Below, in pieces: positions 1 through 46,632 of a stretch of DNA of 46,632 bases (positions are counted from its first letter, which is position 1; each line of letters begins with the position of its first letter). Source of the DNA: Treponema sp. Its GTDB lineage: Bacteria > Spirochaetota > Spirochaetia > Treponematales > Treponemataceae. Below the pieces are notes generated by a model. That model made no database searches. It saw only the letters and a list, made by a program, of their open reading frames with translations, and was not told the origin of the DNA. Where the stretch lies: assembly GCA_017386165.1 (NCBI GenBank), contig JAFNQK010000127.1, forward strand, positions 1 to 46,632. The letters run 5' to 3'. The position numbers and the translations under genes are program-made.

Positions 1-22
1 GCCTTTTGTTTCGAATAAATTC

Positions 23-51
23 AAAATGGCCTCCTTCTTGGAGACCATTTT
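23..51. terminator. Hairpin at left edge, probable terminator
   Basis: AAAATGG (23-29) pairs with CCATTTT (45-51), and CTCC (31-34) pairs with GGAG (40-43) around a TTCTT loop, leaving one mismatch. The A/T-rich outer arms could act as the U-tract in either direction. It lies downstream of the minus-strand gene at 109-528, so it may end that gene, a plus-strand gene outside the window, or both. Confidence 0.5.
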
Positions 52-108
52 AATATATGATTTTACTGATTTTTAGGTGGTGGTAATTAGACGCTTACAT
101 TTTTACTC

Positions 109-528
109 CTACTCAAAAACCTCTGCATCCAACTTTCCCATCTTCCTTCGATCAAATCTCTTTTTAATCGTCTTTCCACCTGTAGCTTTCTGTCGTAAAT
201 CTCCATTAGTCAAAACAGAAATAGACTTTTCGCTTGCAAGCCTGCGTTTTTTTGAATCCGCTTTGAGAAATTTATAGGTATCTTCTCGTTTTATCAAAAT
301 ATCATTAGCACTGTTCAGGTGTAGCGCGAATTGTAATCCATTATTTTCTGCCAAATATTCAACGCAGATTTCCAAATCCTTTAGGCAGATGCCGGCTTTA
401 TTCTTTCCCTGAATCTTAGCTTTTTCCCGGACTTTTTTGGCAAGAACGGCTTCTGTTATCAGAGATTTTTCTTTCATTTGCTCAAGGGCGTCTGTAATTT
501 CTTCTTGAATTGGTGTTAAATCGTTCAT
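109..528 (-). CDS. Hypothetical basic protein, 139 aa
   Basis: I do not recognise this family. The protein is soluble, with no signal peptide or membrane segment. Residues 1-70 look helical, and the C-terminal third (about 88-130) is rich in Lys/Arg, which would suit nucleic acid binding; that is inference only. The start at 528 has no Shine-Dalgarno site. A TATACT -10 box (535-540, read on the minus strand) ends 6 nt before the ATG, so the mRNA may be leaderless. It is a single gene, divergent from the riboswitch-controlled transporter operon. Opposing short open frames across it carry no recognisable protein. Confidence 0.6.
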   Translation of the reverse strand: MNDLTPIQEEITDALEQMKEKSLITEAVLAKKVREKAKIQGKNKAGICLKDLEICVEYLAENNGLQFALHLNSANDILIKREDTYKFLKADSKKRRLASEKSISVLTNGDLRQKATGGKTIKKRFDRRKMGKLDAEVFE

Positions 529-573
529 ATTATTAGTATATCAAAAAATTCCTGATCCGTGCACTTCTACAAT

Positions 574-602
574 TTGACTTGATCTTTTTTTTCTATTATA
601 TT
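574..602 (+). promoter_or_regulatory. Promoter of the preQ1-riboswitch operon
   Basis: TTGACT (574-579), 17 nt, then TATATT (597-602). The predicted start near 609 lies about 13 nt before the riboswitch aptamer, as expected for its promoter. Confidence 0.6.
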
Positions 603-621
603 GTTCAGGACATAATTCATA

Positions 622-705
622 AGACAGTTCGAAAACCATCCTGTCTCTAAAAAAAACTAGGGATTTTTAAGAGAATTGAGGGGTTATTATGCCTCTCTTT
701 TTTTT
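622..705 (+). promoter_or_regulatory. preQ1-I-type riboswitch with terminator
   Basis: Aptamer: stem AGACAG (622-627)/CTGTCT (641-646), a loop starting TTC and containing ACC, then an A-rich tail ending AAACTAGG (about 649-662). This matches the preQ1 class I layout: one hairpin, an A-rich tail that docks as a pseudoknot, and a CUA near the 3' end. Expression platform: GAGGGG (678-683) pairs with CCTCTC (692-697, one G-U), followed by eight T residues (698-705), a clear intrinsic terminator. The gene downstream encodes a protein of the queuosine-precursor transporter family, which agrees with the assignment. The expected behaviour is that preQ1 binding favours termination. The call is by eye; a covariance-model search would settle it. 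Confidence 0.75.
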
Positions 706-746
706 GGGCTTCTTCTGTCTTTGCAAATAAATGCGAGGATACAAAA

Positions 747-1577
747 ATGAAAAAGCTTTTTGCTTGGATTGTGGACACTGTAAAATGGCTATTTGATCTT
801 AAAGACTGGAAAATGCTCCTTAGATCAATTCCTGCAGTTGTCGTTGCGTTGTTTACTGTTTGTACAGTAACCATGAATCTTGCCGCAAACAAGATTGTCT
901 GGAGCGGCTTAAAAATCGGTCAAAACTATTTTATTTCGATTACTGGTGGAGTTTTCCTGTCCTGGGCCGTGTTCCTCATTATGGATATGGTTACCAAGAC
1001 CTTTGGTGCCAAAGCCAGTATCAAACTGAACCTTTTTGGTGCCGCAATTAATGCTATCGCAATTATCTTTTTGGGAATAATTGCTTCTGTTCCTTCTGAT
1101 TTTCCTTTTCCAGGTGCAAGCTCTTCTTTTGATGCAGTTTTGGGCTTTACCGGTAACGGCGTTCAGCCATGGCAGATTTTGATTTCTTCAACAATCGCCT
1201 ATATTGCCTCTGGAATTATCAATTCAATCGTCAATGTATGCATCGGTCGTGCATTTAAAAAGAAGCCGGACGGAAAAGCCGCTTTTGCTACCCGCTCTTT
1301 TATCAGCACAATAATTGGCCAGTTTGCAGATAATTTTATCTTTACAGGAATCGCCTTTGGCCTTTTTGCTCATTTCTACGGCCCGGTTACAATTCTCGGG
1401 ATGGCTTTGCTTGGTGCGCTGATAGAATTAGTCAGCGAAATCATCTTTTCTCCAATTGCATACTTAAAGTGCAAAAAATGGCAGCTGGAAGGCGTTGGTC
1501 AGGAATACTTTGCTTATTGCAAAAAGATGGAACTCTCCGACGATCCGGCTCGTTTTGAATTTAACCAGGAAAATTAA
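747..1577 (+). CDS. VUT/YhhQ-family queuosine-precursor transporter
   Basis: Integral membrane protein of 276 aa with about six hydrophobic segments (roughly 28-45, 60-85, 92-115, 145-168, 185-212, 215-240). The stretch around residues 75-95, with D80 and an FGAK motif ahead of a hydrophobic helix, resembles the D-x-x-T-x-x-x-G core of the VUT (COG1738, YhhQ) family. Members import queuosine precursors such as preQ0, preQ1 or queuine for tRNA modification. A preQ1-I-type riboswitch in the leader supports that substrate. The start is fixed by GAGGA (735-739), 7 nt before ATG. The stop overlaps the next start as TAATG, so the amidase is probably translationally coupled. The N-terminal 25 residues and the hydrophilic C-tail are longer than in YhhQ. 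Confidence 0.75.
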   Translation: MKKLFAWIVDTVKWLFDLKDWKMLLRSIPAVVVALFTVCTVTMNLAANKIVWSGLKIGQNYFISITGGVFLSWAVFLIMDMVTKTFGAKASIKLNLFGAAINAIAIIFLGIIASVPSDFPFPGASSSFDAVLGFTGNGVQPWQILISSTIAYIASGIINSIVNVCIGRAFKKKPDGKAAFATRSFISTIIGQFADNFIFTGIAFGLFAHFYGPVTILGMALLGALIELVSEIIFSPIAYLKCKKWQLEGVGQEYFAYCKKMELSDDPARFEFNQEN

Positions 1578-3055
1578 TGGAATACCAATTAGAAAAACTG
1601 GACGCCTGGCAGATCGGCGCTCTCGTTAACGATAGAAAAATCTCTCCCACAGAAGTTGTGTCATACTTCCTTGCGAGAATCGAAAAATTCAACAGTAAAA
1701 TCAATGCCTTTGTCTATGTAAAGGCAGATTATGCCCTTGCCCAGGCAAAAAAACTGGAAGAACGCCTCCAAAACGGCGAAAAAATCGGTCCTTTTGCAGG
1801 GGTTCCTTTTGCCCTCAAGGATTTTCTTCCTAATAAACCCGGCTGGAAGAGCTCTCATGGCGGCGTAAAATGCCTTGTTTCTACAGATGAAACCTATTCC
1901 GTTTTCTGCTCTGCCATGGAAAAAGCCGGCGGAATTGCCATTGGCAAAACAAATGCCCCTGCATACGGATTCAGGGGTACCACCGATAATAAAATGTACG
2001 GCCCTACATCGACTCCGTACAATCTTAAGTACAATTCAGGCGGTTCTTCCGGCGGAAGCGCCGCTGCCGTTGCTAGCGGCCTTGTTCCTATCGCAGAAGG
2101 CGGAGATGCTGGGGGCTCAATCCGAATCCCTGCCAGCTTCTGCAATCTCATCGGTTTTAAAGCCGGCGTCGGAACCATTCCTTCTGTATGCCGTCCGGAT
2201 GCCTGGAGTGCGACTCATCCCCTGTGTTTTAACGGTGGACTTACCAAAAGCGTAAAAGATACAGCAATCCTACTCGATTATATGAGCTACTACGATAATC
2301 GAGACCCGTTCTGTCTACCAAAAAATGTTAATTATCAAGAGATTCTGTCTACCAAATCACTTTCAAGCCTTAAAATTGCTTACACAGACGACTTTGGCCT
2401 CTTTGATGTGGAGCCAGAAGTAAAAATTATCGTCAGAAACGCTGCTTATCAATTTAAAAAGCTTGGCTATCAGGTTGATGAGGTTAAATTCAATTTTAAA
2501 CACTCCGCCTCTTCTCTTGCAGAACAATGGTGCAAAGGAATCACCATCGACTGCGCCCTGGAACTCAATCACCTCAAAGCTCGGGGAACAGACTTACTCA
2601 AAAATCATAGAGACGACTTCCCCGAGGAGTTTATCTACTGGAAAGAAATCGTCGATAGCTTGGGAATCGAAGATATGTACCAGTTCAACCTTGCCCGAAC
2701 TGATGTTCTGGACCAGTTTGAAGATGTATTCCAGAGCTACGATTTAATCCTCTCCCCTGTCAGCTGTGTTGCAGGGATTTTAAATCGCACTGATAAAAAT
2801 ACCAAAGGCCCCGACTCAATCAACGGCCAGAAGGTTGAATCTCTCATCGGCTGGACAGAGACTTTCCTCGCTAATTTTGCCGGAAATCCTTCTGTTTCAG
2901 TTCCTGCAGGTTTTTCAAGGGAGAATGTCCCTGTTGGATTGCAGATGACCGGCCGCCGTCATCAGGACTATCTTGTTTTACAGACCGCTTATGCCTACGA
3001 AAAGGCCTTTCTTTCAGATAAAGGATTTGTTAAGTATCCGGATATCTTCTTCTAA
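1577..3055 (+). CDS. Amidase-signature family hydrolase
   Basis: 492 aa, full length for the amidase-signature family (GatA, FAAH, indoleacetamide hydrolase type). The Ser-cisSer-Lys triad is visible: K81 in FALKD, S157 in the Gly/Ser-rich SGGSSGGS stretch (154-161), and nucleophile S181 in DAGGSIRIP. The K-to-cisSer and cisSer-to-Ser spacings fit the family. No gatB or gatC lies nearby, so this is probably not the tRNA amidotransferase subunit but a stand-alone amidase of unknown substrate. It is cytosolic, with no signal peptide. Its ATG overlaps the transporter stop (TAATG), with AGGA about 8 nt upstream, so it belongs to the preQ1-controlled operon. A role on an amide related to queuosine precursors is inference from context. 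Confidence 0.8.
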   Translation: MEYQLEKLDAWQIGALVNDRKISPTEVVSYFLARIEKFNSKINAFVYVKADYALAQAKKLEERLQNGEKIGPFAGVPFALKDFLPNKPGWKSSHGGVKCLVSTDETYSVFCSAMEKAGGIAIGKTNAPAYGFRGTTDNKMYGPTSTPYNLKYNSGGSSGGSAAAVASGLVPIAEGGDAGGSIRIPASFCNLIGFKAGVGTIPSVCRPDAWSATHPLCFNGGLTKSVKDTAILLDYMSYYDNRDPFCLPKNVNYQEILSTKSLSSLKIAYTDDFGLFDVEPEVKIIVRNAAYQFKKLGYQVDEVKFNFKHSASSLAEQWCKGITIDCALELNHLKARGTDLLKNHRDDFPEEFIYWKEIVDSLGIEDMYQFNLARTDVLDQFEDVFQSYDLILSPVSCVAGILNRTDKNTKGPDSINGQKVESLIGWTETFLANFAGNPSVSVPAGFSRENVPVGLQMTGRRHQDYLVLQTAYAYEKAFLSDKGFVKYPDIFF

Positions 3056-3060
3056 CTATA

Positions 3061-3089
3061 TTGACTTTTTTCTCTATTTAAACAATAAT
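3061..3089 (+). promoter_or_regulatory. gltB promoter
   Basis: TTGACT (3061-3066), 17 nt, AATAAT (3084-3089). A start about 7 nt downstream would fall at 3096-3097, the first base of the conserved leader block, so the transcript would begin directly with the candidate antiterminator hairpin. Confidence 0.55.
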
Positions 3090-3095
3090 GCAGAA

Positions 3096-3170
3096 AACGG
3101 CAAAGAGGTCGTAGATATATTTTTATGGGAATATTATGCCATAATAGTATGTCTACGACCTCTTTTTTTT
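3096..3170 (+). promoter_or_regulatory. gltB leader: ANTAR-type antiterminator candidate and terminator
   Basis: AACGGCAAAGAGGTCGT (3096-3112) is identical to the asnB leader at 15964-15980 (minus). It can fold as ACGGC-[AAAGAG]-GUCGU, a 5-bp stem with a hexaloop that has A at position 1 and G at position 4, the hallmark of ANTAR-bound RNAs. The exclusive alternative is a perfect 14-bp terminator stem, 3102-3115 with 3152-3165, followed by T residues to 3170. Inside the terminator loop TATTAT/ATAATA forms a second small hairpin. Published ANTAR targets carry two such hexaloop hairpins; I find only one here. The hairpin also insulates gltB from transcription of the amidase operon. Confidence 0.6.
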
Positions 3171-3189
3171 GTCTTAGGGGGTCTTCTTT

Positions 3190-6100
3190 ATGAATCTTCA
3201 AACTCTTTACGAACCAGTTTTTGAACACGATGCCTGTGGTATTGGTGCTGTCGTAAACATTGATGGATCTAAAACTCACAAAATCGTAGACAATGCTTTA
3301 AGTATTGTAGAAAAACTTGAACATCGTGCCGGAAAAGATGCAAGTGGTGAAACTGGTGACGGTGTTGGTATTCTGGTTCAAATCAGTCATGATTTTTTCA
3401 AGAAAGAAGTTAGCTTTGCCAAGGATATGGGACAGGACCGTGATTACGGTATTGGTATGTTCTTCTTTCCTGCTAATGATTATGAATCAGAAAAGAAGCG
3501 CTTTGAAAAATGCTGTAAGGCTCAGAACTGCGAATTTATCGGATGGCGCAAAGTTCCTGTAAATGAAGAAGTCCTCGGAAAAAAAGCCCGCGACTGTATG
3601 CCTCAGATCTGGCAGGGATTTGTAAAACGCCCTCAGAATGTTGCTCAGGGAATTGAATTTGATAAAATTCTTTACAAAATCCGCATCGATTTTGAAAAAG
3701 AACAGGCTGATTCTAAAGACAAGACCTACGTTTGTTCTCTTTCTTCAAGAACTATCGTTTATAAGGGAATGTTTCTTGTAGACCAGCTCAGAACCTTCTA
3801 TTCAGACCTTAACTCTGCAGAATATACATCTGCTCTTGCTCTCGTACACTCACGATTCTCTACAAATACAAACCCAAGCTGGCAGCGTGCTCATCCTAAC
3901 CGCCTGATTGCACATAACGGCGAAATCAATACTATCCGCGGAAATGCAGACAGAATGCTTGCCCGTGGTGGTGAAATTGATTTGTCTGGTAGTGACTCTG
4001 CAATGCTCGATAATACCCTTGAGTATTACATGATGAATGGAATCGAACTTCCTCTTGCAATGATGATTCTTGTTCCACAGGCATGGCAGCATGATACAAC
4101 TTTAAGTCAAGATAAAAAGGACTTTTATCATTACTGGTCAACTATGATGGAAAGCTGGGACGGTCCTGCTGCCCTTCTCTTTAGCGATGGTGATGTTCTT
4201 GGCGCTACACTGGACAGAAACGGTCTCCGCCCTAGCCGCTATTATATTACAAAAGACGGAACTCTCATTCTCAGCAGTGAAGTTGGTGTTCTCGATATTC
4301 CAGAAAGTGACATCCAGGAAAAGAACCGCCTCATGCCTGGTAGAATGCTTCTCGTAGATACCAAGGCAAAGAAAATCATTTCTGACGACGAAATTAAATC
4401 AAAATATGCCGGTGAACATCCATATGGAGAATGGCTCAGTCAGAATCTTGTTGAACTTGCTTCCCTTAAGATTCCAAACAAAAAGATTCCTGTTTCAACA
4501 CAGCAGGAACGCGACCAGCTTTACCGTGCCTTTGGCTGGAACTACGAAGATGTAAACGAAATGATTCTTCCAATGGCTAAAACTGGTGTAGAACCAATCG
4601 GTTCTATGGGTGTTGATACTCCTCTTGCCGTTTTAAGCGATAACCACCCTGGTCTTTTTGAATACTTTAAACAGCTTTTTGCTCAGGTTACAAACCCTCC
4701 TATCGACAGCCTCCGCGAAAAAACTGTTACTGATACTCGTGTATTTGTTGGTACAGACGGTGATCTCTTGAATGCCAGCGGTAAAAACTGTCATGTTCTC
4801 GAAATTAAAAATCCAATTCTCACTGGAACTGACTTAATCAAAATCAAGGCTCTCGACCAGAAAGGCCTCAGAACCAAGACTATTTCACTATTAATCGATG
4901 AACAGCAGCTTGAACAGGATTCTTCAAAAGAAACCCTTCTTGCTGGTGCCCTCGACAATCTCTTTGCTAAGATTGATGCAGCGTATGAAGAAGGATACAA
5001 CATCGTTGTTCTTTCTGACCGTGGTGTTGATGAAAATCATGCATCAATTCCTTCTCTTCTTGCTGTAAGTGCTGTTGAACAGTATCTGATCCGCACTAAA
5101 AAGCGTACAAAGATTTCAATCATCCTTGAAACTGCAGAAGTACGCAATGTTCATCAGGCAGCTCTCTGTCTCGGATATGGTGCCCGCGCAGTTAATCCAT
5201 ACCTTGCACATGAAGCAATTGCAGAACTTATCGACCAGAAGATTCTTGATAAGGATTACCACACAGCAATCGATGATTACAACAAGGCAATCATCAACGG
5301 TATCGTAAAAATTGCTGCAAAAATGGGTATCAGCACTGTTCAGTCATATCAGAGTGCCCAGATTTTTGAAGCAGTTGGTATTGCCGGTGATGTTGTTGAA
5401 AAGTACTTTACAAATACAGTAAGCCGTGTTGGCGGTATCGGCTTAAAAGAAATCCAGGAAGATATTATCTATCATCACAATAAAGCCTGGAACCCTGACG
5501 GACTTACAGAAAACAGCCACTTGGATTCTACAGGTTATCACAAGATGCGCCGAGGTCCTGGTGCAGAAGACCATCTCTATAATCCAGAATCAATCGTTGC
5601 TTTGCAGCAGGCTACTCAGAACGGTGATTATGAACGATTCAAAGAGTATACTGCAATGATCGATGCAAATGAACATCCACATACATTGCGCGCTATGCTG
5701 GATTTCGATCTTGAAAAAGCCGGCAACGGTATTTCTATCGATGAAGTTGAAAGCGTAGATTCAATCGTTCAGCGTTTCAAGACAGGTGCTATGTCTTACG
5801 GTTCAATCAGCGAAGAAGCCCACAAATGTATGGCAGAAGCTATGAATCACCTCCATGGAAAGAGTAACTCCGGTGAAGGTGGTGAAAAACCAGAACGTCT
5901 TGGAACAATTTATAACTCAGCAATCAAGCAGGTTGCCAGCGGACGCTTTGGCGTAACAGAAGAATATCTTTTGAGCGCACAGGAAATCCAGATTAAGATG
6001 GCTCAGGGTGCAAAACCTGGTGAAGGTGGTCACCTTCCTGGCAAAAAAGTTCACCCATGGATTGCCAAGACAAGATATGCAACTCCTGGTGTATCACTTA

Positions 6101-7674
6101 TCTCGCCTCCACCACACCACGATATTTATTCTATCGAAGACCTGGCTCAGTTGATTTACGACCTCAAGAATGCCAACCGCAAGGCCCGCATCTCTGTAAA
6201 ACTCGTAAGTGAAGCCGGTGTTGGAACAATCGCTGCCGGTGTTGCAAAAGCTGGTGCTCAGGTTATCCTCATCAGTGGTCATGACGGTGGTACCGGTGCT
6301 GCTCCTATTTCTTCTATCCACAATGCCGGACTTCCATGGGAACTTGGACTTGCAGAAACTCACCAGACCCTCATCCAGAACGGTTTACGCGGTCGTGTAG
6401 TAATCGAAACCGACGGTAAACTCATGAGCGGACGCGATGTTGCAATCGCTTGTCTCCTTGGTGCCGAAGAATTTGGTTTTGCAACAACTCCTCTCGTTGT
6501 AATGGGATGCCGCATGATGCGTGCTTGTCAGAGCGATACATGTCCATTTGGTATTGCAACTCAGAACGAACAGCTCCGCAAGAACTTCAAAGGAAAAGCA
6601 GAATATGTTGAAAACTTTATGAAGTTCATTGCCCAGGAACTTCGTGAATATATGGCAAAACTCGGTGTTCGCACAATCGAAGAAATGTGCGGCCGCACAG
6701 ATTTGCTCAAATTAAAAGAAAAACAGGGCTTTAAGCGAGCTTCTCTCGTAGATCTTTCAAGACTTCTTGCTCAGACTACACAGAATCTCCAGGGAGAAGA
6801 TTGTTCTGAATGGAAGAATGACCGCTCTCTCTATGATTTCAAACTGGAATCTACAATCGACCAGAAGCAGCTTCTCGCATGGTTTGAAAGCGTTTCTTCT
6901 AAGAGTGCTTCTCAGAACAGTCTTGATAAGTCAATTGTTATTCAGTCAACAGACCGTACTGCCGGAACAATTCTCGGTAGCGAAATTCAGAAGAAGTTTG
7001 GTACAACCCTTGCCGACGACACCTTTACAGTTAATTTTGAAGGCGGTGCCGGACAGAGCTTTGGTGCCTTTGTTCCAAAGGGACTTACATTGCGCCTCAC
7101 AGGTGAATCAAACGATGCATTTGGTAAGGGTTTAAGCGGCGGTAAACTGGTTGTTAAAAAGGCAGAAGGTTTTAACGGAACTGCTGATAAGAATATCATC
7201 GTAGGAAACGTTGCTTTGTTTGGTGCAACAAGCGGAACTGCATACATAAACGGTGTTGCAGGTGAACGTTTCTGCGTACGCAACAGTGGTGCTACAGTTG
7301 TAGCAGAAGGTTGTGGTGATCACGGTCTTGAATATATGACAGGCGGAACTGCCGTAATTCTCGGTCAGACAGGAAAGAACCTCTGTGCCGGAATGAGTGG
7401 CGGTGTTGCATATATTCTTGATGAAAATCATGAAGTTTATAAGAGATTGAACCGTGAACTTGTTACAATGTACGAACTTGATGATGAAAATACAACTTTG
7501 AAAGAAACAACTGATGAAGAATTACTTCGTTCATTGATTGAAAAGCACTTTGAAGAAACTCAGAGTGTTCGTGCTAAGGAAATCCTTGCTGACTGGGAAC
7601 ACTATCGCACATGTTTTAAGAAGATTATTCCAAATGATTATTTGAAAGTTATGACGGAGGCACGCCATGAATAG
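3190..7674 (+). CDS. gltB: Glutamate synthase (GOGAT) large subunit
   Basis: 1494 aa, full length. Transfers the amide N of glutamine to 2-oxoglutarate, giving two glutamates, in complex with GltD. Domains in order: class II glutamine amidotransferase (about 16-420) with nucleophile Cys16 in HDACGIG, implying removal of a 15-residue propeptide; central domain (about 460-780); FMN-binding synthase domain (about 840-1200) including the MSYGSIS and GEGGE motifs; 3Fe-4S ligands C1107, C1112 and C1117; and a C-terminal GXGXG beta-helix (about 1260-1470). AGGGGG (3176-3181) lies 8 nt before ATG. First gene of gltB-gltD-purF, preceded by the terminator/antiterminator leader. Confidence 0.96.
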   Translation: MNLQTLYEPVFEHDACGIGAVVNIDGSKTHKIVDNALSIVEKLEHRAGKDASGETGDGVGILVQISHDFFKKEVSFAKDMGQDRDYGIGMFFFPANDYESEKKRFEKCCKAQNCEFIGWRKVPVNEEVLGKKARDCMPQIWQGFVKRPQNVAQGIEFDKILYKIRIDFEKEQADSKDKTYVCSLSSRTIVYKGMFLVDQLRTFYSDLNSAEYTSALALVHSRFSTNTNPSWQRAHPNRLIAHNGEINTIRGNADRMLARGGEIDLSGSDSAMLDNTLEYYMMNGIELPLAMMILVPQAWQHDTTLSQDKKDFYHYWSTMMESWDGPAALLFSDGDVLGATLDRNGLRPSRYYITKDGTLILSSEVGVLDIPESDIQEKNRLMPGRMLLVDTKAKKIISDDEIKSKYAGEHPYGEWLSQNLVELASLKIPNKKIPVSTQQERDQLYRAFGWNYEDVNEMILPMAKTGVEPIGSMGVDTPLAVLSDNHPGLFEYFKQLFAQVTNPPIDSLREKTVTDTRVFVGTDGDLLNASGKNCHVLEIKNPILTGTDLIKIKALDQKGLRTKTISLLIDEQQLEQDSSKETLLAGALDNLFAKIDAAYEEGYNIVVLSDRGVDENHASIPSLLAVSAVEQYLIRTKKRTKISIILETAEVRNVHQAALCLGYGARAVNPYLAHEAIAELIDQKILDKDYHTAIDDYNKAIINGIVKIAAKMGISTVQSYQSAQIFEAVGIAGDVVEKYFTNTVSRVGGIGLKEIQEDIIYHHNKAWNPDGLTENSHLDSTGYHKMRRGPGAEDHLYNPESIVALQQATQNGDYERFKEYTAMIDANEHPHTLRAMLDFDLEKAGNGISIDEVESVDSIVQRFKTGAMSYGSISEEAHKCMAEAMNHLHGKSNSGEGGEKPERLGTIYNSAIKQVASGRFGVTEEYLLSAQEIQIKMAQGAKPGEGGHLPGKKVHPWIAKTRYATPGVSLISPPPHHDIYSIEDLAQLIYDLKNANRKARISVKLVSEAGVGTIAAGVAKAGAQVILISGHDGGTGAAPISSIHNAGLPWELGLAETHQTLIQNGLRGRVVIETDGKLMSGRDVAIACLLGAEEFGFATTPLVVMGCRMMRACQSDTCPFGIATQNEQLRKNFKGKAEYVENFMKFIAQELREYMAKLGVRTIEEMCGRTDLLKLKEKQGFKRASLVDLSRLLAQTTQNLQGEDCSEWKNDRSLYDFKLESTIDQKQLLAWFESVSSKSASQNSLDKSIVIQSTDRTAGTILGSEIQKKFGTTLADDTFTVNFEGGAGQSFGAFVPKGLTLRLTGESNDAFGKGLSGGKLVVKKAEGFNGTADKNIIVGNVALFGATSGTAYINGVAGERFCVRNSGATVVAEGCGDHGLEYMTGGTAVILGQTGKNLCAGMSGGVAYILDENHEVYKRLNRELVTMYELDDENTTLKETTDEELLRSLIEKHFEETQSVRAKEILADWEHYRTCFKKIIPNDYLKVMTEARHE

Positions 7675-9235
7675 TCCTACAGGATTTATGGATTTTAAGA
7701 GAATTGAAAACGGAAATATTCCGCCATTGGAAAGAATTACCAATTTTAAGGAATTCCATCCAAAGCTGGACGAAAAAGCTCGCCGTGAGCAGGCCTCTCG
7801 TTGTATGAACTGCGGTGTTCCGATGTGTCAGAGTGCAATCCGCCTCAAGGGAATGGTAACTGGATGCCCTCTTCATAACTACATTCCGGAATGGAATGAT
7901 GCTCTCTACAACGGACAGTTTGATATGGCTGCCTGGAGACTTTTGAAAACTTCAAGTTTTCCTGAATTTACAGGCCGCGTTTGTCCTGCTCTCTGCGAAA
8001 AGGCTTGTAACTGCGGGTGCCCTGATTTAGAAGACAAAAGCATCTTCAATGGTGCCGTAACAATCCACGATAACGAACTATTCATCATCGAAAAAGCCTT
8101 TTCTACAGGTTATATCAAGCCAGAAGTTCCTGCAAAGCGCAGCGGAAAAAAGGTTGCCGTAATCGGTTCAGGTCCAAGTGGTCTTGCAGCTGCTGACTGG
8201 CTCAACCGCCGCGGCCACAGTGTAACCGTATACGAACGCGAAGACAGAGCCGGCGGACTTTTGATGTACGGTATTCCAAATATGAAGCTGGAAAAATCCA
8301 TCATCGAGCGCCGTATCGAACTCATGAAGCAGGAAGGCGTTGAATTTGTATTTAATGCAGATGTAGGAAAGACAATTTCAGCAGAACATATCTACAATGA
8401 ATACGATGCAGTTGCCCTCTGTTGTGGTGCAAAAAAAGCCCGCAAACTCGCTGCCAGCGGAGTTGAAACCAATGGCGTTATGTTTGCGGTAGACTTCCTG
8501 ACTGACGTAACAAAATGTGTTGTTCAGACAGAAACTGCCCTCAACAAAATTGGTACTGAACCAACAAATGAACAGATTCACAAGCTTCTCTTTGAAAAAT
8601 ATGGCATTCAGGTAAATGCAAAGCATGTTGTAATCGTTGGTGGTGGTGATACCGGAAACGACTGCTGTGGTTCTTCAATTCGTCTCGGAGCTGCAAGCGT
8701 AACCCAGATTGAAATGATGCCTTGTCCTCCAGTAGAACGTGCAAAGAATAATCCTTGGCCGGAATGGCCTAAAGTCCTCAAAGTGGACTATGGTGCAGAA
8801 GAATCTATTGCCCGCTTTGGAAAAGACCCTCGTGTTTATGAAACAACTGTAAAAGAAGTAATCAGTGAAAACGGACACATCACTGCTGTTCGTACTGTAG
8901 AAGTAGAATTCAAAGTAATCGACGGAAAGCGTGAACTTGTAGAACGACCTGGAACTGAAAAAGTTCTCCCTTGTGACCTTCTTTTGGTTGCAGCCGGATT
9001 TACAGGTTGTGAAGAATACACTGCACAGGCGTTCGGCGTAGAACTCGGCCAGCGCGGAACAGTTTCTTCTGTTGGAGAAGCAACTCCAGATTTGGCAAGT
9101 TCAAACGGCTATGCCACAAGTAAAGACAAGATCTTTACCGCAGGTGATATGCACAGAGGCCAATCTCTCGTTGTATGGGCAATCGCAGAAGGCCGCGAAT
9201 GTGCTCATCAGATTGATGCTTTCTTAAGAGGTTAA
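7667..9235 (+). CDS. gltD: Glutamate synthase small subunit
   Basis: 522 aa. Supplies electrons from NAD(P)H through FAD and iron-sulfur clusters to GltB. The N-terminal cysteines C46, C49, C54 and C67 and a second group at C106/C110/C114 and nearby match the two 4Fe-4S clusters of the family. FAD fold GSGPSG is at 167-172 and the NAD(P)H fold GGGDTG at 325-330. ACGGAGG (7654-7660) sits 6 nt before an ATG that overlaps the last 8 nt of gltB, which indicates translational coupling and a 1:1 complex. Length and motifs are ordinary for bacterial GltD. Confidence 0.95.
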   Translation: MNSPTGFMDFKRIENGNIPPLERITNFKEFHPKLDEKARREQASRCMNCGVPMCQSAIRLKGMVTGCPLHNYIPEWNDALYNGQFDMAAWRLLKTSSFPEFTGRVCPALCEKACNCGCPDLEDKSIFNGAVTIHDNELFIIEKAFSTGYIKPEVPAKRSGKKVAVIGSGPSGLAAADWLNRRGHSVTVYEREDRAGGLLMYGIPNMKLEKSIIERRIELMKQEGVEFVFNADVGKTISAEHIYNEYDAVALCCGAKKARKLAASGVETNGVMFAVDFLTDVTKCVVQTETALNKIGTEPTNEQIHKLLFEKYGIQVNAKHVVIVGGGDTGNDCCGSSIRLGAASVTQIEMMPCPPVERAKNNPWPEWPKVLKVDYGAEESIARFGKDPRVYETTVKEVISENGHITAVRTVEVEFKVIDGKRELVERPGTEKVLPCDLLLVAAGFTGCEEYTAQAFGVELGQRGTVSSVGEATPDLASSNGYATSKDKIFTAGDMHRGQSLVVWAIAEGRECAHQIDAFLRG

Positions 9236-9240
9236 ATACT

Positions 9241-10665
9241 ATGGGTTTGCATGACGAATGTGGTGTTATTGGTGTATACGGAGCAAATAACGCTGCTTCA
9301 CTATCCTACTTTGGCCTTGTTTCTTTGCAGCATCGCGGACAGGAAAGCGCCGGAATTGCTGTAAGTGACGGCAAGCGTATTACCCTCAAAAAGGAATTAG
9401 GTCTCGTCGGGGATATTTTTACACAGACCGACTTTGAAAAACTGACCGGCCATATCGCAATCGGTCATGTTCGTTATGCAACTGCTGGCGGCCGCACCCG
9501 TGAAAACGCACAGCCATTTTTGAATACTTTCAAGCTTGGTTCTATTGCCCTTTCTCACAACGGCCAGCTGGTAAACCATACTCCTCTAAGAGAATTACTG
9601 GAAGACAACGGAAGCACTTTCTTGAGTTCTTCTGACAGCGAAGTAATTCTAAAACTCATCGTTCGAAAATTTATTGAAAAAGGCGGAAAACCAGGTTCCG
9701 GGGGCAAACAGACTTCTTCAGAACAGGACGATTCCCGTTTTGTTGACGCTGTCATCGAAGCTGTAAGTGAAATCAAAGGTTCTTTTGCCCTCTGTATCAT
9801 GACCGAAAATATGCTGATTGGTGTAAGAGATCCAAACGGAATCAGACCTCTCTGCCTCGGAACAATTGATTCAACTCAGGAACCGTCTTTTATTCTTGCA
9901 TCAGAAAGCTGTGCAATCGATGCCATGAACGGTTCTTTCCTCCGGGATGTAAAGCCTGGAGAAATCGTCGTAATAAGAAACGGAAAACTCAATTCATATA
10001 TGATGCAGGTTCCTGTAAAAAAACAGACTTGTATCTTTGAATATGTATATTTTGCCCGCCCGGACAGCATTATCGACAATATCGCCGTACAGAATGCCCG
10101 CTACAAGATGGGAGAAATGCTTGCAAAAGAAAGTTCTATTCCTGCAGATGTAGTAATCGGTGTTCCAGACAGCGGTATCGGTGCTGCCATGGGGTATTCC
10201 AAGGCCAGCGGAATTCCGTATGTTACCGGTATTATCAAGAACAAATACATTGGACGTACCTTTATTGCTCCCACACAGGCAGAACGCGAAGCAATGGTAT
10301 TTGTAAAGCTTAATGCCATTAAAAGCGACCTTGAAGGAAAACGCGTCGTTGTAATTGATGATTCTATCGTCCGTGGAACAACAAGCCGCCGCCTAGTACA
10401 GATTTTACGTCGCGCAGGTGCTAAAGAAGTTCATTTCAGAGTAAGTTCTTCTCCTGTAAAATTTCCATGCCACCTGGGAATCGATACTCCAAGCAAAAAC
10501 GAATTGATTTCTTGTACTCACGATCTTGAACAAATCCGTCAGGAAATTGGAGCTGACAGTCTCGCCTTTATCAGCCTTGAAGGTATGATTAATGCTCTAA
10601 AAGAATGCTCTTGTGGTGATACTGGCTTTTGTAAGGGCTGTTTTTCTGGAGATTATCCAGTATAA
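9241..10665 (+). CDS. purF: Amidophosphoribosyltransferase
   Basis: 474 aa. First committed step of purine synthesis: PRPP plus glutamine to phosphoribosylamine. An N-terminal class II glutaminase domain with Cys7 (DECGVIG) implies removal of a short propeptide. The C-terminal phosphoribosyltransferase domain has the PRPP loop VVVIDDSIVRGTT. The interior CIFEYVYFARPDS segment and C-terminal cysteines (CSCG...FCKGCFSG) match the Bacillus-type enzyme carrying a 4Fe-4S cluster. A low-complexity Gly/Lys/Ser insert near residues 145-165 looks like a surface loop. The start lies 5 nt after gltD with AAGAGG upstream, so it is in the gltBD operon rather than a pur operon, tying a glutamine-consuming enzyme to nitrogen control. 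Confidence 0.93.
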   Translation: MGLHDECGVIGVYGANNAASLSYFGLVSLQHRGQESAGIAVSDGKRITLKKELGLVGDIFTQTDFEKLTGHIAIGHVRYATAGGRTRENAQPFLNTFKLGSIALSHNGQLVNHTPLRELLEDNGSTFLSSSDSEVILKLIVRKFIEKGGKPGSGGKQTSSEQDDSRFVDAVIEAVSEIKGSFALCIMTENMLIGVRDPNGIRPLCLGTIDSTQEPSFILASESCAIDAMNGSFLRDVKPGEIVVIRNGKLNSYMMQVPVKKQTCIFEYVYFARPDSIIDNIAVQNARYKMGEMLAKESSIPADVVIGVPDSGIGAAMGYSKASGIPYVTGIIKNKYIGRTFIAPTQAEREAMVFVKLNAIKSDLEGKRVVVIDDSIVRGTTSRRLVQILRRAGAKEVHFRVSSSPVKFPCHLGIDTPSKNELISCTHDLEQIRQEIGADSLAFISLEGMINALKECSCGDTGFCKGCFSGDYPV

Positions 10666-10691
10666 GAAGCAATAAAAAATCAGATTATTGA

Positions 10692-11258
10692 TTATTCGTA
10701 CATTTTGATTATGCTCTGGGCGATATCAATGCGCTTTGAGCTTGTGTCCATTGCCTGTTTTTCCAGGTAATGGTGGGCCTGAGCTTCTGTCATTCCCTTC
10801 TTTTCTACAAGAATGAGCTTTGCCCGGTTTACAAGACGTATTTCTTCCATCTTAGATTTTAGCTTAATTGTCTGGTTGTTGAGTGCCTGTACTTTATAAT
10901 GAACTGCTATGGCAACCTTAATCATATTGTAAAAATATGAGGGTTCCAGAGGCTTTGTAACTGTCAAGACCCCATAACTTTCTACGCGATAAGAAACCTG
11001 TTCAAAATTTTCGCTGTTTACTAAAAGCAAAACTGTAGAATCTGTATCAGAAACATTGATAGCAAAATCTGTGCTTGAAGAATTAGTTGAATCTGCAATA
11101 ATAAAATCATAGTTTCTTGTTTCAGAAAGCCTTGATGCTTCGTAAAAGTCATCTGTAAATGACAGCTTAAAAAGCGGCGCAATTAAAAAGGCTTTGATTA
11201 GAGAAACAGTTTTATTGTCATCCGAAACAAGCAGAACGCTGTAACTTTCCTGATTCAT
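10692..11258 (-). CDS. ANTAR-domain response regulator (NasT/EutV-like)
   Basis: 188 aa. Receiver-like domain about 5-120: acidic pair D13/D14, candidate phospho-acceptor D56 and conserved K102 in TKP are all present. A coiled linker (about 122-140) leads to a C-terminal ANTAR RNA-binding domain (about 135-187) with the LVNRAKLIL, LEKQAM and IAQSII landmarks. Such proteins bind hexaloop hairpins in nascent leaders and prevent termination. It is the last gene of asnB-pyrG-glnA, 1 nt after glnA, with no strong Shine-Dalgarno site, so it is probably coupled. Likely targets are the matching leaders of asnB and gltB. No partner histidine kinase is visible here, and the activating signal is unknown. 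Confidence 0.88.
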   Translation of the reverse strand: MNQESYSVLLVSDDNKTVSLIKAFLIAPLFKLSFTDDFYEASRLSETRNYDFIIADSTNSSSTDFAINVSDTDSTVLLLVNSENFEQVSYRVESYGVLTVTKPLEPSYFYNMIKVAIAVHYKVQALNNQTIKLKSKMEEIRLVNRAKLILVEKKGMTEAQAHHYLEKQAMDTSSKRIDIAQSIIKMYE

Positions 11259-11259
11259 T

Positions 11260-12477
11260 CTATACTTCTATTTCACCAATAGCAGATTTTACAAAGTCGC
11301 TCTGTTTTGCGATTTCATGTGCATCATCCAAAGACTGAGGAAGAGTCTTTAGGCCCATGCGGCTGGCAATTTTGTTGTCAAAAAGATTTTCTTCTGTTTC
11401 TGCCGGACATGGAATCTTGTTCTTAATTCCGTCGATTGCAGCTTCAATCAAAAGAGCAATTGCAAGATAAGGGTTACAGAGAGGATCCGGAGAACGAACT
11501 TCGAGACGGGTTGTGTTTTTGCTTGCAGGAACTCGAATCAAAGTAGCACGGTTTTCTTTTCCCCAGGAAATATATTTTGGAGCTTTGCTTGAACCAAGTC
11601 TTACATAAGAATTATATGACGGGTTTAAGAAATAAGTCATTTCTTCGATGTGCTTGAGGATGCCCCCAAGAATATAAGGAAGAAGGTTTTCTTCATCTTT
11701 AGCGCCATTTTCAGACGGGAGACCGGCTTTTTTGTAGGAAATGTTAATGTGCATTCCGTTTCCGGCTTCACCTGCAAGAGGTTTTGGAGAGAAATCTGCA
11801 TACAAACCGTTTGCGCTTGCTTTTGTATTTACAATCCACTTAAAGGTTTCAACATTGTCTGCAGCTGTCAACGCATCTGCGTAATGAAAGTCGATTTCGT
11901 TCTGACCTGGGCCTTCTTCGTGGTGGCTGGCTTCTGGTGTGATACCCATCTGTTCAAGGGTAAAGCAGATATCGCGGCGGATGTTTTCACCGTGGTCTTC
12001 TGGTGCAATATCCATGTAGCCGGCCTTATCAAAGGTTTCTTTTGTAGGTTCTCCTTTTTCATCGAGTTTAAAGAGATAGAATTCGATTTCAGTTCCTACC
12101 ATGAGTTCGATGCCGCATTCATCCTTGAGACGGCGACATGCATTTTTAAGGAGATTACGGCTGTCTTTTGAATAAGGCTTTCCGTCAGAAGTCTGAATAT
12201 TACAGAACATTCTGACAACTTTTCCTGTCATCGGGCGCCATGGAATAATTGCGAGGGTACTTGGATCTGGGAACAAGAATAAGTCGGATTTTTCTGGAGT
12301 TTCAAAGCCATAAACGCTGGAAGCATCAAAGGCAATTCCTTCTCTAAAGGCTCTGTCCAGCTCGCTTGGCATAATAGAAATATTCTTTTGCTTTCCTTTT
12401 ACATCAAAGAATGCCAGGCGGATAAATTTTACATCTTCTTCGTTTATAAAATCCAAAACTTCTTCTTGTGTGTACAT
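11260..12477 (-). CDS. glnA: Glutamine synthetase, type I, short form
   Basis: Makes glutamine from glutamate, ammonia and ATP. GSI landmarks are present: VGTEIEFYL and HHEEGPGQNEIDF (metal sites), GNGMHINIS, and the APKYISWG...NRATLIRVP region. At 405 aa it is shorter than the usual 440-470, mainly in the C-terminal part, and I see no NLYDLPPEE-type adenylylation site; this resembles GSI-alpha enzymes. An upstream in-frame ATG exists at 12483, but GAGG (12485-12488) is only 1 nt from it and 7 nt from the ATG at 12477, so I chose 12477. Third gene of the operon, directly followed by the ANTAR regulator. Confidence 0.93.
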   Translation of the reverse strand: MYTQEEVLDFINEEDVKFIRLAFFDVKGKQKNISIMPSELDRAFREGIAFDASSVYGFETPEKSDLFLFPDPSTLAIIPWRPMTGKVVRMFCNIQTSDGKPYSKDSRNLLKNACRRLKDECGIELMVGTEIEFYLFKLDEKGEPTKETFDKAGYMDIAPEDHGENIRRDICFTLEQMGITPEASHHEEGPGQNEIDFHYADALTAADNVETFKWIVNTKASANGLYADFSPKPLAGEAGNGMHINISYKKAGLPSENGAKDEENLLPYILGGILKHIEEMTYFLNPSYNSYVRLGSSKAPKYISWGKENRATLIRVPASKNTTRLEVRSPDPLCNPYLAIALLIEAAIDGIKNKIPCPAETEENLFDNKIASRMGLKTLPQSLDDAHEIAKQSDFVKSAIGEIEV

Positions 12478-12504
12478 CTGCATACCTCGTTTTTTTATTC
12501 TAAA

Positions 12505-14100
12505 CTATTCCTCGCATGCCCGCAAGAATTCTACGAAAAGTGGACTTGGCTTGTTTGGACGGCTCTTAAATTCCGGATGGAACTGTACGCCTACATGGAA
12601 CTGTCCATCGATTTCTACAGCTTCTACCAGAGTTTCGTCCGGGCTTGTTCCACTGATTACAAGACCTGCAGCCTTCATCTGTTCGCGGTAATCGTTGTTA
12701 AATTCGTAGCGATGACGGTGTCTTTCCTGGATATTATCTGACTTATATGCTTTTTCAAGCTTTGTGCCGTGAGTGACTTTACATGGATAGCTTCCAAGAC
12801 GCATTGTTCCGCCTTTGATTACTCCAGCTTGATCTTTCATAAGGTCGATAACAGGGTTTTCGCACATTTCGTCAAATTCGCGGCTGTTTGCATTTTCAAG
12901 TTTTAATACATTTCGGGCAAATTCGATTACGGCAATCTGCATTCCGAGACAGATTCCAAAATATGGAAGTTTATGGGTTCTGGCATATTTGCAGGAATTA
13001 ATCATACCTTCAATACCGCGCTGGCCAAATCCACCAGGGAGAATAATTCCATTGCAGTCCTTAAAGATTTCTGGAGCGGTTTCGTCGGTTACGCTGTCAC
13101 TGTCTACCCATTTGATTTTTACGTTTTTGCCGGTTTCAAAACTAGCATGATTTAAGCTTTCTACGATACTAAGATATGAATCGTGGAGCTTTACATATTT
13201 TCCGACGAGAGCAACCTGTGTGCAGCCTTTTCTGGAATGGATTTTTTCAATCATTTTTGACCAGTCTGCAAGAGCTGGATAATCTCCTCTTGTATTTTCA
13301 AGACCAAGGTCTCGGCATACAACATCGTCCATATTCTGGCTGTGAAGCATCAATGGAACTTCATAGAGACTTTCGCAAGTTGTATTATTTATTACACAGT
13401 CTTCTGAAACATTGCAGAAAAGGCTGATCTTTTTGCGGATTTCGATAGGAATTTCTTTGTCACAGCGGGCAACAATGATGTCCGGATGGATTCCAACTGC
13501 CATTAATTCTTTAACGGAATGCTGTGTCGGCTTACTCTTAAATTCATCTGAACCGCTGATGTATGGAACAAGACATACATGAATGAAAAGGCAGTTTCTT
13601 TGGCCTACTTCAAGAGAAAGCTGACGGATTGCTTCCAGAAATGGCTGGCTTTCGATATCGCCGATTGTACCACCGATTTCTACGATGCTTACATCAGCCT
13701 GACTTACTTCTGCATTCTTTAAAATGAAATCTTTGATTTCGTTTGTTACATGAGGAATAATCTGAACGGTTTCTCCAAGATATTCACCCTGGCGTTCTTT
13801 GTTGAGAACATTCCAGTATACTCGACCGCTGGTGAGATTTGAGTATTTTGTAAGGTTTTCATCGATAAAGCGTTCGTAGTGTCCAAGGTCAAGATCGGTT
13901 TCGGCACCATCATCAGTTACAAATACTTCACCATGCTGAAATGGACTCATGGTACCCGGGTCAACATTCATGTATGGGTCTAATTTCTGTGAAGCAATTT
14001 TTAAACCGCGGCATTTTAAAAGACGTCCAAGACTTGCCGCTGTGATTCCTTTTCCTAAGCCGCTTACAACTCCACCTGTAACAAAAATAAATTTACTCAT
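12505..14100 (-). CDS. pyrG: CTP synthase
   Basis: 531 aa, normal length. Converts UTP to CTP with glutamine or ammonia and ATP. The N-terminal synthetase domain starts with [12 protein letters not shown] (P-loop about 13-18). The C-terminal class I glutaminase domain has nucleophile C384 in GICLGMQ and a His-Pro-Glu late in the domain. GGAG lies about 9 nt before the ATG. It sits 14 nt after asnB and 27 nt before glnA, placing a third glutamine-linked enzyme in the operon. Confidence 0.95.
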
Positions 14101-14114
14101 TTTTTATGACTCCA

Positions 14115-15884
14115 TTAATATGCATCATTGTGCACTCCCTTGATGGCTCTTCCGCTAGGCTCATCAGTATTTTTCCATGCTGCGTCCCATTCAAGGGCTT
14201 TGGCAGTACTGCAGGCTACTCCTGCTTCGTGTGGTACGCATTTGGCTGCACTGTCGCTTGGGAATAAGCGTGAATAAATTTCTCTGTAATAATATTCTTC
14301 TTTTGTTTTTGGAGGATTTACCGGGAAACGGTTCTCGCGGCGGGCAAATTCTGCGTCAGAAACCTTTTCTTCTGTAATCTTTTTAAGTGTATCGATCCAG
14401 TTGTATCCTACACCGTCGCTGAACTGTTCCTTCTGTCTCCAGCAAATGTTTTCAGGAAGCATGTCTTCAAAGGCTTTGCGCAAAATCCACTTTTCAATGC
14501 GCTGTTTGCCGTCAGGGAGACGAAGGTTCATCTTATCACCAGGGTTAAGGCTCATTGCGATATCGATAAAGTCTTTGTCGAGGAAAGGAACACGGCCTTC
14601 TACACCCCATGCCATAAGGCTCTTGTTAGCTCTCAGACAGTCGTAAAGGTGAAGCTTGCTCATTTTGCGAACAAGTTCTTCATGAAATTCCTTTGCATCT
14701 GGCGCCTTATGGAAATAGAGATAACCGCCAAAGAGTTCGTCGCTGCCTTCTCCACTGAGAACCATCTTGATTCCCATTGATTTGATAACCCGGGCAAGAA
14801 GATACATTGGAGTGCTGGCGCGTACAGTTGTGATATCATAAGTTTCGATATGATAAATTACGTCAGGGAGAGCATCCAGAGCTTCCTGAATTGTAAAATG
14901 AACTTCGTGGTGAACTGTTCCAATGTAATCAGCAGCTTTTTGTGCCGCAATTAAGTCAGGAGAACCTTCTAGACCTACGGCAAAGCTGTGGAGCTGAGGC
15001 CACCAGGCACTTTCTTTTCCGTCAGTTTCGATTCGTTTTTTGCTGAATTTCTGTGTAATAGCAGCAATAATTGAAGAATCAAGACCACCGCTGAGCAAAA
15101 CACCATAAGGAACATCACTCATGAGTTGTGCTTTTACAGCTTCTTCCAAGCCGTTCTTTACTTTTTCAATTACAGAAGGGTTTATAATTTCGCCTTTATC
15201 ATCAGTTGCTCTTGGAGAAGCTTTTACATTGTCATAACTTTCCCAGTCTCGTTTATACCAGAGCTGTGGTTTTGCGTTGTTCTTGTCAGATTCTGACCAT
15301 AAAAAGTGTCCGTTAGGGAATTCTTCGATTGTTGTGCATTCCCCTTCCAGAGCCTTTAATTCGCTTGCAACATAATAGCGGCCGTTCTTATCCCAACCTT
15401 GATACAGAGGAATTACACCAATTTCATCCCGGGCAATGAGATATGAATCTCTTTCGCTGTCGTACAATGCAAATGCAAAGATTCCGGACAGTTTTTCTAT
15501 CATTTTAGAAAAGTCTCCGCCGTTAGCAATGCATTCTTTATAAAGAGGAATGATTACTTCACAATCACTTCCTGTGCGGAATTTATAATTATTTTCAAGT
15601 GCCTGTCTCAAAGATTTGTGATTGTATATTTCACCGTTTGCAGCAAGAATGATTTTTCCATCATCGCTGACAAGAGGCTGTTTTCCACTGAGAGGATCAA
15701 CAATACTGAGGCGTTCATGACTCAAGATTGCATTATTACCTGTGTAGACGCCGCTCCAGTCCGGACCACGATGTCTAATTTTCTTTGACATCTTAATTAC
15801 CTGAGATCTAAGTTCTTCCTTAAGACCTTCCGCAATCGGTGAACTACCGCTGTTTAAATCAAAGCAACCTACAAAACCGCACAT
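14115..15884 (-). CDS. asnB: Asparagine synthetase, glutamine-hydrolysing
   Basis: 589 aa. Makes asparagine from aspartate, glutamine and ATP. The N-terminal Ntn glutaminase has catalytic Cys2 directly after Met and the RHRGPD motif (38-43). The C-terminal synthetase domain has the pyrophosphate loop SGGLDSS (265-271) and SGEGSDELFGGY. Length is close to the E. coli-type enzyme. GGAGG lies 7 nt before ATG. It is the first gene of asnB-pyrG-glnA-ANTAR, preceded by a leader whose 17-nt core is identical to that of gltB. The C-terminal 30 residues are less conserved in appearance. Confidence 0.95.
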   Translation of the reverse strand: MCGFVGCFDLNSGSSPIAEGLKEELRSQVIKMSKKIRHRGPDWSGVYTGNNAILSHERLSIVDPLSGKQPLVSDDGKIILAANGEIYNHKSLRQALENNYKFRTGSDCEVIIPLYKECIANGGDFSKMIEKLSGIFAFALYDSERDSYLIARDEIGVIPLYQGWDKNGRYYVASELKALEGECTTIEEFPNGHFLWSESDKNNAKPQLWYKRDWESYDNVKASPRATDDKGEIINPSVIEKVKNGLEEAVKAQLMSDVPYGVLLSGGLDSSIIAAITQKFSKKRIETDGKESAWWPQLHSFAVGLEGSPDLIAAQKAADYIGTVHHEVHFTIQEALDALPDVIYHIETYDITTVRASTPMYLLARVIKSMGIKMVLSGEGSDELFGGYLYFHKAPDAKEFHEELVRKMSKLHLYDCLRANKSLMAWGVEGRVPFLDKDFIDIAMSLNPGDKMNLRLPDGKQRIEKWILRKAFEDMLPENICWRQKEQFSDGVGYNWIDTLKKITEEKVSDAEFARRENRFPVNPPKTKEEYYYREIYSRLFPSDSAAKCVPHEAGVACSTAKALEWDAAWKNTDEPSGRAIKGVHNDAY

Positions 15885-15905
15885 ATTTTGCCTCCAGTTT
15901 AAAAT

Positions 15906-15980
15906 AAAAAAAGGCCGTGAACAAACGATACTTCGCCCCTAAAGGGAAAAGCATTATTTATTCACGACCTCTTTGCCGTT
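15906..15980 (-). promoter_or_regulatory. asnB leader: ANTAR-type antiterminator candidate and terminator
   Basis: Read on the minus strand, AACGGCAAAGAGGTCGT (15980-15964) repeats the gltB leader block exactly and can form the same ACGGC-[AAAGAG]-GUCGU hexaloop hairpin. Overlapping it is a terminator stem, GGTCGTGAA (15969-15961) with TTCACGGCC (15921-15913, one G-U), followed by seven T residues (15912-15906). The loop holds a small CCC/GGG hairpin. The terminator's downstream arm differs from that of gltB but still pairs, so the conserved part is precisely what the alternative hairpin needs. I found no convincing promoter just upstream; transcription may come from the tRNA promoter. Confidence 0.6.
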
Positions 15981-15983
15981 ATA

Positions 15984-16007
15984 TTCATTACGAATCTACT
16001 GGGCCAT
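15984..16007 (-). repeat. Degenerate copy of tRNA 3' end plus flank
   Basis: This 24-nt segment matches 16063-16086, the tRNA-Ile acceptor 3' strand ATGGCCC and 17 nt beyond it, at 20 of 24 positions. It lies directly upstream of the asnB leader. It may be what remains of a second tandem tRNA gene or of an attachment-site duplication; no integrase is nearby. Confidence 0.5.
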
Positions 16008-16078
16008 ACATCGCATTCGCTCCGTTTGGCCTATTGGAAGTGATTTACGTATAGTTTCTCACTTCGTTACAAAACTAT

Positions 16079-16151
<73 letters not shown>

Positions 16152-16165
16152 GCTAATTACTAGCT

Positions 16166-16195
16166 AATATAGCATAAATTTAGGGCTTAGGTCAA
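16166..16195 (-). promoter_or_regulatory. tRNA-Ile promoter
   Basis: On the minus strand TTGACC (16195-16190), 18 nt, TATATT (16171-16166). The predicted start is 7-8 nt before the tRNA 5' end. Read-through could also drive the asnB operon. Confidence 0.65.
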
Positions 16196-16232
16196 CATGG
16201 GATATTAAGGGATATTCATATAGAGAACTTTC

Positions 16233-16856
16233 TCACCCTTCATAAATCGGTTCAAAATCTTCTGCCGGGTGTCCGCACAGAGGACATTCATAATCAGGAG
16301 GAAGCTCGGCACCGTCGTATTCGTAACCGCAGATTTTGCATCTCCAGCCTTTTATTTTTTTAGGGGTTTGAGGGGTTTCCTGCTTTTGGGGTTTGATATT
16401 GCTTTGATAATAGGCGTATGTTAGGGGTTCGTTGCTGCTTACGACTTCGGAATCGGTTAGTTCGGCAATAAAAAGAGTATGTGTTCCGAGGTCAACAGAA
16501 GAAACTACTTTGCATTCGAGAATCGAGCACACTTCTTTTTTGACGACAGGACAGCCGTTGTTGCCATAAGAAAAGTCAAAATCCTTAAATTTATCGGTGT
16601 CTCGGCCGCTTGAATATCCAAATCGTTTGATTGTGTCAAAACTGCAGGTCTTATCGAGGACGGAAAGTGTAAATACTCCGCTGTTTTTTATCATCTGGCA
16701 GGTGAAATTCTGATTGATAACAGAGATAGCTAGTCTCACAGGGTTTGCGGCAGCTTGAAAACATGTGTTTGTGATGCAGGCATTAATTTTTTCACCGTCT
16801 TTTGTTCCAAGGATAAAAACACCGTAAGATAAGTTATATAAGGCTTTAGGATCCAT
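16233..16856 (-). CDS. Flavin reductase-like/rubredoxin fusion (Hrb/flavoredoxin-like)
   Basis: 207 aa. Residues about 1-150 form a flavin-reductase-like FMN-binding domain (start resembling 'YGVFILGT', conserved NP and S-x-I segments). Residues about 170-207 are a rubredoxin-type domain with CKICGY and CPLCG, giving four Cys for one iron, in compact form. The architecture equals the high-molecular-weight rubredoxin of acetogens, which passes electrons to oxygen- or superoxide-detoxifying enzymes. GAGGAGG lies 7 nt before ATG. It is 28 nt after the MMPL exporter gene and in the same direction as desulfoferrodoxin, so it could feed electrons to it; that pairing is inference. Confidence 0.85.
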   Translation of the reverse strand: MDPKALYNLSYGVFILGTKDGEKINACITNTCFQAAANPVRLAISVINQNFTCQMIKNSGVFTLSVLDKTCSFDTIKRFGYSSGRDTDKFKDFDFSYGNNGCPVVKKEVCSILECKVVSSVDLGTHTLFIAELTDSEVVSSNEPLTYAYYQSNIKPQKQETPQTPKKIKGWRCKICGYEYDGAELPPDYECPLCGHPAEDFEPIYEG

Positions 16857-16884
16857 AGTTGCCCTCCTCTAAAATTGATTAATA

Positions 16885-19800
16885 TTATTTCTTCTTATTT
16901 TTTTTAATGATGATTTTGTCAAATGCAGCAAGAACTCCTGGCAGGATAAATGCAATCAGGACAACGGCACTCAAGGCGCCCAAAGAAATTGTGCGGATGA
17001 TTGCGGCAACGGTCGGATCTCCAAAGAAATTACCAACGATTGCAGTTACAAGAATCAAAATTAAGCCGGAGGTCAAAATTGTGTGATATGAGCCCAGGTA
17101 TGCTTCTTTTACAGCTTCCTGAACTGACTGTGTGCGTCTTGATTCGATGTAGTAATTTGTTAAGAGAATACCGTAATCGATTGTTGCACCCATCAAAATA
17201 CATTCAACAATCAGGAGTGCCAGGTATAGAATATCTCCGTAGATAAAGCCTATTGCACTGATTGTAAGGTAAACTCCGCACTGAACCATTAGAACGAGAA
17301 TTGCCGGAATGGTAAAGGATCTAAATGTGATGCAAACGATGATGAAAATTGCAGCGATGGTAAGAAGAGTTATCATTCGCAGTTCTTTTTTGAAGGTACG
17401 CTGCATTTCAAAGCCCATTGCAGAATTACCGATTAGGTGGAAATCGCCTTCACAGTTTTCGAGACAGAAGTCTTCAATATTTTTAAGGAAGGCTGTAGTC
17501 TCTTTTGATTCGTCTGGGTAATTTGAATTTATGATAAGACGGGAATAATCGTCATTTTTGAGCATCTTTTTGCCGTCTTCCATCTGTGTCTTTGCATCCA
17601 GAAGCATCTTTTTGGTTTCCGAATCAATTACGGCATTAAAACGAGGCTGGTTTATCATATCTTTTGTAATATATTCAAACATTTTATCAACAGACAAAGT
17701 CCAGTCAGAATGTTTGTTCTGAATACTTGCATAGTAAAGATATAAAATCTGCATCGTATTGTTGTTCAACTTGTCTGAAAGACCGCTCATAATTGCAGTC
17801 ATTTCCTGAGTTGTATAGCTTTTTTCGCTCAAAACAGCATTTACAAGCTTCTGGACAGAACCAAGGAGTTTTGCCATATCAGGTGTTATCTGCTGGCTGT
17901 AAGTTTTATTTGTAAGTACGTTGCTCACAAGGAAATCTATAAAGTTCTTGATAGAAAGCTTCCAGTCCAGCTCTTTTTTAGAATATACCTGATTCAAAAG
18001 GAACAACTGCTTTGCTTCCGTTGCAGTCATTCCGGTCATTTTTGCCATCTGATCAGAAGTAAAACTCTTTTTGCTTACGGCGCCGTTGATGATTGCCTTT
18101 CCGGTGTCCAAAAGTGCAAGGTTCTTGCTGTCAATCATAGAAGAAAGAGAGTTCTTGTTGTCAGCAAGAGTGGTTATAAGCTTCTGCATAGAAACTTTCC
18201 AGCTATTACCCTTATGTTTTGAATCCTTCATCGTAAAAAGGATTTTTGTATATGCATCATCCATTGTAAGAAGCTTGGCCATGTCCTGGGGAGACATAGG
18301 ATTTTCGTTTAATGTGGCATCAATCATGTTGTTAGCCGTAACAAGCCCTGCTCTGTCTTCTTCTGTAAGGTAATTCCCGATTAAGTTTGAAGATAGAATA
18401 TACTTAATAAGCTGTTCAACAGACATTGTTTTGGAACCGCTCAAACGGAAAATCTGTTTTGCCTGTTTTTCTTCGTATCCAATGAGGGAAGCAATTTCTT
18501 CGTGGGTGTGCTGCTGAGTAAGCTTTTCTTTTGAACCGAACAGTTCGAGTTTTGAAACCTGTTCTTTCGTTTTTTCATCGAGATAAGCTGTAAACTGAGG
18601 CTTAGAAAGAATTTCCTTTTGTAAGAACTCTGCAAACTGCGGGAAAGTCATTGGAGTCGGTTCATAAGTTCCCGAGAGAGCCTTATAGCAGACAAGCATC
18701 ATGCTTCCCAAGTCTTTTTCGATTCCCATCATCGACGCAATTTCCCCACCAGAAACTTCCTTTGTCATTTTCTGTTCATCGCTGAAAGTCTTTAACTGAG
18801 CAAGCTGTGCTTTTGTTTCTTCATCAAAGATTGAATTAAATTGCGGGTCATTTGCGATTGTGTCAGTAACAAAGTCAGAAAACTCTTTTACAGTAAGAGA
18901 ACCGCTTTCTACTCCGCCCTTTGATGCGTAATACATCGCAAACAGCGAACCAATACTCTGCTTATCAATTCCAAATAAATCTGCAATTTCTGCAATAGTC
19001 TTTGGTTCTGTAAGGTTTTCTTTATTTGCAAGAGCCTTTGTTGTTTTTCCCATTGTGAGCATCTGAGGGTCAACAAAAGAAGCTATCATCGGTTCAGTTA
19101 AAAGATTATCCGAGATAAACGAGAGCATTTCTGAAGCGGTCATAGTGTTTATTGCGCTTCCACCGTAGTAGAGATAGTACAAAAGACCAATCAAATCCGG
19201 ACTCAACTGCAGCTGGTCAGACAGCGCCGAAAGGTTTGCAGAAAGTTGTTCCGCTGTATACTCCTTATTAAAGGTAGCATATTCACTCATCATGCTCTTT
19301 ACATTTGTATCTTTGTACAGATTGTCTACGAGTTTATTAATTGCTTCTTCATCTTGAGTTCGATAAAGAAGAACGGTTGTGTTTTTAGCCGGGAAAGTCT
19401 CAAGAATACGGTCTTTCTTGGTAAAAATATATGAAATTGTAGTTTTTTTCTGAAGAAAATATGAACCGCCACAAAGTACTGCAAAAATTCCAACGATTAC
19501 CCAGCGGTACTTGTAGCTGATTCTGCTGGTTCTGTTCATCGTAAGCTTTAAGCTTGATTTTGATGTAAGAGTAATCAGTTTGTCTGCAAAGAGAATAATA
19601 GAAGGCAGCATCAAAAGAACACATACCATGCTCAAGAAAACGCCCTTTGCAAGAACGATTCCAAGGTCAAAACCGATTTTAAATCGCATAAACACAAGCA
19701 TCAAAAGCCCAATAACCGTTGTCATTGCACTACTTGTTACACTGGAAAATGCATGAGCCAGAGCGGCTTTCATTGCGATGGTTTTGTCTTTAAAATTTTT

Positions 19801-20508
19801 CTTTTCCTGGCGGTAGCGGTTCATAAGGATAATTGAATAATCCATTGAAAGAACCAGCTGTAAAATTGCAGAAATAGAATAAGTGATATCAGAAACGCTT
19901 CCTAAAAAGATATTTGTTCCCATATTTATGAGAATTGCACATCCGATTACCACCAAGAACAGGAATGGTTCTGTCCAGGAACCACTCGTTGTAAGAAGAA
20001 TTGCAAGCAAAACTGCCACAGCGGCAATAAATATCCACTTTGGAATATCAATCATGCCGGTGTTGTCATTGCTCCAGATCATCGAATATTCGTTAAAATC
20101 ATTTTTAAGAGCTTTTTCGATGGATTTTTCTTCTCTTGTGCCATATTTGTAATGGGTCTGCATTACATACAGCGTGTGATTGTCTTTGTTATATTCAGGG
20201 CTGTTTATTAAAAACGAAACTGTATCGACAGCTTCAATTGCTTTAAGTTTTGTTTCAACTTCTTTTTTTTGTTCCTCAGAGAGGTCGTCAAACATTACTT
20301 TAAAGGTCGCATTAATGCCCGCATCCGGAAATGATGTACTCATAATATCCAGACCGATTTTCATAGAAGAATCGTCCGGAAGATACTTTGTCATATCCCC
20401 GTTGACTTTAACATGAAAGAGAGAAAATACGCTTGCTACCGTAATAGCAAGCATAAGACCTAAAAAAAAATTCCGTTTGTCTACAATAAAAGAAGCGATT
20501 TTTTTCAT
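16885..20508 (-). CDS. MMPL/RND-family exporter with repeat-filled loop
   Basis: 1207 aa. RND topology: TM1 about 11-31, first extracytoplasmic region 32-155, TM2-6 about 157-307, TM7 about 335-352, a very long second extracytoplasmic region 353-1044, then TM8-12 to about 1195. Polar residues inside helices (SMDYS about 221-225 and TIDYG about 1109-1113) match the proton-relay positions of MMPL proteins. MMPL exporters of this size class usually have a second loop of about 200 residues; here it is about 690, because residues 418-983 hold about seven degenerate repeats of 70-85 aa (see findings). Substrate unknown; lipids or hydrophobic compounds are typical. It is 8 nt after desulfoferrodoxin, with a weak Shine-Dalgarno site. 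Confidence 0.85.
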   Translation of the reverse strand: MKKIASFIVDKRNFFLGLMLAITVASVFSLFHVKVNGDMTKYLPDDSSMKIGLDIMSTSFPDAGINATFKVMFDDLSEEQKKEVETKLKAIEAVDTVSFLINSPEYNKDNHTLYVMQTHYKYGTREEKSIEKALKNDFNEYSMIWSNDNTGMIDIPKWIFIAAVAVLLAILLTTSGSWTEPFLFLVVIGCAILINMGTNIFLGSVSDITYSISAILQLVLSMDYSIILMNRYRQEKKNFKDKTIAMKAALAHAFSSVTSSAMTTVIGLLMLVFMRFKIGFDLGIVLAKGVFLSMVCVLLMLPSIILFADKLITLTSKSSLKLTMNRTSRISYKYRWVIVGIFAVLCGGSYFLQKKTTISYIFTKKDRILETFPAKNTTVLLYRTQDEEAINKLVDNLYKDTNVKSMMSEYATFNKEYTAEQLSANLSALSDQLQLSPDLIGLLYYLYYGGSAINTMTASEMLSFISDNLLTEPMIASFVDPQMLTMGKTTKALANKENLTEPKTIAEIADLFGIDKQSIGSLFAMYYASKGGVESGSLTVKEFSDFVTDTIANDPQFNSIFDEETKAQLAQLKTFSDEQKMTKEVSGGEIASMMGIEKDLGSMMLVCYKALSGTYEPTPMTFPQFAEFLQKEILSKPQFTAYLDEKTKEQVSKLELFGSKEKLTQQHTHEEIASLIGYEEKQAKQIFRLSGSKTMSVEQLIKYILSSNLIGNYLTEEDRAGLVTANNMIDATLNENPMSPQDMAKLLTMDDAYTKILFTMKDSKHKGNSWKVSMQKLITTLADNKNSLSSMIDSKNLALLDTGKAIINGAVSKKSFTSDQMAKMTGMTATEAKQLFLLNQVYSKKELDWKLSIKNFIDFLVSNVLTNKTYSQQITPDMAKLLGSVQKLVNAVLSEKSYTTQEMTAIMSGLSDKLNNNTMQILYLYYASIQNKHSDWTLSVDKMFEYITKDMINQPRFNAVIDSETKKMLLDAKTQMEDGKKMLKNDDYSRLIINSNYPDESKETTAFLKNIEDFCLENCEGDFHLIGNSAMGFEMQRTFKKELRMITLLTIAAIFIIVCITFRSFTIPAILVLMVQCGVYLTISAIGFIYGDILYLALLIVECILMGATIDYGILLTNYYIESRRTQSVQEAVKEAYLGSYHTILTSGLILILVTAIVGNFFGDPTVAAIIRTISLGALSAVVLIAFILPGVLAAFDKIIIKKNKKK

Positions 20509-20516
20509 TTTAGCAG

Positions 20517-20894
20517 TTACTTAGAAGCCCAAAGTCCGTGTAGATTACAATATGCGTATGCTAAATCTGCTGAATCTCCGTCTGCAAGTGCAAATACAGC
20601 TTTTGGTTCCTGACCTGGATTGAGGGCTTTAAACTGCATTCCATTGTTTGTCTTTAATGCAATCCATTCGATATAGTGTTTTTCTTCCATTGGATGAATT
20701 ACAGATCCAACAGTTACTTCTACAGTATTACCTTTAACAGCTACAACTGGTACATGCTTTTCTACTGCGGCGTCTGTTGTTCCTGCTTTAAGTTCTGCCA
20801 TTGGTTCATCGCAGCACATTGTTGGGCATGCAGAGCCCTTAAGCATTGCAAATACTTTGCCGCATTTTTTGCATTTGTAAAATTTCATTTCCAT
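20517..20894 (-). CDS. dfx: Desulfoferrodoxin (superoxide reductase)
   Basis: 125 aa, typical length. The N-terminal desulforedoxin-like Fe(Cys)4 site is CKKC (8-11) plus the CC pair (27-28). The C-terminal superoxide reductase domain carries the catalytic iron ligands: the histidines in EKHVPVV and in HPMEEKHYIEWI, then CNLHGLW near the C-terminus. It reduces superoxide to peroxide without making oxygen, standard in anaerobes such as treponemes. AGGAG lies 8 nt before the first ATG. A weak promoter (TTCAAA-17-TAGAAT) may lie within 20895-20974. The flavin-rubredoxin protein two genes downstream is a plausible electron donor. Confidence 0.94.
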   Translation of the reverse strand: MEMKFYKCKKCGKVFAMLKGSACPTMCCDEPMAELKAGTTDAAVEKHVPVVAVKGNTVEVTVGSVIHPMEEKHYIEWIALKTNNGMQFKALNPGQEPKAVFALADGDSADLAYAYCNLHGLWASK

Positions 20895-20974
20895 TCTTGT
20901 TTCTCCTATAAAATAAGCACTAAATTAAAAAGCGCGTTCTACTATTCTATCTCAATATACTGAATTTTTGAACA

Positions 20975-21577
20975 CTATTGTAAAAAATCTTGCAATTTTA
21001 GCATCCAAATCTGATTTGGGCCGATTGCCGACTGCGAACAGATGGTATATTTGTAGCCGTCGTTGAGTTCAATCTGCCTAAAGATAAACTTGGAATCCGG
21101 AATCTTTTTTCCGTCAAGCAGAGACGAAAGTTCAATATCGCTTGCCTTGGCGTAACTTTCGATTTTTGTCCACTGCTCTATATCCACCTCGTTGTCAGGA
21201 GTAATGAATTCTACATCGCAGCCGATTTTTTCTGTCGAAATTGCGCACATGGCTCTCTCTTCTGAATGAGAAAGGCAGAATTGAATTTCTTCGTTGTTCT
21301 TAAAATAAGGCTTTCCGCTTTCTTTATAAGCCCACTCCAGTTCATCCTGCGCAAAGCCGGCTTTTTCCAATGCATAAGAAAGAACAAGTCCTACCCCCAG
21401 CGAGAGCCGCTTGTCCTTGTCATACTGATAAAAATCAATCTTTTTCTGCCTGTACTCAGGAACAGTCTTATACAGAGCATCGAATACTGATTTGTCAGCC
21501 AGATTTTTTGTGTCAAAAATGTAAACTTGTGTTTCAAACTTTGGTTCTTGTTCTTCAACCTGTTCATCTAGTTCCAT
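20975..21577 (-). CDS. 4'-phosphopantetheinyl transferase, Sfp type
   Basis: 200 aa. Moves phosphopantetheine from CoA to a carrier-protein serine. Recognised from KPYF (89-92), CLSHSEERAMCAIS (101-114), the metal-binding GCDVE (D121, E123), and WTKIESYAKASD (136-147) holding E140 and K144, the W-x-K-E-x-x-x-K signature in slightly altered spacing. GGAGG lies 6-7 nt before ATG. No polyketide, peptide-synthetase or acyl-carrier gene is in the window, so the substrate could be the fatty-acid carrier protein or a distant cluster. It is 80 nt upstream of dfx on the same strand and may share transcription. Confidence 0.85.
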   Translation of the reverse strand: MELDEQVEEQEPKFETQVYIFDTKNLADKSVFDALYKTVPEYRQKKIDFYQYDKDKRLSLGVGLVLSYALEKAGFAQDELEWAYKESGKPYFKNNEEIQFCLSHSEERAMCAISTEKIGCDVEFITPDNEVDIEQWTKIESYAKASDIELSSLLDGKKIPDSKFIFRQIELNDGYKYTICSQSAIGPNQIWMLKLQDFLQ

Positions 21578-21679
21578 AAAAGACCTCCGATAATTGATTT
21601 TTAATAGTATACCACAGTTTTTTAAAAATTAAGAATATTCTTATTTTTCTCTTAGGTCTTATTCATGTATGTAAAAAGC

Positions 21680-21854
21680 CCGTATTGTATTATTTAATCA
21701 TAAAGAGATGAGACAAGTTTGAAAGCGGGTCCCAGCGACGGCAAAAATCAAGCTATCTCCCTACGAGGGTACCTCCTTGCTTTTTGCCTGCGTCCCACTC
21801 TCAAACTTGTCTTTCCCAAACGTTTAGGCATTTGCCTTAAATAATACAATACGG
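21680..21854. ncRNA. Long rod-like structured RNA, possibly 6S RNA
   Basis: No open frame covers this segment. A perfect 18-bp closing stem (21680-21697 with 21837-21854) is followed by an asymmetric open region (13 nt left, 24 nt right). Next come a perfect 12-bp stem (21711-21722/21801-21812), GGG/CCC, an 8-bp stem (21740-21747/21781-21788), CAAG/CTTG, and an apical CCCT-ACG-AGGG hairpin. A single rod with a large central bubble is the general plan of 6S RNA, which mimics an open promoter. Alternatives are a long lipoprotein leader, a MITE-like inverted repeat, or an RNA read from the other strand. No clear promoter was found. I see nothing notable in 21578-21679 beyond A/T-rich DNA. Confidence 0.55.
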
Positions 21855-21882
21855 TCGTTCAAGACCATAAGAGGAGTTGCGT

Positions 21883-22410
21883 ATGAAAAAAACAATTTAT
21901 TCTTTAATAACACTTTTTGCCCTTGGTATCACAGCACTTTTTTCAAGCTGTATGGTATTTCTTGATGAATATGAAGAATGGGATGATTACGGCACCTGTT
22001 ACGAAACCGGCTCGTCTGGTGGAACTTCCGGCGGCACTTCTTATTCCAGCACAAAACACGATTTTACTTTTTACAATAACACTTCGTACGATGTAACCGA
22101 CTGGTTCCTTCAGGATCAGAACGGCAAGAACTACGCCCTTTCGGAAAACAGCCTCTGCCCTGTTTACCGCTATTCCAAGAGCACCAAAACCGGCTTAAAA
22201 GAAAAAACATACACCGTTTACTTTGCCTACGAAAGCCGCCCAGAAGAAACCGACTACTGGACATCAGAATACTACTTTGAACTTGATAAAAATGTCGTGT
22301 ATTACCTAAAGAGCGACACGTACAATACCCGAGGCCTTGGTTCAGAACCTGTGTTTAGCCTTGTAGACTCAGATGGTAATGTAATCCCGCTTAAAAAAGT
22401 TAGTAAGTAA
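21883..22410 (+). CDS. Small lipoprotein of unknown function
   Basis: 175 aa from the ATG at 21883. A TTG six bases upstream is also in frame, but AGAGGAG (21869-21875) is correctly placed only for 21883. The signal peptide is a short Lys-rich start plus a hydrophobic core ending in lipobox LFSSC. A Gly/Ser/Thr linker (about 44-55) leads to a compact domain rich in Tyr, Asn and Thr with beta-strand character (NNTSYDVTDWFL...), reminiscent of small exported beta-sandwich proteins; I do not recognise the family. A strong terminator follows. The gene sits 28 nt after the structured RNA and could share its transcript. Confidence 0.8.
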   Translation: MKKTIYSLITLFALGITALFSSCMVFLDEYEEWDDYGTCYETGSSGGTSGGTSYSSTKHDFTFYNNTSYDVTDWFLQDQNGKNYALSENSLCPVYRYSKSTKTGLKEKTYTVYFAYESRPEETDYWTSEYYFELDKNVVYYLKSDTYNTRGLGSEPVFSLVDSDGNVIPLKKVSK

Positions 22411-22420
22411 GAAAAAACAA

Positions 22421-22450
22421 GGGGTCGTCCAAACGGACGACCCCATTTTA
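22421..22450 (+). terminator. Rho-independent terminator after the lipoprotein gene
   Basis: GGGGTCGTCC (22421-22430) pairs perfectly with GGACGACCCC (22435-22444) around an AAAC loop, followed by ATTTTA. Confidence 0.85.
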
Positions 22451-22522
22451 CCCCATCCCCCTGGTTGATTTCAAACACGAATTGTTATAAATTCAAAGCA
22501 ACAGATTTCTTAGACATTCAAA

Positions 22523-23917
22523 ATGAAAGATATTTTTTTTAAGAAACAAAACGAATCAAACTCAAAGTTTAAGGGGATTAATTTTAAAATTATCTGCCTG
22601 ATTATTCTCTTGATTAACGGGATGCTTTGTAGTGCGCTCTTTATTTGCACTCTGGATTTTGAGTCTTATTTTAAGCGGTATTCAGAGATTTCTAATCAGA
22701 CAGCTGATATTTCAAGGGCTTCGCTGATATTACAGGAGGCATCGGATTATCTTACAGAAGAAGCCAGGCTTTTTGTAATTACCCGGGATGTTAAGCATCT
22801 GGAAAATTATTTTACAGAAGTAGAAGTAACCCGCCGCAGGGAAAATGCGGTAGAAATGCTCCGTGAGAATAACAGTCTTTCTTCAGCATTTGAATACCTG
22901 GAAAAGGCTCTTGAAGAGTCCAAAAAGCTCGAAGAAGAAGAGTACTACTCAATGCGCCTGATGGTTGAAGGTCTTCATCTCCTTGATGATGAAAGTTTTG
23001 TATGTCCGCAGCAGGTTCTAGATGTAAAATTAGACCCAAGAGATGCAGAGCTTACAGATGACTATAAACAGGGAAAGGCCTGGCTTGTTCTTTTTTCTCA
23101 GTCTTATCTTACAAACAAAAAAATTATTTCTGACAACAAATCTCATTCAATTTTTGAGATTCTTCAGTATTCAAATGAAATATATAATACAAATTTTAAT
23201 AAAATGTATAATTTGTTTGTTTCGATGAAACTGCGTATAATTTTTCTCTTTATCCTAACAATAAATCTTTTTATCCTTATAGCACTCATAATCAGACCAC
23301 TTCATAAGTATAATCAGTGTATAAAAAATGAACAAAAGCTGCCTTATTCTTTTTCTAAGGAGCTTAATCTTTTAAGTCTCACCTACAACGAAATGTACGA
23401 CAAAATTCGTTCTTCTGAGCTTAATTTGCGCAAAAAAGCAGAACACGATGGCCTTACGGGCCTCATTAATCGTTCTGCCATAAAAGATATCATTTCTAAT
23501 CTTTCAAACTCTGATGAAATTATCTCTTTTGTTTTAATCGATGTAGATTATTTTAAGGAAATCAACGATACATATGGACATTTAATCGGGGATAAAGTTC
23601 TCTCTAACGTAGCAAGTACCCTAAGTTCTACTTTTAGAAATAGTGATTACATTGCTCGAATCGGGGGTGACGAGTTCTGTGTAATTATGACCAAATGCGA
23701 TCCAGATGATTCAAAAAAAGCCGAACTTATTACTCAAAAAATGAATCTTATCCGGGAAAAGCTTGCTTCCGAAAAAGAACTCCCAAAAGTAACCCTGAGC
23801 ATCGGTATCGCCTTTAGCAATTCTGGATACAGCCAGTCCCTTTACGAAAACGCCGATGTCGCCCTCTACGAGGTAAAAAGAAACGGAAAAGACGGATATA
23901 AGATTTTTGAAGGTTAA
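22523..23917 (+). CDS. Membrane diguanylate cyclase (GGDEF)
   Basis: 464 aa. TM1 about 22-44, a periplasmic helical sensor region about 45-235, TM2 about 238-258, then a short HAMP-like linker and a GGDEF domain about 300-464. The GGDEF signature is intact at 381-385, and an RxxD inhibitory site (RNSD) lies five residues before it, so it should make c-di-GMP with product feedback. The periplasmic part resembles a four-helix sensor; its ligand is unknown. No good Shine-Dalgarno site precedes the ATG. TTGATT and TATAAA upstream (22465-22491) have poor 15-nt spacing. A single-gene unit between a terminator and the beta-galactosidase promoter. Confidence 0.9.
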   Translation: MKDIFFKKQNESNSKFKGINFKIICLIILLINGMLCSALFICTLDFESYFKRYSEISNQTADISRASLILQEASDYLTEEARLFVITRDVKHLENYFTEVEVTRRRENAVEMLRENNSLSSAFEYLEKALEESKKLEEEEYYSMRLMVEGLHLLDDESFVCPQQVLDVKLDPRDAELTDDYKQGKAWLVLFSQSYLTNKKIISDNKSHSIFEILQYSNEIYNTNFNKMYNLFVSMKLRIIFLFILTINLFILIALIIRPLHKYNQCIKNEQKLPYSFSKELNLLSLTYNEMYDKIRSSELNLRKKAEHDGLTGLINRSAIKDIISNLSNSDEIISFVLIDVDYFKEINDTYGHLIGDKVLSNVASTLSSTFRNSDYIARIGGDEFCVIMTKCDPDDSKKAELITQKMNLIREKLASEKELPKVTLSIGIAFSNSGYSQSLYENADVALYEVKRNGKDGYKIFEG

Positions 23918-23943
23918 TATTCCGTTAATCTATTCAAAAAAGT

Positions 23944-24008
23944 TTGCGTTCTAAATCTCCTTGTGGTAAAATGATAGTTAGACTATCAAAATAAAGAACC
24001 ACGAGGAG
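23944..24008 (+). promoter_or_regulatory. Beta-galactosidase promoter with palindromic operator and RBS hairpin
   Basis: TTGCGT (23944-23949), 17 nt, TAAAAT (23967-23972); predicted start about 23979. Across the start lies the 17-bp palindrome TGATAGTTAGACTATCA (23972-23988), placed like a repressor operator. Separately, CTCCTTGTGGT (23957-23967) can pair with ACCACGAGGAG (23998-24008), which includes the GAGGAG ribosome site. That hairpin would form only in transcripts starting further upstream. Confidence 0.55.
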
Positions 24009-24013
24009 TTTTT

Positions 24014-25825
24014 ATGTCAGATTTTCAGATTAAAGACAAATTTTATCTCGACGGGAAGCCGTTTCAGATTATTTCGGGGGCAATTCACTACTTTAGAGTC
24101 ATACCGGAATATTGGCAGGACAGACTTGAAAAACTTAAAAACATGGGCTGTAACACAGTAGAAACCTATATCCCGTGGAATTTTCATGAACCTAAAAAGG
24201 GACAGTTTGTCTGGGATGGCATGCACGATGTAGAAAAGTTTATCCAGATAGCCCAGGACCTTGGATTATATCTGATTATTCGCCCTTCTCCGTTTATCTG
24301 TGCAGAATGGGAAGCCGGCGGACTCCCTTCGTGGCTTTTTGCAGAGCCAGGAATGAAGCTCAGATGCAGCTACAAGCCATATCTCGACCACATCAAAGAT
24401 TATTACAAGGTTTTGATGCCAAAACTGGTTCCTCATCAGATTGACCATGGCGGAAACATCATCCTCATGCAGATTGAAAACGAATACGGCTACTACGGCG
24501 ATGATGCTGCCTACCTTGAATACCTTGCCAACCTTTCCCGTGAACTTGGAATCACCGTTCCTTTTGTTACTTCTGACGGACCTTGGGGCCTTGCCTTTAA
24601 GACCGGCCAGTTAAAGGGCGCTCTCCCAACTGGTAACTTTGGTACCAACTGCGAAAAACAGTTTGGGGTTATGAAACCTCAGATGCAGGGCGAACAGCCT
24701 CTCATGTGTATGGAATTCTGGGCCGGCTGGTTTGATGCCTGGGGAAATCCTTTCAAGATGCGCTCAGTTCTCAAATGGAATAAAAAGGACTTTGAATACA
24801 CTATCAAAAACGGCCATAATATCAATATTTATATGTTCCATGGCGGCACAAACTTTGGTTTTACCAACGGTGCCAACTATTACGCAAAGCTTATGCCGGA
24901 CACAACCAGCTATGACTATGATGCACCATTGAGCGAAGACGGAACCATGACCAAGAAATACGAAGCCTTCCGTTCTATTGTAAAAAAATATAAAGATGTG
25001 CCGGATGTAAAGTTCTCAACCCCAATCAAAAAGGTGGATTACGGAACAATTCCTTGCACAAAAACTGCCGACCTCTTTACAAACCTTAATGTCCTCAGCG
25101 AGCCACAAAAGAGCGTTTCCCCTCTCAGCATGGAAGAAGCTGGTCAGACAACCGGATATATCATGTATCAGACCCGCCTCAACCCTCAGGAAGAAGCAAA
25201 AACCGTCACTTTCAAGGCTTGCAACGACCGTGTTCAGGCTTATGCCGGCAGAACCAAGGTGTTCACAGCCTATGACAAAGAAATCACAAAGGGCTTTCAT
25301 TACACTTTTCCGTTTACAATCATTGACGGCAAAGTCTGGAAGCTAGAAGCAAAAGCCGGCGAACAGTTGAGCTTTCTCGTAGAAAATGTGGGTCGAGTAA
25401 ACTTTGGTCACAAGCTTATGAATCAAAAGAAAGGCATTACAGACGATGTAATCATCAACGGTCATGAGCATTATTACTGGGACACTTATACCCTGCCTCT
25501 TGATGCAGAACAATACGAAAAGCTCCTTACAAAAGCTGACTGGAAGGTTCAGAATGCCACAAAAGCTGACAAGAATCCGGGCTTTTTTATGTTTGAGTTT
25601 AATGCAGATGAAATCGGAGATACTTTCTGGGATTTTAATGGCTGGGGAAAAGGCTGTGCCTTTGTAAACGGCTTTAACATCGGCCGATTCTATAATAAAG
25701 GACCTCAGAAGGCTTTGTACATTCCGGGTCCTTTGTTAAAGAAAGGTAAAAATACCATCGTAATTTTTGAAACAGAAGGCTTACGAAAAGATTCGATCCG
25801 CTTTACAAAAACTCGTAAATGGTAA
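24014..25825 (+). CDS. GH35 beta-galactosidase, cytosolic
   Basis: 603 aa. The GH35 barrel spans about 1-320, with the family's ISGAIHYFR start region and RPSPFICAEWEAGGLP segment. Acid/base Glu157 is in IENEYG and nucleophile Glu234 in CMEFWAGW; beta-domains follow to the C-terminus. No signal peptide, so it hydrolyses imported galacto-oligosaccharides in the cytoplasm. GAGGAG (24003-24008) lies 5 nt before ATG. With galM convergent beside it and a GH53 galactanase 16 kb away, breakdown of beta-1,4-galactan is the likely role; other beta-galactosides such as lactose are possible. Its 3' end overlaps that of galM by 23 bp. Confidence 0.92.
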   Translation: MSDFQIKDKFYLDGKPFQIISGAIHYFRVIPEYWQDRLEKLKNMGCNTVETYIPWNFHEPKKGQFVWDGMHDVEKFIQIAQDLGLYLIIRPSPFICAEWEAGGLPSWLFAEPGMKLRCSYKPYLDHIKDYYKVLMPKLVPHQIDHGGNIILMQIENEYGYYGDDAAYLEYLANLSRELGITVPFVTSDGPWGLAFKTGQLKGALPTGNFGTNCEKQFGVMKPQMQGEQPLMCMEFWAGWFDAWGNPFKMRSVLKWNKKDFEYTIKNGHNINIYMFHGGTNFGFTNGANYYAKLMPDTTSYDYDAPLSEDGTMTKKYEAFRSIVKKYKDVPDVKFSTPIKKVDYGTIPCTKTADLFTNLNVLSEPQKSVSPLSMEEAGQTTGYIMYQTRLNPQEEAKTVTFKACNDRVQAYAGRTKVFTAYDKEITKGFHYTFPFTIIDGKVWKLEAKAGEQLSFLVENVGRVNFGHKLMNQKKGITDDVIINGHEHYYWDTYTLPLDAEQYEKLLTKADWKVQNATKADKNPGFFMFEFNADEIGDTFWDFNGWGKGCAFVNGFNIGRFYNKGPQKALYIPGPLLKKGKNTIVIFETEGLRKDSIRFTKTRKW

Positions 25826-26870
25826 CAGCATTGTATTTCTGTCCGGGATGTAAAATCACGGACGGAAATGCTTTCTGGTTTGGAGAATCCGGAAAGCTCT
25901 GGGTCTCCAGACAGATTGCTTCGTAAGGTTTGTAATGACATCCGTCTTTTCCAGGAACTCTGTCCATGTATTTTGCAGTGTACAGTTGAACGCCTTCTTG
26001 ATTTGTATAAACCTTCATTTTTCTTGTGGAAACAGGATCTGTAACTGTTGCTACAAGAGAAACCTTGTCACCTTCAAATGGAATTCCCCGTTCTGAATTA
26101 TAATTTTCAGTTACATAACAAAGGTCGTATCCAATGCTGTCGGGATTCTGTTCTTCAAATTTATTGATTTTTCTTTCTGTCGTAAAATCAAACTCGGTAT
26201 TAGAAACTGGTGCCAGTTCTCCTGTTGGGAGTCCTTTTTCAGAGTTTTTTACATAACGCTGGCAGTTCATCTCAAGAGAATAATCAATGACAGTTCCTTT
26301 TCCTCGCAAGTTGAAATATGAGTGATTTGTAATGCTTAGTGGTGTGTCATTATCGGTTGTAGCGCGGTAAACCATAGAAAGCTGGTTTGTCTCTGACAAA
26401 AGGTATTCGATTTCTACATAGAGGTTTCCCGGAAAGCCCTGTTCTCCGTCTCTTATATTGCTGAAAAAGCAGATTCCGGCTTTTTTATTCTTTTTGTCTT
26501 TGACGATTTTAGAATTCCAGAGGAGATTTCCCCAGGCAGGATATCCTCCGTGGAGACATGCTTCCGGTGTGTTCTGGGTAAGCTTGTATGTTTCTCCGTT
26601 CAAGCTGAACTCAGCCCCTGCGATTCGGTTTGCATAGCGGCCGACGATAGCTCCAAAGCTCCCCCACTGGCGGGCATATGAATCCAGTGTCTCAAGGCCC
26701 AGAACAACATCGGTATAGGAGCCGTCTTTATTTTTAAGACATAAACTGGTAATAGTGCAGCCAAAATCTGTAACGCAGAAATAAGCATTTCCATTTTCGA
26801 TTTTAAAGAGATGAGCTTTTTGACCGTTATAAATTGTTCCAAAATCAGTGCGTGTAATCTTTGTTTTCAT
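25803..26870 (-). CDS. galM: Aldose 1-epimerase
   Basis: 355 aa from the ATG at 26870. A GTG 45 bases upstream is in frame but lies inside the leader terminator hairpin, and the family's N-terminus starts at MKTKITRTDFG. It interconverts alpha- and beta-hexoses (galactose mutarotation). Catalytic residues: N81/R82 in GRYANRI, H107 in CLHGG, H183 in TNHSYFNL, D249, and general base E322 in CLETQSFPDSPN. No signal peptide. No Shine-Dalgarno site despite a leader of about 110 nt, which is odd. The gene has its own strong promoter and an attenuator-like leader, and its 3' end overlaps the beta-galactosidase gene. Confidence 0.92.
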   Translation of the reverse strand: MKTKITRTDFGTIYNGQKAHLFKIENGNAYFCVTDFGCTITSLCLKNKDGSYTDVVLGLETLDSYARQWGSFGAIVGRYANRIAGAEFSLNGETYKLTQNTPEACLHGGYPAWGNLLWNSKIVKDKKNKKAGICFFSNIRDGEQGFPGNLYVEIEYLLSETNQLSMVYRATTDNDTPLSITNHSYFNLRGKGTVIDYSLEMNCQRYVKNSEKGLPTGELAPVSNTEFDFTTERKINKFEEQNPDSIGYDLCYVTENYNSERGIPFEGDKVSLVATVTDPVSTRKMKVYTNQEGVQLYTAKYMDRVPGKDGCHYKPYEAICLETQSFPDSPNQKAFPSVILHPGQKYNAVTIYEFL

Positions 26871-26880
26871 AAAAACCGTG

Positions 26881-26948
26881 TTAAATAAAACTGGGGCACC
26901 GAACGACAACGCCACCCGGTGCCCCAGCCGTCCGGGTTTTCACCGGAC
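26881..26948 (-). promoter_or_regulatory. galM leader: attenuator-like hairpins
   Basis: Minus strand order: hairpin 1 GTCCGG (26948-26943)/CCGGAC (26935-26930), then an 11-bp perfect stem CTGGGGCACCG (26927-26917)/CGGTGCCCCAG (26901-26891) followed by TTTTATTTAA, a typical intrinsic terminator ahead of the ATG. The first arm of hairpin 1 plus loop (GUCCGGUG) can pair over 8 bp with CACCGGGU in the terminator's 5' side, giving an antiterminator. This layout suits a riboswitch or protein-controlled attenuator; I do not recognise a known aptamer. Confidence 0.6.
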
Positions 26949-26963
26949 ATCGGAGAGAGTTTA

Positions 26964-27016
26964 TCAGCTTATTTACAAGCTGACTATAATATAGCGCATC
27001 TCCAGAAATATGTCAA
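26964..27016 (-). promoter_or_regulatory. galM promoter with palindrome at the start site
   Basis: Minus strand: TTGACA (27016-27011), 17 nt, TATATT (26993-26988); predicted start about 26981. The palindrome TCAGCTTGTAAATAAGCTGA (26983-26964) overlaps the start, a typical repressor position. The divergent WYL regulator gene at 27110 is an obvious candidate to bind it. Confidence 0.7.
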
Positions 27017-27109
27017 ATAATATTTTTATAAAAAAGCATTATTTAAGTATAAAAGTGTGTTATATCAAATGGTTAGCAAAAATATTTTTATTTATGCTAC
27101 AATGTTCTT

Positions 27110-28093
27110 ATGGCAAAAAAAATCCGGGAAGATAAAATCAAAAGCCTTAGAATCCTTCAGATTGACGAACAGATTCGTAGCGGTACATATCCAAATGTTC
27201 CAAAGCTCCAGAAGATGTTTGAAGTAAGCAGAGCTACAATTATGCGAGACATTGAGTTTTTGCGGGATCGGTATGAAGCCCCTCTTGAATACGACTCACA
27301 ACGCAATGGCTATTATTACACTGACCCTACTTTCTTTATAAAAAGTCTCATGCTTTCAGAAGGAGAACTCTTTACTGTAACTACAGTTTTGCCGCTTTTG
27401 GAGCAGTATAAAAACACTCCTCTTGAGTCCAGCTTTAAGAATATCATCTCAAAAATGATGACGATGCTCCCGGATTCGGTGCAGGTTGATTCTTCTTTTA
27501 ATACTCAGAATGTTACTTTTATTAAAGACCCTCTTCCGCAAATCAAAGAAGAAATCTTTAATACGATTTTTACAGCAATAAAGAATAAGTCCACCGTTGA
27601 ATTTGGGTACCGCTCCATCAGCAAGACTGAATATTCTAAGCGTCAGTTTGATCCTTATAATGTTCTCTGTCAGAAAGGCAACTGGTATGTAATCGGTTTT
27701 TGCCACAAGCATAAGGATTTTTTCACATATGCATTAAGCCGAATGGATACCCTTGTTACTACCGGCGAGCATTTTGAAAAAAGACCTGATTTTAACCTGA
27801 ACAATCACATTGACCCGGATTTTGGCGTATGGAATAATAATACACCGGCACAAAAGATAGAACTGGAGTTTTCAAGCTCTATAAACACCTATATTCTTGA
27901 AAGAACCTGGCATGTGGCTCAGGAATGTCATCAGAATCCCGACGGCTCCGTATATTTAAGCTTTATGAGTAACCAGCTTCAGGAGACTTTACACTGGGTG
28001 TTGCATTTTGGTTCGGCAGTGAAAGTTATTAATCCGCCGGAACTGCGCCAGAAAGTAATAGAAGAAGCTCAAAAAATACTAAAAGGATATTAG
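27110..28093 (+). CDS. WYL-domain transcriptional regulator (YafY-like)
   Basis: 327 aa. An N-terminal helix-turn-helix about 5-65 (VPKLQKMFEVSRATIMRDI), a linker, a WYL domain about 150-235 with GNWYVIGFCHKHKDFFTYALSRM, and a C-terminal WCX-type extension. WYL regulators bind small ligands or nucleic acid through the WYL fold. It is divergent from galM, so it probably controls galM and perhaps itself through the palindrome at 26964-26983. There is no Shine-Dalgarno site; TACAAT (27098-27103) ends 6 nt before ATG, which predicts a leaderless mRNA. Confidence 0.87.
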   Translation: MAKKIREDKIKSLRILQIDEQIRSGTYPNVPKLQKMFEVSRATIMRDIEFLRDRYEAPLEYDSQRNGYYYTDPTFFIKSLMLSEGELFTVTTVLPLLEQYKNTPLESSFKNIISKMMTMLPDSVQVDSSFNTQNVTFIKDPLPQIKEEIFNTIFTAIKNKSTVEFGYRSISKTEYSKRQFDPYNVLCQKGNWYVIGFCHKHKDFFTYALSRMDTLVTTGEHFEKRPDFNLNNHIDPDFGVWNNNTPAQKIELEFSSSINTYILERTWHVAQECHQNPDGSVYLSFMSNQLQETLHWVLHFGSAVKVINPPELRQKVIEEAQKILKGY

Positions 28094-28097
28094 CTCT

Positions 28098-28559
28098 ATG
28101 AACATGACCCCTCAATTAAAAGAAACCCAGGAACTCCTTGAAAATGTAATGAGCCGCATAAAAAATGTGGCCGACTCCATAAATCAGGTATATCTTCAGG
28201 GCAAAAAAGATGAGCTTTTGGACTGTGCTGAAGAACTGCGCCACGCAAGAGATAAAATTGGTCAGGCAATAGAATTTACCTATTTTGGCCAGAAAAGCGG
28301 CGGTCAGCGTTCAACAGCTAAAAAAGCAAAAGCTGTGCGTGAAAACGGCAAAAAAGGCGGCCGACCAAGCTCTAAAATTGTTACCGACATCATCTGTGCA
28401 GAAGATAAACAGTCCTGGACCGTTGTTTTCAATGATATGAGCAAGAAAAAGGTAAAATCCCCGTCTATTCAGGCTGTGCGCGATGCTTTCCCACCTGCCA
28501 GATACAAATGGGAAGCAACTATGGAGCACTATTATCAGACAATGTCGAATAACGAGTAA
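28098..28559 (+). CDS. Hypothetical protein with GGRPS AT-hook-like motif
   Basis: 153 aa, family not recognised. N-terminal about 65 residues are helical and charged (coiled-coil-like). A Lys/Gly/Arg-rich linker (about 70-92) contains KKGGRPSSK, similar to an AT-hook core. A C-terminal region about 95-150 with alternating strands (WTVVFNDMSKKKVKSPSIQAVRDAFPP) might be a small DNA-binding fold. It starts 4 nt after the WYL regulator stop and is probably co-transcribed. The ribosome site is weak (AAGGA, about 12 nt away), consistent with coupling. It ends 6 nt before the convergent addA. Confidence 0.7.
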   Translation: MNMTPQLKETQELLENVMSRIKNVADSINQVYLQGKKDELLDCAEELRHARDKIGQAIEFTYFGQKSGGQRSTAKKAKAVRENGKKGGRPSSKIVTDIICAEDKQSWTVVFNDMSKKKVKSPSIQAVRDAFPPARYKWEATMEHYYQTMSNNE

Positions 28560-28565
28560 GTATAT

Positions 28566-31500
28566 CTACAGCTCTACCGCCTGATTGTAGCGGACGTAAT
28601 AGAGAATCTGCTTTACCTTTTCTGGGCCTACATTTTCCAGTTCGCAGAGGGCATTTTTATAGCTGTCCTGCTGTTTTTTGTACTTTTGAGGAACAATTGA
28701 ATGGTCTGTTTTGTAGTCAACAATCGTGTAAGAGCCATCCGGGTTCTGATAAAAGAGGTCGATTGTACCTGTTACAAGCAAATCTCCTTCCATCATCTTA
28801 AAGGCGTACTCTGCCCTGCACTTGCGGCCTTCTTTTACGGCGTTTATAGCCTTCTGGCCGTATTCACTTGCGGCAAAATCCGTACAAATTGTGCGGCATA
28901 TAGAGTCCAGTTCGTCCTGTTCTGTCTTTGTGAGCTTTGATAAAAGTCGGACATCGTTTTCAAGTAAAAAATCCAGGGGCTTATTCTGAATAAAATATTC
29001 CAGATACTTGTGAACGATTGTTCCAAGTTCATCAAAGCCAAGGCCTTCCTGGTTCTCTGTTTTTGAAACCAGGGCATCCAGCCGCGGATAAAGGCACTTT
29101 TTGCCGGCTTCAATTTCAGCGCCTTCTCCACCGTCAGTCTCTTCCAGGCCACTTGGAGTGATTCTGTTGGATGACAAAACCGGAGTTTCAATAATCTTTA
29201 AGTCTGTGCTGTTCTCGATAAAATCTGTCATAGATGCAATTTCCTTTTTTCTCAGTGCATCCAGGTCAGTTTTCTGAGAGTATTCAGTCAAAATTGCAGG
29301 TGAAACCGGCTCAATTTTTTCTACATAGAGCGGAACGTCGTCTTTATAAAGCTTTCCGTAATCGGCAGAGAGTAATTCATCCAGTGTGTAATAGGATTTT
29401 AGAACATCGATGAGATAAGCGTCTTTAGAATCATTAACCTTAAGACCACCGTTCTCTTTATCCGGAGTAATTGTAATATTGCCTGCAATACAGAAGGTCT
29501 TTACTGCACGGGTCAAAGCAACATAAATCAAGCGTCGAAATTCTGCGTTATTCTTGTTTTTGGCTTCTTCTTTCTGAATGGCGTAGAAATAATTCTTTTT
29601 ATCCTTTGCAGGACGCACCGAAAGCCCGAATATTTCATCATAAAAGTATTGTTCTTCCCGGTCAGGTTTTGGCTTAGTAAGACAGCCAGTAACAAATACA
29701 TGGTCAAACTGGAGTCCTTTACTTTTATGGATTGTCATAATCTGAACGGCATCCTGCTCTTCCAGCGGATAAGAAACCTGGGTAATATCCATGTCGGAAT
29801 CAGAATTGTTTTTTTCTGCGGCAAGCTGGTCTATAAACCAGGAAACGCTTTTCCCGTCAGAATCTGCAATGCGCGCAAGCTCAAACAAGAAATCGTACTG
29901 CTCGGCAAAGATGTTTACTGTTGAGTTGAGCATTGTTTCGTAGTGATAGCCCTGGTCATACCAGAGTACATTGAGTGTATCTGTAACAGGACGGCTCAGA
30001 GTGAGATTTTTCTGTTCTTCATAAAAAGCGACTGCACGGCTAAAAGCCTTTACCACAGGAGAATCAGAACCAAATTCTTTGGAAACCTGTTCAATTGCCT
30101 GGCTGTCGAGGCTTTTGCAAACTGTCATAAGCCTAAGAACGGTATTTACATTCAGAGCAACAAATGGAGAGGTCAAATACGAAGCCATAGCTTTTAAATC
30201 CTGAGGATAAATGCACAGTCTCAGGAAGTTGTAAATGTCGTTTACAGGGCCGTCACTGAATATGTTTGACTGCTGGTCGAGAATATATGGAATCTCAAGG
30301 CGTTCGAGCCAGCTTTTCAGGATACCTCTACCAGTTCTGGATTTGTCGAGAATTGCAATTTTGCTGTATTTAACGCCGCTGTCTGCAAGCTCTCGGATTT
30401 TTTTTGCGACAGAATATGCAACCTGATTCTCCTTGTCCAGAATTTCACCCTTCTTTACAAGAGTGTCAGATTCGCTGTCGCTGATAAACAGAGAAAGGCT
30501 TGAAGCAAGATTGTCTTTGGTGAGTATTACACCTGGCATTTCCTTATGTTCTTTATCGACATACTTTGCAATGGCATCTTTTGTATAAAGTGCCTCGTAA
30601 AAAGGAGTCTGTTCAGTTTTTGCATTTTCAAAAATGCCAAATTTATCCTGTGACTCTGTGTAATCTCCCTCTTTTGTCGGTACCCATTTTCCAAAAATCT
30701 GGTTAAAACTCGACAAAAGTTCCGGTGTTGAGCGGTAATTATAAATCATGTGGAGACTGGATTCCGGACCATTGATTTCTCTTAAGTCTTCTTTGAGTTC
30801 GTTGAAAACCGATACCTCAGCCCCTCGGAACTTGTAGATTGACTGTTTTTCGTCACCAACAAAGAACAGTTTGTCCTTTACGATTTTGTCTTTTAAAAGT
30901 TGATGAACTGCATCCGGATTATCTTCTGAGCCTTCAAAACTTGTACTTATGTCGTTCTTTTCGCTCAAGAGGAAGAGCAAATCTCGGTTTTTGCTGTTGT
31001 TGTCCTGAAATTCGTCGATCATGATTTTTTTGTAGGCAGCTTTTTCCTGAGAACGGATGTCCTCCTGTTCAATAAGGACTTTTAAGGCCATTTCTGTGAC
31101 ATCTTTAAATGTCAGCTGCCCGCTGATTCTCTTGGAACGGTTGATTCTTTCTGTAAACTCGTCCAAAAGTTCAAAAAGACTCTGAATGGATTCAAAATCT
31201 TCGATAAAGTTGAGGATTAGCTGAATTCTATTGTAAAAATTCATCTCAATATCTGATTTTTCTGCAAAAAGTTTCTTTATTTCTCTTAAAAATTGAAAAT
31301 CCTCGCCAAAAAGTCCTTTTGAAATATTGTTTGCATTATAAGTTGTAATCGCCTTAAGCCAGTTCAAAAAGCTCTGTATATAGGAAATGGTCTGCTCTTT
31401 TCCTGCTCCAAAAAAGTCGTCATGAGTAAAAGTCCTGAACTCAGGAATGGAATCGCTTTCAAGGGCCTGATAAACCTTGGAGTACACATCTATATTCTTT

Positions 31501-32249
31501 TTGAATAATTCTGTTTTTCGGTTTTCGTCTAGAAAGGCGTTAAGATATATATTAAACAGAGAACTAAAGCCTTCCTGAGATTTGTCGGTTATAATCTGGT
31601 TCCAGGCGTTGACGAGTTCTTTTTGCTGGAGAGGGATTTTTTTGCTAAAAAATCCTTTTTCCGTTGCCAGAGAAGAATGATTTATCACGATCTTGGCAAA
31701 TACATCTTCTGCAAATTCTTGAATTTTACCTGCCTGGGCAAAATGCTGCACTCCGATGTTGTCGAGATTGCTTAAAATAAAGGTCAGAGCCTGTTTTTTG
31801 ATGTCAGAATCTGACTGTCCGGTGGTAAAATCCGGTCTGATTCCATATCGGTTGGCTGCCTGTCTAACAATTGTTCCACAATAACTGTCCAAAGTCTGAA
31901 TATGAACGTTTGCAAAGTCTTCAAGAGCCCGTTTTGCATTTTTTCTCTGGTGTTGTGGGACTTTATCCTCTGGTGCAGAGGCAAATCTGTTCAAGGTTTC
32001 ATAGATTCGGAGGTACATTTCGCTGGCGGCCTTTTTGGTAAAAGTCAGTGTTAGAATAGAACTTGCGCTGATATCGTCAAATTCCATGCACAGCCATGCA
32101 AATCTTGAAGCCAAAACCTGAGTTTTACCGGAACCAGCACCCGCCGCAACAACGGAATTATCTGTTCTGCAGCAAACTTTGAGCTGCTGATTGTCCAGAG
32201 GTCGTTCTAAATAATCTAAATATGTATATTTTTGTGTATTTTCTGCCAT
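28566..32249 (-). CDS. addA: AddA/RecB-like UvrD-family helicase-nuclease
   Basis: 1227 aa. Superfamily 1 helicase with Walker A AGAGSGKT (36-43), TLTFTKKAASEM, Walker B-type MIDEFQD, GDEKQSIYKFRGA (motif III region), and MTIHKSKGLQFDHVF with YVALTRA motifs late in the helicase core. The C-terminal RecB-type nuclease has GTIVHKYLEYF and GTIDLF...TIVDYKTD, carrying the PD-(D/E)xK acidic residues and lysine. It acts with the upstream AddB-like protein (17 nt gap) in double-strand-break end resection and recombination. Symbol by homology and pairing; RexA is the Gram-positive synonym. Confidence 0.88.
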   Translation of the reverse strand: MAENTQKYTYLDYLERPLDNQQLKVCCRTDNSVVAAGAGSGKTQVLASRFAWLCMEFDDISASSILTLTFTKKAASEMYLRIYETLNRFASAPEDKVPQHQRKNAKRALEDFANVHIQTLDSYCGTIVRQAANRYGIRPDFTTGQSDSDIKKQALTFILSNLDNIGVQHFAQAGKIQEFAEDVFAKIVINHSSLATEKGFFSKKIPLQQKELVNAWNQIITDKSQEGFSSLFNIYLNAFLDENRKTELFKKNIDVYSKVYQALESDSIPEFRTFTHDDFFGAGKEQTISYIQSFLNWLKAITTYNANNISKGLFGEDFQFLREIKKLFAEKSDIEMNFYNRIQLILNFIEDFESIQSLFELLDEFTERINRSKRISGQLTFKDVTEMALKVLIEQEDIRSQEKAAYKKIMIDEFQDNNSKNRDLLFLLSEKNDISTSFEGSEDNPDAVHQLLKDKIVKDKLFFVGDEKQSIYKFRGAEVSVFNELKEDLREINGPESSLHMIYNYRSTPELLSSFNQIFGKWVPTKEGDYTESQDKFGIFENAKTEQTPFYEALYTKDAIAKYVDKEHKEMPGVILTKDNLASSLSLFISDSESDTLVKKGEILDKENQVAYSVAKKIRELADSGVKYSKIAILDKSRTGRGILKSWLERLEIPYILDQQSNIFSDGPVNDIYNFLRLCIYPQDLKAMASYLTSPFVALNVNTVLRLMTVCKSLDSQAIEQVSKEFGSDSPVVKAFSRAVAFYEEQKNLTLSRPVTDTLNVLWYDQGYHYETMLNSTVNIFAEQYDFLFELARIADSDGKSVSWFIDQLAAEKNNSDSDMDITQVSYPLEEQDAVQIMTIHKSKGLQFDHVFVTGCLTKPKPDREEQYFYDEIFGLSVRPAKDKKNYFYAIQKEEAKNKNNAEFRRLIYVALTRAVKTFCIAGNITITPDKENGGLKVNDSKDAYLIDVLKSYYTLDELLSADYGKLYKDDVPLYVEKIEPVSPAILTEYSQKTDLDALRKKEIASMTDFIENSTDLKIIETPVLSSNRITPSGLEETDGGEGAEIEAGKKCLYPRLDALVSKTENQEGLGFDELGTIVHKYLEYFIQNKPLDFLLENDVRLLSKLTKTEQDELDSICRTICTDFAASEYGQKAINAVKEGRKCRAEYAFKMMEGDLLVTGTIDLFYQNPDGSYTIVDYKTDHSIVPQKYKKQQDSYKNALCELENVGPEKVKQILYYVRYNQAVEL

Positions 32250-32266
32250 GTTTTATGCTCCAAATC

Positions 32267-35158
32267 CTAGTTTTTTCTGCCTGCAACGGTAAATGAGGTT
32301 CGGCAGATGCTCTTAAAGGCGCAGCTTTTGCAGTTGGCGTAGGTATCGACCTTGAGCTTTGCATCTTCAGCCTTAAAGGAAGGTTCGAGACTGCCCTTGC
32401 TTACTGAGTCGTACATCGTATCCGTGTATTCATGGAAAAGTTCCAGAGTTGTTTCAAATTCTTCAGGAGTAACAGATTTGTCTCTGCTTGAGGTTTTGTT
32501 CTCACTGATAATTATCTTTTTGCCGCTGGATGAAGTATTGGTTATAGAACGGAAGGTCATCCTGGATACTCTTACAGAATCATGTCCAATATTCCATAGA
32601 TCAACATACATTGCACATTGAAAATTTTCTAACAAGCCGGTTGTTTCGTCTACGATACAGTCATTTATTGCCGGCACTGAATTGTTTTTATAGTCTACAA
32701 TGATTATCTGGTCATCATCATTTACGAGAATACAGTCGATTTTACCGCACAGGGCATAGTCGTCGTATTTGATTCCGTTCCAGCTCTCGGTTGAGACAAC
32801 CTTGCATCCGCCGTAGCCTGGAATCGAAGAAGCGTCTTGAGGACGGCAAAAATCCCTTAGAAAACTTGTTATAATGTCTACAAAAATAGACTTTTGACTC
32901 TCCAAAACGGTAATTACGATAGGACTATCTTTAAACGGCATGTCAAAGGAATGAATTGCCTTGTCTGCACAGGCATTAATCTTGTCATAAACCAGAGCTT
33001 CCTGTTCTCCAAAAGAACCGTCCGTTTCTGATGCAACCGGTAAAACCTTAAACTCATTGAACAAAAGTTCCAGAATCTTATGGTTTATTACCCCCTGATC
33101 AAAATAATTGAACAAAACTGCATCCAGACTGTCATCTTTGAGCTTTAATACATTAGAAAAAATCCATTTTCGAGGACACGGGAAAAAGTCAGACATATCT
33201 TTCTGGGTGATTTTAAGAACATCCTCGCCCACGCCTTCTATTTTTCTGGAACTTAAGGCAGCTTTTGCCAGTTCCCAAATCCTGCTGTTGTCACTTGCAG
33301 CATCAGATTTGCTTTCAAACCTTTCTTTCCACAGTTTAAACTGTTCTATCTGCTTATCTGATAATTCCTGAGGCACAGAACCGTCTTTTTTACAGCCATA
33401 AAGGAACCATTTGCCCTCGTTTTTGATAAAATCCATCTTGTCCAGCTCTGCAAAAGGTTCTTCGCTCATTTGTTTAAGGGAATTATGAGGAATTGCAAAG
33501 CCGTTAAGGGACTTTTCACTAAAAGAATAAATAGTCGGACTTTCGGTTTCGGTATTAAACTTGGAATACAGCCTCAAATATGCAAGAGAGACTTTGTCAT
33601 TGTCATGAATTCCAAGTTTTTCCCGTTTTTGAGAAGTTAAAAATCCCAGCTTTTTAAATCCGATGTTTACGGCATTCTGGGTGCAGTTTAGAACCACGTT
33701 ATACTTAAATGCAGAACTTGCCGCTACCTTATAATCAAAGATATTTACTCCGATGAGTTTTTCCTGGGTTGTATACTGAATATCCCTGAGTTCATTCAAA
33801 AAGAATTCAAAATGATTGTTGATTACAAGGTCCCGGGGAATTACATAATCATTTTCAATCTGAATCAGATCATTGAGACACTTAATACAGCGGGAAAGAA
33901 CATTATCTGCTGACTGATTAAATCCGTCTTTCTGTAAAAATTCATTCTTAAAGGCGAACCACATCTGCAGGATATCCTTAAAAGATTCTGCCTTGCACAT
34001 GGATTCTACATAATCCCGGAATTTCTTGTACAGGCGGAGTTCCAGTTCGTTGGTGCTGGAGGTCTTTTTGAGGGCTTTAATCCACTGATCTTCTTCTTTT
34101 TGATTGCTGTAATTGCAGATAATATGGAGTTCCTGGCCGATTCTGACAAGATTTTCATTGATTTCGGGACTCTGCCATGGAATATAGGTATTCATAAGGC
34201 AGGCTCTAACTGAATCGTAATCAAAATTATTGTTGATACAGTTGTTAAAATCCTCAAAAATCGAACCCGCATTGTTGACAGTCACCTTCTGACCTGCACG
34301 CAATACAAAAGGAATACAGTAGTTTTTTAGTTCCCGCTTTAAATACGGCTCATATACCTCCAGTTCTGGAACATGGAGCGCAATATCATTGTAGGAAACG
34401 CCTTTGCTGTTCAAATCCCGGAGATAAAGTGCAGTACGGCGCAACTCTTTTCGGGCATCGCTGTAACAATGAACTTTTAACGGAAGCTTTGGTTCTTCCG
34501 GCAATACATAAAGATGAACCGAATGGCTTTGTGTCAAAAGAGAATCATATTCATCAAAATCGTTAAACTGTTCCGGGTAAAAAATAAAGAATTCTTTTGC
34601 CGTATCGTTAAACTCTGCTCCAATCCAGGACGGTTCAAATATTTCGTTTCCAAGAAATTCCTTGTATTTATTAAAAAGAAGCAGGTAATCAGAATCTTCT
34701 GCATCAATCTGGTCCGGATTCTGCTGGCTCCAGGGCTCAAATCTGTCGTGCCACATCTTTAATGAACTCAAATTAGAACTGAGCCAGGCTGCAAAGGAGT
34801 ATCCGTCTTCTGCATATTCTCCTGAAATAATCGATTTGAAAAGGAGTTCTTTGCCCTCTTTTGCGGCCTTTGCGTTCTGATAAAGCAGGTCATTTACAAA
34901 GATTTTTCTCAGAACAGAAGGAACTGCGTGTTTTGACGCGTCTTTAGCCACAACATATTCCCTTTTAAAACTGTCCCATGCCATAAAATGTTCCAGGCCG
35001 ACAGCTTTTACTCCGCTCAGGTCAGGATTTTTAACGCACCATTCTGCCCATGAAGAAGTACACAATTCAGTAGAAAAAATAAATACCGAATTTTCCTTTT
35101 TTATATTTTCTTTAATGATTTTACCGATATCACAAGGTTCAAGAGTTGTTTTTTGCAT
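32267..35158 (-). CDS. addB: AddB-like nuclease/inactive helicase subunit
   Basis: 963 aa. The C-terminal third is a PD-(D/E)xK nuclease: DCILVNDDDQIIIVDYKN holds the acidic residues and lysine. Iron-sulfur cysteines are visible as C in FFPCPRKWIF and the CKSCAFKSIC cluster near the end, as in AddB and Cas4-type nucleases. The N-terminal helicase-like part shows no Walker A, so it is probably structural. It is shorter than Bacillus AddB (about 1160). No Shine-Dalgarno site; TATAAT ends 7 nt before the ATG, predicting a leaderless mRNA. First gene of the addB-addA pair, divergent from the membrane protein at 35262. Confidence 0.82.
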   Translation of the reverse strand: MQKTTLEPCDIGKIIKENIKKENSVFIFSTELCTSSWAEWCVKNPDLSGVKAVGLEHFMAWDSFKREYVVAKDASKHAVPSVLRKIFVNDLLYQNAKAAKEGKELLFKSIISGEYAEDGYSFAAWLSSNLSSLKMWHDRFEPWSQQNPDQIDAEDSDYLLLFNKYKEFLGNEIFEPSWIGAEFNDTAKEFFIFYPEQFNDFDEYDSLLTQSHSVHLYVLPEEPKLPLKVHCYSDARKELRRTALYLRDLNSKGVSYNDIALHVPELEVYEPYLKRELKNYCIPFVLRAGQKVTVNNAGSIFEDFNNCINNNFDYDSVRACLMNTYIPWQSPEINENLVRIGQELHIICNYSNQKEEDQWIKALKKTSSTNELELRLYKKFRDYVESMCKAESFKDILQMWFAFKNEFLQKDGFNQSADNVLSRCIKCLNDLIQIENDYVIPRDLVINNHFEFFLNELRDIQYTTQEKLIGVNIFDYKVAASSAFKYNVVLNCTQNAVNIGFKKLGFLTSQKREKLGIHDNDKVSLAYLRLYSKFNTETESPTIYSFSEKSLNGFAIPHNSLKQMSEEPFAELDKMDFIKNEGKWFLYGCKKDGSVPQELSDKQIEQFKLWKERFESKSDAASDNSRIWELAKAALSSRKIEGVGEDVLKITQKDMSDFFPCPRKWIFSNVLKLKDDSLDAVLFNYFDQGVINHKILELLFNEFKVLPVASETDGSFGEQEALVYDKINACADKAIHSFDMPFKDSPIVITVLESQKSIFVDIITSFLRDFCRPQDASSIPGYGGCKVVSTESWNGIKYDDYALCGKIDCILVNDDDQIIIVDYKNNSVPAINDCIVDETTGLLENFQCAMYVDLWNIGHDSVRVSRMTFRSITNTSSSGKKIIISENKTSSRDKSVTPEEFETTLELFHEYTDTMYDSVSKGSLEPSFKAEDAKLKVDTYANCKSCAFKSICRTSFTVAGRKN

Positions 35159-35165
35159 AAGTTAA

Positions 35166-35255
35166 ATTATAAGAGAAGAAAAGTCTTTTTTGAAGTGAAA
35201 AATGCCTTTGTCGACCTTTTCGATAATTGATTTTTTTATTTTGATATGAAATATT
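35166..35255. promoter_or_regulatory. Divergent promoters for addB and the Pr6Pr-like gene
   Basis: Minus strand: TTCAAA (35194-35189), 17 nt, TATAAT (35171-35166), 7 nt before addB ATG. Plus strand: TTGATT (35227-35232), 17 nt, AATATT (35250-35255), 6 nt before the ATG at 35262. Both point to starts at or next to the start codon. Confidence 0.55.
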
Positions 35256-35261
35256 ACTTAC

Positions 35262-35948
35262 ATGAAAAACCGAAAAAATATTTCTATCATTTTGAACCTG
35301 ATAATTTTTGTATTTACTCTATTTGCAACCGTCAGCATGATTATTGGTTTTGAATTTATGGGTGATGCAAAAGCACTTTCTTCCAGAAACTTTTATGCCT
35401 TCAAGTATTTTACAGTGGATTCAAATGTTTTTGCCGCTCTTGTATCCCTGGCTTATGTAATTTACAAGTCTACTCCCTCTGGAAAAGAAAATGAGTATTT
35501 AAACCGCGGTTTTTACATATTAAAACTCGCTGCAACTACCGGTGTAACCCTTACTATGCTGGTTACGATTTTCTTTCTTTCTCCAAAAATGGGTTCTTCA
35601 TTTTTGATGCTGTTTATGAATTCAAACCTTTTTATGCATCTAATTACCCCAATTTTGTGCATTATCAGCTTTATCTTTTTTGAACCTGTAAAACGGGATG
35701 ATTCAAAATTCTATTTCAGTCTTTCAGGGATTATTCCAATGCTTTTGTACGCAATCTTTTATATTCCGAATATTCTCTTGCATCTGGAAGAAGGAAAACC
35801 GTCTCATACTTATGACTGGTATGGATTTTTGGATGGCGGGATTAATACTGCCTGGTTTGTATTTCCGGCAATTCTTGTAGTAACCTGGCTGTTTGCACTC
35901 GCTTTATGGGGTGCAAACAGAGGTTTTAGTAAAAAACTTGAAAATTAA
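35262..35948 (+). CDS. Pr6Pr-like six-helix membrane protein
   Basis: 228 aa with six hydrophobic segments (about 8-30, 50-68, 88-108, 116-142, 150-172, 195-218). FKYFTVDSNVFAAL, NLFMHLITPILCIISFI and the late DWYGFLDGG region resemble the Pr6Pr/FAR-17a-AIG1-related family of bacterial membrane proteins, whose function is not established. No Shine-Dalgarno site; a leaderless start is predicted. It ends immediately next to the convergent DAHP synthase stop, with no room for a separate terminator. Confidence 0.7.
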   Translation: MKNRKNISIILNLIIFVFTLFATVSMIIGFEFMGDAKALSSRNFYAFKYFTVDSNVFAALVSLAYVIYKSTPSGKENEYLNRGFYILKLAATTGVTLTMLVTIFFLSPKMGSSFLMLFMNSNLFMHLITPILCIISFIFFEPVKRDDSKFYFSLSGIIPMLLYAIFYIPNILLHLEEGKPSHTYDWYGFLDGGINTAWFVFPAILVVTWLFALALWGANRGFSKKLEN

Positions 35949-36980
35949 TTAAAGCTTTTCTGCAATTCTATAGATCATGTCTTCGGTCTTTTCCCAGCCG
36001 AGACATGCATCTGTAATTGACTTTCCGTAGCAGCCGTCGCCAGGTTTCTGTGCGCCGTCTTCGATGTAACTTTCAATCATAAAGCCCTTAACAAGCTTAG
36101 CAATTCTTTCGCTGTGACCTGCAGAATGGAGAACATCCATTACGATGCGAGGCTGTTCAAAAGGATTCTTGCCTGAGTTAGCATGATTACAGTCAACGAT
36201 AACAGAAGGATTTGTAAGATGTTCGTTTGCGTCATATACATCGCAGAGACGGATGATGTCTTCGTAATGATAGTTTGGACGGCTCTTTCCCATCTTGTTT
36301 GTATAACCGCGCAAAATAGCGTGACAATGAGCATTTCCGTGAGAATGAACTTCCCAGCCGCGGTAAATAAAGGTGTGATGTCCCTGAGCGGCGTGGATGG
36401 CATTCATCATTACTGAATAATCGCCAGAAGTTGGGTTTTTCATTCCAACAGGAACATTGATTCCACTTGCAACAAGGCGGTGCTGCTGGTCTTCTACTGA
36501 GCGGGCACCGATTGCTACATATGCAAGAATATCATCGAGATACTGATAATTTTCCGGATAGAGCATTTCATCTGCACAAGAAAAACCTGTTTCCTGGAGA
36601 GCTCTCATATGCATGTGACGGGTAGCAATAATACCTTTTACGAGATCCGGCTTTTCTGTTGGGTTTGGCTGGTGGAGCATTCCCTTATAGCCTTCTCCGG
36701 TTGTACGAGGTTTATTTGTATAGATTCTTGGAATAATAAGAATCTTATCTTTTACTTTTTCCTGAACATTAACAAGGCGTGATACATAATCAACAACGCT
36801 GTCTTCGTTATCTGCAGAACAAGGTCCAATAATTAAAAGTTTTCGTTTATCTTTTCCTTCAAAGATGTTTTCAATCTGAACCTGGCGGTCAGCAACAGTT
36901 TTTTTCATTTCTTCTGAAACAGGGAACATTCCCTTAATTTCATCTGGCGAGGCCAATTGTTTAATAAAATCGCAATTCAT
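35949..36980 (-). CDS. DAHP synthase, class I (AroG/F/H type)
   Basis: 343 aa. Condenses phosphoenolpyruvate and erythrose 4-phosphate, the first step to aromatic amino acids. Landmarks: IGPCSADN (metal Cys), PRIYTNKPRTTGEGYKG (the R-x-Y-x-x-KPRT substrate loop), GARSVEDQQHR, GMKNPTSGDY, and VDCNHANSGK (metal His). The length fits the E. coli AroF/G/H class with an N-terminal extension for feedback control; which amino acid inhibits it cannot be read. It has no clear Shine-Dalgarno site. A lone gene, not in an aro cluster. Confidence 0.94.
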   Translation of the reverse strand: MNCDFIKQLASPDEIKGMFPVSEEMKKTVADRQVQIENIFEGKDKRKLLIIGPCSADNEDSVVDYVSRLVNVQEKVKDKILIIPRIYTNKPRTTGEGYKGMLHQPNPTEKPDLVKGIIATRHMHMRALQETGFSCADEMLYPENYQYLDDILAYVAIGARSVEDQQHRLVASGINVPVGMKNPTSGDYSVMMNAIHAAQGHHTFIYRGWEVHSHGNAHCHAILRGYTNKMGKSRPNYHYEDIIRLCDVYDANEHLTNPSVIVDCNHANSGKNPFEQPRIVMDVLHSAGHSERIAKLVKGFMIESYIEDGAQKPGDGCYGKSITDACLGWEKTEDMIYRIAEKL

Positions 36981-37057
36981 AGTGCAGTAATTCTCACACT
37001 TTTTTAAATATTTTTCAATCAGTTCTCATATTCGACAGTTTGTGATATAAGTTAATT

Positions 37058-37267
37058 ATGGAACAAAATCCACAGTGGAAATACAAATTTTCAGATTCTC
37101 TGGGCCAGCAGATAGCCTATAATCCGCATACTGGTTGCATTATTTGTGAGGATGGCACTGAATATTCCGCTGAGGAAAACAAGATTTTACGGCAGAAGGA
37201 AAAGCCGACTCCTCTTGCCGTTCACATTATCAAAAAAGTTTTTAAGGGAACAATTATTTCTCAATAG
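37058..37267 (+). CDS. Small conserved-looking protein, 69 aa
   Basis: Family not recognised. Soluble, with a CxxC-like pair (GCIICEDG, residues 27-34) and a basic amphipathic C-terminus (VHIIKKVFKG). It has its own promoter-like sequence: TTCTCA (37023-37028), 17 nt, TATAAG (37046-37051), 6 nt before ATG, the same leaderless layout as other genes here. It overlaps the 3' end of the convergent EAL gene by 14 bp. I judge it real from promoter placement and balanced composition, not homology. Confidence 0.55.
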   Translation: MEQNPQWKYKFSDSLGQQIAYNPHTGCIICEDGTEYSAEENKILRQKEKPTPLAVHIIKKVFKGTIISQ

Positions 37268-39692
37268 CAGAACCGATTGCTCTGATTGGTTTTCCGTTTT
37301 CATCAAATTCTGTTTCGTATCTTACAAGAAGCTCTCTGCCATCCAGCGGAGAATGCACAATTGCAGAAAAGTGCTTTTGTCCATTTGCAATGTCCTTGTG
37401 CCACTGGATATAGGTATCGAGGAAGGAGTCTTCTATAACTTTCTTACCAATCATACATTCCGGATAATTTTCAAGCACAGAAGGAAGATTAAATTCTTTC
37501 ATAATGCGTGGACCAGGATAAACCCGTTTTGTTTTTACATCATATTCCCAGAAGTATAGTCCAACCTGTTCGCAGACTTTTACTGAGCGACGGATATAGG
37601 TTCTAAAATCCTGAATCTGGAGCATTTCTTCTGTAACATTGCGAATCAGACCATATAGAATGTAATGATTATTGTTCTGTTCAAGGAGTCTTACGACTGT
37701 GAGAATGCAAACCCTTTTTTCTCGTGGAGTTCCACGGAAATACACCCTCCAAGTCTTACATTCCTGGACTTTTTTTGTCTCTATAGCCTTTTTAATCATG
37801 GACTTATAATTGTTTAGGTCTTCGATACTTTCAAATTCATCAAACTTCATCTGGAGGAGTTCTCTTTCTGTAAGGTCAACGCCAAGCTGTTCGATGTAGG
37901 GCTGATTTACGCGCTGCAATTCGAGCTTATTATTGAAATAAGAAATGATACAGGCAGCTCCAACATAGGTGTTATAAATAAGAGTCTCAAGCGAATTCGG
38001 ATTCCAAAAATCAACTGTGTTAATCTGCTCATTTATTGAGCTTTTTTTTAAACTTGTGGAATTGATATTTGATTTCTTTAATAAATCTATGAACTGCAGT
38101 TCTGGTATCGGCTTGGAGTATAAATATCCCTGAATATAGTCAGCTCCGATACTCTTTAAGAAATCGGCCTGTTCAACGCTTTCTACACCTTCTGCGATGA
38201 TTGGCAGATTGAGCCAGCGGGCCATACTGACGATTGAACTTATGACAGTTCCTCCTCGGCTATGGGCCTTTTTATCAGAAAGGAATTTCATATCTAGTTT
38301 GATGATGTCAAAATCAATGTCCTTTAATACATTCAATGACGAATACCCTGAACCAAAATCGTCCATTTCAACGATATATCCGTGATCATGCAAGTTGTGA
38401 ACTACATGATTGATACATTCATTTTCGCCAAAAACTGCTGATTCTGTAATTTCAACTCTAAGATATTTTACAGGAACATCATACTTTGTTCGAATTTCTT
38501 CAAGTCTGTCTACAAAGTCTGTCTGCATAATATCATAGCGCGAAAAATTTGTAGAAATAGGAACAATTTTTAGTCCGTCGTTAAGGTGCTGCTTAATAAA
38601 CTTGCAGGCACATTCAAAAATATATAAATCAAGCGGCGTGATAAAACCATTGTTTTCGAAAATTGGAATAAATACGTCTGGGCGGATTAGTCCCTTTTCA
38701 GGATGCTCCCAGCGAACCAGTGCTTCGGCACCGACAAGCTCTCCTGTCGAATGATTAAACTGAGGCTGAAAATACGGAACAAATTCATGGTCATAAAGAG
38801 CCTGCACCATTCTGCCTACAACTTCTTGCTCGGTAAGCATCTGCTGTCTCAAATCTTCTGTGTAAAAGCGGTACTGGTGAGCGTATGTTCCCTTGATTGT
38901 GGATTCTGCAAGAACGGCTCTGTCCAGCATATTTGCGGCAAGAAGGCTTGTATCGTCGATTACATAAATACCTACATTGCAGCTTACTTTCATCGAAAGC
39001 TGGTACTCGCCTATCTGTTCGATGAGATTTTCAGAGAATTTTGAAAGGTTTTTGTTATCAGTTTTTACAAAGAGTGCATAGCGGTCAGAACCAACACGGC
39101 AGGCCATTTCATCATCTTCTATTAAATCCTTGAGTATTTCTGCAATAAAGATTAAAAGGAGGTCACCACCTGCCTTGCCAAAAAGGTCATTAATCGCCTT
39201 AAAACGGATTACATCAAAATAGATGATTGCATATTTTCCGGCAAGATGAGTCGGATTTCCCTGGAAGATTTCATTGATCTTATTGCTGAAGGTATTACTG
39301 TTCATGAGCCCTGTCAGCTCATCATATTCACTTTTGTGTTCCAGGTGATGAATTAAGTCATATTCTTCAGACAAGTCCTTGCAGGAAACAAGAACAGTCT
39401 TTCCAGGTTCTGCACAGATAAAGGCAATACAGAATACTTTTGTCTGGAGGTCAAAGGTTTTTAGGGTAAAATTCTGAAAGTCTGCCCAGTGGACTTTAGA
39501 ACTGCGGGCCTGTCGAAATTTTTTGACGAAACTCTCCATGTCGCCGTTTGAAAGAAAGATTTCATGTTCTATTACATCATGGATTTCACGTTTTCCTAGA
39601 TTTGGTGAGAAAACTTTATTCATATTGGGAGAGAAATAGTATTTATCTTCCGGAATATTGTAAGTAAGTAATAGGTCCTGTTCTTCTTCCAT
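37254..39692 (-). CDS. EAL c-di-GMP phosphodiesterase with inactive GGDEF
   Basis: 812 aa, soluble. N-terminal PAS-like region about 15-125; GGDEF domain about 130-280 whose signature is GSDRY (201-205), so cyclase activity is unlikely; EAL domain about 290-545 with E323 in EALVRW, VEITES, EMDDFGSGYSSL, IIKLDMKF and AEGVES all intact, so hydrolysis of c-di-GMP is likely; C-terminal PAS-like regions about 570-690 and 700-810. The degenerate GGDEF may bind GTP as an activator, as in known tandem proteins. Start at 39692: TATACT ends 6 nt upstream, no Shine-Dalgarno site. Divergent from the Na/Pi transporter gene. Confidence 0.9.
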   Translation of the reverse strand: MEEEQDLLLTYNIPEDKYYFSPNMNKVFSPNLGKREIHDVIEHEIFLSNGDMESFVKKFRQARSSKVHWADFQNFTLKTFDLQTKVFCIAFICAEPGKTVLVSCKDLSEEYDLIHHLEHKSEYDELTGLMNSNTFSNKINEIFQGNPTHLAGKYAIIYFDVIRFKAINDLFGKAGGDLLLIFIAEILKDLIEDDEMACRVGSDRYALFVKTDNKNLSKFSENLIEQIGEYQLSMKVSCNVGIYVIDDTSLLAANMLDRAVLAESTIKGTYAHQYRFYTEDLRQQMLTEQEVVGRMVQALYDHEFVPYFQPQFNHSTGELVGAEALVRWEHPEKGLIRPDVFIPIFENNGFITPLDLYIFECACKFIKQHLNDGLKIVPISTNFSRYDIMQTDFVDRLEEIRTKYDVPVKYLRVEITESAVFGENECINHVVHNLHDHGYIVEMDDFGSGYSSLNVLKDIDFDIIKLDMKFLSDKKAHSRGGTVISSIVSMARWLNLPIIAEGVESVEQADFLKSIGADYIQGYLYSKPIPELQFIDLLKKSNINSTSLKKSSINEQINTVDFWNPNSLETLIYNTYVGAACIISYFNNKLELQRVNQPYIEQLGVDLTERELLQMKFDEFESIEDLNNYKSMIKKAIETKKVQECKTWRVYFRGTPREKRVCILTVVRLLEQNNNHYILYGLIRNVTEEMLQIQDFRTYIRRSVKVCEQVGLYFWEYDVKTKRVYPGPRIMKEFNLPSVLENYPECMIGKKVIEDSFLDTYIQWHKDIANGQKHFSAIVHSPLDGRELLVRYETEFDENGKPIRAIGSAIEK

Positions 39693-39698
39693 GACATT

Positions 39699-39748
39699 AG
39701 TATATAGCAGGTTTTATAATTTGCAAATTTATTAATATACTGTAATAT
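39699..39748. promoter_or_regulatory. Overlapping divergent promoters, EAL gene and Na/Pi gene
   Basis: The self-complementary TTTGCAAA (39720-39727) serves as -35 in both directions. Minus strand: TTTGCA, 17 nt, TATACT (39704-39699). Plus strand: TTGCAA (39721-39726), 16 nt, TAATAT (39743-39748). Each -10 box ends 6-7 nt before the respective ATG. Confidence 0.5.
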
Positions 39749-39755
39749 TTAATTG

Positions 39756-41390
39756 ATGATTTTTGGTGTAATTTTTCAGATTTTAGGATTTGTAGGTTCT
39801 CTCTGTCTGCTTCTGTTTGGAATGAACATGCTTTCAAACGGTATTCAAAAAGGAGCTGGCAATAATCTTCAAAAATTACTTGGTAAAATCGCCGGGAACC
39901 GCTTTACGGCTGTTCTCACTGGAATTGGAGTTACAGCCATTATTCAGTCATCAGGTGCAACTACCGTCATGGTTGTAAGTTTTGTCAACGCAGAGATTTT
40001 AACTCTGCCACAGGCAATCGGAGTTATTTTTGGTGCGAATATCGGTACCACCGTAACTGCCTGGCTTGTTTCTCTTTTGGGATTTTCTTTTTCTATCAGT
40101 GCCATGGCAATTCCGCTTTTTGGATTTGGTTACATCATTAAAAGATTCAAAAAATTAAAGCTTCACAATTTTTCTGACTGTTTTATGGGGTTTGCCCTTC
40201 TTTTTATAGGGCTGGATCTTTTAAAAGAAGCATTAAAACTCGGTGATGGTGCTCAGATTTTTCTTTCTCACTTAAATGACCTTGGAATTCTTGGAATTAT
40301 AATTGGAATTATAATCGGTGCCGCAATCACAGCCCTACTGCATTCTTCTTCTGCAATGACTGCCATAGTTTTGACTATGGCTGCCAGCAAGTCTCTTTCA
40401 TGGGAACTGTCATGTGCCATCGTCCTTGGAAGTAATATCGGTTCTACAATCGATGCGGTAATGTCTTCTATCGGGGCATCTACAAATGCCAAGCGGACAG
40501 CTCTAATTCACGTTTCTTTTAATGTTATCGGAACTCTGATTGCCCTGTGCGTATTTAAGCCTTTCCTTCGTTTGGTGGATTTGATTGTTCCTCTTGCTCC
40601 ATCTGACAATATTACAACTCACATCGCAATGCTTCATACAGTGTTTAATATCAGTGCTACCCTGATTTTTATACCGTTTGTAAATCAGATTGCTTCTATT
40701 GCCACAAAGATTATACCGGAGCCGCCCAAAGATCTGGAACTCCACTATTATTTTCCTGCGGTCATTCCTCACAGCCGCGTAAGTGCAGATTTGTATGCCT
40801 TCCAGATAAAAAAAGAAATCACCAAGATGTGCTCAAAAAATATGGAAATGTTTGAAGCAATTTCCCGAATGCTGCTTGATAAATCCTCTGTCGAGGTCGA
40901 AAAAGGCAAAGTAATCTTTCTTGAAGAATACATCGACGAAATGCATACCGCCCTTTCTGAGTTTATGCAGAAGTGTCTCAGACTTCCGACAGCTAACTCT
41001 GCTGAGCGCAAAAACTTTATTGAAATGATTCGCGTTACTGATAATCTCGAAGACCTCAGCGACGAAATGTGTTCAATCACCTATTCCATGGAAAAATATC
41101 TTAAGAATGATTCTCCGGACCGCATTAAAGAACTGTATGATTATTTTGAACTTGCTCACATTTTCTATGAACAGGTTTCTGAATTGTACGCAATCGGTAT
41201 TTCTGATGACCAGCGTCTTTTGTTCGACAAGACAGAAAATACAATCGATACCAAAAAGAAAGAACTCCAGATAAATGCTCAAAACCGGCTTGAAAACGGT
41301 GCCGACGTAAAAGACGAATTGCAGTACATGGATCTGGTTAGGAGAATCGAAAAGGTCGGGGATTTTATTTATTCGATTGTCCGCTCTTAA
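39756..41390 (+). CDS. Na/Pi-cotransporter family protein with PhoU-like tail
   Basis: 544 aa from the ATG at 39756 (a TTG directly before it is also in frame). The N-terminal about 320 residues have 8-9 membrane segments and the two inverted QSS-type repeats of the family: IIQSSGATTVMVV with GANIGTT, and LLHSSSAMTAIVL with GSNIGST. The C-terminal about 200 residues are helical and charged, as in PhoU. The family imports phosphate with Na+, or sheds excess phosphate (YjbB). Single gene, divergent from the EAL gene; no Shine-Dalgarno site. The end overlaps the galactanase stop by 4 bp. Confidence 0.9.
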   Translation: MIFGVIFQILGFVGSLCLLLFGMNMLSNGIQKGAGNNLQKLLGKIAGNRFTAVLTGIGVTAIIQSSGATTVMVVSFVNAEILTLPQAIGVIFGANIGTTVTAWLVSLLGFSFSISAMAIPLFGFGYIIKRFKKLKLHNFSDCFMGFALLFIGLDLLKEALKLGDGAQIFLSHLNDLGILGIIIGIIIGAAITALLHSSSAMTAIVLTMAASKSLSWELSCAIVLGSNIGSTIDAVMSSIGASTNAKRTALIHVSFNVIGTLIALCVFKPFLRLVDLIVPLAPSDNITTHIAMLHTVFNISATLIFIPFVNQIASIATKIIPEPPKDLELHYYFPAVIPHSRVSADLYAFQIKKEITKMCSKNMEMFEAISRMLLDKSSVEVEKGKVIFLEEYIDEMHTALSEFMQKCLRLPTANSAERKNFIEMIRVTDNLEDLSDEMCSITYSMEKYLKNDSPDRIKELYDYFELAHIFYEQVSELYAIGISDDQRLLFDKTENTIDTKKKELQINAQNRLENGADVKDELQYMDLVRRIEKVGDFIYSIVRS

Positions 41391-42490
41391 AATGCAATCC
41401 CTGTCCAGTTATTGTTAAAATCAAACCAGGCCTGATTTTCAAGTGTGTTTTCGTAGCCGGTTACGCTGATGCTGTCGGCTCCCCAATAGAAAACTCCTGT
41501 TCCGCCGGCTGACTCTACCACCTCGCAAAGTTTTTTCAAGTACTTTTGCTGCCCTTCCTTTGTTGCTGGGCAATCGTCGAGTAAATCATTGCCTTCACCG
41601 ACTTGATTTGGTGTGTTGTCATTCCAGCCACAAGACCAGGGATAAGATGTCTCAACGATACATACTTCTTTTGAAAAGGTTGTGCGGAGATTTTTAAGAT
41701 TGTTTTCTACGACGCCTAAATCCGTCCCGTGAAAGAAAGGATAATAGCTTAACCCAATTACGTCGTAATCGATGTTTTTATTACGAGCAACACCATACCA
41801 CCAGGAGGCAGTTGTATTATCTCCGCCCCTGTCGAGATGGAGCATTATTTTGGCGTCTGGGGCTTTTTCTCGGACAGCTTTTGTAGCGGCATCCAGAAAT
41901 GCCATGAGATTTTCACAATTTCCCCCAGTTGTAGTTCCATAGGGCCAGAGCATTCCGTTGGTGATTTCGTTTCCGGTCTGAACCATATCGGGAGTAATTC
42001 CCTGTGCAATAAATGCGTTTAAGACCTCTTTTGTGTAGTCAGAGATTTTTTGAGTAAGATAAGTAACTTTCTGGCCATCAGTAGATTTTTGGGCTAATTC
42101 TGCCCCCCAATCAGAAGGGATTGTCTGCTGACTTGGATCTGCCCATGTGTCAGAGTAATGAATATCCAGAAGAAACTTGAAATTGTTCTGTTTTATGAGT
42201 TTTGCGATTTTTATGGTGTGTTCCAGATTGCACCATTCGTTTTGAGGATTTACCCACAAGCGGAGTCTTACCCAGTTTACATTTGCACTTTTTAATATCT
42301 CAAATATAGAAAAATCCTGGCCGGAGTATTTGTATTTTCCACCAAGGGTGTTGATTTCATCGTAAAAAGACAGGTCTACACCGCGCATTTCCAGGGCACT
42401 ATGCTGAGCACCTTCTGGAGACATATTTTCTTGTGGTGTACAAGATGCAAAACAGAATATCAGCAAACAGATTAGAAAAATGCGCTTCAT
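41387..42490 (-). CDS. GH53 endo-beta-1,4-galactanase, lipoprotein
   Basis: 367 aa from the ATG at 42490 (AGAGG 8 nt upstream; a further upstream in-frame start has no ribosome site). Signal peptide with lipobox FASC, lipid-anchored Cys17. GH53 barrel: RGVDLSFYDE start, WVRLRLWVNP, DIHYSDTWADP, acid/base E175 in TGNEITNGMLWP, and nucleophile E280 in IVETSYPW. It cuts type I arabinogalactan/galactan outside the cell membrane; GH35 and GalM in the window would process imported products. It is 23 nt after the PilZ-like gene and may share its transcript. Confidence 0.92.
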   Translation of the reverse strand: MKRIFLICLLIFCFASCTPQENMSPEGAQHSALEMRGVDLSFYDEINTLGGKYKYSGQDFSIFEILKSANVNWVRLRLWVNPQNEWCNLEHTIKIAKLIKQNNFKFLLDIHYSDTWADPSQQTIPSDWGAELAQKSTDGQKVTYLTQKISDYTKEVLNAFIAQGITPDMVQTGNEITNGMLWPYGTTTGGNCENLMAFLDAATKAVREKAPDAKIMLHLDRGGDNTTASWWYGVARNKNIDYDVIGLSYYPFFHGTDLGVVENNLKNLRTTFSKEVCIVETSYPWSCGWNDNTPNQVGEGNDLLDDCPATKEGQQKYLKKLCEVVESAGGTGVFYWGADSISVTGYENTLENQAWFDFNNNWTGIAF

Positions 42491-42513
42491 ATTTTGACCT
42501 CTCAATTATTATT

Positions 42514-43386
42514 CTAAAGTTCTAGAGGAGGTTTTTCTCGCTGCTCAAGGGCTGTTTTAAATAGTTTTGTCAGTAAATCCTGACAGTTTTCTTCCATGAT
42601 GGTATAAATCTTTGGAATCAAAAGCTTTTTATTTACAGGATCCAGGCCTGGGGCTCCGGATTTTGTTGCAAATGCAAAAATAAAGAGTTCTCCGTTTTCT
42701 ACCGGACGGCGCATATATAAAACGCAGTCATTTCTAAAATGAAGGCCTTTTACATAAAACTGAACATCCTGAAATCGCTCAAAGTCTTTAATCGAAAACT
42801 GATCCTGTCCTTGAACGGTTATAGAAAAATGCGAAAGACTAATATCGTTTAATTTTGCTGTATAAACTTTTTGTTCTTTATCTATGATTTTTACAGAACA
42901 AGAAGAAGTACAAACCGCGCGGACACTCTTTCGGCGTCCCATAGCCTGGTTTGCGTACAAAGTTTTCTGCAGAATATAGAAATTGTTCTTTTTTTGATAT
43001 TCAAGCTGAATAGCTCCACATTTACAACCAACGTTTAAAATGTAGAACTTTTCAAGCCTCTCCTTTTCTCCAGGTACAAGACGTTTGGTAAATGTAACTC
43101 CAAACATTGCTTCCGGATACTTAAGGTTTGCTTTATGAATCAAGTTTGACCAACTGTCATTCTGTATAGGAGCATCAATATTGATGAATATTATTGAATC
43201 TTTAAAAATTGATAAAATGATGTCGATTTTTACCGCAATAGGGAGAAAAATATCAGTGTCGATAAAATAACATTCGTAACCAAGAGTAAGAAATTCTTCT
43301 AGATATGACTCAGGAAATAATGATTTATCCGGAGCAATAAAAAAAGTCTTTCTACCCTTGATAATTTCTTCAACAAATGATGCCAT
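42514..43386 (-). CDS. PilZ-domain-like protein with receiver-like N-terminus
   Basis: 290 aa. Residues about 1-120 alternate strands and helices like a pseudo-receiver (FFIAPDKSLF, YECYFIDTD, IIFINID), without a clear phospho-acceptor set. Residues about 148-260 look like PilZ: the basic RRKSVR resembles RxxxR, and DISLSHF occupies the place of (D/N)xSxxG but has Phe or His instead of Gly, so c-di-GMP binding is uncertain. AGGAA precedes the ATG. Together with the GGDEF and EAL proteins in this window it suggests a c-di-GMP effector; assignment is moderate. Confidence 0.6.
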   Translation of the reverse strand: MASFVEEIIKGRKTFFIAPDKSLFPESYLEEFLTLGYECYFIDTDIFLPIAVKIDIILSIFKDSIIFINIDAPIQNDSWSNLIHKANLKYPEAMFGVTFTKRLVPGEKERLEKFYILNVGCKCGAIQLEYQKKNNFYILQKTLYANQAMGRRKSVRAVCTSSCSVKIIDKEQKVYTAKLNDISLSHFSITVQGQDQFSIKDFERFQDVQFYVKGLHFRNDCVLYMRRPVENGELFIFAFATKSGAPGLDPVNKKLLIPKIYTIMEENCQDLLTKLFKTALEQREKPPLEL

Positions 43387-43410
43387 AAGCGTTCCTATTA
43401 AAATGTTAAG

Positions 43411-43692
43411 CTATGACTGAACTCTCTTTTTAGCAATAAATGCATATCCTCCAAATACTGCTAATCCGCTTGCAAGAATAATAAATCCAAGGATTGTATC
43501 TTTGACACTAATATCAAAGAAGCCTTCTCCTTCCATAACACTAAAGATGCCGTCAACTGACCACATCAGGGCTGCGCCCCAGAACATAAGCATTGCAAGG
43601 AAAACCGCCTTAGAAGTCTTTCCCTGTTTTTTCTGAACGAAATAAACAACTGTAAAAACAATTGAAGCAATGATTGTAATTATTTCACACAT
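43411..43692 (-). CDS. Small membrane protein, 93 aa
   Basis: Three hydrophobic segments (about 5-20, 28-50, 66-86) with a positively charged C-terminus. Family not recognised. It overlaps the upstream 123-aa membrane protein gene by 13 bp, so the two are probably made together and may form a complex. An ordinary inner-membrane protein in appearance. Confidence 0.7.
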   Translation of the reverse strand: MCEIITIIASIVFTVVYFVQKKQGKTSKAVFLAMLMFWGAALMWSVDGIFSVMEGEGFFDISVKDTILGFIILASGLAVFGGYAFIAKKRVQS

Positions 43693-44051
43693 TCTTTTGC
43701 AGTCTCCTTTTTCTTTTTGTTTTTAATTGCAGCAAAGATTCCGCAGCCGATGGCCCAGACTGCCGTTACAAGAATACTCATCGTAACCCCGACGGTTGCC
43801 ATTTCATGCAAAACTTCTGGCAAATCTGCAATGTTAAAAAGAATTTCTCCGTGATAAATGTGTTCAATCATCAATAAGAAACATCCACCATAAAGAAGTT
43901 TTTCCAAAATGCCTACACGAGTATTCATCTTTTCAAGTTTTAATGTTTTTTCTGCATCAGAAACTGTTTCTTTTGCGTGTGATTTATTAATTCCTGCTTT
44001 TACTGCAGAGATAATAAGTGCTTCTGCAAGAGGAACCACAAAACATGCCAT
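43680..44051 (-). CDS. Small membrane protein, 123 aa
   Basis: Hydrophobic N-terminal segment (about 2-20), a charged helical stretch (about 22-48), two further membrane segments (about 52-66 and 82-108) and a Lys-rich C-terminus. Family not recognised. A strong GGAGG lies 8 nt before ATG. First gene of a two-gene unit with the 93-aa membrane protein, which it overlaps by 13 bp. Confidence 0.75.
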   Translation of the reverse strand: MACFVVPLAEALIISAVKAGINKSHAKETVSDAEKTLKLEKMNTRVGILEKLLYGGCFLLMIEHIYHGEILFNIADLPEVLHEMATVGVTMSILVTAVWAIGCGIFAAIKNKKKKETAKECVK

Positions 44052-44116
44052 ATATTTACCTCCGTAATTAAATTAATTTTATCATGAAAAAATGTAAAAA
44101 CAATAAAAACTTAATT

Positions 44117-44133
44117 AATATCAGAATGATATT
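44117..44133 (-). terminator. Probable terminator after the hydrolase gene
   Basis: AATATCA/TGATATT, 7 bp with a 3-nt loop, begins one base after the minus-strand stop codon and is followed on that strand by AATTAAGTTTTTATT. Weak because of low GC. Confidence 0.45.
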
Positions 44134-44973
44134 TTATGTCTCAAAATAAGTAAGAGGAAGCTGAACAAAGTTTGTGATGTTATTATCTTCGCAATATCTT
44201 GTAAGCATATACATCGCGATATCTGTGTCTTCGAGAACACGAGGCATTGTCTTTAAAGGCTTGTCCAAAGGAGTCATAAAATTGTCCCAATGAATCGGAA
44301 CAACATACTTTGGCTTTACCTTTGCAATGGTTTCCTTGAAAAAGTTCTCTCTCATAAGCTTAGAACTCTTAGAAATCCCTGCAATTCCCAGGAACATAAT
44401 ATAGGCGTCAATATTATCCAGTTCTCCTTTTACATAATTAAAGCTTGGCCGTATCAGATATTTTTTTTCTGCATTTTCAACAAGAAAATCAAATGAGCCG
44501 CCTTCTTTAAAACTTTTTCTTGATGCAGGCAGAGAGAAAGGCTTTTCAATCTCCTGCCCTATATCATTGTTATACCATTTAGGTTTTGAGTGCTTTGAGG
44601 CAAAAATCTTGATTTTGTAGTTCCCAACTGTAAATTCTGAACCATCCTTAAATTCCTTAAGTTGCTTAACAGGAACAGAGTTTCCAATTGCATAATTGAT
44701 TGTAGATTTTGAACCGTGAATCACAGCGCCAGTTTTATTCGCTATATACGGAGCATCGAGAACATGGTCATAATGAGAATGGGATACAAAAATCGCCTTT
44801 AATCGGGAAATATTGTGTTTCTGGAGAATATAATCTACGATGCGGGTATCAGTATTAAACTTTTTAAAAAGCATCGTAAACATAGACGGACGAGAGAGGT
44901 GTGCATCAAATAGAATCTGATCTACCCCGTCATCGAACATTAGTGTTGTAGTTCCTAAAAACGTAATCTTCAT
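44134..44973 (-). CDS. Metallo-beta-lactamase-fold hydrolase (UlaG-like)
   Basis: 279 aa from the ATG at 44973 (AGGA 7 nt upstream; an upstream in-frame TTG lacks a site). Early strand MKITFLGTTTLMFDDG, D29-type acidic residue in LFDAHLSRP, then the metal-binding SHSHYDH, a further His in SKHSKP, and HWDNF near the C-terminus. This is the Beta-lactamase_2/UlaG-like branch of phosphodiesterase or lactonase type enzymes; the substrate cannot be read. Cytosolic. Divergent from the phosphatase-like gene. Confidence 0.83.
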   Translation of the reverse strand: MKITFLGTTTLMFDDGVDQILFDAHLSRPSMFTMLFKKFNTDTRIVDYILQKHNISRLKAIFVSHSHYDHVLDAPYIANKTGAVIHGSKSTINYAIGNSVPVKQLKEFKDGSEFTVGNYKIKIFASKHSKPKWYNNDIGQEIEKPFSLPASRKSFKEGGSFDFLVENAEKKYLIRPSFNYVKGELDNIDAYIMFLGIAGISKSSKLMRENFFKETIAKVKPKYVVPIHWDNFMTPLDKPLKTMPRVLEDTDIAMYMLTRYCEDNNITNFVQLPLTYFET

Positions 44974-45068
44974 ATTCAATCCTGTAAGCAAAAGTCTGTA
45001 CGTTTTTAGATTTACTTAGTTACTGTTCTATTAGAATAAGGCCTAAGTATTATTTTAGCAAGTTTTTT

Positions 45069-45097
45069 TTGCGAAAGTAATAAAACGGTGTTAGAAT
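45069..45097 (+). promoter_or_regulatory. Promoter of the phosphatase-like gene
   Basis: TTGCGA (45069-45074), 17 nt, TAGAAT (45092-45097), with AGAGG (45105-45109) and ATG at 45119 downstream. Confidence 0.6.
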
Positions 45098-45118
45098 GAT
45101 AACAAGAGGTTATTGAAA

Positions 45119-46204
45119 ATGAAAAAGATATCTTCAAAAGTTGTAGCATTCTTTTCGATTTTATGTATGTCTTTCGGAGCTTTTGCTGCAAGTAAAACAA
45201 TTGCTCACAGTGAAGTAGCTTCCATCGACAAACACGGAAATGTAAACCTTGCTATTAAGGCCAGCTCTTTTCAGACAAAGGGCTTTAGCGTAACTGATGT
45301 TGTTTCTGTAAAAGTGGATTCTTTTAAGGTTACAGCTCCAATTGTAAAAGATTATAGTGACGTAGATAATGGTGCATTCCTTGTTCGTATGAACGGTGAA
45401 GAAGTTTCTCTTGCAATGAATATGGGAAAATTTGCCAAGACTTCTGGATGTAAAGTTGGTTCAAAAGTAACAGTAGAACTCAAGGAACATTATGGTTACC
45501 TTTCAACCTTCCACCTGAGACTTCTCAAAAAAGACGATGAACGAAAACATTTTACAAGCGACCAGGTATTTGCCAATTTCCGCGCAGTTAAAGCCGGAAA
45601 AATCGCAGAAAACCGCTTGTACAGAACTTCTTCACCTATCGTAAATGAAGTAAGAGCTCCATACGCTGCAGAATTACTTGAAGAAGCAGGAGTTAATCTC
45701 GTGTTGAACCTTGCTGATTCAGAAGAGTCTGCAAAAGAAATGATGGAATCAAGCCCTTACTATAAAAAGCTCGCAGAAGAAAACAAGGTAATTTTCTTAA
45801 ACATGGGTTCTGACTTCTCTTCTCACGAAGATACAACCGGACTTAAGAATACTTTGATTTTTATTGCAGAACATCCTGGCTGTGTATATGCAGTTCACGG
45901 GAAAGAAGGAAAAAACCGTACAGGTTATGTTTGCGCAATTCTTGAAGCATTAAACGGCGCTACTCTCGAAGAAATTACTCAGGATTACATGACCAGTTTT
46001 GAAAACTACTACAATGTTCAGAAAAACCGTGCTCAGTACGATGAAATTTCTAAATCCGTTAAATACATGTTCTCAAACACAACAAAAAACGGAAAAGCAC
46101 CAACAAACAAAAATCTTCAGTCAGCTGTAGAAAACTATCTCGTAAAAACAGTAGGCCTCACCGAAGCTCAGGTTCAGGCTGTAAAGGATAATCTTCAGAA
46201 ATAA
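45119..46204 (+). CDS. Exported tyrosine-phosphatase-fold protein lacking catalytic Cys
   Basis: 361 aa from the ATG at 45119 (AGAGG 9 nt upstream; a TTG two codons earlier is in frame but has no site). Signal peptide with cleavage near AFAA-S (about 24). Residues about 30-140 form a beta-rich domain with an SDVDNGAFL segment. Residues about 150-300 match atypical dual-specificity/tyrosine phosphatases (NFRAVKAGKIAENRLYRTSSP, VNLVLNLAD). The signature HCx5R is here HGKEGKNRTG: H260, G261 in place of the Cys nucleophile, R267. Catalysis by the usual route is therefore not expected. Similar N-terminal domain plus phosphatase fusions occur in gut bacteria. Confidence 0.82.
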   Translation: MKKISSKVVAFFSILCMSFGAFAASKTIAHSEVASIDKHGNVNLAIKASSFQTKGFSVTDVVSVKVDSFKVTAPIVKDYSDVDNGAFLVRMNGEEVSLAMNMGKFAKTSGCKVGSKVTVELKEHYGYLSTFHLRLLKKDDERKHFTSDQVFANFRAVKAGKIAENRLYRTSSPIVNEVRAPYAAELLEEAGVNLVLNLADSEESAKEMMESSPYYKKLAEENKVIFLNMGSDFSSHEDTTGLKNTLIFIAEHPGCVYAVHGKEGKNRTGYVCAILEALNGATLEEITQDYMTSFENYYNVQKNRAQYDEISKSVKYMFSNTTKNGKAPTNKNLQSAVENYLVKTVGLTEAQVQAVKDNLQK

Positions 46205-46290
46205 AGAGATAGCGTTCTCGGCGGTTTAATCGGTGGTTGAGAAGACCGTTAAGGTGACAGTGTGAAAGTCTTTCTGTAAATTCCCAAAAT

Positions 46291-46326
46291 GGTAGGTCTG
46301 TGATAAAGTAAACACAGGAGCCTACC
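46291..46326 (+). promoter_or_regulatory. Hairpin masking the transposase ribosome site
   Basis: GGTAGG (46291-46296) pairs with CCTACC (46321-46326) and CTGTG (46298-46302) with CACAG (46313-46317). The stem contains or abuts the AGGAG site (46316-46320) and ends at the ATG (46327). Confidence 0.6.
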
Positions 46327-46632
46327 ATGGCAAAAGAAAAAACACCACCACACAAAGTCGTAATGACAGAAGGTAAAAGAGAAATTATCAGAGGTCTGCT
46401 TTCTGAATACGACATTCAAAGTGCTCAGGATATTCAAGAAGCACTGAAAGATCTGCTTGGCGGAACAATCAAAGAAATGATGGAAGCCGAAATGGATAAT
46501 CATCTCGGTTATGAAAAATCCGAACGCTCAGACAGCGACGACTATCGTAACGGCTATAAAACAAAGACCGTTCAGTCTTGTGTTGGCGATATTGAAATTG
46601 AAGTTCCTCAGGACAGAAAATCAACATTCGAA
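46327..46632 (+). CDS. IS256-family (mutator type) transposase, partial
   Basis: The open frame runs from ATG 46327 to the window edge (102 codons seen of about 400 expected). The N-terminal part shows the family's landmarks: GLLSEYDIQSAQDIQEALKDLLGGTI, EMMEAEMDNHLGYEKSERS, DYRNGYKTKTV and IEIEVPQDRKSTFE, the conserved start of the domain before the DDE catalytic core, which is outside. AGGAG lies about 7 nt before ATG but is folded into a hairpin. Activity cannot be judged from this fragment. Confidence 0.9.
   Translation, partial: MAKEKTPPHKVVMTEGKREIIRGLLSEYDIQSAQDIQEALKDLLGGTIKEMMEAEMDNHLGYEKSERSDSDDYRNGYKTKTVQSCVGDIEIEVPQDRKSTFE

Follow-up and report, generated by a model that had tools for sequence, protein, structure and literature searches.

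The closest described systems are those of eutP/EutV, nasF/NasR and amiE/AmiR, whose RNA targets have in common with the Treponema leaders described here a hexaloop with A at position 1 and G at position 4 (A1/G4) and an overlap with the 5′ arm of a terminator (PMC3369931, PMC8934654). Antitermination by EutV depends on both hexaloops and on a short linker (PMC3369931, PMC8934654). A single hexaloop was identified as the minimal EutV-binding motif (Walshe et al. 2022; PMC8934654), and the role of single hexaloops, as well as the reason why two are needed for antitermination, was left open in that EutV structure paper (PMC8934654). Hexaloops of the A1/G4 type, like the Treponema motif, are also bound by ANTAR proteins in actinobacterial RNAs; these differ, however, in being dual stem-loops that often lie near ribosome-binding sites and are thought to act on translation (PMC8164766). 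In Desulfotomaculum, putative ANTAR substrates lie upstream of glutamate synthase genes, nitrogen-assimilation targets as in Treponema, but they were found with a two-hairpin model, which would miss single-hairpin leaders (PMC3369931).

Two large published searches for ANTAR targets both demanded two stem-loops, so that a single-hairpin group would have escaped them. In our literature search (most subscription papers lay outside it), no description of a single-hexaloop attenuator or of ANTAR control in Treponema was found. In Clostridium saccharobutylicum, the gene for the ANTAR protein NitR lies beside glnA (glnA-nitR), and NitR targets glnA and gltAB. The adjacency to glnA is shared with Treponema, and the targets are like those proposed there, a likeness that concerns the genes and not the RNA target.

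Results

A block shared by the gltB and asnB leaders

The stretch of Treponema sp. DNA analyzed here, termed the window, is 46,632 nt long (Table 1). The 17-nt block AACGGCAAAGAGGTCGT was present in exact copies at 3096–3112 on the forward strand and 15964–15980 on the reverse strand and nowhere else in the window, where the third match carried three mismatches (0.12 expected by chance). A search of the whole 2.7 Mb genome for the exact 14-nt core of the block returned just two sites, the gltB and asnB leaders. The initial annotation had placed the block once on each strand, in front of these two genes, and the window and genome searches agree with it.

Table 1. Features of the gltB and asnB loci in the window.
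Feature	Position	Strand	Basis and remarks
gltB promoter TTGACT-17-AATAAT (predicted)	3061..3089	+	10/12 consensus matches; spacing to hairpin same in most relatives
gltB single ANTAR-type hexaloop hairpin ACGGC[AAAGAG]GUCGU (P2-like)	3097..3112	+	Folding; covariation in relatives
gltB intrinsic terminator	3102..3170	+	5′ arm overlaps hairpin loop and 3′ strand; U tract 3163–3170
gltB, glutamate synthase large subunit	3190..7674	+	Pfam, NCBIfam
gltD, glutamate synthase small subunit, gltB operon	7667..9235	+	NCBIfam TIGR01317
ANTAR RNA-binding regulator, receiver-like N-terminal domain	10692..11258	−	PF03861; only ANTAR gene of the genome; EutV-like model
glnA, glutamine synthetase, 1 nt before ANTAR gene	11260..12483	−	Pfam; linkage kept in 30/30 loci
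pyrG, CTP synthase, asnB operon	12505..14100	−	Pfam
asnB, asparagine synthase B, gene 1 of asnB-pyrG-glnA-ANTAR	14115..15884	−	NCBIfam NF006949
asnB intrinsic terminator	15906..15974	−	5′ arm overlaps asnB hairpin
asnB single ANTAR-type hexaloop hairpin	15964..15979	−	Block match, folding; unit in asnB leaders of 19/20 ANTAR-bearing relatives
tRNA-Met (CAU), directly upstream of asnB leader	16079..16151	−	tRNA gene call
Promoter TTGACC-18-TATATT (predicted) before tRNA-Met	16166..16195	−	Best promoter in asnB upstream region

As had been proposed from the first reading of the sequence, the gltB promoter is positioned to start the RNA at the first base of the hairpin: the predicted +1 lies at about 3096, which is the first base of the block. 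Taken alone, the first 16–17 nt of the leader folded as ACGGC[AAAGAG]GUCGU with about −4 to −5 kcal/mol, in keeping with the fold suggested earlier. The whole leader, in turn, gave a fold of −38.6 kcal/mol (z −9.5), a long intrinsic terminator. The overlap of the block with the 5′ arm of a terminator, claimed for both leaders, was reproduced by the folds and terminator calls. In gltB, the first loop base of the short hairpin is also the first base of the terminator 5′ arm, and the two structures are therefore mutually exclusive.

No promoter of its own was found directly in front of the asnB block. The predicted promoter upstream of the tRNA-Met gene probably also drives asnB. The tail of this tRNA gene, TGGCCCARTAG at 16075–16085 (−), was repeated about 80 nt further on, at 15996–16006 (−), between the tRNA and the asnB hairpin; the duplicate may be what is left of a lost tRNA copy or of an insertion.

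A search for a third site in the same genome identified the amtB leader, where the hairpin reads ACAGC[AAAGAG]GUUGU and the stem change relative to gltB is compensatory. A second unit follows the first in this leader.

Hexaloop–terminator units in related genomes

A search of relatives had been suggested at the outset, and it found the motif before gltB, asnB, amtB and glutamine synthetase genes. The genus sample comprised 146 genomes scored for the ANTAR gene and 142 scored for gltB, from which 80 gltB regions (1.2 Mb) containing 335 strong terminators were taken. At 110 of the 335, a hairpin with a loop of six bases overlapped the terminator 5′ arm; other loop sizes were rare by comparison (five bases, 6; seven, 9; four, 23; eight, 29). 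The six-base loops had A1 in 92/110 and G4 in 96/110.

When a C–G closing pair was required, 161 hexaloop-plus-terminator units were collected across the Treponema relatives. They stood before gltB (74), asnB (21), the GSIII gene glnN (18), amtB (10), gltD (9), pyrG (8) and carA (6), with a few units before purF, glnA and genes for a solute-binding protein, a PucR-type regulator, DapF and a chemotaxis-like protein (names from Pfam on cluster representatives, the chemotaxis-like one assigned by eye). Nearly all of the units stand before glutamine or ammonia genes. The units seen before the PucR-type regulator gene and the chemotaxis-receptor-like gene hint at a wider regulon.

Many leaders, including that of amtB in the genome studied here, carried two complete hexaloop–terminator units in series, an arrangement that could sharpen control like a double gate. 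In the second gltB unit of four leaders, the terminator 5′ arm was built from the 5′ strand of the hairpin and not from its 3′ strand, a reversed register in which mutual exclusion of the two folds is still kept. Three leaders shared a recurring variant, ACGAC[AAAGAA or AACGAA]GCCGT, with an A–C mismatch beside the closing pair.

Nothing relevant was matched by Rfam in the window or the leaders. A covariance model of the hairpin only (22 positions) was unspecific genome-wide, giving similar counts of weak matches in ANTAR-less genomes, and its matches were informative solely when they overlapped a terminator; among the 12 best hairpin loci of ANTAR-less genomes, there were no units.

The stem covaries

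Conservation of the ACGGC stem and of the hexaloop bases in relatives had been put forward as a check on the original reading, and both were kept, with strong covariation. In a 64-sequence alignment, the five-pair stem was paired in 84.7% of cells, against 66.0% after shuffling, and 83 cells were changed on both sides. The covariation score was 0.615 as compared with 0.264 in shuffles, with none of 500 shuffles reaching it, and no slid register of this alignment came close to the true one. The 64 rows were hand-picked from candidates, which favors the percentage paired, and the fairer test is that on a set for which sequence was the sole criterion (C[AG]NNGNNG at a terminator arm). Here, stem pairs 2 to 5 were above all 1000 partner shuffles. 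At three stem positions of the same set, G–U pairs outnumbered A–C combinations by 68 to 17, an indication that the folded molecule is RNA of this strand. The stems ranged from ACGGC/GUCGU through GCAUC/GAUGC to AAAC/GUUU.

One hairpin, usually at the predicted transcript start

Transcript 5′ ends in all leaders were predicted from promoters. Promoter scores exceeded the 95th percentile of background for 123 of 134 first units, and in 112 of the 134 the hairpin lay 5–14 nt past the −10 element (best promoter within 180 nt upstream). In the 123 leaders, the median distance from the predicted +1 to the hairpin was 4 nt, and no A..G.. hexaloop that could serve as P1 was found in this interval in any of them. 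In the 60 nt upstream of first units, hairpins with an A..G.. hexaloop occurred in 7 of 134 cases, a frequency at chance level (shuffle mean 4.1).

The same code was applied to a Pantoea plasmid leader that stands before nitrate genes adjoining nasR and served as the positive control. Both P1, gctttgcc[AACGGC]ggtaaagc, and P2, tggat[AAAGGC]gtcca, were detected, the latter overlapping a terminator, and the method thus sees a P1 where one is present. The P2 of this nasF-type leader is almost the same element as the Treponema hairpin. No dual-hexaloop control leader was found in the ANTAR regions of Rhizobium, Sinorhizobium, Burkholderia, Caballeronia and Monoglobus plasmids.

The initial annotation had offered two readings of the solitary hexaloop, a one-hairpin variant and a variant dependent on the RNA 5′ end. 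The first is supported by the single hexaloop without P1 in 123 leaders. The second is supported in part: most first units coincide with the predicted +1, but the asnB unit of the window and 26 tandem second units do not. Strict 5′-end dependence was not adopted, as the asnB unit lies behind tRNA-Met and each of the 26 second units comes after a complete terminator. As far as predicted starts can tell, the single hairpin is the rule and the 5′ position is common, not obligatory.

The same single hexaloop, a few bases past the −10 element, was found in other families of the class and at clostridial ANTAR loci, so that the layout is not the quirk of one genus. In Clostridia with an ANTAR gene of this kind, single-hexaloop attenuators were observed before glnN, pyrG and other glutamine-related genes. 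Linkage of glnA to the ANTAR gene was directly seen in part of the clostridial loci, for example in Monoglobus, and the remaining clostridial ANTAR genes are presumed to be linked to glnA as well.

The ANTAR gene and its product

The genome has one ANTAR gene, whose C-terminal ANTAR domain scored 58.2 bits against a cut-off of 27.3; in relatives, the gene followed glnA directly at all 30 loci. It was present in 126/146 genomes of the genus and gltB in 123/142, 13 genomes being without both (Fisher P ~ 6e−10, relatedness not corrected). The ANTAR-less genomes were without this asnB and mostly without gltB. The asnB leader unit was found in 19 of 20 ANTAR-bearing genomes. Although pyrG itself occurs in nearly all genomes, the pyrG leader unit was found in 5/20 ANTAR-bearing and 0/20 ANTAR-less ones. 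Three genomes scored as ANTAR-less nevertheless had the gltB motif, and their lack of the gene probably reflects assembly gaps.

An AlphaFold model of the protein (pLDDT 91.6) comprised a receiver-like domain, a long helix and the ANTAR helices. It matched the EutV–RNA complex 6ww6 (TM 0.80) and AmiR (TM 0.69), and also EutV alone and Rv1626. Met172 of EutV is conserved, and the key contact Tyr164 is replaced by His, as it is at that position in AmiR. The receiver Asp56 was nearly invariant, but in many relatives another residue (Ser, Thr, Asn, Cys or Trp) stood in place of the switch Lys, which makes control of the protein by phosphorylation doubtful. No kinase gene beside the ANTAR gene was seen among the proteins scanned in the window.

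Discussion

The anatomy, conservation, covariation and gene sets of the units are established here. The leaders fail the dual-hexaloop definition that was used (an upstream P1 with a linker of 2–25 nt), but they have every other RNA feature of an ANTAR antiterminator that was tested. The interpretation that we favor with good confidence is that the gltB, asnB and amtB leaders are single-hexaloop attenuators under the glnA-linked ANTAR protein, which very probably holds the hairpin open against the terminator. By default, the nascent RNA would fold into the strong intrinsic terminator and transcription would stop. Under a shortage of nitrogen or glutamine, the ANTAR protein, then active, would bind A1 and G4 in a single hexaloop, that of a short hairpin at the RNA 5′ end or close to it. 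Because the hairpin and the terminator 5′ arm share bases, holding the hairpin would prevent termination, and gltBD, asnB-pyrG-glnA-ANTAR and amtB would be transcribed. The direction of control and the signal are what we infer; the latter is probably the glutamine status of the cell, which may be sensed by way of glutamine synthetase, a guess that the operon layout prompts.

The leaders might instead be ANTAR targets in which a second hexaloop is supplied unrecognized, by a cryptic P1, by another tandem unit or by a second transcript. Speaking for this are the need of EutV antitermination for two hexaloops joined by a short linker (PMC3369931, PMC8934654) and the 26 units that come after another in tandem. 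Note, however, that no A..G.. hexaloop was found between the predicted +1 and the hairpin in any of the 123 leaders, where the median room is 4 nt, that the 60 nt upstream are at chance level, that most leaders have a single unit and that tandem hexaloops lie a whole terminator apart, far over the EutV linker limit; a hidden partner is therefore unlikely. The hairpin could also be read by something other than the ANTAR protein, such as a different RNA-binding protein or slippage at the start site of the kind seen in Bacillus pyrG. Binding of the ANTAR protein to the hairpin is what we infer, and gltB units are present in three genomes scored as ANTAR-less. Against this, the A1/G4 hexaloop, the terminator overlap and the single glnA-linked ANTAR gene favor ANTAR, the hairpin resembles the Pantoea P2 and no Rfam family was matched, so that such a reader seems quite improbable.

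There is very little to be said for a DNA operator, with a repressor on an inverted repeat at +1 and an incidental RNA hairpin: the repeat does lie at the predicted start site, but its arm sequences vary with complementarity kept, the excess of G–U over A–C is what RNA of this strand predicts, the hairpin goes together with terminators, and promoters are distant from the second units. Plain constitutive terminators, alike by duplication and without control, would account for the 17 identical nucleotides in gltB and asnB and for a loop and 3′ strand that belong to the terminator arm. They would not account for a 5′ strand, ACGGC, that lies outside the terminator stem and still covaries with the 3′ strand. 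Moreover, the units stand between promoter and central nitrogen genes, so that termination must sometimes be overridden, and we give this explanation almost no weight.

If the leaders are indeed single-hexaloop ANTAR attenuators, they differ from the eutP/EutV, nasF/NasR and amiE/AmiR systems in being without P1 and in having the hairpin at or a few bases from the predicted start; the Treponema protein would also serve numerous operons of a nitrogen regulon, frequently led by two complete tandem units. The clostridial ANTAR loci examined here have single hexaloops too, a point of comparison for NitR. It is likely that the leaders belong to a widespread, unrecognized class of ANTAR antiterminators. 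In this class, a single hexaloop, in most cases the structure that the transcript forms first, would suffice against termination, and glnA-linked ANTAR proteins of Spirochaetota and Clostridia would use it to run whole nitrogen regulons.

Such a class would run against the rule of two hexaloops for ANTAR antitermination. With more than 100 natural one-hairpin leaders, each tied to a terminator, the question of what single hexaloops do and why EutV needs two becomes directly testable. For Treponema and many gut Clostridia, it would mean a nitrogen circuit in which a glnA-linked ANTAR protein controls glutamine synthetase, GOGAT, ammonium uptake and glutamine amidotransferases, and in the window the protein would also control its own operon, in positive feedback.
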